Assembly: GCA_028287465.1 (NCBI GenBank) | Contig: JAQBPO010000094.1 | Coordinates: forward strand, 1 to 63,396 | Length of the DNA stretch: 63,396 bases | Source of the DNA: Fibrobacterota bacterium | Lineage (GTDB): Bacteria; Fibrobacterota; Fibrobacteria; UBA11236 | Reading direction: 5' to 3' | Part shown: one piece after another, positions 1 through 63,396 of the stretch | Layout of the letters: every line of letters begins with the position of its first letter | Numbering within the stretch: the first letter of the stretch is position 1 | The notes under the pieces: model-generated | Seen by the model: the letters and a program-made list of their open reading frames with translations, nothing else | Database searches by the model: none | What the model was told of the DNA's origin: nothing | Position numbers and translations under genes: made by a program

Positions 1-401
1 ATCCGATATGCACGCGGCCCTTGAATACCGTCGCCGCCACCGTGCCACCCACCAGGGCCGCGGCGATATTGTCCAGGAAGGCGGACAACAGGAAGACGGC
101 GGCCAGGAGGACCATCGGCCCCTTCCAATCATCCGGGAGGACGCGCGGCATCAGGAGCGGAAGCCCGGAAGATTCGAAATGCGAGGCGAGCACGGCGAAC
201 CCCACCAGCAGGCCGAACAGGTTGGCCAGCAGGGCCGCTTCCTCCCAGAGATGGTGGAGCAGGTGGAATCCCGGATCCATCGCTTTTAGCATCAGGACCG
301 CGGCCAGGCCGGTAAGGGAAACCGTCAGGGGATGGTTATGGAAAACGGCGACGCCCAGCAAAACCAGGGCGAAGGCGATGAATTCGAGCGGGATTCCCAT
401 G
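1..401 (-). CDS. Ion/organic-anion permease, IT superfamily (N-terminal part; runs off the window)
   Basis: Reading leftward from ATG at 401, 133 codons stay open to the window edge, so only the N-terminal part is present. The product is very hydrophobic, with about four membrane segments. It contains the stretch LLSAFLDNIAAALVGG, which resembles the conserved FLDN-type hairpin of ArsB, NhaD and citrate-type (CitMHS/SLC13) permeases, so an inner-membrane cation- or anion-coupled transporter is likely. An AGGAG ribosome-binding site five bases before the ATG fixes the start. Substrate cannot be told from this fragment. It is transcribed in the same direction as the downstream-of-start neighbour at 470-2233 and may follow it in one transcript. 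Confidence 0.75.
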
Positions 402-469
402 GCTCCTCACCGGCGATCCCGGAGTTGGGGTTCCGCCGGGGAAAAGATAACCGTCCGCGCCGGGGCGCG

Positions 470-2233
470 TCAGGCCGCGAGCATTCCCTCGCGCGGGACC
501 GCCCGGGAATGGGAGTGGGCGCCGGGCTCGACTTCGGCCATGGCCGGCAGGGGGCGGGAAATGCGCGCGTTCACGGGATCCCGGGCGAGCATGGCCTGGA
601 CGTTCGGGCTCTCCAGGTTCTCCTTGATGGATGTGAAGTCGTGCCGGCCCAGGAGGCGATCCAGCTTCCATTCGGTCGTGTCCAGGTTCACGTAATGCTG
701 GAAGGACTCCAGCAACCCGGCCGGGACGCGCTTCTGTTCCGTATCCAACTCCCAGGGATGCAGGTACAGCATGGCGGGACGCCCCTGGCCGTTCTGCCGG
801 CGGATGTACAGGTCGGTGAGCGCGTGGGGATAGAGGCGCAGGTACCCGCCGCCGGAGATTGGAAAGGCCTTGCCCCCGATATCGGCGACGGAAAGCGGGA
901 CCTCGCGGATGGAGGCGCCGCCGCCCAGATGGATGACATGGGGGAGGCGGTTGGGATAGGAGGGGATGCCGTAACGCTTGCGCTTGACCGGGAAAATGCT
1001 GGAATCGTATTCGATTCCGTAGCGGGCCAGGATTTCCAGGGCCCACATGGTGGATTCGACGATGCTGAAGTTGGACGCGCGGTGGCCGACGATTCTCTGG
1101 CTGGTATGGCGGGAAAGGGCGTTGAGGGACATGTCCAGATCCTTCTCGAACTGGAACGGGGTCAGGTCCGTGACCTTTTCATGATAATAGCCGTGGGTCC
1201 CGATCTCGTGTCCGGCGATGTCGATCATGCGCACGACCTCGGGAAAGCGGTCCGCCACCCATCCCAGCACGAAGAAGGTAGCCTTGGAGTCGTGGACCGC
1301 GAGCAGCTCCAGCAGGCGGTGGACGTTCTCCACCACGCGGGTCCGGGATCCCTCCCAGGCGGAGCGGGGCATATGGAGGTTGTGGGCATGGAACCAGCAC
1401 TCCACGTCCACGGTGAAGAAATTGGCTACGGGCTTTGCGGCGGGGGCTCCGGCCAGGACCAAGGTCGGTTTCAAGGTTCCGCGATGGCGGACCATGGCCA
1501 TGCGGGGGCGTCCCAAGGACTCGAGATCCGGTACGGTCAGGACGGGAGGGCGCGCCGCCTCGGTGAGCGGACCGCGGTTCAGCAGGTATTTGACGGTATT
1601 GAACATGACCCAGAATTCCAGGCGGAGCCAGGCGGCCAGGCTGGACAGGGAGGCCCGGTAGGCAAGGTCGAAATGCGTCTTGCGCACCACGCTTTCCAGG
1701 GAGTCGTCGTAACCCAGGACGATCTGGGACAGGCCGGTGATGCCGGGCTTGACGTAACGGGTGCGTTCCCGGTACTGGGGGATTTCCTTGAAGTAGCGGA
1801 CCGTGAAATGGGGGCGCTCGGGCCGGGGGCCGATGAAGCTCATCTCGCCCTTGAGCACGTTCCAGAATTGGGGCAGCTCGTCCAGGTGGGTGGAGCGGAG
1901 GATGCGGCCCAGACGCGTGACGCGGGGGTCCCCGCCCTTGCCGCATAACTGCGGTCCGTTCTTCTCCGCGTCGCTGCGCATGGTGCGGAACTTGTAGATG
2001 GTGAAAGGCTTGCCGCCCACGTCGGTTCCGCGGCGCGTATCCGCGAGGTTGCCCAGGCGCGACCGCTTGTCCATTCCCACGCGGGACTGGCTGTATACGG
2101 CCGATCCCGGAGACTCCAGTTTGATGAGGAGGGCCAGGATGGGATAGGCGATGAGGAAGGCCGCCGTGCCTGCCAGGCCCACCATGATGTCCAGGATCCT
2201 TTTAAGGGCCGTTACCGCCGTGCTGGGTCTCAT
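470..2233 (-). CDS. Fusion of membrane sugar transferase and XrtA-type polysaccharide deacetylase
   Basis: The N-terminal half (about residues 10-215) is a bacterial sugar transferase: a membrane segment after KRILDIM, then IYKFRTMRSDA (79-89), HLDELPQFWN (116-125) and SFIGPRPE (132-139), the usual signature of enzymes that load the first phosphosugar onto undecaprenyl phosphate. The C-terminal half (about 265-540) is a polysaccharide deacetylase with FFTVDVECWF, EIGTHGYYHE and a late YLHPWELD, which matches the deacetylase subfamily found in exosortase (PEP-CTERM) exopolysaccharide loci. The combination suggests initiation and modification of an exopolysaccharide. Start: ATG at 2233 has GGAAGGAAAT upstream and lies just before the conserved region; the frame stays open to ATG 2401, but that extension has non-coding-like codon use. 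ATG 2269 is a second option. Confidence 0.85.
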   Translation of the reverse strand: MRPSTAVTALKRILDIMVGLAGTAAFLIAYPILALLIKLESPGSAVYSQSRVGMDKRSRLGNLADTRRGTDVGGKPFTIYKFRTMRSDAEKNGPQLCGKGGDPRVTRLGRILRSTHLDELPQFWNVLKGEMSFIGPRPERPHFTVRYFKEIPQYRERTRYVKPGITGLSQIVLGYDDSLESVVRKTHFDLAYRASLSSLAAWLRLEFWVMFNTVKYLLNRGPLTEAARPPVLTVPDLESLGRPRMAMVRHRGTLKPTLVLAGAPAAKPVANFFTVDVECWFHAHNLHMPRSAWEGSRTRVVENVHRLLELLAVHDSKATFFVLGWVADRFPEVVRMIDIAGHEIGTHGYYHEKVTDLTPFQFEKDLDMSLNALSRHTSQRIVGHRASNFSIVESTMWALEILARYGIEYDSSIFPVKRKRYGIPSYPNRLPHVIHLGGGASIREVPLSVADIGGKAFPISGGGYLRLYPHALTDLYIRRQNGQGRPAMLYLHPWELDTEQKRVPAGLLESFQHYVNLDTTEWKLDRLLGRHDFTSIKENLESPNVQAMLARDPVNARISRPLPAMAEVEPGAHSHSRAVPREGMLAA

Positions 2234-2590
2234 ATCCGAATTTCCTTCCGCTCCGCCGGCCTGCCGCATCGCAGTGTCCTTGCTCACCGTGGTCGTGGGA
2301 TTAAAATCACTTTTTCCGCGGCGGTTGTCCGTGACCATCGTCACTCGGTTCGAAGAAATAAAAGCGGGGTATCCGTTATTCCCGAATCGTACCAGTTTCA
2401 TGTCCGTCCCGCTTTCTCCGGCCCGCGGTCCACCGGAAGGATATCCGGAAAATCGAGGTCGCCGCCTTTGGTTGGGCTTTAGACGCCGATGCCGCGGAGG
2501 GGGGTAACCGTTTTGGCCGCGTGGTCGGGAATGAACGCTCCGGTTTGTGAGCGCGGCGGTCGTTTTTGCAGGATCAGCAGGGAGAAGGGA

Positions 2591-2911
2591 TCAGCAGAAA
2601 GGCCAGAGCGGGCAGATCTGCTTGGCCTGGACGAAGGCGTTCTCGCGGATGAGAACCGGTCCGGGCAGGGAGGCGCGCGGGTTGGGCAAGCCGGTGGTTT
2701 CCACGACCATCTGCTTCACCAGGCGCGAAAGATTGACGTCCGCCTCCTCGAAATCATGTTCGGAGGTGCGCTTTTCGCGGACCATATTGCGGGTTCCCGC
2801 CCGCACGAAATCCCGCACCACGGCGGCGCAGGGAACGGAGTACTCCATGCCCGATTCCCGGGCCAGGTATTGGGCCGTTATCCACAGCCGCTCTTCCATT
2901 TTCAAGGTCAT
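2591..2911 (-). CDS. Hypothetical protein, 106 aa
   Basis: I do not recognise this protein. It has a normal amino-acid mix with a mainly helical, charged N-terminal two thirds and ends in the unusual tail CPLWPFC. No signal peptide or membrane segment is visible. There is no clear ribosome-binding site before the ATG at 2911; an ATG four codons in (2899) is an alternative. It faces away from the beta-barrel gene at 2986, so the gap between them would serve as a divergent promoter. Two plus-strand frames also stay open here but have arginine/glycine-rich shadow composition, so the minus-strand reading is preferred with moderate confidence. Confidence 0.45.
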   Translation of the reverse strand: MTLKMEERLWITAQYLARESGMEYSVPCAAVVRDFVRAGTRNMVREKRTSEHDFEEADVNLSRLVKQMVVETTGLPNPRASLPGPVLIRENAFVQAKQICPLWPFC

Positions 2912-2985
2912 AGATGATTTCTAACTTTCAGACGTCGTTTCCGAGCCAAAAGTAATAAAGCGAGGGCATCCTGGGAAAAGGGTCG

Positions 2986-3516
2986 ATTGGAAAAAGGGGG
3001 CGGACCTGGCTGGCCATCCTAGGGCTGGTCGGGATTTCCGGGGCGACGGAGGGTCTCTGGAGCATCGGCCTCCGCACCCAGGGATTTTACGACTTCGAAC
3101 CGGGTCAGGATTGGATGTTGGGCCCGGAAATCGGCTATTCGAACTATTCCCTGGCCTCCCATCGCCTTCAATTGAAGGCCGCGTACCTGACCAGCCGGCT
3201 GGAACAGGTTTTCCGGGAAAACATCCTTCGGCAGGATTACTTCCTATTCAGCCCAGTGTGGCACTTCGGCAGGAACAGCATATTCGATCCCACCATCCAA
3301 ATGGACCTTGGGTATACCCGGTATGATATCGAAAACGGGATTTTCAAGGATTTGGACAATGACAGCTGGATCGCCGCCGCCCAGGTGGGTTTCGCCTTGA
3401 ACCTTTTCCAGGGCGAATACGGCCTATATTACCATCTGGGATACAATTTCATCGCCCCTGAATCCTCCATGGTCTACCCCGGGGTTTTCGGGATCGGTTT
3501 ATGGATGATGCTATGA
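2986..3516 (+). CDS. Probable outer-membrane beta-barrel protein with a non-ATG start
   Basis: From the first ATG (3115) the protein lacks an export signal, but the same frame stays open upstream to TAA at 2953-2958. That upstream part encodes GKRGRTWLAILGLVGISGATEG, a convincing signal peptide of basic residues, hydrophobic core and small-residue cleavage site. The start should therefore be ATT at 2986 (AAAAGGG five bases upstream) or CTG at 2971 (GAGGG upstream). The mature part alternates aromatic and polar residues as in small outer-membrane barrels and ends in GIGLWMML. It overlaps the next gene by a few bases, so the two are probably co-translated. Family unknown. Confidence 0.6.
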   Translation: MGKRGRTWLAILGLVGISGATEGLWSIGLRTQGFYDFEPGQDWMLGPEIGYSNYSLASHRLQLKAAYLTSRLEQVFRENILRQDYFLFSPVWHFGRNSIFDPTIQMDLGYTRYDIENGIFKDLDNDSWIAAAQVGFALNLFQGEYGLYYHLGYNFIAPESSMVYPGVFGIGLWMML

Positions 3517-4502
3517 TGCCAAATCCCTGGAAACGATACGGATTCCCCGCCGCAGGTCTGATGCTGATCCTTGCCGCCGCCTGCCAGATCAACCAAGTCG
3601 AATGCGACCAGAAGTGCGTCGATTTCTGGATGGACGGCCCTCTCGTCAACGATTCCTGCGGCCTCGAGGGAAACCTCAATTGCCGCGTCTCCACCCGGAT
3701 CGAGTCCCCGGACAGCCTTGACCTGGCCAAACCGGTCGTCATCGCCGTGCATGGGTATACCGCGAGCACCTACGAATGGAAGGAATACCGGACCTACGCC
3801 GAAGACACCGCCCGTGGGTTCGGGACCGTGAACGTGTCCATGGTGCTCTTGGGCGGGCATGGCCGGGATATCGATGCCTTCCAGTCCAGCACCTGGAGGG
3901 AATGGGGCCGGCCGATTCTGGAGGAGTACCATGCCCTGGATTCGCTGGGTTATAAAAACATCAGCTTCGCCTGCGCCTCGACCGGTTGCGCCCTGCTGAT
4001 GGAATACATCAGGGGCGGTAACTTCAAGGCCAAGCCACCCAAATGGGTTTTCATGGTGGACCCGATCGTGGTCCCCTCGGAAAAGCTGCTGGCCCTGGCG
4101 AACATCGTAGGGCCCATCCTGGGGAACAGCCCCAATCCCGGATCGGACACTGAGAACGCCCACTGGTATACCAATCGTCCCCAGGAGACCCTGAGGGAGC
4201 TTTACGAGGTCATCAACCGGGTGAAGAACGATTTGGAAACCGGGTTCAGCCTGCCCAAAGGCACCCAGGCCAGGGTCTACAAATCCAAACGGGACGGTAG
4301 CGCGGACCCGGTCGGCGCCCTGCTCATCTGGAAGGGCATGCGCAAAGCGGACGGCAGCCATATCGAGGTCGAGATGGAGGACTCTCATCTGCATGTGATG
4401 ACCCGTCTTAAGGGGCGCGAGCCCGATCCTTCCCATGCGGACAGCCTCCTGCAGACCAGGATTTTCAGTGAAATGACCTTTAGGGTCCTCGCCAATCCAT
4501 GA
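3513..4502 (+). CDS. Lipoprotein alpha/beta-hydrolase (serine esterase-like)
   Basis: A short signal sequence ends in the lipobox LAAAC, with the acylated Cys at about residue 24, so the enzyme should be lipid-anchored in the envelope. The body looks like an alpha/beta hydrolase: VIAVHGYTAS forms the oxyanion loop, S156 sits in a C-A-S-T-G elbow where GxSxG would be expected, an Asp follows in KSKRDGSAD, and a His lies in EDSHLHVM. The elbow has Cys in place of the first Gly, which is uncommon. The start overlaps the stop of the beta-barrel gene (ATGATG at 3513-3518), indicating translational coupling. Substrate is unknown; carboxylesterase or lysophospholipase-type activity is likely. Confidence 0.75.
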   Translation: MMPNPWKRYGFPAAGLMLILAAACQINQVECDQKCVDFWMDGPLVNDSCGLEGNLNCRVSTRIESPDSLDLAKPVVIAVHGYTASTYEWKEYRTYAEDTARGFGTVNVSMVLLGGHGRDIDAFQSSTWREWGRPILEEYHALDSLGYKNISFACASTGCALLMEYIRGGNFKAKPPKWVFMVDPIVVPSEKLLALANIVGPILGNSPNPGSDTENAHWYTNRPQETLRELYEVINRVKNDLETGFSLPKGTQARVYKSKRDGSADPVGALLIWKGMRKADGSHIEVEMEDSHLHVMTRLKGREPDPSHADSLLQTRIFSEMTFRVLANP

Positions 4503-4539
4503 ACGCTTACGTATCCATTTTCCATCCAAAGGAGTCCAG

Positions 4540-5136
4540 ATGAGGGGTCCCCAATCCATCGCCGCGCGCGCTTCCCTGCCCATGGCCGCCGCGTTCGCCA
4601 TCGCTCTGCTCGCCACCGGCTGCGGCGATGAAATCAAACTGGAGCGCCGCACCGTCACCTTTCCCAACGGCAAGAGCATCCGCGAGGATTGGACCTTCAT
4701 GCGAAAGCCCAATGGGGACAGCCTGGAGCACGGCGTGCATAAGAAATTCTTCTGGAGCGGTTCCACCAGCGAGAGCGTGATCTGGAAGATGGGCAAGCGG
4801 GACGGCTCGGCCCAGGCCTGGTACGAGAACGGCTCGGTCAAATGGCAGAAGAATTACGATGACGGCAAGAAGCAGGGGACCTGGCGCCTGTCCTATAAGG
4901 ACGGCCATCCCTGGATAGTCGTCAATTACGACAAGGATCAGATCAACGGCACCGTACAGGTGTGGGACAAGAGCGGGGCCACGGAACCCAAGACCGCGGA
5001 ATACGCGAACGGGGTCTGCAAGTCGGGAGACTGCGCCTTGCTGGATGCGCCCGTCGCGCCTCCGGACATGGCCGTGAACGACAAGGTGGAACTGACCCGG
5101 GATTGGGATATCGTCAAGGAATTCCTGGACCTGTAA
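4540..5136 (+). CDS. Lipoprotein with MORN-like repeats
   Basis: The signal peptide ends in LLATGC, a lipobox. The mature part carries short repeats of the type DGSAQAWYENGSVKWQKNY and KQGTWRLSYKDGHP, each ending in a tyrosine- or tryptophan-containing turn, as in the MORN-variant (YwqK-like) repeat family. Such repeats usually form a flat beta-sheet solenoid; no enzymatic role is expected. A strong AAGGAG site lies seven bases before ATG 4540. It follows the hydrolase lipoprotein by 37 bp and is probably in the same transcript. The C-terminal 60 residues are not repetitive. Confidence 0.75.
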   Translation: MRGPQSIAARASLPMAAAFAIALLATGCGDEIKLERRTVTFPNGKSIREDWTFMRKPNGDSLEHGVHKKFFWSGSTSESVIWKMGKRDGSAQAWYENGSVKWQKNYDDGKKQGTWRLSYKDGHPWIVVNYDKDQINGTVQVWDKSGATEPKTAEYANGVCKSGDCALLDAPVAPPDMAVNDKVELTRDWDIVKEFLDL

Positions 5137-5199
5137 AGACCGGACCCATGGAAACCCGACCGGTAAGCCCCGGTCGCGTAAGCCCCCCGGGAAATCCGC

Positions 5200-5823
5200 C
5201 TAGAAGTTGAAGCGCATTCCGATGCTGTTCTGGATGACTTCGGGATACCCCGGGATCACGGCGTAAACCAGAGAGGCCTTGTCCCAGGCCTTCCATTCGA
5301 ACTCGGCGTCCCCGCCGTAGAAGATGGCCTTGCCCTGGTAGTCGCCGCCGGTCTTCCCGCCGAAAAAGCTGTCCTTCTCATAGCCCTTCACCCTGCCGGC
5401 CCAGTTCTGGCGCCAAAGATAGGTGGGGCCGATCCCGATGCGCATGGAAAAGCGATCGGTGACATCGTAATTGGCGCGGAACCCCAGATGGTAATAGCCC
5501 GCCCAGAGATCCGCGCAATCCTTGTAGAGCGAGGTGGACGCGCGCAAGTAGAAGAAGCGGTGCAGCTTGTAGTCCGCATTCGCCTGGAACCCGATCAACC
5601 ATACCCAGTAGTCCTTGTCGTCCAGGGAACGCTTGTAATGCTCTTCGTTCTCGCCGCCGCCGGGATGGTAGGAGATACCCGTATAGTTGAGACCGGCCGC
5701 GAAGCGGGCGGGATCGAGCATGCCATCCGCCCGGACCGGGGCGTTGAGCGCAGCCAGGGCGAGGGCAGCGGAAAGCAGGGCGGCGGGAAGGGCGGAGAGC
5801 GGCTGGCGGACGGGTGCGGGCAT
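5200..5823 (-). CDS. Outer-membrane beta-barrel protein, 207 aa
   Basis: An N-terminal signal peptide rich in Ala and Leu ends at about APVRADG. The mature protein alternates aromatic and polar residues in strand-length blocks (for example HRFFYLRASTSLY, FRANYDVTDRFSMRIGIGP) and ends in GMRFNF, a C-terminal Phe typical of BAM-assembled outer-membrane barrels. An AAAAGGAA ribosome-binding site precedes ATG 5823. It converges on the MORN lipoprotein at its 3' end. No family could be assigned; a porin-like or adhesin-barrel role is possible. Confidence 0.7.
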   Translation of the reverse strand: MPAPVRQPLSALPAALLSAALALAALNAPVRADGMLDPARFAAGLNYTGISYHPGGGENEEHYKRSLDDKDYWVWLIGFQANADYKLHRFFYLRASTSLYKDCADLWAGYYHLGFRANYDVTDRFSMRIGIGPTYLWRQNWAGRVKGYEKDSFFGGKTGGDYQGKAIFYGGDAEFEWKAWDKASLVYAVIPGYPEVIQNSIGMRFNF

Positions 5824-6000
5824 GATGGGGTTCCTTTTCCCCGGCTAAATTAGCAATAGGCGTACCAGTCCGGCCGCCGCGCCGGATGGCCCTTCCCTTG
5901 CGGTTTATCCCGCGGGACCGCAGCAGGTGCGCAAGGTTTTGCGCGGCTTGCGCAGGGACGGATCGCGCAATGATAACGGTCATGGCGCCGGGGTAAATGA

Positions 6001-6006
6001 TATATT
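6001..6006 (+). promoter_or_regulatory. Extended -10-like box TATATT, seven bases before the start codon
   Basis: TATATT ends seven bases before ATG 6014, and no Shine-Dalgarno sequence lies between. This spacing predicts transcription starting at or next to the ATG (leaderless mRNA). A good -35 is not seen. Confidence 0.45.
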
Positions 6007-6013
6007 TGCGGAT

Positions 6014-7243
6014 ATGGACAATGCCGGACTCCCGAATTTCCATCGCGTGCGAAGGAGCCTGCAAGGCATGCCTCCCATCGATGCCGCCGCGGCCATCGAC
6101 GCGGAGTGGGATCGGCTGTCCCTGGACGTCGACGGAAAACGCATCGCCATCGGGGTGGGAAGCCGCGGCATCACGGACCTGCCGTCCATGGTTCGGCGCC
6201 TGGTGGACCGGGTCAAAGCCTCCGGCGGCGAGCCATTCATCGTTCCCGCCATGGGCAGCCACGGCGGCGCCACCGCGGAAGGGCAGCTGGAGGTGCTGGA
6301 GTCTCTGGGTATCACCCAGGTTTCCATGGGCTGCCCGCTCGAGGCCACCATGGACACCGTGGAAATCGGAAGGACCGCAGGCGGGCTGCCCGCCCATTTC
6401 GACGCCATAGCGGCCAAGGCCGGGGGCATCCTGCTCATCAACCGCGTCAAGATGCATACCAGCTTCCATGGTCCCTTGGAAAGCGGCATCCACAAGATGC
6501 TCGCCATAGGGATGGGGAAGGAGAAGGCGGCGACCCTGTTGCATAGCCGGGGGCCGGATGGGCTGCGCGACGACATGCCGGAGGTGGCGCGCGTGCTGCT
6601 CTCCAAGCTTCCCTTCCTGGCCGGATTCGGCGTGGTGGAGGACGGCACCCATCGCCCGGTCGCGCTTAAAGGCCTCACCGCCGCGGAAGCGGACGCGGGC
6701 GAACAGGAGCTGCTGAAGCTTTCCAAGAGCCTGGCCCCGGGCCTGCCTTTCGCCGAGGCCGATGTGCTCATGATCGACTTCATGGGCAAGGATATCAGCG
6801 GCACCGGCATGGACACCAATGTCATCGGCCGCTTGCGCATCCCGGGCAAGGCCGAGCCCGCATCGCCCAGGATCAAGGCCGTGGTGGTGTGCGACCTGAC
6901 CGAAGCCACGCATGGCAATGCGCTGGGAATGGGCCTGGCGGACTTCACCACGCAAAAGCTGGCGGACAAGGTGGACTTCCGCCTCACCGCCCGGAACGTG
7001 CTCGCCAGCGGTTTCCTGGAGCGCGGGCGCGTCCCCCTGGTCCTCGGCGACCCGGCGGAGGCCTTGCGCGCCGCCATCGATCATGTCTTCCGGGACCATC
7101 CCGAAGGCAAGGCCGGGGCGCGTGTGATGCATATCCGGAGCACCCTGGATCTCCAGGAATTCCGGGTGTCGGAGAACCTCATCGAAGCGGCCAGGAAGCT
7201 CCCGGGTTACCTGGGGGATTCCGGCCCCGAGCCTTTCGGGTAG
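6014..7243 (+). CDS. LarA-like (DUF2088) protein
   Basis: The protein resembles the N-terminal domain of nickel-dependent lactate racemase LarA and its DUF2088/DUF362-like relatives: a Rossmann-like core with IVPAMGSHGGATAEGQ near residue 80, then GGILLINRVKMHTSFHG with a candidate active-site Lys and His, and KMLAIGMGKEKAA. True LarA needs the nickel-pincer cofactor made by LarB, LarC and LarE, none of which is in this window, so racemase activity is not assured. ATG 6014 is chosen because the conserved sequence begins shortly after it and a TATATT box lies just upstream; the frame stays open for 29 more codons upstream. Single-gene unit with no close same-strand neighbour. Confidence 0.7.
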   Translation: MDNAGLPNFHRVRRSLQGMPPIDAAAAIDAEWDRLSLDVDGKRIAIGVGSRGITDLPSMVRRLVDRVKASGGEPFIVPAMGSHGGATAEGQLEVLESLGITQVSMGCPLEATMDTVEIGRTAGGLPAHFDAIAAKAGGILLINRVKMHTSFHGPLESGIHKMLAIGMGKEKAATLLHSRGPDGLRDDMPEVARVLLSKLPFLAGFGVVEDGTHRPVALKGLTAAEADAGEQELLKLSKSLAPGLPFAEADVLMIDFMGKDISGTGMDTNVIGRLRIPGKAEPASPRIKAVVVCDLTEATHGNALGMGLADFTTQKLADKVDFRLTARNVLASGFLERGRVPLVLGDPAEALRAAIDHVFRDHPEGKAGARVMHIRSTLDLQEFRVSENLIEAARKLPGYLGDSGPEPFG

Positions 7244-7408
7244 GCGGACGCTCGCCCTGGAGGCAAATCCCCGGCCATGGTAGGCCGCCCCATCCGCAAG
7301 TCCGCCGCATTTTGCAAAATCGGATTTCCATTGCCATGGTATGCATTCCTTGAATTACGGTAATTGGAAGAAAGCCCAATTCATCCGTATGAAAGGAAGG
7401 GGAATCCA

Positions 7409-7775
7409 ATGAATTCCATCCGAATCTTGAAAGAAGCCATCTCCGCCATGGAAAAGGGAGATTTCGAAAAAATGGAAAGCCAATTGCATGATGGATTCCA
7501 GTTGACGGGTCCCACACCCGATCCCATGGGAAAGCGGGGATCAGGTCTCCTGTACCTTCCATATCACCTGTCGGCATAGCGGCCCTTTGGATCTCGCGTT
7601 CATGGGTATGCCGTCCCAATCCCCCACCGGGATCAAGGTGAAAATGCCCGCTGAGCCGGTGCAGGCGACCATTCGGGACGGCAAGTTCTACCGTTTCCAA
7701 GTCATGCCCGTGGAAGGCGGAAGCATGGAAGGATTATTGAGGCAAATCGGCGTGAGCATACCCGCCCACGTTTGA
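7409..7775 (+). pseudogene. NTF2/SnoaL-like protein broken by an internal deletion and frameshift
   Basis: The first part from ATG 7409 (GAAAGG upstream) reads MNSIRILKEAISAMEKGDF, typical of the opening helix of SnoaL/NTF2-like proteins, and runs to about 7533 before changing to nonsense ending at 7579. From about 7530 a different frame reads GDQVSCTFHITCRHSGPLDL followed by FMGMPS, a Pro-Thr-Gly turn and VEGGSMEGLLRQIGV, the typical second half of the same fold. The middle segment (roughly 25-35 residues in relatives) is missing and the frame changes at the join. A natural deletion is the simplest explanation. Confidence 0.65.
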
Positions 7776-7953
7776 TGGGAGTCCGGGGTCGCCGTCGATC
7801 CCACGGTTCCGGCCAATTCGTCACGCTTTGCCGAAATGTCGCCGCCCTGACATTCCGGCACGGGCCCGGCGGCGCAAAACCATTGCCCCGGGCCCGGCCC
7901 GATTTTAGCTTGGATGCATTACCTACATCACAACTTTCATCAAGGAGATTCGT

Positions 7954-8988
7954 ATGGCGGACGGAGCGATGGGTTATCCGGGCGGATTGGGAAGACGTGA
8001 GTTCGCGGGGGACGTCATTCCGGCGCTACCGTCGGCGTTGAGGCGGATCTCGTGGGGAGCCGTGTTCGCGGGCCTGATCGTGGCCGTTATGGTCAGCCTG
8101 ATCCTGGCCCTGCTGGGGATGTCCATCGGCCTGGGCGCCGTGAATCCCACCGAAGAGGCGAATCCCTTTTCCGGCCTGGGCATCGGCGCCGCCATCTGGT
8201 GGGTGGCCAGCAGCCTTGTTTCCCTGTTCTTCGGCGGTTGGGTCGCGGCGCGCATGGCCGGCATCCCCAAGGGTTTCGACGGGGCCTTGCACGGAGTACT
8301 GACCTGGGGCCTGCTCACCTTGCTCACCTTCTACTTCCTCGGCACCACCATCGGCAAGTTGGTGGGCGGAGTCAGCAGCCTGGTCGGCCAAGGGCTTTCC
8401 GCCGCGGGCCAGAGCGCCGGCAAATTGGCCCCGCAGGCCGCGAACGCCGTGCAGGACCAGTTGCACCAGCAGGGCGTCACCATGGACAATATCAAACAGG
8501 AAGGCGAGCAACTGCTCCGCCAATCGGGTAAACCCGGGCTGCAACCGGACGCCATGGGGAACCAGGCCCGTCAAGCGGGCCAAGCGGCCCAGGGATCCGC
8601 ATCGGCGGCGTCCCAGGATCCGGGACAGGCCAGCGAGCAGTTGAACGGGATCATGCAGAGGATCATGACCCAGGGCAAGGGAGTCGCCAGCCAAGCCGAC
8701 AAGGACGCGGCGGTGAACATCATCACCCAGCGCACGGGCAAGAGCAGGGAAGAGGCCATGGGGATCGTGAACCGCTGGGAAGGCCAGATGAAGCAGACGG
8801 CCAACAAGGCGGAGATGGCGAAGGCGGAAGCGGAGAACAAGGCCCGGCAATGGGGCGAGACCGCGGCGGCCGGGATGTCCAAAGCTTCCTTGTGGACCTT
8901 CATCGCCTTGCTGTTGGGCGGGATCTCGTCGGCCTTGGGCGGGCGTCTGGGCATTCCCCGGGAATTGCCGACCGCGCAGGTCCGTTAG
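7954..8988 (+). CDS. Integral membrane protein with a long Ala/Gln-rich soluble segment
   Basis: Three hydrophobic segments lie in the first 140 residues (one begins WGAVFAGLIVAVMVSLILAL), and a fourth lies near the C-terminus (WTFIALLLGGISSALGG). Between them is a hydrophilic region of about 170 residues rich in Ala, Gln and Lys that should be helical, including repeated QAGQAAQG-like stretches. AAGGAG seven bases before ATG 7954 supports the start. I do not recognise a characterised family; uncharacterised small membrane proteins with similar Gly-rich first segments are widespread. It converges on the aminotransferase gene. Confidence 0.65.
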   Translation: MADGAMGYPGGLGRREFAGDVIPALPSALRRISWGAVFAGLIVAVMVSLILALLGMSIGLGAVNPTEEANPFSGLGIGAAIWWVASSLVSLFFGGWVAARMAGIPKGFDGALHGVLTWGLLTLLTFYFLGTTIGKLVGGVSSLVGQGLSAAGQSAGKLAPQAANAVQDQLHQQGVTMDNIKQEGEQLLRQSGKPGLQPDAMGNQARQAGQAAQGSASAASQDPGQASEQLNGIMQRIMTQGKGVASQADKDAAVNIITQRTGKSREEAMGIVNRWEGQMKQTANKAEMAKAEAENKARQWGETAAAGMSKASLWTFIALLLGGISSALGGRLGIPRELPTAQVR

Positions 8989-9022
8989 GATCGGGTGGGC
9001 GGCGCAATCCGCGCATCAAGGC

Positions 9023-9052
9023 GCCCGGCGATCGATTCTTTCGAAGCCGGGC
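9023..9052. terminator. Inverted repeat between convergent genes
   Basis: GCCCGGC at 9023-9029 is perfectly complementary to GCCGGGC at 9046-9052, with a 16-nt loop. It sits between two convergent genes, so a bidirectional transcription end is plausible, but there is no strong T-run. Confidence 0.35.
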
Positions 9053-9061
9053 TTCCCGCTT

Positions 9062-10384
9062 TCAATTCCCCGATAACTCGCGAGAAGCCTTGAACACGTT
9101 TTCGAACAGCTTCTCCAACTTGCCCGTCGGCGTCGCGGAGAACGCCAGGCGCAGGATGCTCCCGAAGTTGATCGTGCCCGTGGAATAATCCTTCAGCAGC
9201 TTCTGGCGCAGCGCTTCCGGATCGGCCTTGGGCTTGATGCACATGAAGTAGCCCGAGTTGAACGGGAGCGGCGAGAACTGCTCCTTGTACTCCGGATGGG
9301 CGGCCAGGATCCGCTTCACCTCGTCATAACGCCTCTTGAGCAGGTCGAACTTCTGCTTCTTCTCGGACTCGTATTCCCCCGCGGACCAGGAACGCACCAG
9401 CAGGGACTGGGCCGGATTGGACGAATTGGAAATGTTGCCGCGGATGGCGCCGCCGGTCTTGGCTTCCAGCGCCTCGTACAGGGCCGGGGTGCCGCCCTTG
9501 ATGGCGTAGGTCAGGAAGCCCACGCGGAATCCCCAAACGTAATCCTCTTTGGTCGCGCCGTCGATCTTGACCGCGAGCACGTTGGGATGGAGGTCGCCCA
9601 GATCGCAGAAGATGGACTGCTTATAGACGTTGTCCTCGAACACCAGGCCGAAATACGCGTCGTCGATGAGCACGACGACCTTGTCGCCCTTGGCGGCGGC
9701 GGCGTTCACGGCGGCGACGATCTCCTTCACCTCGGAAGGGAGCGGGGTATAGCCCGAGGGATTGTTGGGGAAGTTCAGGAGGACGATCTTCTTCCCGTTC
9801 TTCGAAGGCGCGGCCAGCTTGGCCTTGAGCCCGGCGGTGTTGAAGCGTCCCTCGGGGACGCCGCCTCCCGCTTCGGTATATGTGGGGAAGGTGTCCAGGC
9901 CGGCGCCGAAAGCGTTGGTGAAGATGAGCCCGTAGTTCTCCCAGAACAGATCCGGCAGGATGACGGTGTCGCCTTCGTCGCAGAAGAGATAGCCGGCCAT
10001 GGAGAGGCCGTGGGTGAGGGCGGCGGTGACGACCGGATTGCTGAAAGTCTTACCCGCGAGCCCCGGGTTCTTCTTCTCGATCATGCCCTTCCAGATCTTG
10101 CGGATGTCCGCGCGGCCCGGGCTGGGCGCGTAGGGGTAGGCGTCGTTGGCGGGAAGGTTCAGGTTCTTGGAGATGCTCGGGAGGGCCACGGGCGATCCAT
10201 CGTCCTCGAGGGCGATGCCGATGGTGGCGTTGATTTCCTTGCCGTTGGCTTCCGCGGACTGGGCGAGGATGCCGAGTTTCGGGAAGAATATGGCCTTGCC
10301 TTTGGCGGAGAGCATGTCCAACACGGCGGGATTGGCGGCCTTGATGGCGTCGTTCAGTTTTACGGCTTGCAGGTCGAGTTCCAT
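9062..10384 (-). CDS. PLP-dependent aminotransferase, class I/II
   Basis: Full-length fold-type I aminotransferase of 440 residues. PNNPSGYTP is the substrate/PLP-binding NNP motif, VVVLIDDAYFGL carries the Asp that contacts the pyridine nitrogen, and DGATKEDYVWGFRVGF near residue 277 holds the candidate Schiff-base Lys followed by the phosphate-binding Arg. The N-terminal VLDMLSAKGKAIFFP and the overall layout match a less studied aminotransferase subgroup rather than AspC or HisC, so the substrate is uncertain. A GAGGAAG ribosome-binding site precedes ATG 10384. It lies 130 bp downstream of the MFS gene on the same strand. Confidence 0.85.
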   Translation of the reverse strand: MELDLQAVKLNDAIKAANPAVLDMLSAKGKAIFFPKLGILAQSAEANGKEINATIGIALEDDGSPVALPSISKNLNLPANDAYPYAPSPGRADIRKIWKGMIEKKNPGLAGKTFSNPVVTAALTHGLSMAGYLFCDEGDTVILPDLFWENYGLIFTNAFGAGLDTFPTYTEAGGGVPEGRFNTAGLKAKLAAPSKNGKKIVLLNFPNNPSGYTPLPSEVKEIVAAVNAAAAKGDKVVVLIDDAYFGLVFEDNVYKQSIFCDLGDLHPNVLAVKIDGATKEDYVWGFRVGFLTYAIKGGTPALYEALEAKTGGAIRGNISNSSNPAQSLLVRSWSAGEYESEKKQKFDLLKRRYDEVKRILAAHPEYKEQFSPLPFNSGYFMCIKPKADPEALRQKLLKDYSTGTINFGSILRLAFSATPTGKLEKLFENVFKASRELSGN

Positions 10385-10514
10385 TGCGCTTCCTCAGGTT
10401 TGGGCCGGGGGGAAATTTACTTAATTGCGGACCGGATCCGGGAAGCGCGGAATCCCGTGAATGCCGGCCATTCCGGGCCTTCCGGTCTTCGGGAAGGCTT
10501 TGGGGCGGGCGGGG

Positions 10515-12005
10515 TCAGCCGGCCCGGAAGCCCCGGAAAACGATGCGGATGAGGCCCGCCCCGATGCGGAAGCCCGGCAATTCCATGTACACGTCCATGG
10601 GGCTCTTGGCCAAAGGCTCCACGACGTCCCTGAACTTGCGGAAGAACAGGAAGAAGATCGCCAGGCGCAGGATCCCGGAGAGCAGGAAGAGGCTTTGCAG
10701 TTGGCCGGCATGGATGGCGGGAAGGGCGGGCATGCGCGTGGCCAGCAGGCCGCCGCCCAGGGAGAAGGCGCAGCCGATGAGTCCGATCAACAGGGAGGCG
10801 AAGGCGATGAAATGGCTGCGGTGCCTTTGGTCGGTGGCGTTCAGCATGTGGTTGAAGTTGGCCAGGTTGTAGCCGCCCCAGGTGGCGCCGCTATAGAAGC
10901 AGAAGGCCCAGATCACCCACCGGCTTCCGGAGAAGACGTAGGGGAACGGGATGAGCGCGACCAGCAGGCCCGTGATCCACAAGACCCGGCCGGTGCCGCG
11001 GTGATCCGCGAGGCGGCCCCAGAATCCCGCGAAGGCGATGGAGCCGAACACGGTGAGGGACAGGCAGATGGAGAGGAACAGATAGGAGTAGTGCAGATCG
11101 CGCAGGTACCATACGGCGAAGAAAGGGCCGGACATCGAGGCCGCGCCCTGGAACAGGCCCGTGGCCAGGCAATAGGTGAGGAAGTCGCGGCCGGGCCGGA
11201 ACTTCAACGGAGAGAACGCCTCCAGGGCGACCGTGGAGACGGGTTCGTGCTGGCGCGCGATGAAGGCGCAGGATATGGTCCGGAGGGCGGCCGCGACCGC
11301 GAAGACGCAGGCGAACAACGTCCATGGCGCGTTATGCGAGTCGTACTTCCGGGAGATGACCCCTGCGGTGAGGGAACAGGACAAGTACATCCAGGAGAAG
11401 AACACGCTGCGCCAGGCGAAGTGGCGTCCGCGCGCCGAACCCGGGATGAGATCGCCCATCCAGGCCACCCAGTAGGGACCGGTGAGGTTGGCGCTCAGGG
11501 CCGCGGCCACGAACAATGCGATATAGGCCGCGGGCGCCAAGCGTCCGGGAAGCCAGCCCGCGAACCCGGCCAGGAACAGGAACAGGCATTGCCCGCGGAC
11601 GCCCCAAAGGATGTAATGCTTGCGGCCTTTTTTCGGATCGGCCAGGGCGGGCAGCAGGAACTGCGCGAACGATCCCAGCAAGGTGGGGAGCGAGCTCATC
11701 AAGGCGATGCCCATGGAGGAGGCGCGCAAGGAGACGGCCGCGGCGACGCCGAAGGTATCCACCAAGGCGATCATGCCGTTGGCCGCGATCCCGTCGCGGA
11801 AGCTGTTCAAAAGCGCGCCCCGGATCACGGGAGGTCCCACGTAGATCCCGCCCAATTCCGTTTTGCCGGATTCCACGACCGGGGCTTGCGGCGGCGCGCC
11901 GAAGCCGATGGCTTCCGGCTCCGCTACGGCCAGGATGGGATCGATCCGTTCGCGGCCGATGGGCAAAGGCTTGGATGCGGATATGGAAGAGGATTCGTCG
12001 TGCAT
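10515..12005 (-). CDS. Major facilitator superfamily transporter
   Basis: The 496-residue product has about 12 hydrophobic segments after a polar N-terminal extension of about 60 residues that probably lies in the cytoplasm. The short loop FWGRLADHRGTGRVLW between segments is the MFS motif A-like element (G-x-LADxxG-R). Substrate is unknown; the overall pattern resembles uncharacterised MFS proteins annotated as sugar or drug transporters. Upstream on the minus strand, TATATT lies about 25 bases before the start and could be the -10 of its own promoter. It follows argH after a 215-bp gap holding short tandem repeats. Confidence 0.8.
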   Translation of the reverse strand: MHDESSSISASKPLPIGRERIDPILAVAEPEAIGFGAPPQAPVVESGKTELGGIYVGPPVIRGALLNSFRDGIAANGMIALVDTFGVAAAVSLRASSMGIALMSSLPTLLGSFAQFLLPALADPKKGRKHYILWGVRGQCLFLFLAGFAGWLPGRLAPAAYIALFVAAALSANLTGPYWVAWMGDLIPGSARGRHFAWRSVFFSWMYLSCSLTAGVISRKYDSHNAPWTLFACVFAVAAALRTISCAFIARQHEPVSTVALEAFSPLKFRPGRDFLTYCLATGLFQGAASMSGPFFAVWYLRDLHYSYLFLSICLSLTVFGSIAFAGFWGRLADHRGTGRVLWITGLLVALIPFPYVFSGSRWVIWAFCFYSGATWGGYNLANFNHMLNATDQRHRSHFIAFASLLIGLIGCAFSLGGGLLATRMPALPAIHAGQLQSLFLLSGILRLAIFFLFFRKFRDVVEPLAKSPMDVYMELPGFRIGAGLIRIVFRGFRAG

Positions 12006-12146
12006 GAGAGGAAGGTTTCAGTCCCGTCCCCAATATATCATAAAGCCCCGCCGGAATGGAAGACGGGATTCGCGCGATCCGCTATTGGGAAAGGATTGGT
12101 AAAAACCCCGCAGCCCCGGACGCCACGAGGCTGGAAGGCGAACCCT

Positions 12147-12196
12147 GGTCGACCGGCGACCAAAGGTCGACCGGCGACAAAGGGTCTACCGGCCGG
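12147..12196. repeat. 18-bp direct repeats downstream of argH
   Basis: Two near-identical 18-bp units (GGTCGACCGGCGACCAAA and GGTCGACCGGCGACAAAG) at 12147-12164 and 12165-12182 are followed by a partial third (GGTCTACCGGCCGG). They lie in the 215-bp gap between argH and the MFS gene, and each unit contains the palindrome GGTCGACC. Confidence 0.7.
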
Positions 12197-12220
12197 TTCG
12201 CGGGGACGGTCAGGGGGAAG

Positions 12221-13678
12221 TCAAAGGCCGAGGATGCGCTTCGCCTTGGCCAATTGCGCCTTCACCGACGCGCTTCCCGTTCCGCCCTGGATATTGCGGC
12301 GTTCCGCGGAATAGGCGAAGGTCAGTTTCTTGCGGAAGGCTTTGCCGTCCGGGATGTCCGCCCACTCCGCCTCGGGGAGATCCAGGAAGGATGTCCCGGC
12401 CGCCTCGGCCTTGCCGATCATGCGCCCTACGATATGATGCGCGTCGCGGAAGGCCACGCCCTTGTCCACGAGGTAGTCCGCCAGATCCGTGGCCAGCATG
12501 CCCGGATGCATCTTGCGTTCGATCTCGTCCTTGCGGAACTTAAGGGAGTCCACGGCCTCGGCCATCACCGTCAGGCAGAGACCCAGGGTCTCCACGGTGT
12601 CGAATACGGGTTCCTTGTCCTCCTGCAGATCGCGATCGTAGGCGTGCGGCAGTCCTTTCATCACGGTGAACAGGCGCGTGAAGTTGCCGAGCAGGCGGCC
12701 GGACTTGCCGCGGATCAATTCCATGGAGTCCGGATTCTTCTTCTGCGGCATCATGCTGGAGCCGGAGGTATAGGCCTCGCCCAGCTCGATGTACGCGAAC
12801 TCCTGGGTGGACCAGAGCACGAAGTCCTCGGCATAGTTGCTGAGCAGGGCGCCCAGGATGGCGCCGGCGCCCAGGAACTCCAAGGCCCAGTCGCGGTGCG
12901 CGGTGGCGTCGATGCTGTTGGGCGAGAGTTCCGGGAAGCCCAGCCTCGCGGCCACCAATTCCCGCTTGTAGGGGAAGGCGGAGCCTGCGAGGGCCCCGGA
13001 TCCCAGGGGCATCTGGCCCGCGGAAACGCTTGCATGGCGCAGGCGGGACTTGTCCCGTTCCAGCGCCCAGAAGAAGGAGAGAAGGTAATGGCCGATGTAG
13101 ATGGGCTGGGCCTGCTGCACGTGGGTGTACCCGGGCATGAGGGCGCTCTTGTATTCCAAGGCCTTCCGGTACACGGCGGCCTGCAATCCGGTCACGAGGG
13201 CTTCCAGGGTCTCCGCCTGGCGGCGCACGTAGAGCTTCAAATCCGTCGCCACCTGATCGTTGCGGCTGCGGCCCGTGTGGAGCTTCTTGCCCAGATCGCC
13301 GATCCGCTCCGTGAGGATGCGCTCCACCGCCATGTGGATATCTTCATCGGATGGCTTGAACAGATCCCGGCCGGCTTCCAGATCGGAGAGGACCTGCTTC
13401 AGGCCCGCCAGCATGGTCGCGAGTTCGGCGGCGGTCAGCACCCCGGCGGCCTTCAGTCCATGGGCATGGGCCATGCTGCCTTCGATGTCCTCCCGGAACA
13501 GCTTCCGGTCGAAGGACAGGCTGATGGAAAGGCGTTCCATGGAGGAGGCCATGGAGCCTTGGAAGCGTCCCGCCCAAAGGTTGGCCCCGGGGGTCTTTTT
13601 CGAGGTCTTATCCGGAGTCTTGCCCGGAGACCGCTTCGGGGTCTTGGAACCGGCTTTGGCGCCCATCATGCTCTTCAT
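12221..13678 (-). CDS. argH: Argininosuccinate lyase
   Basis: Last step of arginine synthesis: cleavage of argininosuccinate to arginine and fumarate, in the cytoplasm, as a homotetramer. The fumarase/aspartase superfamily signature SGSSMMPQKKNPD is intact, and LHTGRSRNDQVATD and MPGYTHVQQAQP mark the other two active-site regions. The family-type start NLWAGRF is reached only after about 32 Lys/Ser/Thr/Pro-rich residues, an unusual basic extension that is probably disordered. AAAGGACAGGG precedes ATG 13678; ATG codons at residues 4-5 are alternatives. No other arg genes are nearby. Confidence 0.95.
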   Translation of the reverse strand: MKSMMGAKAGSKTPKRSPGKTPDKTSKKTPGANLWAGRFQGSMASSMERLSISLSFDRKLFREDIEGSMAHAHGLKAAGVLTAAELATMLAGLKQVLSDLEAGRDLFKPSDEDIHMAVERILTERIGDLGKKLHTGRSRNDQVATDLKLYVRRQAETLEALVTGLQAAVYRKALEYKSALMPGYTHVQQAQPIYIGHYLLSFFWALERDKSRLRHASVSAGQMPLGSGALAGSAFPYKRELVAARLGFPELSPNSIDATAHRDWALEFLGAGAILGALLSNYAEDFVLWSTQEFAYIELGEAYTSGSSMMPQKKNPDSMELIRGKSGRLLGNFTRLFTVMKGLPHAYDRDLQEDKEPVFDTVETLGLCLTVMAEAVDSLKFRKDEIERKMHPGMLATDLADYLVDKGVAFRDAHHIVGRMIGKAEAAGTSFLDLPEAEWADIPDGKAFRKKLTFAYSAERRNIQGGTGSASVKAQLAKAKRILGL

Positions 13679-13739
13679 CCCTGTCCTTTTGGTTCAGGAA
13701 AAAAGAGTAGAAAGTTTTCGGGTCAAACCCCGGGAAGGG

Positions 13740-14015
13740 TCATCGCGGACCGTTGCGGAGGATGCGGACCAGGGAGTATTCCACCTTCTTGATGAGCTGG
13801 AGCTTGGTTTCCTCGCTGTCGCAGCCGGTGCGCGTGGTGAATCCCACCTTGGAGTTCCGGATCACCTCGTCGATGTCCTCGTCGTCCAGCCAGGTGGAGA
13901 AATAGCGGGCCAGGCCCTTGAGGTTGGTGAAGGTATAGTTGTCCGTCCGGCGTTCGTCGAGGCGGTAGGCCCCGAAATTCCCGGTCGGCCCATTTTGATG
14001 GCTTGTCGCTTCCAT
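13740..14015 (-). CDS. Hypothetical protein, 91 aa
   Basis: I do not recognise this small soluble protein. It is rich in charged residues (TWLDDEDIDEVIRNSKVGF) with a single Cys near residue 65 and a basic C-terminal helix. It lies 61 bp upstream of argH on the same strand and may be transcribed with it. A TAAGAT box five bases before ATG 14015, and no Shine-Dalgarno sequence, suggest a leaderless start. Confidence 0.55.
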   Translation of the reverse strand: MEATSHQNGPTGNFGAYRLDERRTDNYTFTNLKGLARYFSTWLDDEDIDEVIRNSKVGFTTRTGCDSEETKLQLIKKVEYSLVRILRNGPR

Positions 14016-14020
14016 ACCCT

Positions 14021-14026
14021 ATCTTA
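14021..14026 (-). promoter_or_regulatory. -10-like box TAAGAT, five bases before a start codon
   Basis: On the minus strand TAAGAT is followed by AGGGT and ATG 14015. No convincing -35 is visible. It fits the leaderless pattern seen at other genes here. Confidence 0.35.
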
Positions 14027-14163
14027 GGGCCAGGATGGGGGGGTCCGTCAAGAACGGTCCCAGGGGCAGGCTGTCGGGTTTTAGGGGTTTTTACGCGGGT
14101 TTTCGGGGGAAATTGGAGGAACGCGGGCTTTTCGGCGAAGGCAAAGGCGATCCCGGATCGATC

Positions 14164-15612
14164 CTAAGGCAGGATGAGATTGAAGGGGGCACTCATGCCG
14201 GCGCGCAGGGTCGTATCCGCGTCGCTGATGACCTGGATGAGGCATTGGGAGGACGGGGCCAATTCCCGGTCGGGAACCCAGGGCAGGATGGGCAGGCCGT
14301 CCTTGCCCGCATAGGCCTGGGCCAGGGTGATCCACTTCGCGCCGTTGCTCACCGATACCTGGACGGTCACCGGCCCTTTATAAGGCATGTCCCATTGGAT
14401 ATTATAGGCCCGGCCCGGCACCAGGGAGTCCCCCGGCCGGGGCAGGATGATCCGCGGCGGCGGAGGGGGAAGCCTCCTTACCGAGATGATGACGGTATCC
14501 ATGCGGGTGTGAAGGCCGATGGTCGCCGCGATTTCGAATTGATAGACGCCTTCCTCGCTGAAGCGGACTTCCGTCCGGAGCCGCGTAGGGCTGATGATGG
14601 TCGCGTACCGCGGTCCGAAGCCGTCGTGGAAAAAGGGCTCTCCCGCCCGCCCCGAATCGGCCGCCTCCTTGATGAGGCGCCATAGGAAGGACAGGCGCGA
14701 ATCCGCGGACCCGATCCCGGCGACGTTGGCCTCGAGGAAACTGGGCTGGCCCAGGAAGGCTTCATGATTGGTCCCCGCGGATACGCTGAACTCGGGTATC
14801 GAATCATGGAGATGGGTCGTGTCCACGGCGCCGACCGAGGTGGTGCGGGGACGGTAGACGAGGGTGGAGTCCGAGGTATTGAGTGAATCCGTTACCGGAT
14901 ACACCTTTCCGTCCGCGGCCAGCAGCCGCAGGGGGAACAACCCTTCCGGCATGTCATCGATGACGAAGACGCTGTCCACCAAGGTGGCCTGGAACGGCGT
15001 GCCCGGAACGAACATGCGGCCTCCGTCCCCGTGGATGGGTTCGCGCGAAACCCTTGCGGTATAGCGCACCAGGGGCCTGGGCCTCAGGTCGATGCGCTTG
15101 ATCGCGCCGCCGGCGCGTGAAAAGGCCTTGGCGGAGGAATCATACCTGAATCCCAGCGCAAGGCTGCCGGTGCGATCCTGGGTCCTCAGGATCAGGTTGA
15201 ACCGGGTCGCGGAGGAATCGCCTGTCCGGTAAACGGGCTCCCATGCGGCGGTCGCGACCGCTCCGGCTTTCGCCTGGGCGGTCCCCGCTTGCTTGGCCGC
15301 GGCGGTCTGGATGCGCGCGAAATCGTCCCCGGTGATATTGGTGAAGGAAGAGTTCCTGATCTTGACCGTCACCAGGGGCTCCGGATCCACGGCGGGATTC
15401 TGATCCTGGGCGTAAACGTCCAAATCACCCGTAACGCGCAGGGCCGCGCCGGAGGGATCGGTGAAGGCCACGGTGAGCTCGGGATTGTCCACTCCGGAAC
15501 TGGTCCCGCCGGCCATCTGGTTGTTCTCGCCGCAAGCGGCGAAGAAGGCGATTGCCGCCAAGGCGATCAGCGCGAATCTTGCGATGCTTTCGATGGCTTT
15601 GCGGGCAGGCAT
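14164..15612 (-). CDS. Large lipoprotein paired with a TIGR02147 regulator
   Basis: The signal peptide ends in AFFAACGE, a lipobox with Cys at about residue 27. The mature 455 residues are beta-rich and contain a Pro-rich linker (RRLPPPPPRIILP) before a C-terminal domain of Ig/fibronectin-like character (YNIQWDMPYKGPVTVQVSVS). No enzyme motif is seen. It begins 65 bp downstream of the TIGR02147 gene on the same strand, and that arrangement suggests co-transcription and a shared role at the cell surface. Family unassigned; Fibrobacter-type surface lipoprotein is my best description. Confidence 0.65.
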   Translation of the reverse strand: MPARKAIESIARFALIALAAIAFFAACGENNQMAGGTSSGVDNPELTVAFTDPSGAALRVTGDLDVYAQDQNPAVDPEPLVTVKIRNSSFTNITGDDFARIQTAAAKQAGTAQAKAGAVATAAWEPVYRTGDSSATRFNLILRTQDRTGSLALGFRYDSSAKAFSRAGGAIKRIDLRPRPLVRYTARVSREPIHGDGGRMFVPGTPFQATLVDSVFVIDDMPEGLFPLRLLAADGKVYPVTDSLNTSDSTLVYRPRTTSVGAVDTTHLHDSIPEFSVSAGTNHEAFLGQPSFLEANVAGIGSADSRLSFLWRLIKEAADSGRAGEPFFHDGFGPRYATIISPTRLRTEVRFSEEGVYQFEIAATIGLHTRMDTVIISVRRLPPPPPRIILPRPGDSLVPGRAYNIQWDMPYKGPVTVQVSVSNGAKWITLAQAYAGKDGLPILPWVPDRELAPSSQCLIQVISDADTTLRAGMSAPFNLILP

Positions 15613-15677
15613 GGATCACCGGGCGGGGGAAGTGGACCGCTTGCCCGGTAAGTTAGGAATTATTCCCGGCGCGGCCC

Positions 15678-16553
15678 TCATTCCGGCACCTTGCTGTTGG
15701 GGAAAAGCTGCAAGGTCAGGGAATAGACGCGGTCGACGTGGTTGTCCCGATCGATGATCTCCCGCAGTTCCTCCTGGAAGGAGCGGATGCGATCCTTGAT
15801 CGCCTGGAACCCGTCCTTGGATACGCTGAACATCAGGGCATTGTACTGGCGTTGATCCGCGGGCAGGGTTTCGAAGACCTGCATGGCCATACCGCCGAGC
15901 TCCTGGATATGCTGGCGCGCCGCCATGGCCTGCACGTTCTTTTCCGTGTAGATATGTCTCTCCGCCACGGCGTAACCGCTGGCGGTCTTCTTGATCAGGC
16001 CCAATTCCAGCAGGAGCTTGATCGCCTCCTCGGCCTGGGTGGGCGTGATGGGCGGCAGGATATTGGCGGCGATTACGCCCGGATGCCTCTGCTTCTGATC
16101 GATGCCGAAATAATTCCATACCGCGGAGTAATACCATTTGGAAAAGAAGCGATATTGGGTCTCGCCGACGATCTGGGCGCGCGAACTGCGGAACTTCGTC
16201 AACTGGGCGAAGAAATGGTTCTTCTCGGTCATGCCCTTGGCCTGGTTGAATTGCACCAGCAGATCGAAGTAGCGGTACTCGCGTTCGCCCAGGCGCATCG
16301 CCTTCCCGAATTTGATGCGGAGATTCTGGCTCAACTGGCGGCGTCCCTTGATGACCGCGGGCAGGAGGCTTGAACAGGATACGGGAAGGCCGGCTTCGCG
16401 GGCGAAGGTGCGCTGCGAGAAATCCCCGTCCACGGCTTTCCGGTACGCGTAATGGTCGCGCAGGAAATCCCTGTAATCGAGGTATTGCAGGATCTGCGGC
16501 GCCGCTGCGGGGACGCTCACCGTATCCTCTTCGTTTCGGCCCTTGGGGTCCAT
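15678..16553 (-). CDS. TIGR02147 family protein (Fibrobacter-type regulator)
   Basis: The opening ILQYLDYRDFLRDHYAYRK, followed by FSQRTFAREAGLP and a Ser-rich turn, is the hallmark of TIGR02147, a paralogous family known mainly from Fibrobacter. It has an N-terminal helix-turn-helix-like part and a C-terminal DUF4423-type region (winged-helix-like LLLELGLIKKTASGYAVAE near residue 175). A DNA-binding transcriptional role is inferred, not proven. Length (291 aa) is normal. ATG 16553 is preferred over TTG 16559 because TATACT lies exactly six bases upstream, predicting a leaderless transcript. It precedes a lipoprotein gene and is divergent from another. Confidence 0.85.
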   Translation of the reverse strand: MDPKGRNEEDTVSVPAAAPQILQYLDYRDFLRDHYAYRKAVDGDFSQRTFAREAGLPVSCSSLLPAVIKGRRQLSQNLRIKFGKAMRLGEREYRYFDLLVQFNQAKGMTEKNHFFAQLTKFRSSRAQIVGETQYRFFSKWYYSAVWNYFGIDQKQRHPGVIAANILPPITPTQAEEAIKLLLELGLIKKTASGYAVAERHIYTEKNVQAMAARQHIQELGGMAMQVFETLPADQRQYNALMFSVSKDGFQAIKDRIRSFQEELREIIDRDNHVDRVYSLTLQLFPNSKVPE

Positions 16554-16559
16554 GTCCAA

Positions 16560-16565
16560 AGTATA
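16560..16565 (-). promoter_or_regulatory. -10-like box TATACT for the TIGR02147 gene
   Basis: TATACT is followed by the six bases TTGGAC and then ATG 16553, with no Shine-Dalgarno site. A leaderless start is predicted. Confidence 0.5.
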
Positions 16566-16606
16566 CTACCCCGGATTGCGGGCCCGGAACTTTTTCACCC
16601 CCGAAA

Positions 16607-16625
16607 GTGAGGACAAATAATCCTC
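16607..16625. promoter_or_regulatory. Operator-like site, copy 1 (GTGAGGACAAATAATCCTC)
   Basis: The site contains the palindrome GAGGA-CAAATAA-TCCTC. The 17-bp core GTGAGGACAAATAATCC recurs exactly at 16759-16775. Copy 1 lies about 55 bp upstream of the TIGR02147 start. Confidence 0.5.
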
Positions 16626-16758
16626 TAAAAAAACCCTATTTAGGACCCTGGAAGGGTTTCCCATTCCGGGTACCCTTCCCATGACCCCATTTCTGGCCTT
16701 ATTTCAAGGACATTTCCGGAGATTCGATCCAGGAGGCGCGAGGACGCGGGCGGGCAAG

Positions 16759-16777
16759 GTGAGGACAAATAATCCCC
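16759..16777. promoter_or_regulatory. Operator-like site, copy 2 (GTGAGGACAAATAATCCCC)
   Basis: Second copy of the 17-bp core in the same orientation, 152 bp from copy 1 and about 80 bp before ATG 16856. The palindrome is imperfect here. The rest of the 300-bp gap holds no gene that I can see. Confidence 0.5.
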
Positions 16778-16855
16778 GCTTTTGACGGTGTTCCGCTGCC
16801 TGGGCGGCCCGGACGGAACTTATTCTATGGCAGGAACACTTCAACCGGAGGTTAT

Positions 16856-17659
16856 ATGAAGATGTCCATTCCGACCATGAAACTATTTACCGGACTCGGC
16901 CTCGCCGCCAGTCTGTTCTGGGGATGTCAGGATCTCCTGAGCCAGAACAAGGATGACGGCGCCACGGCCACCGATGAGACGGCGCTCCGCCTGTCCATCA
17001 AGGACGACAGCTCCTGCCGGGAACAATGGGGCGAGATCATCGCCGCACGCAAGGCCGGTACGGCCGACAGCGCCAAGGAAGCCGCCTTCCTGGCCGGTTG
17101 CGTGACCGAGCACAAGGCCGACCGGGATCATAAACCCCCGGTCATCCCGCCGCGCCTGGTCCCGGATTCCGCCAGCCGTTGCCATTGGATCGCCCGCCAG
17201 TTCGACGGCGGCCGCCCCGAAATGGCCGGTTCCTTCCGGCGCTATTGCCATGAGGATTGTGCCAAGCCGGATACCGCCGACAGCACCCGCCATCACGAGC
17301 TCTGCCGCGAGCCGGGTGATCGGGATTCGACGCATCATTGGGGAGATTCGACCCATCATTGGGATTCGACCGGGCATGGCCCGTTCATTCCCGGCGATAG
17401 CCTGCGTCCGCCCCGCCCTGATACGGGCAAGTGCGATTCGCTCCGGCCTCCCCGCGACACCTCCATCATCGTGCGGCCGCCGCACCATGGAGACACGTCC
17501 ATCATCGTGAAGCCGCCGTATCATGGCGGTGACAGCCTGCCCAAGCCGGTCCTGGACTGCGTGGCCTTGCGCGCCAAGCTTGCCGCCATCGACGCGGCTT
17601 CCCCGGACTATGCCCGCTTCAAGGCCTTCCTTGCCGAGGCTTGCCCGGAAACTCCTTGA
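16856..17659 (+). CDS. Lipoprotein with three Cys-flanked helical segments and a His/Asp-rich linker
   Basis: The signal peptide ends in SLFWGCQ, a lipobox with an aromatic position. The mature protein has three segments of about 30 residues bounded by Cys (C-REQWGEIIAARKAG..FLAGC, C-HWIARQFDGG..YCHEDC, C-VALRAKLAAID..FLAEAC) that look like degenerate copies of one disulfide-closed helical hairpin. Between copies 2 and 3 lies a low-complexity linker with STHHWGDSTHHWDSTGH and two copies of DTSIIV(R/K)PP(H/Y)HG, which might bind metal. It is divergent from the TIGR02147 gene and followed by a strong terminator. Function unknown. Confidence 0.7.
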   Translation: MKMSIPTMKLFTGLGLAASLFWGCQDLLSQNKDDGATATDETALRLSIKDDSSCREQWGEIIAARKAGTADSAKEAAFLAGCVTEHKADRDHKPPVIPPRLVPDSASRCHWIARQFDGGRPEMAGSFRRYCHEDCAKPDTADSTRHHELCREPGDRDSTHHWGDSTHHWDSTGHGPFIPGDSLRPPRPDTGKCDSLRPPRDTSIIVRPPHHGDTSIIVKPPYHGGDSLPKPVLDCVALRAKLAAIDAASPDYARFKAFLAEACPETP

Positions 17660-17718
17660 TCCATTAATCCCGATTGGGGATCCTTTGCGCCCATTCGCCT
17701 GGGCGCAGGGGGTGGGGA

Positions 17719-17750
17719 GGCGGGAGAGCTAGGGCTCCCGCCTTTTTTTT
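17719..17750 (+). terminator. Rho-independent terminator
   Basis: GGCGGGAG (17719-17726) pairs perfectly with CTCCCGCC (17735-17742) and is followed at once by eight T (17743-17750). It ends the Cys-repeat lipoprotein transcript. Confidence 0.9.
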
Positions 17751-17903
17751 CATCCCTATTCCCTTTTGCCCCCATTTTTTTCTCCCTCCCCGCGCCGAAA
17801 AATATTTTTTGAGTCCTGGGTGAATGCGATTCCCCCGGCGCCAGGGTCCGCGACCGCGACCCGTCCCAATCCGCGCCGATCCCATTTCCGGACCGGAGGC
17901 TCC

Positions 17904-20297
17904 ATGGCCATTCTGAATCGACCCACGACCCATTACAAATGGAACCAGAGCGCGGGCGGATGGGTCTACCTGCTCATCGGCGTAGCCGCGGCCCTTTTGC
18001 TCGGCGCTTGCATGGAACCTGGGGCTCCTACGCGTTCCGGGGAGGCGGGGATGGAACTCGCCGTCGGGCTCGCCACGGTCCCCTCTTCCTTCGCCGACGT
18101 CCAGGTGGCCGGTGGACTCTCCAATCCCACCCAGATGGCCATCGCGCCGGACGGACGCATCTTCGTCAGCGAACAGGCCGGCCGGGTCCGCGTGATCAAG
18201 AACGGCACCGTCCTGGCGACGCCCTTCGTGACCCTGAGCGTGAGTCCGGACGGGGAACGGGGCGCCCTGGGGATCGCCTTCGATCCGGCCTTCGCGTCCA
18301 ACCACTTCGTTTACGTGTATTATACCTCGGCTTCAGGGCCCCACAACCGCCTGAGCCGATGGGTCGCGAACGGCGACGTCGCGTCCGGCGGGGAGCAGAT
18401 CCTCCTCGACCTCCCGAACCTGAGCAGCGCGACCAACCATAACGGCGGCTCCCTCCATTTCGGGACCGATGGGAAGCTGTATGTTTCGGTGGGGGAGAAC
18501 GCCAACGGGGCCAATGCCCAAAGCCTCAATACCACCCTGGGAAAGATGCTGCGCATCAACCCGGACGGCGGCATCCCCACGGACAATCCCTTCTATGGAA
18601 CCACCAGCGGCATCAACCGCAGCATCTGGGCCCTGGGCCTCCGCAATCCTTTCACCTTCGACGTGCAGCCCGGAACCGGCAGGCTTTTCATCAATGACGT
18701 GGGGCAGGGGACCTGGGAGGAGATCGACGAAGGCATCAAGGGCGCGAATTACGGCTGGCCTTCCACCGAGGGGAATACTTCCGATCCCGCTTTCAAATCC
18801 CCGTTCTACACCTATAGCCATGCTTCCGGGGGCTGCGCCATCACCGGCGGGGCCTTCTACAATCCCGCCACCGAGGCCTTCCCTGCGGAATACGTAGGCG
18901 ACTATTTCTTCGCGGACTATTGCGGCGGCTGGATAAAGCGCATCGACCTCGCCACCAGGACCGTCACCGGGTTCGCGACCGGCATCAACAGCCCTACGGA
19001 TATCCGCGTCGGAGCCGATGGGGCCCTCTACTACATAGCCCGGGGATCCGGATCGATCCGCAAGATCACCTACACCAACAGCCTGGCCCCGTCGATTTCC
19101 CAGCAGCCCGCGGACAGGACGGTTACCCTGGGCGGCAGCGCCTCGTTCACCGTGGCGGCCTCCGGGGCGGCCCCTTTGAGCTACCAGTGGCAGCGCAACC
19201 AGTCGGACATCCAGGGAGCGACCGGGACGACCTATACCTTGACCAACGCGCAGCTTTCCGACAACGGAGCCAAGTTCCGCTGCATCGTCAGGAATACCTC
19301 GGGCAGCGCCGCCAGCAATGAAGCCGCCCTCACCGTGACCGCCAACCATGCCCCCGTGGCCGATATCACCAGCCCGGCGGAGGGATCGCTTTTCCAGGGC
19401 GGGCAGACCATCGGTTTCGCGGGCAACGGGACGGATCAGGAGGACGGGGTCCTCCCCGCCAGCGCCTTCACCTGGGAAGTCCGCTTGTGGCATAACGACG
19501 GCAGCCTGCATTCCCATCCCTTCTACGGCCCGGTCAGCGGCGCGAAGTCCGGTTCGGTCACCATCCCCACCCAGGGTGAAACCTCCCCGAACATTTCGTA
19601 CCGGTTCTACCTTACGGTAAAGGATGCCCAGGGCCTGACCCATCTCGATTCCCTGGAGATCCGACCGAGGACGGCGCAAGTCACCCTGGCCTCCTCTCCC
19701 GCCGGATTGCAGCTCACCTTGGACGGATCGCCCGTGACCGCGCCCTTCATCTTTACCGGCGTGGTCGGGATCCAGCGTTCCATCGGGGCGGTCTCGCCCC
19801 AGGGCTCGGGCGGCAAGTCCTGGCAGTTCGCGACCTGGTCGGACGGCGGGGCCAGGATCCATTCCATCTCCACTCCCGCTTCGGCCGCGACGATTACGGC
19901 GTCGTTCTCGGAAGCGGTCGTCCAGGTCTATGAAGCGGAAGCGGCTTCCATAGCCGGAGCGGTGGTCGCGAGCGATCACGCAGGCTATACCGGTACCGGG
20001 TTCGTGGATTACGTGAATGCGAGCAACGATTACGTGGAGTGGACGGTGAACTCGGCCACCGCGGGAACCAGGAACCTGGATTTCCGGTACGCCCTCGCGA
20101 GCACGACCTCGCGGCCCCTCAGGATCACGGTGAACGGGTTCGTGGCAAGCTCGAGCCTCGATTTCCCGGGCACGGGTTCCTGGACCACCTGGAATACCGT
20201 CACCATCCCGGCCTCTCTGGCGGCGGGAGCCAACAAGGTGAGGGCCACGGCGATCGGGAGCAGCGGACCCAACGTGGATAACCTGGGCGTGCGCTGA
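17904..20297 (+). CDS. Lipoprotein PQQ-type sugar dehydrogenase with Ig-like and carbohydrate-binding modules
   Basis: Domain order: lipoprotein signal (LLLGAC, Cys about 36), then a glucose/sorbosone dehydrogenase beta-propeller (about 60-390). The propeller shows LSNPTQMAIAPDGRIFVSEQ, GERGALGIAFDPAF, a central HNGG motif with the catalytic-type His, and IWALGLRNPF. Next come an Ig-like domain (about 395-480: SISQQPADRTVTLGG, YQWQRN), further beta-sandwich regions, and a C-terminal CBM6/35-like module (VYEAEAASI, DYVEWTVN). It probably oxidises aldose sugars at the cell surface using PQQ while bound to polysaccharide. GGAGG before ATG 17904 fixes the start; the frame is open further upstream but runs through the terminator region. 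Confidence 0.85.
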   Translation: MAILNRPTTHYKWNQSAGGWVYLLIGVAAALLLGACMEPGAPTRSGEAGMELAVGLATVPSSFADVQVAGGLSNPTQMAIAPDGRIFVSEQAGRVRVIKNGTVLATPFVTLSVSPDGERGALGIAFDPAFASNHFVYVYYTSASGPHNRLSRWVANGDVASGGEQILLDLPNLSSATNHNGGSLHFGTDGKLYVSVGENANGANAQSLNTTLGKMLRINPDGGIPTDNPFYGTTSGINRSIWALGLRNPFTFDVQPGTGRLFINDVGQGTWEEIDEGIKGANYGWPSTEGNTSDPAFKSPFYTYSHASGGCAITGGAFYNPATEAFPAEYVGDYFFADYCGGWIKRIDLATRTVTGFATGINSPTDIRVGADGALYYIARGSGSIRKITYTNSLAPSISQQPADRTVTLGGSASFTVAASGAAPLSYQWQRNQSDIQGATGTTYTLTNAQLSDNGAKFRCIVRNTSGSAASNEAALTVTANHAPVADITSPAEGSLFQGGQTIGFAGNGTDQEDGVLPASAFTWEVRLWHNDGSLHSHPFYGPVSGAKSGSVTIPTQGETSPNISYRFYLTVKDAQGLTHLDSLEIRPRTAQVTLASSPAGLQLTLDGSPVTAPFIFTGVVGIQRSIGAVSPQGSGGKSWQFATWSDGGARIHSISTPASAATITASFSEAVVQVYEAEAASIAGAVVASDHAGYTGTGFVDYVNASNDYVEWTVNSATAGTRNLDFRYALASTTSRPLRITVNGFVASSSLDFPGTGSWTTWNTVTIPASLAAGANKVRATAIGSSGPNVDNLGVR

Positions 20298-20326
20298 CCC
20301 CGGCGGGTTGGGAGCGGCTTACGGCG

Positions 20327-21373
20327 CTATTTGCTGGCATGCACCAGGAAATGAAGGGGCGCCAGCATGGAGCGCACCGTGCGGATCGATCGGAAGCCGG
20401 CCTTTTCCAACCACTCCCCGTAATCGCGGGCGGAATAGCACTTCGAGGTGGAAGTGAGGCGGAAGAACAGCGCGCTCGCGTCCCGGCCCAGCTCCGGCCT
20501 ATCCCCTTCGCCGTGGCGTTCGATATCCCAGATGGCCACCGTTCCGCCCGCCCCCAAGCCCGCATGCACCTTCCGCAGGATTCCCAGATTCTGATCCGGG
20601 GAGAAATGGTGGAGGATGTTCGCGAGCAGGGCCACGTCCCAGGCTTCGGTTGAAGCGGGGATGCCTTCCAGGATATTCCCCTCACGGTATTCCACCACAT
20701 CCGAGATTCCCGCTTCCCGGGCGAGCGCTTCGGCGATGGTACGCGCTCGGGGCAATTCCAGGATGGTGGATCGCATGGGCGGGTGTTTACGGCAGATGGC
20801 CGCGCCCAAAAGCCCATGGGAACCGGCGATATCCAGGAGCCGCCGCGCGTTTTTGGGAACCGGGACCCTTTTGGCGAGGATGGGCGCGTGCAGCCGCGCG
20901 ATTTCCAGCATGCCGCGCTGGTAGCTTTCCCATGCTTTGACGTCCTCCATGGTATGGTGGAAGTCCAATCCCCGGCCCGTGCGCAGCAGATCCTCGAGGC
21001 TTTCCAGGAACTGCCATTGCATGTAATTGAATTCCACGTAACCGCGGCTGTCCTGGCTTGAACCCGTAAGCAGGGTCTTGCGCGCCGTCCCGGTGAGGCC
21101 GAAGCGGCCTTTACGCTCGACCAGGTACTCGGAACCGGTAAGGACCCGCAGGAGCAATTCCAGGCTTTCCGCGTCCAGCCCCAGACGTTTCGCCAAGGTT
21201 ACGGCCTCCGCCGGGCCCGCCCTCAGGGCCTCGAACACTCCCAAGCGCACGCCCGCCATCAGGGCCCGGGTCTTGACCAAGGGGAAAAGCGCGTCGACCA
21301 GGGGCATAGGCACCATGCCGGACCAGAGGGCGATCCGTTCAGGCAGGGATTGCGGCAGGGCCTTATAGCGCAT
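20327..21373 (-). CDS. SAM-dependent O-methyltransferase (family 2 type)
   Basis: The layout is that of plant-type or polyketide-type small-molecule O-methyltransferases: an N-terminal helical dimerisation/winged-helix part (GVFEALRAGPAEAVTLAKRLGL), then a Rossmann domain with LLDIAGSHGLLG as the SAM-binding glycine loop, an acidic SAM contact (STILELPRA), and DVALLANILHHF, where the His-His pair is the usual catalytic-base region. 348 residues from ATG 21373, with AAGGAA upstream. Substrate unknown. It is divergent, by only 36 bp, from the DUF4388 gene. Confidence 0.8.
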   Translation of the reverse strand: MRYKALPQSLPERIALWSGMVPMPLVDALFPLVKTRALMAGVRLGVFEALRAGPAEAVTLAKRLGLDAESLELLLRVLTGSEYLVERKGRFGLTGTARKTLLTGSSQDSRGYVEFNYMQWQFLESLEDLLRTGRGLDFHHTMEDVKAWESYQRGMLEIARLHAPILAKRVPVPKNARRLLDIAGSHGLLGAAICRKHPPMRSTILELPRARTIAEALAREAGISDVVEYREGNILEGIPASTEAWDVALLANILHHFSPDQNLGILRKVHAGLGAGGTVAIWDIERHGEGDRPELGRDASALFFRLTSTSKCYSARDYGEWLEKAGFRSIRTVRSMLAPLHFLVHASK

Positions 21374-21409
21374 TTCCGGTTTTTTCCTTTTCCGTAGAAG
21401 ACGTGGGCC

Positions 21410-22369
21410 GTGGCGAATATATTCACCCTTTCCAGCCTCCGCAAGGTTATGTCTCTTTGCCGGATGCCCTACGGACTCGATGCGCGCGCAACGTTCTTCT
21501 TCTGCCTGGGGCTGGGCGCCGCGCTCATCCTGCTCGCCGCCGCGTTGAGGGTACGCTTGCGGCGGAAGACCCGAGGCACCCGCGCCGGGCCGGAACCCCT
21601 CGACCGCGATAAACTGGTGGTCTTGCTCGGCCCAGGGGAGAAGATCATCGAAAGCGGGATCCCCGGCGTCTTCATCTCCCTGGAGAAATTCTTCCGCGAT
21701 ATCGGATTCTCGGTCATCGTGACGCCCAGCCTGGCGCGCTTCGACGCCCTGCTCCAGGAAGGGGCCCCCGTCATCATCGGGATCGATTGCCGCCTCGGCC
21801 CCAGGGCCATGCGCAAGATCGACGCCATGTGCCGCGCCTGTTTCGGCGTGCGCGCATCGGTGGTCTTCTTCTACAATGCGGCCGGGCCCGAAGGACTCTC
21901 CCCCCCGCCCAGCCTGCCGCAGGCCACCTACCTGGGCGAGAGCTTCGCCAGCCTGCAGGTCCTGGAGCTCATTTCCTACGCCATCTCCGTGGATGCCCAC
22001 GCCCCCCGCCCGGAAGGGACCGGTCGCGAACCTTGTTCCCTGGAAGGCAAGAACACGGGCCATGCCCTGCAGGAGATCATCCAGCTCCTGGAGGCCGGCC
22101 GGCGGACGGGGATGCTCAGCGTCGAGGACGGGAAGCCCGCCGGGGTCATCAGTTTCGAACAGGGCCTCATCACCTTCGCCCAGACCCGGCTCAACCAGGG
22201 CTTCGAGGCCGTGATGGAAATCCTCTCGGTGACGGGCGGGACCTTCCACTTCTTCGAGAACAAGCGGGTGATGCAGTCCAACTGCCGCCTTCCCGCCCAG
22301 GAGGCCTTGATGCAGTGGGCCTGCCGCGTGGACGAGGACGGCAAGGCCGTGCCGCGCTCCTTGATCTGA
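21410..22369 (+). CDS. Membrane-anchored DUF4388 (PATAN) protein
   Basis: Starts with GTG at 21410. One membrane segment (FFFCLGLGAALILLAAAL, about 29-46) is followed by a receiver-like Rossmann region without a clear phosphorylatable Asp pocket (KLVVLLGPGEKII, VIIGIDCRLG), and then a C-terminal DUF4388 domain (about 210-300: LQEIIQLLEAGRRTGMLSVE, GVISFEQGLITFAQ, GTFHFFE). DUF4388 occurs in gliding and signalling proteins of myxobacteria and cyanobacteria, so a regulatory scaffold at the inner membrane is likely. The ribosome-binding site is weak. Divergent with the methyltransferase. Confidence 0.7.
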   Translation: MANIFTLSSLRKVMSLCRMPYGLDARATFFFCLGLGAALILLAAALRVRLRRKTRGTRAGPEPLDRDKLVVLLGPGEKIIESGIPGVFISLEKFFRDIGFSVIVTPSLARFDALLQEGAPVIIGIDCRLGPRAMRKIDAMCRACFGVRASVVFFYNAAGPEGLSPPPSLPQATYLGESFASLQVLELISYAISVDAHAPRPEGTGREPCSLEGKNTGHALQEIIQLLEAGRRTGMLSVEDGKPAGVISFEQGLITFAQTRLNQGFEAVMEILSVTGGTFHFFENKRVMQSNCRLPAQEALMQWACRVDEDGKAVPRSLI

Positions 22370-22540
22370 AGCCATCCCGGAACGATCCTGCGAAGATCGG
22401 CCAAACTCCAATCGCGGAAAATCCTCCTTAACCGCTTACTTTCGCTTACCATTTTACTTGGTGGATTGGCGGTGTTTGGATCGGTTTCCCAAGATCGAAT
22501 CCCTAAATACCGTAATGCGGCCCAACATGCCATACCCGGC

Positions 22541-22569
22541 TTGAATTCGGATTTCCGAACCTGTACCCT
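22541..22569 (+). promoter_or_regulatory. Possible sigma70-type promoter before the Kelch fibre gene
   Basis: TTGAAT (22541-22546) and TACCCT (22564-22569) are separated by 17 bp, in a 279-bp gap that otherwise shows no gene. Moderate match only. Confidence 0.35.
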
Positions 22570-22648
22570 TCGTTAATGCCGGCCGGGCCCTGGGAGGGGT
22601 TTCGTCCGGCCGCGCCGCGCTGAACCGTACCGTCCAGGAGATGACCCA

Positions 22649-25348
22649 ATGAACGCATCGAAAACCATCCGTTTGATCGCGGCCACGGCCTTAGCGCTGT
22701 TCGCCGCGGGAACCCCTTCCGCCGCCGAGCTCGCCACCCATCTGTTCGCGCACAAGGACGGGGACAATACCTTGAACCAGAACGACAATCTGGATTGGAA
22801 GCTGGAGGTGGGCAATAATGGATCGCGATCGACGGCCTGGGTCACCTTCCAGACCGGCGGGTCCGATCTTTCCCAAGCCAGCGGGGCCTCCTTGGTCATG
22901 AATGTGGAAGGGATTTGCACCCCGGGTACCTTGAAGGTCTACCTGCTCACCGCACCCATCGGCGCGCACGAGAACCAGGTAACGTATAACGGTTACACGT
23001 ACAATCCGAACGCGGCCATCGCCAGCATCCCGCTTACGACGGCCAATGAATTCAAGATCATCCGCTTGAATCTCGGGCAGGCGCTGGCCCAGGGGCCCTT
23101 CTACGGCCTGGTATTGGGGACTACCGACGGCCTCAAGGCCTATTTCGGATCCAAGGACAGCGATATCCCTCCCGTCATCGAACTCCGGTATCCCTTCATC
23201 ACCACGGACCAGATGGCCATGGCGACGCAGGCGTTCGCGCTGATGCAGTCGTCCGTGAACGCGGCGAATGAATCCGAGGAGGCGTCCCAGGCGCTCGCCT
23301 ACGACGCGGAGGGCAGCGCCGGAGAGGCGGCGGCCAGCGCCGAACAAGCGGCCGCCAGCGCGGAACGGGCGGCGGCCAATGCCGCCCTCGCGGCCACCCA
23401 TGCGACGGCGGCGGCCGGTTCGGCATCGGCGTCCCAGGCGTCGGCTTCGGCCTCGCAAACCTCCGCGGCCGGATCGCAGGCATCCGCCCTCGCCGCCCAA
23501 TCCTCCTCCGTCGCATCCCATTCCGCCGAAATCGGTTCGCAACGCGCCGCGTCTTCATCCGCCTCCGCCGCTTCCCAATCCGCCGCGTCCGCCGCCGCGG
23601 CCCAGGCCGCTTCCGAGATGTCCTCCAGCGCATCCGCTTCGGCGCAATCCGCCTCTTCCCAGGCGTCCGGCGCGGTCGGCGCATCCGAATCGGCCGCCGG
23701 GCAGGCATCCGCCGCCGCTTCGGCTTCCGGAGCCTCCGCCGCCCAATCCGCCGCGGCCGCGGGTGCGGCGCAGGCCGCTTCGGCCCTTGCCGCTTCCGCC
23801 TCCGCCTCCGCCATCGCAGGGGCGGCAGCGGCGGAAGCCTCTTCGGCCTCCGCGTCCGGTTCCTCCGCCTCCGCCGGTGAAGCCTTGACCCGGGCCCAGG
23901 GCGCCGCGACGGCCGCCACGGATGCCGCCGGACTGGCCGCCGGTCATGCCGCCGGCGCGGTGACCGCCTCCGCCGAGGCCGCCGGGCACTCCGCGAACGC
24001 GGCCCAATCCGCCATCGCTTCGGCCTCGAACGCCGCCGCCGCTTCCGCTTCCGCGATTGCCGGCGCCGCCGCCGCTTCGGCCGTTTCGGAATCGGTATCC
24101 GGGTTCCACGCCCTGCTCAGCGAGGCCGAAGCGCGGATTTCCACGGCCGACATCCGGGCCCAGGACCGGTCCGCCGATGTTGCCGCCGCCGTCGCCCAGG
24201 CGCATGGATTCGCTTCCGCCGCCGGCACGGCGGCCTCGGCCGCCGATGGCAGCAGGTCCGCTTCCGCCGCTTTCGCCTCGACGGCCGGCGGCCATTCCGC
24301 GGCCGCCGCCCAATCCGCCACCGCGGCCCATACCTCCGCCGAGGCCGCCGCGGCTTCGGCCGCCTTCATCAAGGCAGGTTCGCAATTCCCCGCCGGTACC
24401 GCCCTCCTCAACGTGTTCGCGGAACCGCCGGCCGGTTTCATCAGCACCGGAATCCGCATCAATTATGAATTGCCCTGGGTCTCCAAGGCGCCGAACACGG
24501 TCGGCCGCTTCGACGTGGCCGGGGCCGTCGCGGGAGGCCGGCTTTTCGTGGCCGGGGGATCCACCGGAGGCACCACGGTCAGCATCGTCCAGGCCTATGA
24601 TCCGGCGACGAATGCCTGGGCCAACGTAGCCGGCATGCCCACGAGCATCCGCCGCCATTCGATGACGGAATGGCAGGGTAACCTATACGCTACTGGAGGG
24701 ATGGATGGGGGAAGCAACGTGAGCGGCGCCTGCCTGAAATACGATCCGGTAGCCAACTCCTGGACGGCCCTGGCCTCCATGCCTCCCCGGTGGGGGCACG
24801 CTTCCGCGATCGCGGGCGGCAAGCTGTACGTTTTCGGCGGCTATAATACGGCCGCCCAGGGCCATATGGTTCCCACCTACGTTTACGATATCGCCTCCGA
24901 CACGTGGTCCCAGGCGGCGGAAATGCCGACCTGGCGCGCGAACATGCAGGCGCGGGAAATGGGCGGCAGGATCTACGTGATGGGCGGATCGATGCAAGGG
25001 CCCCTCACCGCCGTCAACGAGATATACGATCCCGCGACGGACTCCTGGACCGCCGCGGCCCCCATGCCCGGCGGCCGCGCCAACTTCGGCGCGATCGCGG
25101 ACAATCACCGCATCTACGTGATGGGCGGCGACGCCGGCGCCGGGGTAAGCAACGCCTGCCTGCAATACGACGCGGCCGTCAATTCATGGGTGCCGGTCAA
25201 TCCCATGAACCAGGCCCGCCAGGGTTTCGCCGCAGGATTCATCAACGGGAGGATATACGCCGCCCAGGGCACGAGCGCATCGCCCCTGACGACCACGGAG
25301 GAATACCTGATCCCCAAGACCGTGTATCTGGTGGTGAAAGTCGATTGA
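22649..25348 (+). CDS. Secreted Ala/Ser-stalk protein with a C-terminal Kelch propeller
   Basis: 899 residues. A signal peptide (cleavage near TPSAAE) is followed by a beta-sandwich domain (about 27-190; ATHLFAHKDGDNTL, FYGLVLGTTDG) resembling DNRLRE-type modules. Residues of about 205-575 are almost only Ala and Ser, with sparse Gln, Glu and His, in an irregular short-period pattern very like the stalk of the lambda side tail fibre. Residues of about 600-890 hold five or six Kelch repeats (GGRLFVAGGSTGG, YDPATNAWANVAGMP, YDPATDSWTAAAPMP). A long alpha-helical or trimeric stalk presenting a propeller outside the cell is inferred. GGAGATGACCCA precedes ATG 22649. Confidence 0.8.
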   Translation: MNASKTIRLIAATALALFAAGTPSAAELATHLFAHKDGDNTLNQNDNLDWKLEVGNNGSRSTAWVTFQTGGSDLSQASGASLVMNVEGICTPGTLKVYLLTAPIGAHENQVTYNGYTYNPNAAIASIPLTTANEFKIIRLNLGQALAQGPFYGLVLGTTDGLKAYFGSKDSDIPPVIELRYPFITTDQMAMATQAFALMQSSVNAANESEEASQALAYDAEGSAGEAAASAEQAAASAERAAANAALAATHATAAAGSASASQASASASQTSAAGSQASALAAQSSSVASHSAEIGSQRAASSSASAASQSAASAAAAQAASEMSSSASASAQSASSQASGAVGASESAAGQASAAASASGASAAQSAAAAGAAQAASALAASASASAIAGAAAAEASSASASGSSASAGEALTRAQGAATAATDAAGLAAGHAAGAVTASAEAAGHSANAAQSAIASASNAAAASASAIAGAAAASAVSESVSGFHALLSEAEARISTADIRAQDRSADVAAAVAQAHGFASAAGTAASAADGSRSASAAFASTAGGHSAAAAQSATAAHTSAEAAAASAAFIKAGSQFPAGTALLNVFAEPPAGFISTGIRINYELPWVSKAPNTVGRFDVAGAVAGGRLFVAGGSTGGTTVSIVQAYDPATNAWANVAGMPTSIRRHSMTEWQGNLYATGGMDGGSNVSGACLKYDPVANSWTALASMPPRWGHASAIAGGKLYVFGGYNTAAQGHMVPTYVYDIASDTWSQAAEMPTWRANMQAREMGGRIYVMGGSMQGPLTAVNEIYDPATDSWTAAAPMPGGRANFGAIADNHRIYVMGGDAGAGVSNACLQYDAAVNSWVPVNPMNQARQGFAAGFINGRIYAAQGTSASPLTTTEEYLIPKTVYLVVKVD

Positions 25349-25365
25349 ATGGCTACCTTGGAGGC

Positions 25366-25698
25366 ATGGCCACCAAGCCCTTCTTCGGGGATTCGGAATC
25401 CCCGTATTTCGACAACGGAGGGATGCCCGTCCAGGCGGGCATCTACGAATTCCACCGCTCCGACGGGCGGAGGATCCTGTACACCTTGGAATTCATGGAG
25501 GCGGAGGAGGAGCTGCCGGCAAGGCTGAAGGTGGTCCATTGCAGCAGCATGGCCGACTATCCGTATCCGGCGCATGCCCTGAATACCCTGGACGGGGATT
25601 GGGTGCGGTTCCTGGGACCTCCTTCCCCTGTGGATCCCGGGGAATCCGAAGGTCCTGAAGGCCCTGAGGGACCTGATGGAACTCACCGCCAGGCGTAA
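25366..25698 (+). CDS. Hypothetical protein, 110 aa
   Basis: GGAGG five bases before ATG 25366 makes a strong translation start 17 bp after the Kelch gene, so co-transcription is likely. The product is acidic and soluble (FGDSESPYFDNGGMP, YEFHRSDGRRILYTLEFMEAEEELP) and ends in a Pro/Glu/Gly-rich tail (ESEGPEGPEGPDG). No signal peptide and no known family. Its end overlaps the 3' end of the opposing GH31 gene by about 16 bp. Confidence 0.55.
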   Translation: MATKPFFGDSESPYFDNGGMPVQAGIYEFHRSDGRRILYTLEFMEAEEELPARLKVVHCSSMADYPYPAHALNTLDGDWVRFLGPPSPVDPGESEGPEGPEGPDGTHRQA

Positions 25699-28052
25699 AA
25701 GGTCGCCGTCGTTCCCCATATATCGCTCGTGAAGGCTTCCGGACGCAAGGAGGCGGAAGCGCCGTCCGGCCCTTCCAATCGCATCCCATCGAACTTCTCC
25801 ACCGTCACGGGCGTGAACCGCACGGTCCCGAACCCCTCCGCCACGGGCGTGATGCGCAGGTAGGCCGTTCCCCGGCGGACTCCCGCTTCGATATCGTATG
25901 TCGAGCGCATTCCGCGTTGGTAATCGAAGGTTTCCCCGTCGTCGCAGGCGTAACGGTACTCCGCCTTGCCCTTGAAACCGCGGGACAGGCACAGGAAGAG
26001 CTCGACGTTCTTCAGATCCTTCCTGTTGTCCCTGGGGATGCCTTGCAACATGGGGAGGACGGCGCCTTCCCGGACGAACAGGGGCGTATTGGCCGCGTGC
26101 TTGCGCGCGGATAGGCGCGCAGGGCCCTCCAGCCACCCGGGATGGTCGGCCCGCCACCAGACGGCGGCAGGGAGGATGATTTCCCTTTCCGTCAGGCCTT
26201 CCACGGTGAAAGGGGCCTGCATGATCCATGGCCCCACCAGGAATTGATCGTTGACGTGCGCCAAGGGAAGCCGCCGGGTATCGTCGAAGTCGTAGAAAAG
26301 GGGGCGCATCACCGCATCGCCGGTTTCGGCATTGCGGATGAACAGGTTGTAGAGATAGGGCAGCAGTTTGTAACGCAGGCGGATGTAGCGCCGCGCGATC
26401 TGCATCGACTCCTTGGGGAAGACCCAGGGTTCCTGGTGCCGGGACGTGCGCATGCAATGGTTGCGGAAGAAGGGGAAGAGGAACTCGGCCTTGTACCAAT
26501 CCAGGAACAGGCCTTCCTTGCAATTCCCCCCGAAGCCGGGTACGTCCCCGCCGTTGAAGGGCATGCCGGATAGGGCCAGGTTGATCGTCTTTCCGATGGA
26601 CATGTGCAGGTGGTGGTAATTCGAATAGTTGTCCCCGGTCCAATGGGCCGAGTGCTTCTGGCCGCCGGTATACCCCGAGCGCGAGAGCAGGAAGGGGCGC
26701 TGGTTAGGGCGGGCCTGCAGGAAGCCGCGCTTGGTGGCTTCCGCCATCAGGGACGCGTATTGGTTGTGGTAGGCGCCATGGTAGGCCCTGCCTTCCTGGA
26801 ACAGCATATCGTTGGGATCGACCGGCCCCGTGGACGGATCGTTCATGTCCAGCCAGGCGGCGTCCGGTCCCGTCGCGGCGAACTTCGCCACCAGATCGGC
26901 CCACCAGGCCTGGGTGCGTTCCAGGGAGAAGTCCGGGAATACGGTGTATCCGGGCCAGACGACGCCGGTGAACTCCGTGCCCGCCGGGTTGCGGCAGAAG
27001 ACGTCCTTTTCATGGCCGCTGTCGTAGACGGGATATCCCTTTTCCTTCTTCACCCCCGGATCGATGATCGGCACCACCTTGAAGCCGCGCTTCTGGACGC
27101 TTTCCATGTCGGCCTTGGGATCGGTGAAGTGCTCCTTGGCGTAGGTGAATACGCGGTAGCCGTCCATGTAATCGATGTCCAGCCAGAGCCCGTCATTGGG
27201 GAACTCATGTTCCTCGAAATTATCGGCCAGCCAGGTGAGATCCTCCGCCCCGCGGTAACCCCAACGGCACTGGTGGTGCCCCAGGGTCCATAGGGGAGGC
27301 AAAGGGGACGCGCCCGCCAGGCGCTGCAGTTTCATGGTCAGTTGCGCCAGGCTCGGCCCGAAGAGGATATAAAGGGCGGGCGGGCCGTCCTCGGCTCCCA
27401 GGAAGAAGAACGGCGCGTCGTGGGACATGGCCATCATCTGGTTGGCGACGTTCAGGCGGGGGGAAATCGAGATGACGCTCGCATGGGGATTGTCCATCAG
27501 GATGCCGGCGTAGGTATTTCCCCGCTTGATGATGACGTAGGGGACGGAAATGTAGTCGGGATCGTAATTCTGATCCCGGACGCGGGAGGTCCCGTGATCG
27601 GCCCAGACATCGGTGTTCCAGAACCGATGGGAGCGTTCCGATTTCTCGAAGGGCGTGCTCTTCTCGCCCATTCCGTAGAATTGCATGTCCGGCCGTTGCC
27701 GGAACTGGAACATCCAGGCCTTGCCGGAAACGCCGAAGGACCCGCCCGCGAGGGAGCCCAGGAAGGTCCGGCCCAAGGCGCCGGCCTTGAGGGAAAGGGA
27801 TCCGTCCCTGGCGATTTCCAGATGGGTGGATCGGCCCTTCAGTCCCGCCGGTTCTTCCGCCGGGGTCAGGCCCGCCCGGGAATGGTCGATCGGCCATAGG
27901 CGCTCATTCCGGATGCGGATGCGGTAGACGTCGTCGCCGACCGCCGTGGCTTCCACCGCGTAGCTGTCGCCGTTGACGGCCAAGGCGTTCTTTTCGAATC
28001 GATCGGCGAATACGAAGTTGTGGGGATTGAAATATTTGGAGAAGATGTACAC
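25683..28052 (-). CDS. Glycoside hydrolase family 31 (alpha-glucosidase-like)
   Basis: Retaining alpha-glycosidase fold: an N-terminal beta-sandwich with FYGMGEKSTPFEK, then the TIM barrel with DGLWLDIDYMDGY and a catalytic nucleophile in DAAWLDMNDP near residue 400. The candidate acid/base Asp is in HWTGDN near 472, and FGGNCKEGLFLDWY and MRPLFYDF follow. The nucleophile motif has Asp after DMN where Glu is usual (DMNE), which may affect specificity. GTG 28052 gives 789 residues, the normal GH31 length; the frame is open to 28271, but that part contains a TATATAGG promoter-like box. No signal peptide, so probably cytoplasmic digestion of imported alpha-glucosides. Confidence 0.88.
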   Translation of the reverse strand: MYIFSKYFNPHNFVFADRFEKNALAVNGDSYAVEATAVGDDVYRIRIRNERLWPIDHSRAGLTPAEEPAGLKGRSTHLEIARDGSLSLKAGALGRTFLGSLAGGSFGVSGKAWMFQFRQRPDMQFYGMGEKSTPFEKSERSHRFWNTDVWADHGTSRVRDQNYDPDYISVPYVIIKRGNTYAGILMDNPHASVISISPRLNVANQMMAMSHDAPFFFLGAEDGPPALYILFGPSLAQLTMKLQRLAGASPLPPLWTLGHHQCRWGYRGAEDLTWLADNFEEHEFPNDGLWLDIDYMDGYRVFTYAKEHFTDPKADMESVQKRGFKVVPIIDPGVKKEKGYPVYDSGHEKDVFCRNPAGTEFTGVVWPGYTVFPDFSLERTQAWWADLVAKFAATGPDAAWLDMNDPSTGPVDPNDMLFQEGRAYHGAYHNQYASLMAEATKRGFLQARPNQRPFLLSRSGYTGGQKHSAHWTGDNYSNYHHLHMSIGKTINLALSGMPFNGGDVPGFGGNCKEGLFLDWYKAEFLFPFFRNHCMRTSRHQEPWVFPKESMQIARRYIRLRYKLLPYLYNLFIRNAETGDAVMRPLFYDFDDTRRLPLAHVNDQFLVGPWIMQAPFTVEGLTEREIILPAAVWWRADHPGWLEGPARLSARKHAANTPLFVREGAVLPMLQGIPRDNRKDLKNVELFLCLSRGFKGKAEYRYACDDGETFDYQRGMRSTYDIEAGVRRGTAYLRITPVAEGFGTVRFTPVTVEKFDGMRLEGPDGASASLRPEAFTSDIWGTTATFYAWR

Positions 28053-28246
28053 GGGCCCATCCGGTCGGTCGTTCCCTATATAGGTACGATTTTTAGCCCT
28101 GGGGCGGCAAGTAAAAATGGTCCGGCCCCGGGAGGGTAGCATGCATGGTACTGGGGCGGCATCCACCATCGACGGCTTGGAGCCGTCACGAAACCGCCAT
28201 CCGCGATTGCCGAAACAGCCGTTTTTGGGGCGGGATGTTCGGTTCC

Positions 28247-28269
28247 AAAAAGCCGGGAAGCCTCCCGGC
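28247..28269 (-). terminator. Rho-independent-type hairpin on the minus strand
   Basis: GCCGGGA (28252-28258) pairs with TCCCGGC (28263-28269). Read leftward it is followed by five T (28251-28247). No minus-strand gene ends here, so it may block antisense transcription toward GH31. The rest of the 28053-28446 gap holds no gene that I can support. Confidence 0.45.
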
Positions 28270-28446
28270 ATCCCCGGAAGCGTCCATTTATATTACAGGA
28301 GGTGCCGGAGGCGTTGCCGCCCGAGTCCTGGCAAGCGGCCTTCGACGGATTCCCAAAACCCTAACCTTTCTCCCGATTCTTCCCGGGTCCTGCCCGGAAC
28401 AGGGTAATTTTATCCGGAAATGGACGGGAGAAGAAGGATGATGGCC

Positions 28447-28722
28447 ATGAAAAAAGCACTGCTTCCTATCGCGGTCCTGGGCTTCCTTTTCGCCGGTTGT
28501 TCCTCTTCCGCGCCCAATCAGGGGCGCAAGAATCTCGCCTTGATCCAAGCCTCCCGGGTGGGCGACCTGGGCCAGGTCTCCACCTTGCTCAATGCCGGCG
28601 CGGATATCAACGCCGTGGACGAGGAGGGATGGACGCCGTATCTCGCCGCCAGCGCCGAAGGGAACTGGAAGGTCATGAAATTGCTCCAGGCCAAGGGCTG
28701 CAAGACCGATCCGGGCTTCTAA
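28447..28722 (+). CDS. Small ankyrin-repeat lipoprotein
   Basis: MKKALLPIAVLGFLFAGCSSS is a textbook lipoprotein signal with Cys at residue 18. The mature 70 residues contain about two ankyrin repeats (ALIQASRVGDLGQVSTLLNAGADINAVDEEGWTPYLAASAEG), so a protein-binding role at the envelope is likely. ATG 28447 is chosen because it begins the signal directly and has AAGAAGG upstream; ATG 28438 and 28420 lie in the same frame. It sits just upstream of msrA. Confidence 0.75.
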   Translation: MKKALLPIAVLGFLFAGCSSSAPNQGRKNLALIQASRVGDLGQVSTLLNAGADINAVDEEGWTPYLAASAEGNWKVMKLLQAKGCKTDPGF

Positions 28723-28735
28723 CTTGTTATTTTGA

Positions 28736-28763
28736 GGGCCCTGGGGCCTGACCCCGAGGGCCC
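28736..28763 (+). promoter_or_regulatory. Hairpin covering the msrA ribosome-binding site
   Basis: GGGCCC-TGGGG at 28736-28746 can pair with CCCC-GA-GGGCCC at 28752-28763 around a CCTGA loop. The right arm contains the GAGG ribosome-binding site and ends one base before ATG 28765. It could end the upstream transcript or limit translation of msrA. Confidence 0.4.
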
Positions 28764-28764
28764 C

Positions 28765-29520
28765 ATGCCGATCATCGCACCGATTCCATCCCTTCCATCC
28801 CTGCTTTCCTGCCTGGCCCTGGCCGTCTTCGCTCCGTCGGCATCCGGCCTCGATCGGGCCCATTCCGATACCCTGTCGGTTCCGGCCTTGGCCGGGAAGG
28901 GGACGGGCGGGGACGCGGATACGGCGGTATTCGCGGGGGGATCCTTCTGGTGCATGGAAGCGGCCCTCGAAGTCCTGCCCGGGGTCGACTCCGTTACGGC
29001 GGGGTATGCCCTGGGACCGGATTCCGCCGACCGGCCCGGCGCGCAACCGCTCCCAGGGCATAACCCGCCGGATTTCGAATCGGTTTCCACCGGGACCACG
29101 GCCTATGTCGAAGCGGTCCGGGTGGTGTTCCATCCCAAGCGGATCGGGTACGGGAAATTGCTGGACGCCTATTGGAGGAATATCGATCCCACCCGCGCGG
29201 ATGGGCAATTCTCGGACGACGGGAAGCAATTCCGCCCCATCCTCTTCTACGCGGACGAGGGCCAGAAGGCCGCGGCCGAATCGTCCCGCAAGCGGCTGGC
29301 GGATTCGAAGCGCTTCCGGAAGCCCATAGCCGCGGCCATCGCCCCGGCCGCGGAGTTCCATCCGGCCGAGCCCATGCACCAGGATTATTACAAGCGCAAT
29401 GCGGCCCGCTACCGGACCTACGTGGAATTCTCCGGCCGCGAAGCCTTCCTGCGAAAGGCCTGGGGTCCCTCGAAAGTCCGGAAGTCCGGCGCGCCGGAAG
29501 GCGGAGCCGGATCGAAATGA
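28765..29520 (+). CDS. msrA: Peptide-methionine (S)-S-oxide reductase, exported
   Basis: Reduces methionine-S-sulfoxide in proteins. AVFAGGSFWCMEAAL carries the catalytic Cys in the MsrA context (usual form GCFWC, here GSFWC), followed by GVDSVTAGYALG, YVEAVRVVFHP, HPAEPMHQDYY and the C-terminal YRTYVEFSGR. A hydrophobic N-terminus (SLPSLLSCLALAVFAPSASG) indicates export, so it would protect envelope proteins. The familiar GYAGG is replaced by GYALG, and about 15 extra residues sit after it. GAGG precedes ATG 28765. Its stop overlaps the start of the EpmC-like gene (ATGA), so the two are translationally coupled. Confidence 0.85.
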   Translation: MPIIAPIPSLPSLLSCLALAVFAPSASGLDRAHSDTLSVPALAGKGTGGDADTAVFAGGSFWCMEAALEVLPGVDSVTAGYALGPDSADRPGAQPLPGHNPPDFESVSTGTTAYVEAVRVVFHPKRIGYGKLLDAYWRNIDPTRADGQFSDDGKQFRPILFYADEGQKAAAESSRKRLADSKRFRKPIAAAIAPAAEFHPAEPMHQDYYKRNAARYRTYVEFSGREAFLRKAWGPSKVRKSGAPEGGAGSK

Positions 29521-30074
29521 AGCTGGGCCAGGTGGCGGAGGTCTTCCACCGGACCTTCGCCGGCGATAACGTGGTTCTGGCGGGCGGCTTTCCCGAACCC
29601 TTCTACCGCGCCCCCCTTGGCGATGCCCCCGCGGAAATCCGGTTCACCCATGATTACCTGAACAGCAGCCTGCATGAGATCGCCCATTGGTGCATCGCCG
29701 GCCGGGAGCGCCGCGAGCGGGACGACTACGGCTATTGGTACCGTCCCGACGGCCGCAACGGCCTGGAGCAACGCGAGTTCTTCCGCGCGGAAGCCGGCCC
29801 CCAGGCCCTGGAGTGGGCCTTCGCGCTCGCCTGCGGGGAAGTCTTCCGCATGAGCCTGGACAATCTGGGAGGCGAGATCGACGGCGAGGCCGAATTCGCG
29901 GCCGCGCTGGAGGGGAAGCTTCTGGGTTACCTGGGGTCCGGCTTTCCCGGACGGGCAGACCGCTTCCTGAGGGGCCTGATGGGGCGCTTCCATCCCGAGG
30001 TGGAGGAAGCGGCGATTCCCGGCTGGATCCGGGCCCGGATGGCCCCGGCCGGGGTCACTCCACCTCGTCCCTGA
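29517..30074 (+). CDS. epmC: Elongation factor P hydroxylase-like protein
   Basis: Closely resembles EpmC (YfcM), which hydroxylates the beta-lysylated Lys of elongation factor P. The core motif LHEIAHWCIAGRERRE contains HExxH, and YGYWYRPDGRN followed by GPQALEWAFALACG and SLDNLGGE match the E. coli protein block by block as I recall it. Length (185 aa) is normal for the family. The start ATG 29517 overlaps the msrA stop by four bases. No efp, epmA or epmB lies in the window, so whether EF-P is the target here is unknown. The 3' end overlaps the opposing XRE-like gene by 20 bp. Confidence 0.85.
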   Translation: MKLGQVAEVFHRTFAGDNVVLAGGFPEPFYRAPLGDAPAEIRFTHDYLNSSLHEIAHWCIAGRERRERDDYGYWYRPDGRNGLEQREFFRAEAGPQALEWAFALACGEVFRMSLDNLGGEIDGEAEFAAALEGKLLGYLGSGFPGRADRFLRGLMGRFHPEVEEAAIPGWIRARMAPAGVTPPRP

Positions 30075-30531
30075 TCGATTCGCAATAGCGGAGGACGCCC
30101 CGGTAGTCCATCTCCAGTTCCCGGCATACGTCGCGGAAGAAGGGGAGCCTCTGCTCCCAGCCATCGGCTTCCGGATGCTTCAGGAACGCGCCCAGGTCCC
30201 ATCCGGTCCTTTCTTCGAGGGACTGCACGTCCTTATTGTGCTCCAGGTGGAGGCGGATCCGGCGGGCCACCTCCAGAAAGGGCAGGTTGGGAACGCCCTC
30301 GGGGATGGCCTCCCCGTTCACGAGGTAGCCCATGCCCACGTGGAGCAGGATGGCCAGCTTGCGGAGCTGGGTCAGGTCCAGGGTGGATTCCAGCTCACCG
30401 GAATCCCGTTCCAGATCCTCGTACCATTCCGGGGTGATGCCGATCTGGTCGGCCAGGCCCTCCGGATCGAGGCCGGCCTTGGCCCGCAGGGTTTTCAGTC
30501 TTCCGGCCGTATCCTCTTTTCCGTCCATCAT
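30055..30531 (-). CDS. XRE-like helix-turn-helix protein, 158 aa
   Basis: Residues 10-65 resemble a Cro/C1-type HTH (RLKTLRAKAGLDPEGLADQI, GITPEWYEDLERDSGELES), though with unusually acidic recognition-helix surroundings. The remaining 90 residues are helical, with WEQRLPFFRDVCRELEMDY, and have no known domain. A DNA-binding or protein-binding role is possible. ATG 30531 follows TATATT by seven bases with no Shine-Dalgarno site. It is divergent from hrpA by 46 bp. Confidence 0.6.
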   Translation of the reverse strand: MMDGKEDTAGRLKTLRAKAGLDPEGLADQIGITPEWYEDLERDSGELESTLDLTQLRKLAILLHVGMGYLVNGEAIPEGVPNLPFLEVARRIRLHLEHNKDVQSLEERTGWDLGAFLKHPEADGWEQRLPFFRDVCRELEMDYRGVLRYCESIRDEVE

Positions 30532-30538
30532 GGGCGGA

Positions 30539-30544
30539 AATATA
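30539..30544 (-). promoter_or_regulatory. -10-like box TATATT for the XRE-like gene
   Basis: TATATT lies seven bases before ATG 30531. TTAACA (minus strand, 30563-30568) is a candidate -35 with an 18-bp spacer, and it overlaps the hrpA -10 box. Confidence 0.5.
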
Positions 30545-30565
30545 AACCTTTCCCGGGCGCATTGT

Positions 30566-30571
30566 TAATTT
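30566..30571 (+). promoter_or_regulatory. -10-like box TAATTT for hrpA
   Basis: TAATTT is followed by six bases and then GTG 30578, with no ribosome-binding site. It overlaps the candidate -35 of the divergent gene, so the two promoters may exclude each other. Confidence 0.45.
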
Positions 30572-30577
30572 GCTGGG

Positions 30578-33500
30578 GTGCCTTACGGATTCACATACCC
30601 CGATCTCCCCATCCTGGCGCGCCGGGACGATATCCTCAAGGCCCTGAAGGACCATCAGGCCCTGGTGGTCCAGGGCGGGACCGGGTCCGGCAAGACCACC
30701 CAGCTGCCCAAGTTCCTGTTGGACGCGGACTTCGCGGCCAAGGGCCTCATCGGCGTGACCCAACCGCGGCGCATCGCGGCCCTGTCGATCGCGGATCGCC
30801 TGCGCCAGGAGACCGGGCGTCCGGAATTGATCGGGTCCAAGATCCGTTTCCAGGAGGACCTGCCCGCCGGGACCCTGGTAAAGGTCATGACGGACGGCAT
30901 CCTGCTGCAGGAGTTCCGCCGCGATCCGCTCATGCGCCAATACGCCTGCGTCATCCTCGACGAGGCCCATGAACGCTCGCTCAACGTCGACATCCTGCTG
31001 GGGATTTTCAGGAACCTGCTTCCCCGCCGCCCCGAGTTCCGGCTCATCGTGACCTCGGCGACCTTGGATGCGGAGCGTTTCGCCAAATACCTGGGCGAGG
31101 CATTCAAGGGCCGGATGGCCGATGCGCCCGCCGTCAAGACGGCGCAGGATGCGCCCGCCCCTGCGGCCTATAGCGTTCCGGTCATCGAAGTCGAGGGACG
31201 CCAATTCCCGGTCTCCCTCGAGTATTGGGACATCTCCGGCAAGGATGCGGACGAGACGGACGAAGACGACGTGCCGATGCGCGCCTTCCCGCCGGTGGAA
31301 GCCGCCGCCATCGCCATCCGGGAGCTGCAGGGCCGCCGGCCGGACAACCTGCTGGCCTTCCTGCCCACGGAAAAGGAAATCAACGAGCTCCAGCGCGAAC
31401 TGGAGAAGGACATGGGCCGGGACTTCGCCATCCTGCCGCTTTACAGCCGCCTGCCTCCGGGAGAGCAGAAGAAGGTGTTCGCCGAGGGCGGCCGTCCCAA
31501 GATCATCCTGGCCACCAATATCGCCGAGACCTCCCTGACCATCCCGGGAATCGGGTACGTGGTGGACACGGGCCTGGCGCGCATCTCCCGGTACCATGCC
31601 CAGACCAAGATCCAGGGCCTGCCCATCGAGCGCATCTCCCAGGCCAGCGCGCGCCAGCGGGCCGGCCGCGCCGGGCGCGTGAAACCGGGCACGTGCGTGC
31701 GGCTCTATTCGGAGGCGGACTTCAACGAACGCATCCCGTTCACGGAACCGGAAGTCCTGCGGAGCAACCTGGCCAACGTGGTATTGCACCTGTTGGCTTT
31801 GGGGCTGGACGTGGACACCTTCCCGTTCCCGGATCCGCCCGCCCCCGCGGCCCTCAAGGGCGCTTTCCGCCAATTGCATGAACTGGGAGCCGTGGACGGA
31901 CCGGGCTCGGACGCGCGCCTGACCGCGGAAGGACTCAAGCTGAGCCGCCTGCCCGTGGACGTGGCGATCGGCAAGATCCTCCTGAAGGCCGAGGAATTCA
32001 ACGTGGTGCAGCCCGCCCTGATCATCGCGGCGGGCATCACCATCCAGGATCCGCGCATCGTCCCCCGCGAGGAGCCCGAGAAGGGCAAGGCCACGGGTCT
32101 GCACCGCCGGTTCGAGGATCCGCGTTCGGACTTCCTCGGGGTGCTGGCGATGTGGGTGTGGATCCACCGCAACTGGGGCGATCGCTTCACCCAACGAAAA
32201 CTGCGCGCCCTGTGCGTGGAGAACTTCCTGTCCTACAACCGCGTGCGGGAATGGATGGACCTGACCGATCAGTTCTGCCGCCTCCTTAAGGTGAACCTGG
32301 ATCCGGCCCAGGTGAAATTCGACGAGGGCTCCGCCGATGCCATGCACAAGGCCATCCTGGCAGGGTTCCTGCCCTTCCTGGGCCGCAAGAAACCCGAGGA
32401 CGTGAGCTACCGCCTGGCCGGCGACAAGGAGGCTTTCCTGCATCCGGGCTCGGCCCTGGCCAAGCGGAAGCCGGAATGGATCGTGGCCGGGGAGATCCGG
32501 CAGACGTCCCGCGTCTACATCTACCGCGCCGCCGAGATCAAGCCGGCCTGGGTCGAGGAGATCGCGCCCGACGCCTGCAAGCGGACCTACGCCAACATCG
32601 CCTGGAATCCCGAACGCGGATTCGTGGAAGCCCTGGAGCGGGTGACCTACAAGGGCTTCGCCATCCGCCAGGACCGCCGGGTCAATTATGAATCGGTGGC
32701 GCCGGAGGAATGCGCGGAAATCTTCTGGCGCGAGGGCGTGGTGCGCGACGGTTCGGGCGCGCCCTTCCCTTTCCGGGAGGCGAACCTCAAGGTGCTGGAA
32801 TCCCTGGTATCCCTGGAGAGCAAGGCGCGCGTGCGCGGGCTGATGCCGGACGAGGAGACCCACGCCCATTGGTACCAAAGCCATGCGCCAGGGGTCGCGT
32901 CCCGCATCGGCCTGCAGCGGTTCCTCCAGGAGGCCGGGGAAAACGCCCTCTCCTTCACGCTCCAGGATTGGGCCGGGCCCCTGGCCGGCGGGGATTGGGC
33001 GGTCTGGGCCGCCTTGGCGGAATCCGCCGGTGGGAAGGAAACCCCCGCGACCCACGGTCTCCACCGGATCTTCCCCGAGCGGTTGCGCTCCGGTCCCGCC
33101 ACGTATCGTCTGGGTTACCGCTTCGATTTCGGCGACCCCGTCGACGGGATTTCCATCGAGACGGACGCGGACGGCCTGGCCGCCCTGTCGGTGCCCGCCC
33201 TTTTCCACGGCATACCGGGATGGCGGAAGTGGATCTGGGAATTCTGCCTGGAGCGTCTCGGCGCCAAGGCGGCGCAAGCCGCCCGCCAGGCCCTGGCGGA
33301 TCTGGTCCCGGAATGGGAGAGGGACCTTTCCGGCCTTTCCCCCGCCGCGGCCCTGGCCCAGGTGCTGGCCGCCCGCCCGGATACCGCTTCTTCCGCCCTG
33401 ACCTTGCCCACGGTATGGCCGTCCCATCTGCAGGTCCACGTCTTCGTGCGCGCCGCCACGGGCAGGCGCTTCCTGATGCACATCGATCCGGCCTTCGGGG

Positions 33501-34792
33501 AAGGGGAATGCTTCGCGGCCGCGCGCCGGCTCCTCCTCGGCGAAAACCCTTCCGGCAGGACCTGGGAGGAATGGGCCCCGGCCGTCCTCGCCGACCAGGG
33601 CCGGGTACCCCCGGCGTTACCCTGGCGGAACCTGTGGTTCGGCCCGGATCCCCTCGCGGCGTCCGCCCGGGCCGGAAGCGCCTCCGGCCAGAACCCTTCG
33701 AGCCAGAACTCCTCCGGGCTAAACACCTCCGGCCGCACCCACAAGGATCCCAAGGGTCACGGTGCCTGCGGTTGGTCCGCCGATGCCGGCGAAGCCGCTT
33801 TCCACGTACGCCTGGCCCAAGGGAAGGCGGACTTCAATCCAAAGCCTCCCGGCGCCGAAGGCAAAGCCCTGGCCGCGCTCTCGGCCTTTTTCGCCAGGCG
33901 CCTACAGGCGCTGCTGGACGCCTGGAACGCGCCGGAGCGTCTGCGCAGGGAAACCGCGGAGCTGCGGGAATTCCTGTCCGCCACCCGTCTGCCCTCGCTC
34001 TATCTCGCCGAATACGGAGGCGAAGCCCTGGCGCGGGCGGAGAAGGATTTGCCCCCTCCGCGTCCCGCGTCTTTGGCGAAACCCGGGACCCAGGTCAAGA
34101 ATCTGGCGGCCCTCGGACAGGCGAACCTGGCGGCCTTGGGCCAGGCGGCGCGCGGCGGCGAGTCCTCGGCCTGGGCCGGAGCGGCCTTGTGCCTGGGCGC
34201 GGCCCTGGTGTCCCGGCAATCCTTCCAGGCCTGGTTCCGTTTCTTCGCCCAGCCTCCGATCGACTCCAAAGCCGCCATTCCGGATCTGCTCGGCAAAGTC
34301 GTGTCCTTTCCGGAATGGGAGGAGATGCTGCTCTCACCCTATCATGCCGCCTGGGCTTCCCATGTGCTGTTCGGCAGGCTGCCGGCGGACTTGCGCCCGG
34401 GCGCTGCCCCCAAGGACGCCTGGATCTGGCAGGGCGGGGAGGCGGAAATGGTTTCGGCCTGGAAGGAATCCCGCGCCGCCGGCGAACGCATCCGTAAAGG
34501 GGCCAAGGCCCTGCGGGACAGGTTCTGCGCCCGCTTCACCGGTTACGGCCAGGCGGTAACGGGCCTGCCCGCGGAAATCCGCGCGTCCCTCGACGCGCTC
34601 GACAAACCCTTGCCCTGGGCCGCCAAGGCCGAGGCCGAATTGCAATTGGAACTGCATTTGAACCGGATGTCCGGCAAATCAGGCAAAGCCGGAGCGGTCG
34701 GGTCGGCGCCCGAGGCGAAAGCGGATCCGGTGAACCTGGAGCGCAAGGAAAAGCAGATCAAGGATCTGTCCGGCCGGTTCAAGAAGCTTTAA
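30578..34792 (+). CDS. hrpA: ATP-dependent RNA helicase HrpA
   Basis: DEAH-box helicase of 1404 residues, slightly longer than the usual 1300. VVQGGTGSGKTTQLPK (about 30-45) is motif I, ILDEAHERSLNVD (about 125) motif II, VTSATLD motif III, and SQASARQRAGRAGRVKPG motif VI. The winged-helix/ratchet and C-terminal DUF3418 regions follow. HrpA rescues stalled ribosomes and acts on mRNA in other bacteria. An extra low-complexity stretch (about 1030-1060, SGQNPSSQNSSGLNTSG) interrupts the C-terminal region. The GTG start has no ribosome-binding site but has a -10 box six bases upstream. Confidence 0.92.
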   Translation: MPYGFTYPDLPILARRDDILKALKDHQALVVQGGTGSGKTTQLPKFLLDADFAAKGLIGVTQPRRIAALSIADRLRQETGRPELIGSKIRFQEDLPAGTLVKVMTDGILLQEFRRDPLMRQYACVILDEAHERSLNVDILLGIFRNLLPRRPEFRLIVTSATLDAERFAKYLGEAFKGRMADAPAVKTAQDAPAPAAYSVPVIEVEGRQFPVSLEYWDISGKDADETDEDDVPMRAFPPVEAAAIAIRELQGRRPDNLLAFLPTEKEINELQRELEKDMGRDFAILPLYSRLPPGEQKKVFAEGGRPKIILATNIAETSLTIPGIGYVVDTGLARISRYHAQTKIQGLPIERISQASARQRAGRAGRVKPGTCVRLYSEADFNERIPFTEPEVLRSNLANVVLHLLALGLDVDTFPFPDPPAPAALKGAFRQLHELGAVDGPGSDARLTAEGLKLSRLPVDVAIGKILLKAEEFNVVQPALIIAAGITIQDPRIVPREEPEKGKATGLHRRFEDPRSDFLGVLAMWVWIHRNWGDRFTQRKLRALCVENFLSYNRVREWMDLTDQFCRLLKVNLDPAQVKFDEGSADAMHKAILAGFLPFLGRKKPEDVSYRLAGDKEAFLHPGSALAKRKPEWIVAGEIRQTSRVYIYRAAEIKPAWVEEIAPDACKRTYANIAWNPERGFVEALERVTYKGFAIRQDRRVNYESVAPEECAEIFWREGVVRDGSGAPFPFREANLKVLESLVSLESKARVRGLMPDEETHAHWYQSHAPGVASRIGLQRFLQEAGENALSFTLQDWAGPLAGGDWAVWAALAESAGGKETPATHGLHRIFPERLRSGPATYRLGYRFDFGDPVDGISIETDADGLAALSVPALFHGIPGWRKWIWEFCLERLGAKAAQAARQALADLVPEWERDLSGLSPAAALAQVLAARPDTASSALTLPTVWPSHLQVHVFVRAATGRRFLMHIDPAFGEGECFAAARRLLLGENPSGRTWEEWAPAVLADQGRVPPALPWRNLWFGPDPLAASARAGSASGQNPSSQNSSGLNTSGRTHKDPKGHGACGWSADAGEAAFHVRLAQGKADFNPKPPGAEGKALAALSAFFARRLQALLDAWNAPERLRRETAELREFLSATRLPSLYLAEYGGEALARAEKDLPPPRPASLAKPGTQVKNLAALGQANLAALGQAARGGESSAWAGAALCLGAALVSRQSFQAWFRFFAQPPIDSKAAIPDLLGKVVSFPEWEEMLLSPYHAAWASHVLFGRLPADLRPGAAPKDAWIWQGGEAEMVSAWKESRAAGERIRKGAKALRDRFCARFTGYGQAVTGLPAEIRASLDALDKPLPWAAKAEAELQLELHLNRMSGKSGKAGAVGSAPEAKADPVNLERKEKQIKDLSGRFKKL

Positions 34793-34807
34793 GCCCAAGG
34801 CGCCGCG

Positions 34808-35347
34808 TCAACGCGTGGATACGCCCAATCCGCCGCCCTGCCGCAGGGGTCCGGGCCGTGCGCGAAGGGCGGGAGCGGATCCGGCCCAGGCCCAGAGCAC
34901 GGTCGCCGTGGCGATCCCGAAGACCAGATGGGCGATGAAGGCGTGCGAGGCCGGAAGGAAACCCAGGGCGGGATCGATGGCCGGACCGATCCGGAGTCCC
35001 GTGGTCATCCAGGCGATGAAACCCAGCGCCAATCCTACGGCCGATTGCGACCAGGTCCCGTTGAAAAGGTCCGGCAGCGCCTTCCTTTGAAGGGTTCCCA
35101 GGACCAGTCCCCAAAGGGTGGCGACCCCCAGGTGGATGGCCATTCCGATGAAGGCCGCCGCGGGATGGAATCCGGACAAAACGGGGCGGAAGGGCGGGAA
35201 CACCGCCGCTACCAGGTTCATCGGGGTGAAGAATCCCTGCCCCAGGATTCCCAGCACGGCCATCAGGTAACTGGCCATCGCCAGACCGCCTACCAGGCCC
35301 GATACCATGGCGCGATTGCGCCAATCCGCCGTCAAACCCCGTTCCAT
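34808..35347 (-). CDS. Hypothetical membrane protein, four segments
   Basis: Four hydrophobic segments (for example MVSGLVGGLAMASYLMAVLGIL, AFIGMAIHLGVATLWGLVLG, AVGLALGFIAWMTTGL, FIAHLVFGIATATVLWAWAG) in 179 residues indicate a small inner-membrane protein. No motif or known family is recognised. ATG 35347 is taken as the start; TTG 35359 is four codons earlier. Neither has a good ribosome-binding site. It converges on the 3' end of hrpA. Confidence 0.6.
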   Translation of the reverse strand: MERGLTADWRNRAMVSGLVGGLAMASYLMAVLGILGQGFFTPMNLVAAVFPPFRPVLSGFHPAAAFIGMAIHLGVATLWGLVLGTLQRKALPDLFNGTWSQSAVGLALGFIAWMTTGLRIGPAIDPALGFLPASHAFIAHLVFGIATATVLWAWAGSAPALRARPGPLRQGGGLGVSTR

Positions 35348-35522
35348 GCCATCAAACAACGTTTTTCCGGGATCGGATCAAATCGCCGCGTTCCGGCGGA
35401 ATTCGTGCCGTATGTCGGCTTCCGGGAAGGTTGTAAAGGGGACGCTACGAATCTTTTTTCCCCTTGAGCCGGATTCAGGCGGTTCAAGGGTATCAAGCGT
35501 CCAATCCAAAGGCTGGGCTATC

Positions 35523-38500
35523 ATGGCGAAACCGATCTACCGCATCTTCCTCACGGCCCTTATCGGCCTGCTGTTCTGGAATTGCGATCAACTTGGGATA
35601 GGTGAGGGGGACAATGCGACCGGGCCCAAGGATACGGTCAACACCAACGGCCATTCCAATTCCGGGATCAACCATGCGCCCACCATCGGCCTGGGCCTGC
35701 ACGATATCAGCATGCTGGAGGGGGAGAGCAAGGCCATTACGCTTCGCGGCAAGGATGAGGACGGCGATCCCATCCATTTCTCCATCCCCAACCTGGATAG
35801 CCTGCGGGCCCTGTTCCCGGACGGCAAGAAGGCCATCGAGGTCGTGACGGGCGGTGATTCCATCGTCATCGGATTCTATCCCGGTTCCGCCAAGGGCAAT
35901 TACCGGTTCCGCATCGCGGTCATGGACACGTCAGGCGGGGTCGAAGAGCAGATCCTCACCATCACCGTGGGCAAGGTCAATCGTCCCCCTTCGATATCCT
36001 TCGCCTCGCCCGCCACCGGTACGGTATTCAGGATCAAGGAGGGCAAGACCATCAGCCTTCGCGTGATCGCTTCCGATCCGGACGGGGATGCGGTGACCTT
36101 GCAGGCCCTCTCCAATACGCCCTGGTCGCGCTTCGGCCAAGGCAGCTACGATACCAAGACGGGCATCCTCACCTTCACCCCGTCCTTCCAGTGCGTCAGT
36201 TCGGGCGAGACCACCTTTTCGGATCTGGTGTTCCGGGCCAAGGACAATGGCGCGCCTTCGGAAACCGGCCAGCTTTCGGCGCGCATCACGGTCCAGGATT
36301 CGAACAGCGCGCCCGTATGGAAGACGAACGCCGCCAGCCTCCAAGGCCAGGAAGGCCGCGAGATGACCCTGGACCTCGCGCCGCTCTTCCAGGGGGACAA
36401 TGAGAAGGATGGAGTCGAATTCACGGCGACCAACGGGACCGTGGACAAGGCCGCCATGAAATGGTCCTTCACGCCGGGCTTCCGCGATGCGGGCCAGAAG
36501 GAATGCGTCATCACCGCCTCCGATTCCCACAAACCGCCCCTCTCCTCCAAGCTGACCCTCACCCTGGTCATCGCGGATTCCGTGCGCCTGGTGGACGTGG
36601 CCATCCTGGCTCCCGTGAGCGGGCTCATCGTCAGGGACACCGTGGTGGCGGTCAAGTGGACGGTGGGGGATCAGCTGCAGGCCGCCGAGAATACCGAGAT
36701 CCTCAAGGCCGAGGGGCCGAACGTGATCCGCAGGTCGTGGCGGGATTCCCTCGGGAACAACGGCACGGATTCCGTGACGGTATTCCGCGATACCCGGGCG
36801 CCTCTCGCGCCCCGCGTTTCCGTCGCCGCCCTGAGCAACACCCCTTTGCCGCGCTGGACCTGGACGAGCGGGGGCGAGGGCAGCGGCATCTACCGCGTCC
36901 GCCTGGACAATCCGGACCCTGCCGCGCCCATGATCGATGTCCTGGATTCCGTGTTCACGCCTCCGCGCAATCTCCCGGAGGGAACGCATGTCCTCTATGT
37001 CCAGGAGCGGGATGAGGCCGGCAATTGGTCCGCCGCCGGAAGCGGGACGGTACGCATCGACCTCACTCCTCCCGTCGTGAAGATCCTCAGCCCCCTGACC
37101 GGAATCTATACCAACGCGCCCTCCATCGCGGTCAAATGGACCCTGGACGGCCAGGAACAGGCCCTCCAGGCCGTCGAGTCCCTCCCTTCGGACGGCGTCA
37201 TCCAGATCCGCCGGGAAGCCTTCGACAGCGCGGGCAACCGCGGCGCGGATTCCGTCATCGTCATCCGCAAGAGCGTCGCCGGCGCCGCCCCCGCGGTGAG
37301 CGGCACCGCGGGCCCCACCCGCAATCCCCAATGGACCTGGAGCCGGGGCCAGGGCGGTATCGCTACCTTCCGCATCGGGTGGCAGGAAGGATCCTGGTTC
37401 GACACCCTGACCTCCATGGCTTACGCGGGGGCCTCCGATCTGGCCGAGGGGAAGGCCGTCCTCTACGTTTCGGAGCTCGACTCGGCCGGGAACTGGTCCC
37501 CCTCGGGTAGCTTCCAGGTTACCGTGGACAGGACCGCTCCCGTCCTTTCGATCACCGGACCCGATGCGGAATCCGCCATCTCCTCCGTCGACCCCGCCGT
37601 TACGGGTACGGCCGCCGAGGAGAACGGCCTCGCCTCGGTCACATGGTCGGTCCCCGGCCTGGGCGGCGGCTCGGCGGCGCTTTCGGGCAATGGTTGGACC
37701 GTTGCGACCATCGCCTTCCCCGCGGGGGACCACGTCGTCAGCCTTACCGCCTTGGACGCGGCCGGCAACCAGAGCGCGGCCGCGACCGTTACCGTATTCA
37801 AGCGCCCCAATACCCTGTTCGTCCGCCAGGGTTTCACCGGCAAAGGCACTTCCTGGAAGGACGCCTTCGGCGATCTGTCCCAGGCCCTGGCCTCGCCGGT
37901 CGGCGCCAAGGGCGCAACGGTATGGATGGCCGATGGCGACTATACCAGCGCGTCCCCCATGACGGTTCCCGCCCGGGTGGAAATCTACGGCGGCTTCAAT
38001 CCGGACGGCTCCGGCAAGAGCATCGCCGATCGCGGGCTCGCCGATCTCAAGACCGTGATCAACGCTTCGAACGCCGCCAATTCCCATGCGGTGTCTATGC
38101 CGGGCCTCGCGTCCGTACTCGACGGCCTGAAAATCACCTCCTTGGGCGGAGCCATCTCCAGCGCGGAAGGCAATACCGTCCGCAATTGCTGGGTCTTGAA
38201 CGCCGGCGGCGCCGCTCCGGTCCTGATCGCAGGGGCCAAAGGGGATTCGTTCAATCTCACCAATACGCGCATCGAAGGCGCCTCCGCGGCGGACAAGGGC
38301 GCCCTGGTCATCGAAGCGGACATGAAGGCCACCCTGACCAATTGCTCCATCACCGGCAACAATAGCCTGGGAGCTTCGTCCGGGGGAGGGCTGTGGATCG
38401 GCGGCAGCGCACGCGTAAATGCCAAGGGATTGACCCTGAGCGGAAACACCGTTCCCGACAGCGTCGGCGTCAAAGCGCGCCAAGGCCACATCGAGGATGG

Positions 38501-38600
38501 GGCGCGCGTGGATATCGACGGAACGGTGCAAGGGGACATGGCCGGCTTCGAGATCATGCCGGGGGCGAAGGTGAAGCTGAACGGGGTGGATGGCCCTTAG
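35523..38600 (+). CDS. Giant multi-domain lipoprotein (Ig/cadherin-like repeats and beta-helix)
   Basis: The lipoprotein signal ends in ALIGLLFWNC. About 1025 residues follow. Cadherin/Ig-like repeats appear as NHAPTIGLGL, NRPPSISFASP and NSAPVWKTNA (about 40-360), then repeats with ERDEAGNWSAAGSG and ELDSAGNWSPSGSF signatures (about 360-760). The C-terminal part is a right-handed parallel beta-helix (about 770-1020; VRNCWVLNAGGAAP, LTNCSITGNNS, GGGLWIGGSARV). Such proteins usually bind surfaces or polysaccharides; no catalytic residues are seen. The start follows AAAGGCTGGGCTATC, almost the same leader as at the HtrA-like gene. Confidence 0.75.
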   Translation: MAKPIYRIFLTALIGLLFWNCDQLGIGEGDNATGPKDTVNTNGHSNSGINHAPTIGLGLHDISMLEGESKAITLRGKDEDGDPIHFSIPNLDSLRALFPDGKKAIEVVTGGDSIVIGFYPGSAKGNYRFRIAVMDTSGGVEEQILTITVGKVNRPPSISFASPATGTVFRIKEGKTISLRVIASDPDGDAVTLQALSNTPWSRFGQGSYDTKTGILTFTPSFQCVSSGETTFSDLVFRAKDNGAPSETGQLSARITVQDSNSAPVWKTNAASLQGQEGREMTLDLAPLFQGDNEKDGVEFTATNGTVDKAAMKWSFTPGFRDAGQKECVITASDSHKPPLSSKLTLTLVIADSVRLVDVAILAPVSGLIVRDTVVAVKWTVGDQLQAAENTEILKAEGPNVIRRSWRDSLGNNGTDSVTVFRDTRAPLAPRVSVAALSNTPLPRWTWTSGGEGSGIYRVRLDNPDPAAPMIDVLDSVFTPPRNLPEGTHVLYVQERDEAGNWSAAGSGTVRIDLTPPVVKILSPLTGIYTNAPSIAVKWTLDGQEQALQAVESLPSDGVIQIRREAFDSAGNRGADSVIVIRKSVAGAAPAVSGTAGPTRNPQWTWSRGQGGIATFRIGWQEGSWFDTLTSMAYAGASDLAEGKAVLYVSELDSAGNWSPSGSFQVTVDRTAPVLSITGPDAESAISSVDPAVTGTAAEENGLASVTWSVPGLGGGSAALSGNGWTVATIAFPAGDHVVSLTALDAAGNQSAAATVTVFKRPNTLFVRQGFTGKGTSWKDAFGDLSQALASPVGAKGATVWMADGDYTSASPMTVPARVEIYGGFNPDGSGKSIADRGLADLKTVINASNAANSHAVSMPGLASVLDGLKITSLGGAISSAEGNTVRNCWVLNAGGAAPVLIAGAKGDSFNLTNTRIEGASAADKGALVIEADMKATLTNCSITGNNSLGASSGGGLWIGGSARVNAKGLTLSGNTVPDSVGVKARQGHIEDGARVDIDGTVQGDMAGFEIMPGAKVKLNGVDGP

Positions 38601-38679
38601 GGCGGGCTTATATTCCGGACCTAACAGTTGGATGCGACCGGCCGGAGACGCGAGGCCATAGACCCCGCGTCGCAGCGGT

Positions 38680-39996
38680 TCATTGCAAAGCGATTTTCCG
38701 CACCTGCAGCTGATTCGCCCGCTGCAGCTTCACCAGGTACACGCCTTTTTCCAGGCCGGTGACCGAATGCTCGGGCATGTTCTCCCGCATGGAAAAGCGG
38801 GCGACGACCATTCCCTTCACGTCCAGGACCTCGGCGCGGAACGCGTCGGCATGGGTATTCCGGATCAGGAAGCCGCCGTTGATCGGGGACAGGTCGGCAT
38901 CGGGAAGCGGGGACAGGTCCTTGGTCCCGATGGAAGTTCCGCCCTTGGTGAATACGGCGACCGTGGTGCTGCTGCCCTTGAAGCGAGGCCTGAAGGTCCT
39001 GGCCTTCAAGGTCGTGGTCGCGCTGATGGCGATGGAATCCGAATAGACCGGAGAGGCCTCGGTGGGCTCAGATCCGTCGACGGTGTAGTGGATGACCGCG
39101 CCGGTAATCGCGACTTCCAGCCCCGCCTTCACCGAGCCGGAGAAATTGCCGCCGTTCGGGGATACCGAGGGACTGACCAGGGTGTCGCCCAAGGTGAAAG
39201 GACGGACCTTCAGGTTCCGGAACCAGACGAGGCCCTCATCGCCGCCCCCATGCGCTTGCAGGCAAAGCGATCCTTTGGGATTCCTCGCCCACTGGTCGAC
39301 GGAAAGGGAAGGGACATTCCACTTGCTGTTCTTGAAACGGGCCACCCATTCGGGAGTGCCTATTTCGGCGACCACGACCTTGCGGTCGTTCAGATAATGT
39401 TCGATGTAATTGCCTTCGGCCCAGATCACGCCGTGATTCCATTGGCCGAAAGGCTTCGCGGCCGTGCTGTCGTAATACTGGCCTCCCAGGACTCCGTTCT
39501 TGGTCGTGGGATACAGGTCGTAAATCGAGCCGCTTCTCTTGATGTAAGCCATCTTCCCGCTGGGAAGCTTGTCCGCCGGGTTCTTGCTGACTTCCACGCG
39601 GTCGCCGCCGTATGCGTCGTCCAGGATGGCGTACTCGTACCCGTCATTGTAGGTGCTCGTTACGACCCTTATGAAAAGCCCGCTGTTCGCGCTCTTGGCC
39701 AGCTTCCAATCGGCCTGCCATTCGAAATTGGAAAATTGGTCCGAAGCCTTGGTGCACAGGAAGCTGTAGGTATTGACCGTTCTCATGGAGGAATCCTCCA
39801 CGGACCAGGGATTCGCCTGGGTGCCGGTTTCGCCGCCTCGCCAATGGGCGTTTTTGTCCTGCCCATCGAACAATAGGATCCAGCCGGCCTTCTTCTCGGC
39901 CGCGGTCAGGGTATTCGCCGGCTGGGCCGCGGCCCAACCCGAGGTCCCCAGTAGAATGGCCGCCATGGAAAGAACGGATTTACGATTGAATGACAT
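38680..39996 (-). CDS. Secreted 3-keto-disaccharide hydrolase-like protein with T9SS-type C-terminal module
   Basis: A signal peptide (SVLSMAAILLGTSGWAAAQ) is followed by a DUF1080/3-keto-disaccharide hydrolase domain (about 35-240; GWILLFDGQDKNAHW, NFEWQADWKL, NSGLFIRV, EGNYIEHYLNDRKVV). A chitobiase-C-terminal-type module follows (about 250-350; IHYTVDGSEPTEASP). The tail AEVLDVKGMVVARFSM..GLEKGVYLVKLQ..VRKIALQ has the shape of a type A T9SS sorting domain. It probably acts on plant or glucan sugars outside the cell. ATG 39996 is chosen because the signal peptide starts there. Confidence 0.8.
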   Translation of the reverse strand: MSFNRKSVLSMAAILLGTSGWAAAQPANTLTAAEKKAGWILLFDGQDKNAHWRGGETGTQANPWSVEDSSMRTVNTYSFLCTKASDQFSNFEWQADWKLAKSANSGLFIRVVTSTYNDGYEYAILDDAYGGDRVEVSKNPADKLPSGKMAYIKRSGSIYDLYPTTKNGVLGGQYYDSTAAKPFGQWNHGVIWAEGNYIEHYLNDRKVVVAEIGTPEWVARFKNSKWNVPSLSVDQWARNPKGSLCLQAHGGGDEGLVWFRNLKVRPFTLGDTLVSPSVSPNGGNFSGSVKAGLEVAITGAVIHYTVDGSEPTEASPVYSDSIAISATTTLKARTFRPRFKGSSTTVAVFTKGGTSIGTKDLSPLPDADLSPINGGFLIRNTHADAFRAEVLDVKGMVVARFSMRENMPEHSVTGLEKGVYLVKLQRANQLQVRKIALQ

Positions 39997-40181
39997 CCCC
40001 CACACCCTTTGCTCAAAAAAAGGATCGGCCCCGCGACGCGGAGCCACCAACCCGACCCTAATCTAACGCCAAAAGCCGCCGGTAGGATCATGGCCCAAGG
40101 CGGAAAATGGGGCATTTCGTTGACTGACGGACAACGGAGGCCGCGAAAAACGGCGGGAATCCACAAAAAGAAGCGGAGTAA

Positions 40182-41618
40182 TTACAAGCCGCCGCGGGCG
40201 AGCCCGAACCACCATAACCAGGCCGCCGCGGCCGCGACCAGGGTCATGAGCACATTGGTATGGGGCCCCTGATCCATATCGCGCCGGGAGGCGTATTCCC
40301 CCCAGTAGGATTCGAACAGGTTGGCCAGCACCGCCATGCCCATCAGCGCCTCCACCTCCGGCCACCCGCCCCATCTCAGCGGCAAAATCGCCGCGGCCAT
40401 CAATCCGGCCGCGGCAAGGCCGGCCAAGGTCCCGGCCAGGGACACGCCGCCTTCGGTGCCGGGCGCCACCAATCGCAGGGTGCGTAGGGAAAGGGTCCGG
40501 CCGCCCAGGGCCTTCCCGATTTCGGAGGAAACCGTATCCATGGTCTTGGCTACCAGGGGCGCTACGCAGACGAGCAAGGCATGGTGGAAATTCCGGTCCG
40601 ACGGTATTCCCATGCCTGTTTCCGCCGAAGCCGTCAGATGGATCAGCGGCGTCATCCAGGCGGCCATGCCCATGGCGCCGAAGACCTCCGCGGCGCCGCG
40701 CCGGCCTCCCCGGGCCTCGGCGATACCGCGGGCCTGCTTGCGCGCGAAACCGAATCGGGTGGCGAGATTGCCCAACACGAAAAATCCGCCGAGGAAGGCG
40801 AAAAGCCAAGGCTGGGCCAGGATCAGGAGCAAGGCCATGATGGCGCCCAGTATCGAGCCGCCGAAGGTGAGCATGCCCCCCACGTAGGCCGCCGCACCGA
40901 AAACCGCCGGTGCCAGGATCGGGAGCCAGACCGATGCGTGCGCGGCGTGCCAGGCCGGCACGGGAAGGGCCGGACCGGATAGGGAGTATGGGAAAAGCGG
41001 ATTGGGGATGAGCGGGATCAGGACGCAAAGGGAAAAAGGGATGACCAGGTTGTCGGCCACGCCGAACCACGAGGTCTCGGCGCATGCGGCGATCAGGATG
41101 AGCGCGCCAAGGGCCATCCAGCCGGATGGCGGTAGGGGAGGCAGCGCCAGGCGGGCCAGGAAATACGCGGGCAGCAGGGACGCCAGGATCCCGAGCGCCA
41201 CCGCGAGGATGGGCTTGCGGGGATTCCAAGGAAGGGTCGGACCGGATGGGAAGATGCGGCAGGCGAATCCGATGCCCGCGTCCACGAAGGCCAGCGCGAA
41301 CCAGGCCGCGCCCAAGGGCAGGTACCATGCAGGTTTCCCCGTGCCCGTCCCGGCGTACCCGAAAGCGGCGGTGCACGCCATCAAGGCGGAAGGGTATAGG
41401 ACGATCTCCAGGGCGCCCATGCCGGTGGCCTCGGCCCGGTAGAGTCCCTTCGCCGCCCAAGGCAGGATGAACACGTTCATCAGGACCAGGAGGAAGGCTA
41501 CGCCAAGGGCCTGGAGCGGGGTCATCCAAGGAAGGAAAAAGGCGGGCCAAAAGGCCGCCATATGGGCGCATTTGCGCCGGGTTTCCGCCCAGGTCAGGCG
41601 CATGGGCGTGGACGTCAT
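40182..41618 (-). CDS. Fusion of a dolichol/phytol-kinase-like half and a DUF92 (VTE6-like) half
   Basis: Polytopic membrane protein of 478 residues. The N-terminal half begins with ETRRKCAHMAAF, the RKxxH element typical of SEC59/VTE5 lipid kinases. The C-terminal half matches DUF92/TIGR00297: GGMLTFGGSILGAIMALLL, FFVLGNLATRFGFARKQ, the position of the usual ADTWASE replaced by AKTMDTVSSEIG, and APGTEGGVSLAGTLAG. In plants VTE5 and VTE6 phosphorylate phytol in two successive steps, so a two-step polyprenol or phytol kinase is a plausible inference. TAACTT seven bases before ATG 41618 suggests a leaderless start. Confidence 0.75.
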   Translation of the reverse strand: MTSTPMRLTWAETRRKCAHMAAFWPAFFLPWMTPLQALGVAFLLVLMNVFILPWAAKGLYRAEATGMGALEIVLYPSALMACTAAFGYAGTGTGKPAWYLPLGAAWFALAFVDAGIGFACRIFPSGPTLPWNPRKPILAVALGILASLLPAYFLARLALPPLPPSGWMALGALILIAACAETSWFGVADNLVIPFSLCVLIPLIPNPLFPYSLSGPALPVPAWHAAHASVWLPILAPAVFGAAAYVGGMLTFGGSILGAIMALLLILAQPWLFAFLGGFFVLGNLATRFGFARKQARGIAEARGGRRGAAEVFGAMGMAAWMTPLIHLTASAETGMGIPSDRNFHHALLVCVAPLVAKTMDTVSSEIGKALGGRTLSLRTLRLVAPGTEGGVSLAGTLAGLAAAGLMAAAILPLRWGGWPEVEALMGMAVLANLFESYWGEYASRRDMDQGPHTNVLMTLVAAAAAWLWWFGLARGGL

Positions 41619-41625
41619 CGCGCGA

Positions 41626-41631
41626 AAGTTA
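41626..41631 (-). promoter_or_regulatory. -10-like box TAACTT
   Basis: Seven bases separate the box from ATG 41618, with no Shine-Dalgarno site. No -35 is evident. It fits the leaderless pattern. Confidence 0.35.
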
Positions 41632-41844
41632 GGAGTAATAGCGGCGGGCGCCCAGAGAATCGGCGCGGAAGGGTAGGCGGGCTCGGGATTCCCCTCAAAA
41701 TTGCCCCAGGAATGCGCATTCCGGTTCGAATCGCCTTTAAATGGCCCTTAAATGGACCCGTTCACGTTTTTAATCTTACAGTAACTATATTTTCCACCGT
41801 ATCGTATTTTTCCATCCATAAGGCTCGAATCGGAAATCTGAATT

Positions 41845-42240
41845 ATGCAGACTAATATGCTCAAATGTCCCGTAACCACCGCCCTGTCCGTCATCGGGGG
41901 CAAGTGGAAGGTCATCATCCTCTGGCATCTCAAAGAAGGCGGGGTAAAACGCTTCGGTGAGTTGCAGCGCCTTGTCAGCGGGATCAGCCAGAAAATGCTG
42001 ACCCAAGAGCTCCGCGATCTGGAAGAGTCCGGACTCGTGAGCCGCAAGGTCTATCCCGTAGTCCCCCCCAAGGTTGAATACAGCCTGACCGAAACCGGCT
42101 GGTCCTTGAAGCCCGTGCTCGAGCAGTTGTGCGACTGGGGTACGGAGTACCGCAAGACCCGCGGCGAATCCGTGCTGGAGATGAACGTGGAGGAAACCTC
42201 CCTGCGTCCGTCCCGCCAGCTGGAAACCGTCCCGGATTGA
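41845..42240 (+). CDS. HxlR-family transcriptional regulator
   Basis: The whole 131-residue protein is one winged-helix HxlR domain: LKCPVTTALSVIGGKWKVII with the conserved Cys at residue 8, FGELQRLVSGISQKMLTQEL as recognition helix, and GLVSRKVYPVVPPKVEYSLT as wing. HxlR proteins sense aldehydes, quinones or redox stress through that Cys in several bacteria. The preceding 226-bp gap is AT-rich for this genome and should hold its promoter; no neighbouring same-strand target gene is present. Confidence 0.88.
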   Translation: MQTNMLKCPVTTALSVIGGKWKVIILWHLKEGGVKRFGELQRLVSGISQKMLTQELRDLEESGLVSRKVYPVVPPKVEYSLTETGWSLKPVLEQLCDWGTEYRKTRGESVLEMNVEETSLRPSRQLETVPD

Positions 42241-42248
42241 AGTCCCTC

Positions 42249-42268
42249 CCGGCGCCGTTCGGCGCCGG
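42249..42268. terminator. Perfect GC hairpin between convergent hxlR-type gene and recJ
   Basis: CCGGCGCC (42249-42256) pairs with GGCGCCGG (42261-42268) around a GTTC loop. A second weaker hairpin (ATCCGA/TCGGAT) follows. No strong T-run, so intrinsic termination is uncertain. Confidence 0.4.
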
Positions 42269-42329
42269 TCCTCATCCGAAGCCCCGAGGCCTCGGATTCC
42301 GCAAGCATCCCCGGCGCTCCGGCGCCTCC

Positions 42330-44054
42330 CTATTCCAATGCCACTACCCTGAGCTGGATTTTCCGTTCGCCGCGGAAGGTGTTCCACTCCGGATAGTAGG
42401 CGATCTTGCCGATCCTCGTCCGTTCCATCACGTACTCGCGTAGGTAACCCAGGTTGAAGCCGATGGCGTCGAAGCGCGCGGTCGGCGTCCCCACCATGAA
42501 CTTGAGATGCTTGTCCCCTACGACCTTGGGCTGGGAGAGCAGTTCGACCTCCTCGCTGTAGAAGAGCGGGGATTCATTGAGCGGCCCGAACGGCTCGAAG
42601 CGCTGAAGCCAGAGCATGTTCTCCTCGTTGAGGCGATCCAGGGGGATTTCCACGGTGGGGGCGATGCGCGGCACGAAATCGTTTTCGGCGAGATGTTCGG
42701 CGGCCGCGGCGTTCATGATGTCGCGGAAGGCGTCGATGTTCTCCGCCTTGATGGTGAGGCCGCAGGCATGGTAATGGCCGCCCCACTTCTCCAGGAGCCC
42801 GGCCGCCCCGCCGAGGGCCTTGTGCAGGTTGAATCCGGTCAGGGTGCGGCCGCTGCCCTTGGCAAGGCCCTTCTCCGCGTCGATCGCCAGGACGAAGGCC
42901 GGGCGCCGGTAACGCTCGACCATGCGCGCGGCCACGATGCCGATCACGCCCTCATGCCATTCCGTCGAGGCCACCACCAGGCAACCGGATGACGACAAGG
43001 AGGGATCCGCGTCAACCATGCGCACGGCATGCTCGGTGATGCCCTGATCGAGCTTCCTGCGCTTGTTGTTCTCGTTGACCATTTGGTCCAGGTAGCTTGC
43101 CGCCTCTTCCGGCGTTTCCGAAAGCAGGAGCCGCGCGCTGATCTCCGGGCTGCCCATCCGTCCCATGGCGTTCAGCATGGGCGTGACCTTGAAGAGGATT
43201 TCCCCCGACGAGAGGCGATTGGGATCCACGCCCACCCGTTCCATCAGGGCGCGCACGCCGATGTTCGGGGAGGTGGACATGGCCTTGAGACCGGCCTTCA
43301 CCAGGCGGCGGTTCTCGCCCACGAGCGGCACGTTGTCCGCCAGGCTGCCCAGGGCCAGCAGATCGAGGAAACGTTCCGCGGTCTCGCCCTTGAGGGACAA
43401 CATCAGGGCGTTCAGGAGTTTGTAGGCCACGCCCACGCCGGACAGGCCCTTGTTGGGATAGGGACATCCCGGCTGGTTGGGATTGATGATGGCATCGGCC
43501 GGCGGCAGTTCGCCGGAGGATTGGTGATGATCGGTGATGATGACGCCGATGCCCAGTTCCTTGGCCTTGGCCACCTCGGCGACGGCGGAAATGCCCGTGT
43601 CCACGGAGATGAGCCATTTGGCCCCCTGCTCGTTCAGCTTGGCCACGCTGGCGTAGCTGATGCCGTAGCCCTCCTGGAAGCGGTTGGGCAGGAACCAGCC
43701 CACGTTCAGACCGCACTGTTTCAGCCCCTGGTAGAGGAGGGCGGTTGCGGTCACGCCGTCCACGTCGTAATCGCCGTGGACGATCACCTTTTCCCCGGAA
43801 GCATGCGCCGCGCGCAGGATCTCCAGGGCCTTGTCCATCCCCAGCATGCCGGGGCCGCCGGTCTCGGATTGGGACTTGCCCAGGGCGGCCAGGAAGAAAT
43901 CCCTGGCCTGTTCCTTCTCTTCGATGCCGCGCTGCAGGAGCAGATCGGCCACGAAGGCGGGACCGTTGATATCCTTGGAGAGCCGCTCCCGCAAGGGATG
44001 GGTCGATGCCTCCGGCTTGACGATGATGGCCGGTACGACGGGGCGTTTCAGCAT
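42330..44054 (-). CDS. recJ: Single-stranded-DNA-specific exonuclease RecJ
   Basis: 5'-3' single-strand exonuclease of recombination and mismatch repair. DHH-family motifs are clear: VIVHGDYDVDGVTATALL (motif I), LISVDTGISAVAEVAKA (II), IGVIITDHHQSSGELPPADAIINP (III) and GLSGVGVAYKLLNAL (IV). The C-terminal DHHA1 part has KGSGRTLTGFNLHKAL and GGHYHACGLTI. 574 residues, normal length. Start ATG 44054 overlaps the holB stop by seven bases, indicating coupling; a longer frame exists but would overlap holB deeply. Confidence 0.93.
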   Translation of the reverse strand: MLKRPVVPAIIVKPEASTHPLRERLSKDINGPAFVADLLLQRGIEEKEQARDFFLAALGKSQSETGGPGMLGMDKALEILRAAHASGEKVIVHGDYDVDGVTATALLYQGLKQCGLNVGWFLPNRFQEGYGISYASVAKLNEQGAKWLISVDTGISAVAEVAKAKELGIGVIITDHHQSSGELPPADAIINPNQPGCPYPNKGLSGVGVAYKLLNALMLSLKGETAERFLDLLALGSLADNVPLVGENRRLVKAGLKAMSTSPNIGVRALMERVGVDPNRLSSGEILFKVTPMLNAMGRMGSPEISARLLLSETPEEAASYLDQMVNENNKRRKLDQGITEHAVRMVDADPSLSSSGCLVVASTEWHEGVIGIVAARMVERYRRPAFVLAIDAEKGLAKGSGRTLTGFNLHKALGGAAGLLEKWGGHYHACGLTIKAENIDAFRDIMNAAAAEHLAENDFVPRIAPTVEIPLDRLNEENMLWLQRFEPFGPLNESPLFYSEEVELLSQPKVVGDKHLKFMVGTPTARFDAIGFNLGYLREYVMERTRIGKIAYYPEWNTFRGERKIQLRVVALE

Positions 44055-45244
44055 GGCTGGCCCTCCTTGCGGGGATGCTTGGTGGCGAATTCCAGGTACA
44101 ATCCCAGGGCCGCCACCTTGGGCTTGGCGTAGGACTGCACCGCCGAAAGGGTGTCTTCGATCCAGGCCGTGAAGGCCATCAGATCCGGCGCGCACTCCAT
44201 CGGGCCGATAACGGCGGCCAGGGAAGGATCGAGGCCCTGGCGTTCCAATGCCTTGCGGGTCCAGGCGTAGCCGACGCTGCTGGCGGAATCCGCGTAGGCG
44301 GCGGGGCCTTCCATGGCCTCCAGGCGGTGGAACAGGCGGATGGTGCGCAGCAGGAAGTGCAGGAGGCGGGAGGCGGATTGCAGGTCCGCGAAAGCGTCCG
44401 AATCGTCCAGGTAATCCGAGAATCCGGCCCAGTCCCCGCGCAGGGCCGCGTCCAGGAACCGGCCGGCTTCCTCCAATAGGGTCTCGCCCCCGTTACGGTG
44501 GAGCGCGAGCAGGACCCCGGGCGAACCCTCCGCGAAGGGGATGAGGCGCTCGGGCGGGACCTCCATGCCCCAGACCTTGCCTTTGGCGGCCAGCACGGCC
44601 CGCAAGGCTTCCGGTACCATGGGGAAGATGGGGAGCTGGGTGCAGCGGGACAGGATGGTGGGCAGGAGCACGCTGCGATCGTCGCTGGAGAGGAGGAAGT
44701 AGGTGTTGGCCGGCGGTTCCTCCAGGGTCTTGAGCAAGGTGTTGGCCGCCGGGGCCGCCATGGTTTCCGCCCACAGGATGACCACGATGCGCGGGCGCTG
44801 GGAGGCTTCCGCGAAGGAGAGGCGGGCCTGCATCCCGCGGATCTGGCCTACGTTGAGGTTGCCCTTTTCGCTGCGCGCGAACCCATAGGGATCCGCGTGG
44901 AAGTCCTTGGCCCTTTCGGTCAGCTCGTCCACCTGGGCATCTTCCATCTCCCCGTCGCCGCCCTTGTCCGCGGCCTTGTCCTTCTTTTCGATGGGCATGA
45001 GGAAGATGAGGTTGTCCAGATTGTTCCGCTGGCGGCCCAGGCACCCGGGGCATTTGCCGCAGGGGCGGATTTCGGCGGAGTCGCAGAGGAGGATATCCAC
45101 CAGATCCAGCAACAGGGCGTTCTGGCCCACGCCTTCGGGACCGTGCACGAGCAGGGCATGGGGGAATTTACCGGAGGAAATGGCTTGGGACAGGAAGGAT
45201 TTGGCCTCGTCCAATCCCTGGGTTCGGCTGAAGGCGAATTGCAT
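44048..45244 (-). CDS. holB: DNA polymerase III subunit delta'
   Basis: Clamp-loader subunit of the replicative polymerase. HALLVHGPEGVGQNAL is a Walker A-like loop in which the essential GK(T/S) is GQN, fitting delta', which does not bind ATP. A zinc module with four Cys (LLCDSAEIRPCGKCPGC) follows, then NTLLKTLEEPPANTYFLL and ILSRCTQLPIFP, the SRC motif. An acidic, Lys-rich insert (EKKDKAADKGGDGEMEDAQ) after the zinc module is unusual. ATG 45244 (MQFAFSRTQG) is the family-like start; a TTG 16 codons earlier is possible. Coupled to recJ. Confidence 0.9.
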   Translation of the reverse strand: MQFAFSRTQGLDEAKSFLSQAISSGKFPHALLVHGPEGVGQNALLLDLVDILLCDSAEIRPCGKCPGCLGRQRNNLDNLIFLMPIEKKDKAADKGGDGEMEDAQVDELTERAKDFHADPYGFARSEKGNLNVGQIRGMQARLSFAEASQRPRIVVILWAETMAAPAANTLLKTLEEPPANTYFLLSSDDRSVLLPTILSRCTQLPIFPMVPEALRAVLAAKGKVWGMEVPPERLIPFAEGSPGVLLALHRNGGETLLEEAGRFLDAALRGDWAGFSDYLDDSDAFADLQSASRLLHFLLRTIRLFHRLEAMEGPAAYADSASSVGYAWTRKALERQGLDPSLAAVIGPMECAPDLMAFTAWIEDTLSAVQSYAKPKVAALGLYLEFATKHPRKEGQPC

Positions 45245-45372
45245 TTCGGGGTCCCCGGATTCTGCGAAGTTGGGCGGGAAAAGGCGTACCAAGGGAGTAA
45301 TCCCCTACCTATTTGAATTTAGTAATCGGCCGGCCGGGGACGAGAGGGCAAGGCCCTGGGGGGTGGGCGGGG

Positions 45373-46560
45373 TCACTTCCCGCCGGATTTGAGCCAAGCG
45401 GAAGGGTCGAGGGTTTTTGTGCCTTTGCGCACCTCGAAATAGACCTGGCCCGCTTCGACCGATACGGTGCCCAGGTCCTGGCAGGTTTTCACCTTATCCC
45501 CTTGGCGCACCTTGATGCCCGCCAGGTTGGCGTAGATGGTGAAGATGTCCGAACCATTGTCCATGATCACGCCCATACCGTAGCCGGGGATGCGGGTGAT
45601 GAGGGCCACCTCTCCGCTGACGGCCGCCCGCACCGGGGTTCCCGGGGTCCCTCGGATCTCGATGCCCAGGTTCTTGGTGGTGGTCTTGAGGGTGCTGTGG
45701 TATTGCAGCCCGTATTTGGAGACCACTTCCCCCTCCACCGGCAGGCAATACCTGGAACCGGACTCCAGCACCGTGGCCTTCTTGTTCCGGGCCATTTCCT
45801 CCTTGCGCCGCTTTTCCAGGGCCGCGATGATCTCGGTGATGAGGCGCGCATTCTCCTCCAGTTCCTTAAGGGCCTCCTGCTTGGAGGTCTCATCGGACTG
45901 GATTTCCGACAGGTGCCTTTCCTGCTCCTTGCGGGCGCGGTTGTAGGTTTCCTTCTCCTTGGACTTATGGGCCCGGAAGGAATCGAGTTCGGCGATGCGG
46001 CCGTCGAGCTTTTCCGCGGCCCGCCGTTTCAGGGCCGCATCCTCCCGGCCCGCCTCCACCAGGGACCGGTCATACCTCAGGACGCGCTTCATGAAGAAGA
46101 CCTTGCGCATGAAGTCCCCGTGCCCGGACTCCCAGCCCATCAGGACCATGCGATCCGGGCCCCCGGTGATGAACAGGGTCCGCACCCGCTTGGCCATCAC
46201 CGCGTTCCGCTCCTGGATGCGGTTCTCGATATCGGACATGTCCTGGCGCACCGCGCCCAGGGATTTGTTCAAGGTTTCTTCGGTGGCTTCCAGCTTGGAC
46301 AGGTACTGCTCGGTATGCTTGATGTTGCCGGAGATCTTCTCCAGCGTACCCAGGGCCGAGACCTTCTTTTCGCGGAGCTGCTCCAGTTCCTTCTGCTCGG
46401 CCTGCAGCCTGTCGCGGAGATCGTCGAGCTCCCTTTTCTGCCGCGCGATCTCGCGATCGAAATCCTTTTTATCCGAGGCGGAAACCGGTATTACGCAAAT
46501 CGATAATTGGAAACCGAAAACGGCCGATAGAAAGAGCGGGCGCATCCGGGTCCAGATCAT
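45373..46560 (-). CDS. envC: EnvC-like amidase activator with degenerate LytM domain
   Basis: A signal peptide (MRPLFLSAVFGFQLSICVIPVSA) is followed by about 220 residues of coiled coil (KKDFDREIARQKRELDDLRD onward) and a C-terminal M23/LytM domain. The zinc ligands of active M23 enzymes are missing: HxGxD is NLGIEI and YAHL is YANL, as in E. coli EnvC, which activates cell-wall amidases instead of cutting peptidoglycan. It follows ftsX on the same strand, the gene whose product controls EnvC in E. coli. ATG 46560 is preferred; the frame is open to ATG 46638, which lies inside an AT-rich repeat. Confidence 0.85.
   Translation of the reverse strand: MIWTRMRPLFLSAVFGFQLSICVIPVSASDKKDFDREIARQKRELDDLRDRLQAEQKELEQLREKKVSALGTLEKISGNIKHTEQYLSKLEATEETLNKSLGAVRQDMSDIENRIQERNAVMAKRVRTLFITGGPDRMVLMGWESGHGDFMRKVFFMKRVLRYDRSLVEAGREDAALKRRAAEKLDGRIAELDSFRAHKSKEKETYNRARKEQERHLSEIQSDETSKQEALKELEENARLITEIIAALEKRRKEEMARNKKATVLESGSRYCLPVEGEVVSKYGLQYHSTLKTTTKNLGIEIRGTPGTPVRAAVSGEVALITRIPGYGMGVIMDNGSDIFTIYANLAGIKVRQGDKVKTCQDLGTVSVEAGQVYFEVRKGTKTLDPSAWLKSGGK
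46494..46510 (+). repeat. AT-rich short repeat, diverged copy
   Basis: CGCAAATCGATAATTGG resembles the CTGCAAATTGAAAATTGC element at 59212-59229. It lies inside the EnvC signal-peptide codons. Confidence 0.3.
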
Positions 46561-46620
46561 GCGGGCGCGGGTTCCATTCCCGGCCCGTGGGTTGGGGGCA
46601 GGGGCTCCGGCTTTCAATCC

Positions 46621-46637
46621 GCAATTCTCAATTTGCA
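46621..46637 (-). repeat. AT-rich short repeat TGCAAATTGAGAATTGC
   Basis: On the minus strand this differs from the copy at 59213-59229 by one base, and the similarity extends about ten bases further. It lies between ftsX and envC. Confidence 0.55.
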
Positions 46638-46652
46638 TATCGCGGAATACTT

Positions 46653-47540
46653 CTAAACGTTATGACCGCGCAGGAACGCCCGCACCGTCCGCGCGCTCGC
46701 GATGGCGGCGATGCCGGCGGTGGCCCCCATGAGGGAAAGGGCGCATCCGAGGAATGGGACCTGGGCCGCGATATTCACGGAAATGAGCCTGGAAAGCGCC
46801 AGCAGGAAGGCCAGGGAGGCCACCCCGATCAGGCTGCCGAGGATCCCCAGCAGCAGGCCTTCCAGCAGGAACGGGGCGAGGATGAAGAAATGCCCGGCCC
46901 CGCAATACTTCATGTTCTCCACCAGGATGCGCCGGGAGTACAGGTTGAGTTTCACCGCGTTGTGGATGATCAGGGACAGGGCGCCGGCCACGAGCAACAT
47001 CAACAGGGACGAGCCTCCCGCGACGGGGATGCGCCATTTGTCGAGCCACGCGAGGTATAGGGAGTTCGCGCTCGCCTCCTCCACCTCTTCGAACTGGCGG
47101 ATGCGGCCGAGCAGGAGCTTGTTCTGGGACGAGGAGCGGTAGCCGATGGACGGGTAGATCAGGAAGGAATGGGGCAGGGGGTTCCAATCCAGGGAGCGGA
47201 TCATCTCGTCGCCGAAATCGCGCTTGAACTCCTCGAGGGCGTCGTCCTTGCTGACGAATACGATGGAATCCACCCCCTGCAGGCGATGGAGCCGGGATTC
47301 CAATCCGTCCAAGGCGGCCTGCCCTTCGTACTTTGGGCCCGGGAAGACGCGGATGACGCTGTCCGACGCGCCCCCGCCGCCCAGGGACCAGACCAGGACG
47401 AAAGCCAGCAAAAGCCCCGCGAAAACGGAGGTGCAGATCCCGATGGTTATCACGGAGGTTACGGACAGGAATTTGTCGGAGCGGAAGCCCCGGAAGGCCT
47501 CAAGAAGGAGATAGCCGATTTGGTTTTTCATGTGACCCAT
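46653..47540 (-). CDS. ftsX: Cell-division ABC-type membrane protein FtsX
   Basis: 295 residues with the FtsX layout: an N-terminal amphipathic part and segment 1 (SVTSVITIGICTSVFAGLLLAFVLVW), a periplasmic domain of about 110 residues (VDSIVFVSKDDALEEFKRDF is the typical motif), then three membrane segments at the C-terminal end (LLMLLVAGALSLIIHNAVKL onward). FtsX with FtsE couples the divisome to EnvC-type activators. FtsE is normally adjacent upstream but is not encoded in this window. The upstream region holds no Shine-Dalgarno site; ATG 47531 is an alternative start. Probably co-transcribed with envC. Confidence 0.9.
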   Translation of the reverse strand: MGHMKNQIGYLLLEAFRGFRSDKFLSVTSVITIGICTSVFAGLLLAFVLVWSLGGGGASDSVIRVFPGPKYEGQAALDGLESRLHRLQGVDSIVFVSKDDALEEFKRDFGDEMIRSLDWNPLPHSFLIYPSIGYRSSSQNKLLLGRIRQFEEVEEASANSLYLAWLDKWRIPVAGGSSLLMLLVAGALSLIIHNAVKLNLYSRRILVENMKYCGAGHFFILAPFLLEGLLLGILGSLIGVASLAFLLALSRLISVNIAAQVPFLGCALSLMGATAGIAAIASARTVRAFLRGHNV

Positions 47541-47591
47541 GAAAAAGTAGAAAAGAGGGGTGGACCCTGTGGGGCCGGGAACGGCCCCCGG

Positions 47592-49502
47592 TCATCCGGG
47601 CTGCAATCCCTGCGACACCGACGCTCCCGGCGGAGCATGGGCCGCTCCCTGCGGGGCCGGATTGATTTCCTTGAAGAGGAAGCTGGGGCGATGGTACACG
47701 TAATGCCCCTGGAAATGGCGATGGGAACCGTGGGCCTGGAAATGGATCTTGGCCAGGGAGATTTCCTGCATGATCTTGGCCACTGAAAGATCCACGTGGA
47801 AGCCCGCTTCCCATTCGGAAGCTTTGGGCAGGCGCGCGCGGGAATGGGCTTCGGCGCCCTTGGCGGAACCTTCGCGCGAGCCGTCGTTGTCGAGCACGAG
47901 CAGGTAATCGGCAAGGCTCACGCACTCGTCCGCGGCGCATTCGGCGGCCGTCCCCATGCGGGTAACCCACAGGGAACCGTTGAACTCGCGCAAGCGCATC
48001 TTCATCTGGGACAGGCCGCGGAAGGTCTCCGCCCGGTTCTCGCCGGCGAATTCGTCCACGTTGTCGATGACGATGGCCAGGGGCATGAGGGCGTTGCCGC
48101 GCTTGCGCTGCTTGGGCAGGTAATCATGCTCCAGGTATTTCAGCAGTTGGTCCAGGCCGTCGCCGCGGCCGCACGGGGCCAGCTGGAGCGGGTTGGGGAA
48201 GAGGGCGTCGAAGGCCTTGGCCAGCACGGCGGCCTCCGGGGTTCCGCCCGGTGGCTTGCCCGCCAGGGGATTGCCGCGGTAATGGCGGGACAGGGAGGAC
48301 ATGGCGAGGTCGCCTATGCTCCGCTTCTTCGAGAAGATCAGGACCTGGCCGGTGCCTTCCTTGGCGAAACCCTCGGCGCATTGCATCAGGAACTGGAATC
48401 CGAGCTCGCTCGCGAAGGGATCGCATTGCAGGAGCATCATCTCGCCGCAGCCCGCGCCCTGGTGGATCTTGTTGAACGCCGCCGAATACAGGGGCCAGCG
48501 CCATTTCCCCTGGGTGTAGTTCTGGAACCAGGTCACCAGTTCGCGCATGCCCTCGCGGGGCTGCATGTCCTGGTATCCGCCCTTGTCCGAGGAATAATTC
48601 TTCTCATGGTGCAGCCCAGGGGAGGGGGCGCTTTCGTACTGGGGTTCCTGGGTCTCCTGCCAGTTCTGGCTCAGGCCCTGGATGTTGGCGGAGGCCACGT
48701 AGGTCTCCTTGTCCACCTTCGACTTCTTGGCCTCGAAGACCTCTTCGAAAAGCGCGGAGATCACGGTCTCCTCCCCGGGCTCCAGGGAACCGGAAGAGGA
48801 CACCACCATGCTGTCGGGGGCGTCCCCGGAGAACATGCCGGGCAGTCCCGGGGCCGGATCGTGCATCTTCCCGAATACGGAGGCGGTCAGGGCGAAATGC
48901 TTCTGCTCCTGCGGCGTCATCTTCTTTTCCAGCACCTCGAGAAGCTTGCGCGTGGACTGGACCAGGGTGCCCTTGTTCAAAGGGCGGCGCTGGAGGGCGG
49001 CCGGAGCCCAAAGGCGGACCACCGCTCCCGTGAGGAAATAATCCAGGCTGTAGCTCTTGATGCCCAGCCTTCCCAGGATGGCATCGATCTGGTAGCTGAT
49101 GTTGAGGAACTGCCCGCCGTTGGAACCGTTGCCGCCGTTCCCGATCTGCAAGGACATCTCATGGATGAGGTCCGGCTTGAAGAGCATCGCCATGGTGATG
49201 GAGTGGACGCGCGCCTGATCCTGCCCTGGGAATTCCCCGAGGGTCCGATCGAACTGGTTATAGGACGCCCGCGTCGGGATCTGCGCCTGGGTATACGCGA
49301 AGTTGCTGAGGCAGAAGTTGTAGCGCCCCACCAGGCCGCGGCATGCCTCCAGGAGGAAGTCCGCGTCGTTGAAGAATCCGCGCCCTTCGGGCTTGGAAGT
49401 CTTGGCGTTCACGAGCATGATTTCCAGGTAGGCCTTGCCGGTTTCCGAAAGGGGCACGAACGTCTTGAGGAGGTCGGTTTTGCTGAATAGGGATGAAAGC
49501 AT
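47592..49502 (-). CDS. Uncharacterised protein with a degenerate RecA/DnaB-like ATPase fold
   Basis: I cannot name this 636-residue soluble protein. Residues of about 340-560 follow the order of the DnaB/RadA RecA fold: a Gly-rich lead-in (IHQGAGCGEMMLLQCDPFA), a long helix (LGFQFLMQCAEGF), a strand and turn like VLIFSKKRS where DnaB has FSLEMS, a Walker B-like strand (PLAIVIDNVDEF), an SLWVTRMG strand, and SLADYLLVLDND near the end. The Walker A lysine is absent, so ATP hydrolysis is unlikely. The N-terminal half is alpha/beta with no known motif. It is divergent from tsaD and 51 bp upstream of ftsX. Confidence 0.7.
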   Translation of the reverse strand: MLSSLFSKTDLLKTFVPLSETGKAYLEIMLVNAKTSKPEGRGFFNDADFLLEACRGLVGRYNFCLSNFAYTQAQIPTRASYNQFDRTLGEFPGQDQARVHSITMAMLFKPDLIHEMSLQIGNGGNGSNGGQFLNISYQIDAILGRLGIKSYSLDYFLTGAVVRLWAPAALQRRPLNKGTLVQSTRKLLEVLEKKMTPQEQKHFALTASVFGKMHDPAPGLPGMFSGDAPDSMVVSSSGSLEPGEETVISALFEEVFEAKKSKVDKETYVASANIQGLSQNWQETQEPQYESAPSPGLHHEKNYSSDKGGYQDMQPREGMRELVTWFQNYTQGKWRWPLYSAAFNKIHQGAGCGEMMLLQCDPFASELGFQFLMQCAEGFAKEGTGQVLIFSKKRSIGDLAMSSLSRHYRGNPLAGKPPGGTPEAAVLAKAFDALFPNPLQLAPCGRGDGLDQLLKYLEHDYLPKQRKRGNALMPLAIVIDNVDEFAGENRAETFRGLSQMKMRLREFNGSLWVTRMGTAAECAADECVSLADYLLVLDNDGSREGSAKGAEAHSRARLPKASEWEAGFHVDLSVAKIMQEISLAKIHFQAHGSHRHFQGHYVYHRPSFLFKEINPAPQGAAHAPPGASVSQGLQPG

Positions 49503-49571
49503 ATGGGTAATCCATTTTCCCCCTATTCCGGCGTTTTGTATAGGGTATTTGGGACGGTCCCGGGCTTATGT

Positions 49572-49577
49572 TATCTT
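49572..49577 (+). promoter_or_regulatory. -10-like box TATCTT with -35-like TTGGGA for tsaD
   Basis: TTGGGA (49549-49554) and TATCTT are 17 bp apart, and six bases separate the box from GTG 49584. This is the most complete promoter of the leaderless set. Confidence 0.55.
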
Positions 49578-49583
49578 GGTTCC

Positions 49584-50585
49584 GTGCTAACCCTCGGGAT
49601 TGAAACCTCTTGCGACGAAACCTCCTGCGGCATCGTGGACGACGGGATGCGGGTTTTGGCGAACCAGGTGTACAGTCAGATCCCCATCCATTCCGAATAC
49701 GGGGGGGTGGTACCCGAAATCGCCGCCCGGGCCCATCTTGAAAAAATCGATTCCATTGTCCGCTTGGCCCTGGACGAGGCCGGTCTCGACATCCGGAGCA
49801 TCGATCGAATCGCCTTCACCCGCGGTCCGGGCCTGCTCGGTCCCTTGTTGGTGGGCGCCTCCTTCGCCCGCGCCCTGGGCCGGTCCCTGGGCAAGCCGGT
49901 CACGGGAGTCAACCACCTGGAGGGGCATCTCGCTTCCGCCTTCCTGGAAGACCCGGCCCTGGAACCGCCCTTCCTATGCCTGGTCGTTTCCGGCGGCCAT
50001 ACGGAATTCGTCCAGGTCGAACCCGGTCTGGTGTATACCATGGTGGGCAAGACCCGCGACGATGCGGCCGGGGAGGCTTTCGACAAGTGCGGGAAAATCC
50101 TGGGCCTGGGATATCCCGCCGGGCCCATCCTGGCGCGCACGGCCGTAGGCGGCAAACGGGATTTCGTACCGTTTCCCAAGGCCCTGGACCAGCGCGACAA
50201 TTTCGAATTCTCCTTCAGCGGCCTGAAGTCGGCCATGCTCCGGTACGCGGAATCCAAGGATCCGGAATATCTCCGGAACAATCTGTCCCACATCTGCGCC
50301 TCCCTCGAATCGGCCATCGTGGATTTGCTAGTCAAAAAGTCGATTAATGCCCTTTTTGCCACGAAAATGCAGACGATTGCCGTGGTGGGCGGGGTTTCCG
50401 CCAACGAGTACCTGCGCGCGCGGATGGAGACCGAAACCAAAAAACGCGGATTCCGGGCGCTTTTCCCGGCACGGCGCTATTGCGGGGACAATGGAGCCAT
50501 GATCGCCGCCATCGGCCAATGGCGCGCCAATCATAACCTGGTCCAAACCGAGGTGGGTGTAACCCCTTCCCTACGCTGGCTGTAG
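49584..50585 (+). CDS. tsaD: tRNA N6-threonylcarbamoyladenosine transferase subunit TsaD
   Basis: Transfers the threonylcarbamoyl group to A37 of ANN-decoding tRNAs with TsaB and TsaE. TLGIETSCDETSC opens the ASKHA fold, H111 and H115 in NHLEGHLAS are the metal ligands at the same positions as in E. coli, and VVSGGHTEFV, GEAFDKCGKILGL and VVGGVSANEYLR follow. Length 333 is normal. GTG 49584 is chosen because the conserved sequence starts two codons later and a -10 box lies six bases upstream; the frame is open to 49503, but that would overlap the divergent promoter. Confidence 0.95.
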   Translation: MLTLGIETSCDETSCGIVDDGMRVLANQVYSQIPIHSEYGGVVPEIAARAHLEKIDSIVRLALDEAGLDIRSIDRIAFTRGPGLLGPLLVGASFARALGRSLGKPVTGVNHLEGHLASAFLEDPALEPPFLCLVVSGGHTEFVQVEPGLVYTMVGKTRDDAAGEAFDKCGKILGLGYPAGPILARTAVGGKRDFVPFPKALDQRDNFEFSFSGLKSAMLRYAESKDPEYLRNNLSHICASLESAIVDLLVKKSINALFATKMQTIAVVGGVSANEYLRARMETETKKRGFRALFPARRYCGDNGAMIAAIGQWRANHNLVQTEVGVTPSLRWL

Positions 50586-50651
50586 GACAGATTGGCGATT
50601 GACAATCAAGGTCCCGCAACCTATTCTATCTATACCCGTTTGGAGGCCGTT

Positions 50652-51020
50652 ATGCTGAAGAAGATCCTGCCCGTTTTCGTCGCCGTGGCCGCCCTTGCCG
50701 GTCTCGGCATGAACGCCCGGGCCGATGAAGCCGAGGTGCGCGCCGCTGCCGACCGCACCAAGGACGCCAAGCTGAAAGCCCATTTGATGGAGAATATCGA
50801 CATCTTCGGCAAGACCGATTTGCCGGCCATCTACATTTTCATGCCGAACGCGGACGGTTCCGAGGAAATCCAAGGCTCCCTCCTGACCCGGGACTTCTCC
50901 CGCGACGCGTTCTTCATGCAGAACGTCGATCGGGAAGAGTTCGAGCTCAAGGTCACCTTGCGCGAGATCAGCGGTGATGACGAGGACAAGGACCGGTTGA
51001 AGGAAGCCGCGAAGCGGTAG
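50652..51020 (+). CDS. Small periplasmic protein, 122 aa
   Basis: A clear signal peptide (MLKKILPVFVAVAALAGLGMNARA) with cleavage near NARAD indicates export. The mature part is charged and mixed alpha/beta (LKAHLMENIDIFGKTDLPAIYIFMP, DRLKEAAKR) with no recognised family. GGAGG seven bases before ATG 50652 fixes the start. It is 66 bp downstream of tsaD and ends at a strong terminator. Confidence 0.7.
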   Translation: MLKKILPVFVAVAALAGLGMNARADEAEVRAAADRTKDAKLKAHLMENIDIFGKTDLPAIYIFMPNADGSEEIQGSLLTRDFSRDAFFMQNVDREEFELKVTLREISGDDEDKDRLKEAAKR

Positions 51021-51047
51021 GACCCGGAGCGCCTTTTTCGAATGAGG

Positions 51048-51073
51048 CCCTCGCCTTCGGCGGGGGTTTTTTT
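51048..51073 (+). terminator. Rho-independent terminator
   Basis: CCCTCGCC (51048-51055), loop TTC, then GGCGGGGG with one T-G pair, followed by seven T. It ends the tsaD-side transcript. Confidence 0.9.
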
Positions 51074-51122
51074 ATTGGCCGGAATCGGGATCGATCGACC
51101 GGAAGAGGCGCATCCGTCCTCC

Positions 51123-52367
51123 TTACGACCGCCTGGCGTACACCCGCATCTCATCTCCCCATCCCGGGGACGTCACGATGGAGCTCAGGAAGGTGGCGAT
51201 ACGCTTGCGCGCCTTTTTCCAGGCGGTTTCCCGGCCGATGGTCGTCTGGCCCTCGCGGCGCGCGGATTCGACCGCTTCCCTGCCGCGCAGGCTCTCCAGC
51301 CATTGATCCCGCGGGTCGTCCTCCCGGTCCACCCGGTTGATGTCGCTGAACCAGTCCCGCAAGGGGGAGAGGCCGGAGGTGCGGATCCGGACGTCGGTGA
51401 ACCCGGCCTGGCGGAGAAGGGCCTTGAGCGTGGCGGGCGTGAAATAGACCAGGTGCCGCGAGGGTTCGAAGAAGAACCATCGCTTGCCCAGGATCCGGCG
51501 CGACAGGCTATTGTAATTGGGGGTCGAAAGCACCAGCTGGCCGCCCGGCTCCAGGTGATCATGCACCCAGCGGAGGAATTCCAGGGGATGGGGCTCGCGT
51601 TCCATCAGATCCCACGCGGCGATGACGTTATAACGGCCGTCCCAGGGATCGCGGAAGATGTCCGTGGCCGAGACCTGGAGGTCGAAGCGGTCGCGCGCGA
51701 AGGCGGCGCGCTCCTTGGACCACTCCAGCCCCTCGACCGAGCGGTAATGCGGGCGGCATAACTGGAGGAAATGGCCCCAGCGGCAGCCGATTTCCAGGAG
51801 CGAGGCCGCGCGTTTGTTCATTCCCTTGACCGTGGGCATCTCCCGGTGCATGCGCACCATGCGTTCCGCCATCTCGTGGCGCAACCACAGATTGCGGTCC
51901 GAGGAGATGGGGGAGGGTTCCCGGCGGAGCATTTCCTCGCGGACCGAAGTGGCCAGGCGCGGCGAGATGTAGACGAGGGAACAGGCCCGGCATCGGCGCA
52001 AGAGGGTGGGCCCCAGGCGTCCCTTGATCCGCGCGGGCATCTTGCCGCAGGCGGGGCATGGGGTCTTCTCGAGGAAATCGTTGCTTTCCCCGGGCCTCAA
52101 AAGGCGGTTGAAGAAGTCATCGGTGGGATGCCGCTCCCGGCCCCGGCCGCGACCGCGGCCCTGGTCCTGGTCCATGTTCTCGCTCTGGGTCACCTGGCTC
52201 CGGTCGGCGAAGCCATGGCCCTCCGAACCGCGGTTGTTGTTGCCGTCCCTCGGGCCGAAGCTGCGGCCGCGCCGCTTGCCCCTGTCGCCCCGATCGCCGC
52301 CTTTGCGGTTCCTGCGATCATTGCCTTTGTCGTTGCCCCGTTCGGGGCGGAATCTGCGATTGCGCAC
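51123..52367 (-). CDS. Class I SAM methyltransferase with Arg/Gly/Asp-rich N-terminal tail
   Basis: The first 80 residues are almost only Arg, Gly, Asp, Asn and Lys (GDRGKRRGRSFGPRDGNNN, QGRGRGRGRER), an RGG-like disordered tail suited to RNA or polyanion binding. A zinc ribbon follows (CPACGK..RRCRACSLVY, about 103-130), then a Methyltransf_11-type Rossmann domain: LLEIGCRWGHFLQLC as the SAM loop, VIAAWDLMEREPHPLEFL and LEPGGQLVLSTPNYNS. Zinc-ribbon methyltransferases of this kind often modify sugars or proteins; the substrate is unknown. GTG 52367 lies six bases after TATTAT with no ribosome-binding site. Confidence 0.8.
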   Translation of the reverse strand: MRNRRFRPERGNDKGNDRRNRKGGDRGDRGKRRGRSFGPRDGNNNRGSEGHGFADRSQVTQSENMDQDQGRGRGRGRERHPTDDFFNRLLRPGESNDFLEKTPCPACGKMPARIKGRLGPTLLRRCRACSLVYISPRLATSVREEMLRREPSPISSDRNLWLRHEMAERMVRMHREMPTVKGMNKRAASLLEIGCRWGHFLQLCRPHYRSVEGLEWSKERAAFARDRFDLQVSATDIFRDPWDGRYNVIAAWDLMEREPHPLEFLRWVHDHLEPGGQLVLSTPNYNSLSRRILGKRWFFFEPSRHLVYFTPATLKALLRQAGFTDVRIRTSGLSPLRDWFSDINRVDREDDPRDQWLESLRGREAVESARREGQTTIGRETAWKKARKRIATFLSSIVTSPGWGDEMRVYARRS

Positions 52368-52373
52368 CTGCCA

Positions 52374-52379
52374 ATAATA
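52374..52379 (-). promoter_or_regulatory. -10-like box TATTAT for the methyltransferase
   Basis: TATTAT, then TGGCAG, then GTG 52367. TTTAAC 17 bp upstream is a weak -35. Leaderless start predicted. Confidence 0.5.
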
Positions 52380-52496
52380 CCTTGGTTTTTTGTCAGGTTA
52401 AAGCCGGTTCGCCGCATTTATATTCGCGGGCGGATTTTCTACTCTTGGAATAAGCCGGTTCCGCGCTGGACCGCGCAACCCTCGGGGACGGCCAAA

Positions 52497-53840
52497 GTGG
52501 AAACTTCCATCCTGATACAGAACGCCACCGTTATGACGCCCCAAGGCGCGGTGGCCGCGGACGTCCTCGTGGAAAACGGCGTCATCCGGTCCGTGGGAGC
52601 CTCCCTGAAGGCCCCCGGCGCCCAGATCATCGATGCCAAGGGCCTGACCCTCATCCCCGGCGCGATCGATCCCCAGGTGCATTTCCGCGAACCGGGAATG
52701 GAATGGAAAGAAGATCTGGCCACGGGTTCCCGGGCCGCCGCCGCCGGCGGGGTCACGGGCTTCCTGGAAATGCCCAATACGTCCCCGCCCACCGTGACCG
52801 CGGAACTGATGGAAGCCAAGAAAAAGCTGGCCGCCTCCAAATGCCTGGTCAACTACAACTTCTTCATCGGCGCCACCCCGGACAATCTCCCGGAACTGCT
52901 GGCGACCCGCAATGTCTGCGGCATCAAGATCTTCATGGGCGCCTCCACCGGCTCCCTGCTGGTCGACAAGCTCGCGGACCAGGATCGCATCTTCTCCCAG
53001 GGACGCCGCCTCATCGCCGTGCATGCCGAGGACGAAGCGCTGATCCGCGAGAACAAGGCCCGTTACGGCGCCACCACCAACGTCCACGAGCACGCCCTGA
53101 TCCGCAGCCCGGAAGTGGCCCTCCGCGCCACGCGCACGGCCGTCGAACTGTCCCGGAAATACAACCGCCGCCTCCACATCCTGCACATGACCACCCAGGA
53201 GGAAGCGGAGTTCCTGGCCAAGTCGAAGGCCGGCTTGCCCGTTTCCGCCGAGGTCTGCCCCCAGCACTTCCTGCTCAACGCGCCGGAATGCTACGAGAAA
53301 TTGGGCCCCTATGCCCAGATGAACCCGCCCCTGCGGGAAAAGCGCCATGGCGAGGCGCTCTGGCACGCCCTCAAGACCGGCGTCATCGATTGCATCGCGA
53401 CCGATCACGCGCCGCATACCCGCGAGGAAAAGGACAAGGGCTTCCCACATTCGCCTTCGGGAATGCCCGGAGTGGAAACCTCCCTGCCCCTGATGCTCAA
53501 CCGCGTGAACCAGGGACTTTGCACTCTGGCCGAGGTGGTTCGCTGGATGTGCGAAAATCCCGCCCGCCTTTACGGTCTCAAGAACAAAGGCCGCATCCAG
53601 GCCGGTTACGATGCCGATCTTGTCCTTCTGGACATGGGCCGCGAGAAGACCATCGAGGACGGCAAGCTGCAGACCAAGGTGAACTGGAGCCCCTACAATG
53701 GCTGGAAGACCAAGGGTTGGCCGGTGATGACCATGGTCAACGGCAATATCGTCTTTCGCGAAGGCGAGTTCTTCACGGATATCCTGGGCCGCGAGATGAT
53801 CATCGATGCGCCCTGGGAAAACGGAGGCACCTTCCCGTGA
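52497..53840 (+). CDS. pyrC: Dihydroorotase
   Basis: Third step of pyrimidine synthesis (carbamoyl aspartate to dihydroorotate). Amidohydrolase fold of 447 residues. The first metal motif reads DPQVHFREPG, with Gln60 where most dihydroorotases have His and His62 kept; Bacteroidetes enzymes, as I recall them, share this Gln form. GIKIFMGASTGSLL is the region of the carboxylated Lys, and RRLHILHMTT and CIATDHAPHT hold the remaining ligands and catalytic Asp. GTG 52497 is used; no ATG exists before the conserved region. The stop overlaps the start of the next gene. Confidence 0.92.
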   Translation: METSILIQNATVMTPQGAVAADVLVENGVIRSVGASLKAPGAQIIDAKGLTLIPGAIDPQVHFREPGMEWKEDLATGSRAAAAGGVTGFLEMPNTSPPTVTAELMEAKKKLAASKCLVNYNFFIGATPDNLPELLATRNVCGIKIFMGASTGSLLVDKLADQDRIFSQGRRLIAVHAEDEALIRENKARYGATTNVHEHALIRSPEVALRATRTAVELSRKYNRRLHILHMTTQEEAEFLAKSKAGLPVSAEVCPQHFLLNAPECYEKLGPYAQMNPPLREKRHGEALWHALKTGVIDCIATDHAPHTREEKDKGFPHSPSGMPGVETSLPLMLNRVNQGLCTLAEVVRWMCENPARLYGLKNKGRIQAGYDADLVLLDMGREKTIEDGKLQTKVNWSPYNGWKTKGWPVMTMVNGNIVFREGEFFTDILGREMIIDAPWENGGTFP

Positions 53841-54163
53841 AGGCCGCCCTTCTGGAAAACCCCTATATCACCCTGTGCACGCCACCGGTCCTGATGGTTC
53901 TGCAATTCATCACCGCCGTGTCCTTGTTCGACCATGGCCTGCCGTATTGGAGCTCCAAGGATACCCTCCATTCCGGACTGTTGTTGACGGCCTTCTTCGG
54001 CTTATGCCTACCGGCCATCCCCGCCATCCTTCTCGGCATCCGCCATATCCTCTACGGTTCGAACAAGGTGGCCCCGGCCCTGGGGGTGGCCTTCAACATC
54101 CTTTACATCCTCGGGTTCGGCCTGTTTTTCGTGATGGTCTTCCTGACGCAATCCCTGACCTGA
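53837..54163 (+). CDS. Small membrane protein coupled to pyrC
   Basis: Starts at GTG 53837 inside the pyrC stop codon (GTGA overlap), with GGAGG nine bases upstream, so translation is coupled. 108 residues with three hydrophobic segments (LMVLQFITAVSLF, LLLTAFFGLCLPAIPAILLGI, AFNILYILGFGLFFVMVFL). No known family; no functional link to pyrimidine synthesis is evident. The following 320 bp to the HtrA-like gene hold no gene that I can support. Confidence 0.65.
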   Translation: MKAALLENPYITLCTPPVLMVLQFITAVSLFDHGLPYWSSKDTLHSGLLLTAFFGLCLPAIPAILLGIRHILYGSNKVAPALGVAFNILYILGFGLFFVMVFLTQSLT

Positions 54164-54483
54164 TCCGTTCCGGTTCCGGTTTGATGAAGGCCGGTCCTGG
54201 CGGCAAGGCCGGTTCTTCAAAAGCACGGTTCCCGTACCCTCCCGTTTCCTTATGCAACCCGGGTTTCCATAGGGATACCCGGGCGCTCCCGCGTCCATGA
54301 TTCCGGGCCTCCCGGATGTTCCATTTCCTCGCCGATTTCCAATCCTTCCGCCCCGCCCGTGTCCGGCCCGCATTCGGATCCCGCTGGCATACCGCTTGCG
54401 TTTGTTATTCCCGGATCATTGGCCCAAGGCCCATGGTTTTTGGATTTCAATACTCAGGACCCTCAGGGAAAGGCTGGACCATC

Positions 54484-55680
54484 ATGGCAGACAAGGAATG
54501 GAATCCGCAGGAAGAAGCCTCGGGAGGACCGCGCTTCGATTGGATCGGGACCACCTTGGCGTCCGCCGGAACCGCGCCCGATACCGAACGGGAACCGGGA
54601 GCCGCCCTGGCCGGGCGGGACGCGACGGACGGGATCGATCTGCTGGATGCCTACTCCCGCGCCGTGATCGGAGCCGCTGAGAAGGTCAGTCCCTCCGTGG
54701 TCTTTATCGAAGCCTTCCACAAGGAGGAAAAGGCGGCCCGGCGCAAGGAGCAGGGCAAGTTGCCGCCGGGAGAAGCCAAACCCGATAACGCCGATCCCGG
54801 GGACGGACGCCGCCCGGGCGAAGGCATGGAAAACCAGCCGCGGGAGCGCGGCGGAACCGGATCCGGATTCGTCTTCACTCCGGACGGATTCATCCTGACC
54901 AACAGTCACGTGGTGCACAAGGCCACGCGCATCGATGTCGCGCTCCTCGACGGCTCGCGTTACGAGGCCAGCCTCATCGGCGACGATCCGGACACGGATC
55001 TCGCCGTCATCCGCATCACGGCCTCCAATCTGATCCCGGCGCGGCTCGGCGACTCCCAGGCCATCCGGGTGGGCCAGTTGATGGTGGCCATCGGCAACCC
55101 TTACGGTTTCCAGACCACGGTCACCGCCGGTGTGGCGAGCGCCCTGGGCCGCTCCCTGCGCAGCACCTCCGGACGGCTCATCGAGAACGTGATCCAGACC
55201 GACGCCTCCCTCAACCCCGGCAACTCCGGCGGCCCGCTCGTCAATTCCCGCGGTGAAGTGGTGGGCGTGAACACGGCCATCATACGGCCGGCCCAGGGGA
55301 TCTGCTTCGCCATCGCCGTGAACACGGCCAAACAGGTCGCATCCCAGCTTATCCAGAAAGGCCGCATCACGCGGGGCTATCTCGGCGTAGGCGGACAGGA
55401 CATCCCCCTGCACCGCCGCATCGTCCGGTACCACAACCTGGAACGCGAAGAAGGCATCCTGGTCATCTCGGTGGAACGGGGGAGCCCCGCCCACCAGGCG
55501 GGCCTGCGGGAAGGCGACGTCATCGTCTCCATCGGCGAACAGCCCGTGAGCGGCCTGGACGACCTCCACCGCCTGCTCACCGAAGAGCGCATCGGCGTGA
55601 AGACGTCCATCACCCTCATCCGCCGATTCACGGAAATGATCACCTTCTTCGTCCAACCCGCGGCCCGCCGCCCGGATTGA
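54484..55680 (+). CDS. HtrA/DegP-like serine protease without a visible export signal
   Basis: Trypsin-like domain with the complete triad: H142 in ILTNSHVV, D172 in DPDTDLAVI and S248 in NPGNSGGPLV. One C-terminal PDZ domain follows (about 305-395; GYLGVGGQDIPL, GSPAHQAGLREGDVIVSI). Unlike most HtrA proteins, the N-terminus (MADKEWNPQEEASGG) has no signal peptide or membrane segment, and a disordered Lys/Pro/Gly-rich stretch (about 75-120) lies in the LA-loop position. A cytoplasmic location is therefore possible. The frame upstream of ATG 54484 does not encode a signal either. Confidence 0.88.
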   Translation: MADKEWNPQEEASGGPRFDWIGTTLASAGTAPDTEREPGAALAGRDATDGIDLLDAYSRAVIGAAEKVSPSVVFIEAFHKEEKAARRKEQGKLPPGEAKPDNADPGDGRRPGEGMENQPRERGGTGSGFVFTPDGFILTNSHVVHKATRIDVALLDGSRYEASLIGDDPDTDLAVIRITASNLIPARLGDSQAIRVGQLMVAIGNPYGFQTTVTAGVASALGRSLRSTSGRLIENVIQTDASLNPGNSGGPLVNSRGEVVGVNTAIIRPAQGICFAIAVNTAKQVASQLIQKGRITRGYLGVGGQDIPLHRRIVRYHNLEREEGILVISVERGSPAHQAGLREGDVIVSIGEQPVSGLDDLHRLLTEERIGVKTSITLIRRFTEMITFFVQPAARRPD

Positions 55681-55687
55681 ATGCCCA

Positions 55688-55745
55688 GGCGCCCGCGCTT
55701 CCGCAAGCGGAGCCCAAAGACTCCTCTTGCGGAAGCGCGGGCGCC
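55688..55745. repeat. Perfect 20-bp inverted repeat with 18-nt loop
   Basis: Arms at 55688-55707 and 55726-55745 are exactly complementary over 20 bp (the left arm starts GGCGCCCGCGCTTCC). It begins eight bases after the protease stop and ends 18 bases before ATG 55764. No T-run follows, so it may stabilise the mRNA end, attenuate read-through, or be a mobile palindrome. Confidence 0.85.
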
Positions 55746-55763
55746 AATCCCATAATAGGGACC

Positions 55764-56918
55764 ATGGACGCCCCCCCGCCCCCAAGGGCCGAACCGCCGC
55801 GGTCCGGCCTTTCCAGGACCAGCACCGTGGCGTCCTTCCTGGCAACCCTGATCCTGACGGCGATATTCATCGCAATCCTCGGGGAAACCTGGGCCCGCAT
55901 CGCTTGCCTGCCCGCCATCGGATCCGTGCTCGAGCGCGACCCTTACAAAAAGATCGTCCTCACCCAATCCCCCAGGGGAATCGTTCCGCCCACGGCCCTA
56001 TCCACGGTCCGTTGGGGTGTCCGCGGGGACGAGCCCCCCGGGGATTGGGCCCGATGGAACACCTTGATCGCAATCGGCGGCGGTTCCACCCTTTGCTACC
56101 ATCTCGACGACCATAAAACATGGCCATACCTGCTCCAGGAACGCATGCGGGCCGCCGCCCCCCGCACCTGGATCGGCAATGCCGGCCAGGAAGGCGTCAC
56201 CGCGGTCTCCGCGGGCATCCTCATGGACGTCCTCATCCGACGCCTCCGCCCGTCCACGGTCATCCTCATGGCCGGTGAAAGCGACCTGTCCCTATCCTTC
56301 ACCGACGAACGCCGGGAGCGGGGCAGCCCCTACGATCGCGCCTTCGAGAAACGCGTGGCCCGGGAACTGGACAAGTCCTCCTTCCGGGAACGTTCCCGCC
56401 TCTTCCGCGAGTTCAACCTCTGGAAACGCCGCCGCGCCGCCTCCCTCACCATCCTGGATCAACCCGCCGATGACAACCGCTTCCCCGCCCCCCTGGCCTT
56501 GCCCGAGGACTCCTTACCGGTCGACTCCCTGCTGCAGACGCCCCTGACCGGCTTCGGGCTGAACATCCTCCGGGTCCACGACCTGGCCCGGGCCACCGGT
56601 ACCCGCGTGCTCTTCCTGACCCACCCCTACCTTTACGGCACCGACCCGGCATGGGTGGGCCGCGAAGCCCGCAACGTCCAATTCCATGAACGCGAATACC
56701 GCATCTCCGCCGCCACCGAACGGTCCCTCCTCGATCGATTCAATGCCCGGCTCCTGGATTTATGCGCCGCCAACCGTTTGGAATGCCTGGATATCGCTCC
56801 CGGCATTCCCAACGACTCCCTGCATTTCTATGATGAATCCCACCTGACGGAAACCGGCGCGGCCCGGGTCGCGGAAATCCTCGCCGGGTATTTCCGGGAC
56901 CATCCCGCCTCACCCTGA
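55764..56918 (+). CDS. Membrane-anchored SGNH/GDSL-type hydrolase
   Basis: One N-terminal membrane segment (VASFLATLILTAIFIAILGETW) anchors a periplasmic SGNH domain. IAIGGGSTLCYHLDDHKTWP holds the nucleophile Ser of block I, NAGQEGVTAVSAG is block II, VILMAGESDLS stands where block III usually has GxND, and DESHLTETGAARV supplies the Asp-His pair of block V. Similar proteins deacylate surface polysaccharides, but the substrate is unknown. ATG 55764 is chosen because it follows the inverted repeat and has AGGG upstream; the frame itself opens earlier. Confidence 0.75.
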   Translation: MDAPPPPRAEPPRSGLSRTSTVASFLATLILTAIFIAILGETWARIACLPAIGSVLERDPYKKIVLTQSPRGIVPPTALSTVRWGVRGDEPPGDWARWNTLIAIGGGSTLCYHLDDHKTWPYLLQERMRAAAPRTWIGNAGQEGVTAVSAGILMDVLIRRLRPSTVILMAGESDLSLSFTDERRERGSPYDRAFEKRVARELDKSSFRERSRLFREFNLWKRRRAASLTILDQPADDNRFPAPLALPEDSLPVDSLLQTPLTGFGLNILRVHDLARATGTRVLFLTHPYLYGTDPAWVGREARNVQFHEREYRISAATERSLLDRFNARLLDLCAANRLECLDIAPGIPNDSLHFYDESHLTETGAARVAEILAGYFRDHPASP

Positions 56919-56935
56919 CCGAGAGCCAGACCCAT

Positions 56936-57544
56936 ATGGAAATCGTCGATTACAAAGCCCAACTCAGGAAATTCTACAAGCCCTCCGCCTCGGATGTGGA
57001 GCTGGTCGATCTGCCCTCCATGAATTTCGTGATGCTGGACGGAAAGGGCGATACCGATTCGTCCCCGGAATACCTGGCCGGGGTGGAGGCCCTCTTCACC
57101 ATAGCCCAGGCGCTCAAGGCCGTCATCAAGCGGACCATGGGCATCGATTACGGGATCATGCCCCTGGAGGGCCTATGGTGGTCTTCCGACCCCACTCCGT
57201 TCACCATGGACCGCAAGGCCGATTGCAACTGGACCATGATGATCAACCAGCCCATGATGGTGACGAGGAAAGTGTTCGAAAAGACCATCGTCGATATCAA
57301 ACCCAAGGAGCGCCAGCCGGCCATGGCGCTCATGCGGTTCGAGGCCTTCCCCGAAGGCCGTGCCGCGCAGAAGCTCCACAATGGCCCCTTGACCGAATCG
57401 GGACCCGCGATCCAGGCCGTCCAGGATCGCATCCGCGCCATCGGCGCCAAGCCCTCCGGCAAATACCATGAAGTCTACCTGAGCGAAAACCGCAAAGCGA
57501 CCCCGGACAAGTGGAGGACCATCATCCGCCAACCCTATATCTGA
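56936..57544 (+). CDS. GyrI-like small-molecule-binding protein
   Basis: 202 residues matching the stand-alone GyrI-like (SHEL-type) family: MNFVMLDGKGDTDSSPEYLAG, LFTIAQALKAVIKR, GIDYGIMPLEGLWW and YHEVYLSENRKATPDKW are the typical landmarks. Members bind or hydrolyse small compounds such as cyclopropanoids; the true role is poorly known. It begins 17 bp after the SGNH hydrolase gene and may share its transcript. Downstream lies the repeat region. Confidence 0.85.
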   Translation: MEIVDYKAQLRKFYKPSASDVELVDLPSMNFVMLDGKGDTDSSPEYLAGVEALFTIAQALKAVIKRTMGIDYGIMPLEGLWWSSDPTPFTMDRKADCNWTMMINQPMMVTRKVFEKTIVDIKPKERQPAMALMRFEAFPEGRAAQKLHNGPLTESGPAIQAVQDRIRAIGAKPSGKYHEVYLSENRKATPDKWRTIIRQPYI

Positions 57545-57555
57545 CCCCCGACCAC

Positions 57556-57785
57556 CCCCTGAAATCGCGCCCCAACTCCCTGAAGCCCAAACCCGCCGCG
57601 CGCATTCCACCGCAAAGCCCCACCCTAACCGCGGCCCACCTGCCCCCTGAAATCGCCCCAACTCCCTCAAGCCCAAACCCGCCGCGCGCATTCCACCGCA
57701 AAGCCCCACCGCACCCGCGGCCCCAACCGACCCCTGAACCCGCGGCCCAACTCCCTGAAGCCCAGACCCCGCCCCGCGGCGCCAC
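57556..57785. repeat. 88-bp GC-rich tandem repeats
   Basis: Unit 1 (57556-57643, 88 bp) and unit 2 (57644-57730, 87 bp) both begin CCCCTGAAATCGC and share ACTCCCT-AAGCCCAAACCC and the block GCGCGCATTCCACCGCAAAG. A diverged third copy starts at 57731 (CCCCTGAACCCGCGG) and a fragment at about 57787. No spacers, so this is not CRISPR-like. Frames reading through are repetitive and not credible as genes. Confidence 0.8.
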
Positions 57786-57870
57786 GCCCCCTGGATCGCG
57801 CCCCCGCAGCCCGCCCCCGAAACGCAGATACAATCCGGCCACAATCAGAAGGGCACCCGTCGGATAAGAC

Positions 57871-58144
57871 GGTTCCCGGGCGGGGGGCGGGGTTGGAGGC
57901 GAATCGCCCCGCGTCGACGCCGTGGCCTCGTCCGCAGCGCCGCCGAACCGCCAGGGCGCTCGGGCCGGGGCTCCATTCAAGGGGCGCCGGGGAGCGTCCG
58001 CGCGACCCAGGGCGTGGCGCGTCCGTTCGCTCCCCAAGCCATCGACCCACCGCGAATCCCTTGAATCGAGCCAAAAACCCACCGTATCGCCCGGCCTCGA
58101 CGCGGGGCGCCCTAGCCGCAAACCCCGGCCCCCGCCCGGGAACC
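57871..58144. repeat. 274-bp nested inverted repeat
   Basis: Outer arms 57871-57894 and 58121-58144 match in 23 of 24 positions. Inner pairs nest in order: 57905-57917 with 58097-58109 (13/13), 57969-57983 with 58058-58072 (14/15) and 57989-57996 with 58028-58035 (8/8). The centre is 57997-58027. The whole can fold into one long branched hairpin or cruciform. No gene is visible inside it. Confidence 0.8.
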
Positions 58145-58180
58145 AGCCCACCCCACAGGATCCCCCAGATAAAACAGGAT

Positions 58181-58202
58181 TATATCTAAGTTTCAAGATA
58201 TA
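58181..58202. promoter_or_regulatory. Palindromic operator-like site before the ArsR-methyltransferase gene
   Basis: TATATCT (58181-58187) and AGATATA (58196-58202) are perfect inverted arms; a further GATAT follows at 58205-58209. The AT-rich palindrome lies just upstream of the -10 box of an ArsR-family gene and is a good candidate for autoregulation. Confidence 0.55.
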
Positions 58203-58206
58203 TTGA

Positions 58207-58212
58207 TATAAT
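58207..58212 (+). promoter_or_regulatory. Consensus -10 box TATAAT, six bases before ATG
   Basis: TATAAT then CTCCCT then ATG 58219. The sequence CTCCCT cannot act as a ribosome-binding site, so a leaderless message is strongly suggested. It overlaps the palindrome's right flank. Confidence 0.6.
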
Positions 58213-58218
58213 CTCCCT

Positions 58219-59190
58219 ATGACCAAGATCCTCCAAATCGACGCCCTTACCGGCGTGTTCAAACTCCTCAGCGACGAAACCCGCCTGCGCATCCTCTGCG
58301 CCCTCAGCGAATCCGAACTCGCCGTCGGCGAACTCCAGAAGATCCTCAGCCTCGGCCAGAGCACCCTGTCCACCCAGCTCGGCCTCCTCAAGGAACAGGA
58401 CTTGGTCGCCAGCCGCAAGGAAGGCCAGAAGGTCCTTTACCGCCTCCCGCGCAACGGCAGGGAGGATCCCAAGCTCGACATCATCGAGAACGCCTTGCAG
58501 AGCATGCCCGCCGCGAAGTGGTACGCCAGGGACATGCGCAGCCTGAAGAAGGTATTGCAGGAGCGCAGCGACCGGTCCCGCGAATTCTTCAATTCCCAGA
58601 CCGTGCAGAACATGCCTTCGCCCGGCCAGACCTGGCGCGCCCTCTGCAGCGGTCTCATAGGCCTCATCCGCAACCAACGCATCGTCGATCTGGGCTGCGG
58701 CAACGGCCGTCTCGCCATCCTGCTGGCCCAATCGGGCAACGCGGTCACGGGCATAGACAGCAGCGAAGAGCAGATCCGCCTCGCCCGCGAGAACGCGGGC
58801 CTCTTTCCCGGGGCCGAGGGCGGCGCAACGGTCCGCAAAGGCCCGGACTTCCTGTATGCGCCCATGGAGGATACGGGCCTGCCTGCCGGCGCCTTCGATG
58901 CCGTCATTCTATCGCAGTCCCTGCACCATGCCGCCAAGCCCAAGGAGGCCATCGCGGAATCGCACCGCCTTCTCGCCACCGGAGGCCGCATCCTGATCCT
59001 GGACCTGCTCGCCCATGGCGAGGAATGGATGCGCACCAGGTTCGGCGACTTCTGGCTGGGTTTTACCCTTGCCGACCTGGAAACCTGGCTCAAGGAGAGC
59101 GGGTTCACGGCCATCCAAACCGAAATCACCGGCCCGACCAAGGACTACCCGGAGATTGAAGGGTTGTTGGTGCAGGCGGAGAAAAAGTGA
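58219..59190 (+). CDS. ArsR-type regulator fused to a SAM-dependent methyltransferase domain
   Basis: Residues 1-85 form an ArsR winged helix (LTGVFKLLSDETRLRILCAL, VGELQKILSLGQSTLSTQLG, VLYRLP). Residues of about 130-320 form a Methyltransf_11-type domain with IVDLGCGNGRLAILLAQSG as the SAM loop and AVILSQSLHHAAKPKEAI. This architecture, next to metH, matches SahR-like regulators of the methionine cycle that respond to S-adenosylhomocysteine. The methyltransferase fold would then act as a ligand sensor, though activity is possible. It lies 75 bp upstream of metH on the same strand. Confidence 0.85.
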   Translation: MTKILQIDALTGVFKLLSDETRLRILCALSESELAVGELQKILSLGQSTLSTQLGLLKEQDLVASRKEGQKVLYRLPRNGREDPKLDIIENALQSMPAAKWYARDMRSLKKVLQERSDRSREFFNSQTVQNMPSPGQTWRALCSGLIGLIRNQRIVDLGCGNGRLAILLAQSGNAVTGIDSSEEQIRLARENAGLFPGAEGGATVRKGPDFLYAPMEDTGLPAGAFDAVILSQSLHHAAKPKEAIAESHRLLATGGRILILDLLAHGEEWMRTRFGDFWLGFTLADLETWLKESGFTAIQTEITGPTKDYPEIEGLLVQAEKK

Positions 59191-59212
59191 AGAAGAGAAA
59201 GATTTTGCAATC

Positions 59213-59229
59213 TGCAAATTGAAAATTGC
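59213..59229 (+). repeat. AT-rich short repeat TGCAAATTGAAAATTGC
   Basis: One-base variant of 46621-46637 (minus strand), with similarity continuing to about 59240. It occupies most of the gap before metH and contains the palindrome CAAATTGAAAATTGCAATTTG. Confidence 0.55.
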
Positions 59230-59265
59230 AATTTGAAAAATTCCTACCAATACTAAGGACCAACC

Positions 59266-62988
<3,723 letters not shown>

Positions 62989-63002
62989 TCATTGCCGCAT
63001 GA

Positions 63003-63099
63003 CGGAAGGGAAATCCTTCCGGCCTCGGTTTCTTGGTGCGGGAATCGAGGCGGGCATTCCCACTAATCGAAGCGGATCGGAATATTTCACCCCGATCCG
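63003..63099. other. Series of hairpins downstream of metH
   Basis: Three perfect inverted repeats follow metH: CGGAAGG/CCTTCCG (63003-63021), GGGAAT/ATTCCC (63040-63061) and CGGATCGG/CCGATCCG (63073-63099). The first may help terminate metH, though only a weak T-rich stretch follows. Confidence 0.5.
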
Positions 63100-63188
63100 G
63101 GATGGCGGGCCCTTTTCGGTTTAGTCGATCGGAGCGTCAGGAACGTGTCGGTAATTGTTACATTTCCTCCGTCTCTTGGACACCACAC

Positions 63189-63210
63189 CCGGGTTAGCAT
63201 GCCTACCCGG
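63189..63210 (+). promoter_or_regulatory. Inverted repeat upstream of the last gene
   Basis: CCGGGT (63189-63194) and ACCCGG (63205-63210) flank a 10-nt loop in the leader of the gene starting at 63232. It could be a leader hairpin or operator. Confidence 0.4.
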
Positions 63211-63231
63211 ATATTTAAAAAGGACCTCAGA

Positions 63232-63396
63232 ATGAACAAGAATACCCTGTCCCACCTCGCCGTCTCCATGGCCATCGTCGGAATGATCAGCGTTTCGAAC
63301 ATCGTCGCCGCTGACGCAGCCGCCCCCGCCGCGAAGAAGACGGAAGCCGCAGCTCCCGCCGCCGCCGCTCCCGCCACCCATGCGGCCCCCGCCGCT
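63232..63396 (+). CDS. Exported Ala/Pro/Lys-rich protein (N-terminal part; runs off the window)
   Basis: AAAAAGGA eight bases before ATG 63232 is a strong translation start. The first 27 residues form a signal peptide (LSHLAVSMAIVGMISVSNIVAA), followed by low-complexity Ala, Pro and Lys (APAAKKTEAAAPAAAAPA) up to the window end. Such tails are common linkers in envelope proteins; the functional domain, if any, lies beyond the window. Confidence 0.65.
   Translation, partial: MNKNTLSHLAVSMAIVGMISVSNIVAADAAAPAAKKTEAAAPAAAAPATHAAPAA

Follow-up and report, generated by a model that had tools for sequence, protein, structure and literature searches.

MITEs and similar repeats such as ERIC and Correia have common terminal inverted repeats, and in MITEs there are also target duplications. 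Bidirectional terminators are hairpins that lie between convergent genes and can be used on both strands, and fungal mitochondria have dispersed, GC-rich double-hairpin elements that are smaller, simpler and organellar, with variable stems that change together. In nematomorph mitochondria there are long perfect palindromes in coding sequence, which vary in sequence between species with the identity of the arms kept, and for these repeat conversion has been proposed (PMC6649704). REPs of the GTAG/RAYT type are 20-40 bp long, mostly with stems of 6-9 bp that are shared by the family, have frequent G-T pairs and are linked to a Y1 transposase (PMC3733652).

The palindrome at positions 57871-58144 of the window (the whole stretch of 63,396 nucleotides that was analysed, contig C47 of the 5.8-Mb genome G000) is one copy of a family of large hairpins that are dispersed between the genes of one uncultured Fibrobacterota genus. 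The family is apparently undescribed. It resembles the fungal mitochondrial elements, in being GC-rich and dispersed with stems that change together, and MITEs, ERIC and Correia in size range, dispersal and hairpin folding, but unlike MITEs the terminal arms are what the copies have least in common, and a common duplication was not seen among the copies, which are old and diverged. As with bidirectional terminators there is a hairpin between convergent genes that could be used on both strands, but the present elements are much larger, have a conserved core and no U-tracts, and are found at only some tens of sites. They are like the nematomorph palindromes in that sequence differs and arm identity is kept (PMC6649704), but are intergenic with a conserved core, whereas the nematomorph palindromes are coding and have no such core. 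The likeness to REP and BIME lies in their being palindromes scattered through intergenic DNA, where they occupy gene ends and the gaps of convergent or tandem gene pairs, and in the roles proposed, which are termination, mRNA stability and supercoiling (PMC3733652). The placement is indeed that of REP/RAYT elements, being intergenic and at gene ends with divergent pairs avoided. However at 194-291 bp, and with copy-specific stems of 22-32 bp in which G-T is rare, the present elements differ from REPs, and the Y1 domain (PF01797) is absent from the carrier genomes G000, G002, G003 and G004 and present only in G001.

The first-pass annotation had described four nested pairs of arms in a gene-free region, and this proved accurate. 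The outer stem P1 has 24 bp with one mismatch, P2 has 18 nt with one mismatch and a perfect run within it, P3 has 15 nt with one mismatch, and the innermost pair GGGGAGCG/CGCTCCCC is at 57989-57996/58028-58035; no credible gene was found inside the element. The element also folds far better than chance: with 100 dinucleotide shuffles as the reference, a 374-nt stretch gives z = -8.1 on the + strand and -8.8 on the - strand. When locally shuffled DNA was scanned for arms of 18 bp or more separated by 100-330 bp, there was 1 hit in 1.16 Mb. The features are as follows.

57545..57870, + strand: C-rich, G-poor spacer from the stop of the GyrI-like gene to the element, with direct repeats of about 86-89 bp at 57546-57778
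57871..58144, + strand (orientation by core motifs): whole element, with nested arms, a G002 orthologue with compensatory changes and a covariance model match at 57871-58144
57871..57894, + strand: 5' arm of outer stem P1, G-rich, 24 bp with 1 mismatch with 58121-58144
57905..57922, + strand: 5' side of stem P2, 94% complementary to 58092-58109
57918..57958, + strand: extra side hairpin of the consensus fold, in the window copy and its G002 orthologue, absent from most other copies
57969..57983, + strand: 5' side of stem P3, 1 mismatch with 58058-58072
57993..58031, + strand: tip hairpin, better conserved than any other domain among several family subgroups (tip alignment A5; match to the tip-only model)
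58058..58072, + strand: 3' side of stem P3, partner of 57969-57983
58073..58089, + strand: unpaired motif AAAAACCCACCGTATCG, kept in the G002 orthologue
58092..58109, + strand: 3' side of stem P2, partner of 57905-57922
58121..58144, + strand: 3' arm of outer stem P1, C-rich, matching 9 of the 10 left-arm changes versus G002

The spacer between the arms is 226 in the window copy and 215 in its G002 orthologue, as against typically 165-176 elsewhere in the family. The neighbouring repeats of about 88 bp are real, with spacings of 86 and 89, and the ArsR-metH locus does lie on the right, the ArsR-methyltransferase gene starting at 58219 and metH at 59266. The window copy is atypical in its neighbours, as the GyrI-like gene on the left reads toward it across a 326-bp spacer and the ArsR gene starts 75 bp to the right. 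Just upstream of the ArsR-methyltransferase gene there is an AT-rich inverted repeat GATTATATC/GATATAATC (58205-58213 with 58178-58186), and upstream of this gene the sequence ATATATC...GATATATTGATAT is similar at all 5 of the same-genus loci examined; the repeat at 58178-58213 is probably the ArsR operator/promoter.

The sister species G002 (JAQBPN010000046.1) has an element of about 70% identity at the orthologous site (L024 3645-3921), upstream of its ArsR-methyltransferase gene, and at the ArsR-methyltransferase locus of G001, G003 and G004 the element is absent from that site. As orthologous copies are held by separate MAGs, an assembly artefact, the possibility raised against the element when it was first noted, is very unlikely. 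The alignment of the two sequences was corrected by hand, and 59 of the 80 consensus pairs have stayed as they were, with 19 altered on both sides and 2 on one side only, in a consensus structure that was fitted to these same two sequences. The outer stem with slid controls thus gives the cleaner number: 10 left and 9 right positions have changed and 9 of these coincide, compared with 1-4 in the slid controls (p = 8e-6). The arms vary together in the sister species, as the covariation check proposed with the annotation required, and the compensatory changes support the helices. The suggestion of a structured RNA gains in part from this, in that the nested fold has been kept by compensatory change in G002.

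Further copies had also been thought worth seeking, and 27 are now known, dispersed through about 2.0 Mb of DNA of the genus (1.16 Mb of G000, 0.45 Mb of G002, 0.21 Mb of G003 and 0.08 Mb of G004). They were found with a covariance model made from the window and G002 sequences, followed by an inverted-repeat scan around the matches; the two-sequence model gave extra copies in G000 and G002 and no match in the remaining 99 genomes searched. A plain nucleotide search gave no additional copies, and would thus wrongly have implied a single-copy element. In contigs chosen without regard to hits the density is about 1 per 100 kb (3 in about 308 kb of G000 and 4 in about 389 kb of G002), or roughly some tens of copies per genome with a two- to threefold uncertainty. 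Samples of G005 (78 kb), G001 (40 kb), the neighbouring genus (about 200 kb) and Fibrobacter-like members of the class (100 kb) gave none, a thin sampling that is weak evidence of absence. At gathering score, Rfam covariance models matched neither the window nor any of ten copy-bearing loci, and the plasmid and phage records gave no match to the element. The Rfam model for 6S RNA has no match in the genus, and a sub-threshold match only in the class relative G012.

As a held-out test, a 40-nt model of the tip only, blind to the arms, was searched across the genus. Its matches outside the training set include one at G002:C100 (E = 1e-4) with 26-bp perfect arms, a weak one at G003:C6 (E = 0.8) with 27-bp perfect arms, and one at G000:C50 (E = 1e-5) with a truncated core and 13-bp perfect arms. 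The 18 other weak matches (E 0.036 or more) have no arms, as chance matches would give. The truncated copy (G000:C50:941-1104, L218) has a core without its 5' half, with the 13-bp perfect arms directly flanking what remains, and its gene neighbour matches that of the intact copy at G002:C2:12792.

The copies are about 194-291 bp in size, with a GC-rich outer stem of 22-32 bp and a structured core of 145-237 nt between the arms. The sequence of the outer stem is usually particular to each copy and arm sequences are mostly unrelated between copies, yet among 754 arm pairs in the 27 copies there are only 16 mismatches, 4 of them G-U, and 14 of the 27 have mismatch-free arms, although the arm finder penalises all mismatches equally and so somewhat favours clean arms. 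As each copy's own stem is almost perfectly matched, the arms must have been kept in step while the sequence changed. In three pairs of copies, insertions or deletions of 1, 3 and about 5 bp have altered both arms alike, in mirror image. The 5' arm is G-rich in 25 of the 27 copies, and this is so on both strands, since the arms are palindromic. In the two closest same-genome pairs the arms are 60-67% and the cores 82-88% identical; in four orthologous comparisons the figures are 60-78% for arms and 54-76% for cores, so that in these the arms do not consistently change faster than the cores.

The copies are too divergent for a single alignment of all cores to be workable. Stem-base loops (AUCAGGCGnAG ... 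GGAGCCGyCA) are common to many cores and the tip hairpin to several subgroups, and ACCCA occurs on the oriented strand, in the core's 3' half, in 16 of 27 copies and on the other strand in 1 of 27, a contrast that is somewhat favoured by orientation having been set partly from core similarity.

Orientation was fixed from the cores before the genes were viewed, and a simple coding score served to call genes. The right end lies no more than 60 bp from the stop codon of an inward-reading gene in 21 of the 27 copies, and the left neighbour usually reads toward the element too, ending 170-700 bp away. The arrangement of neighbours, for 26 copies, is convergent in 15, tandem in 10 and divergent in 1; in G000 it is convergent for 8 of 13 copies, whereas 15% of gene pairs overall are so arranged (p = 2e-4). 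G003 has one site with two copies back to back, each near the stop of its own convergent gene. The flanking genes include conserved ones, by sequence inspection putatively RseP-, FtsK- and CCA-transferase-like.

The reading that we prefer, if tentatively, is that of a folded 3'-end element, a terminator or 3'-end protector that is possibly bidirectional, with its stem kept complementary by templated correction between the arms. A flanking gene would be transcribed beyond its stop codon, and the RNA would fold into a very stable rod that would end or protect the transcript. The outer stem is palindromic and thus could act on transcripts from either side. Placement at gene ends, the conserved fold and the small number of G-U pairs in the outer stem agree with such a hairpin. 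Use on either strand would fit both the tendency to lie between convergent genes and the scarcity of G-U, because a G-U pair is an A-C mismatch on the opposite strand. The stem sequence would be nearly free to change, with changes in one arm being transferred to its partner, probably through template switching as the DNA replicates (quasi-palindrome correction), while stems that break would be lost to selection. Template switching is able both to form hairpin stems and to preserve them (PMC8794818), and with this and the nematomorph case as precedents (PMC8794818, PMC6649704) we infer that the mirrored arms arise by template switching or gene conversion.

There are qualifications to such a role. 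No U-tract was found after the arms on either strand, either by scan or in T content, which is at background, so by this criterion the element is no ordinary intrinsic terminator; transcription would have to be ended in some other way, such as by Rho or the collision of converging polymerases, or the role would be 3'-end protection. Neither is it simply symmetrical, because the conserved motifs are on one strand, nor a general terminator, because only some tens of genes per genome have a copy. It also counts against a 3'-end role that the window copy and its orthologue sit 75-80 bp before the start of the right-hand gene, and against the reading as a whole that in orthologous pairs the arms show no consistent excess of change over the core.

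The family bears on how long stems stay perfectly paired as their sequence changes. It provides many natural replicates in each genome, orthologues in different species and indels mirrored in both arms, so that templated arm correction becomes separable from selection for pairing. The family is thus a good test case for the maintenance of hairpins by genomes. If the 3'-end role is true it would also be an unusual means of separating convergent genes, in a little-studied phylum. It is conceivable, but we would not presume it, that this is a novel kind of chromosomal element, conserved in its fold and a small core, with the long stem rewritten in each copy by templated exchange between its own arms, and that it acts at transcript ends in both directions, above all for convergent genes.

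The main rival to the 3'-end role, which we regard as possible but doubtful, is a non-autonomous mobile or selfish palindromic element of the REP or MITE kind, spread by an enzyme acting on folded single-stranded DNA and found at gene ends as the least harmful insertion sites. The copies are dispersed and numerous, similarity between copies of the same genome reaches 88% over the core and some of the left flank, presence or absence differs among species at the ArsR locus, and REPs too often sit between convergent genes (PMC1525189). However the arms are not common to the copies, a consistent target duplication was not found (the copies being old and diverged), no recent near-identical copies were seen, three sites are occupied at the same place in two species, and G000, G002, G003 and G004 lack the Y1 transposase. 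The miniature inverted-repeat element of the first-pass annotation fares likewise, holding for dispersal and copy number but not for common terminal arms, and with no common target-site duplication seen in these old and diverged copies. That there is a family, that its copies lie at the 3' ends of genes and that arms differ among them could not be seen from the window alone. A mobile origin and a 3'-end role are compatible, as the element may have spread as a repeat and then been kept for 3' ends.

An independent family of structured non-coding RNA genes, with their own promoters and a trans-acting role, would suit the conserved multi-helix fold, the tip and the one-strand motif, but is unlikely in view of the strict linkage to gene 3' ends and the lack of an Rfam match, and a simple consensus scan, which does not cover other promoter types, found no promoter-like site at the window copy. 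It is quite unlikely that the element acts as a DNA-level site, a topoisomerase site or a cruciform such as the first-pass annotation had also suggested, absorbing supercoiling between convergent genes: the almost purely Watson-Crick outer stems and the preference for convergent genes are as expected for this, but a core of 145-237 bp between the arms makes cruciform extrusion hard, the core motifs and internal loops are strand-specific, and copies between tandem genes are common. Integron recombination sites (attC) likewise follow stop codons and have a fold conserved above sequence, and an integron integrase scores above the curated TIGR02249 cut-off in G000, G001, G002 and G003, but this identity is largely refuted and extremely improbable, as RYYYAAC/GTTRRRY ends (R-boxes) are present in 0 of 27 copies, the palindromic sites beside intI on G000:C13 have GTATAACA...TGTTATAC ends unlike those of the elements, the copies follow conserved genes rather than cassette arrays, and G004 holds elements with no integrase hit found above the cut-off. 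The integron of G000 is at C13:1-2900 (L137), with an integrase over the TIGR02249 cut-off, attC-like sites and AT-rich cassette-like DNA alongside.

With regard to the C-rich spacer, we considered it as a candidate Rho-loading region of the left gene. It is C-richer than other 3' flanks in G000 and beside convergent genes, but the spacer at G000:C23 is also C-rich, with no gene reading into it. The repeats at 57546-57778 are members of a dispersed C-rich repeat (CCGCGCGCATTCCA...GCCCCAC) that adjoins several other copies of the element (G000:C76:175092-175350, C1:23346-23405, C13, C78 and C23; G003:C40:203607-203731). A separate AT-rich dispersed repeat of TTGCAAATTGAAAATTGCAA type, often in inverted pairs, is at about 59200-59245 in the window and also at G003:C40:48287-48445 and 83281-83440 and at G001:C169:26399-26542.
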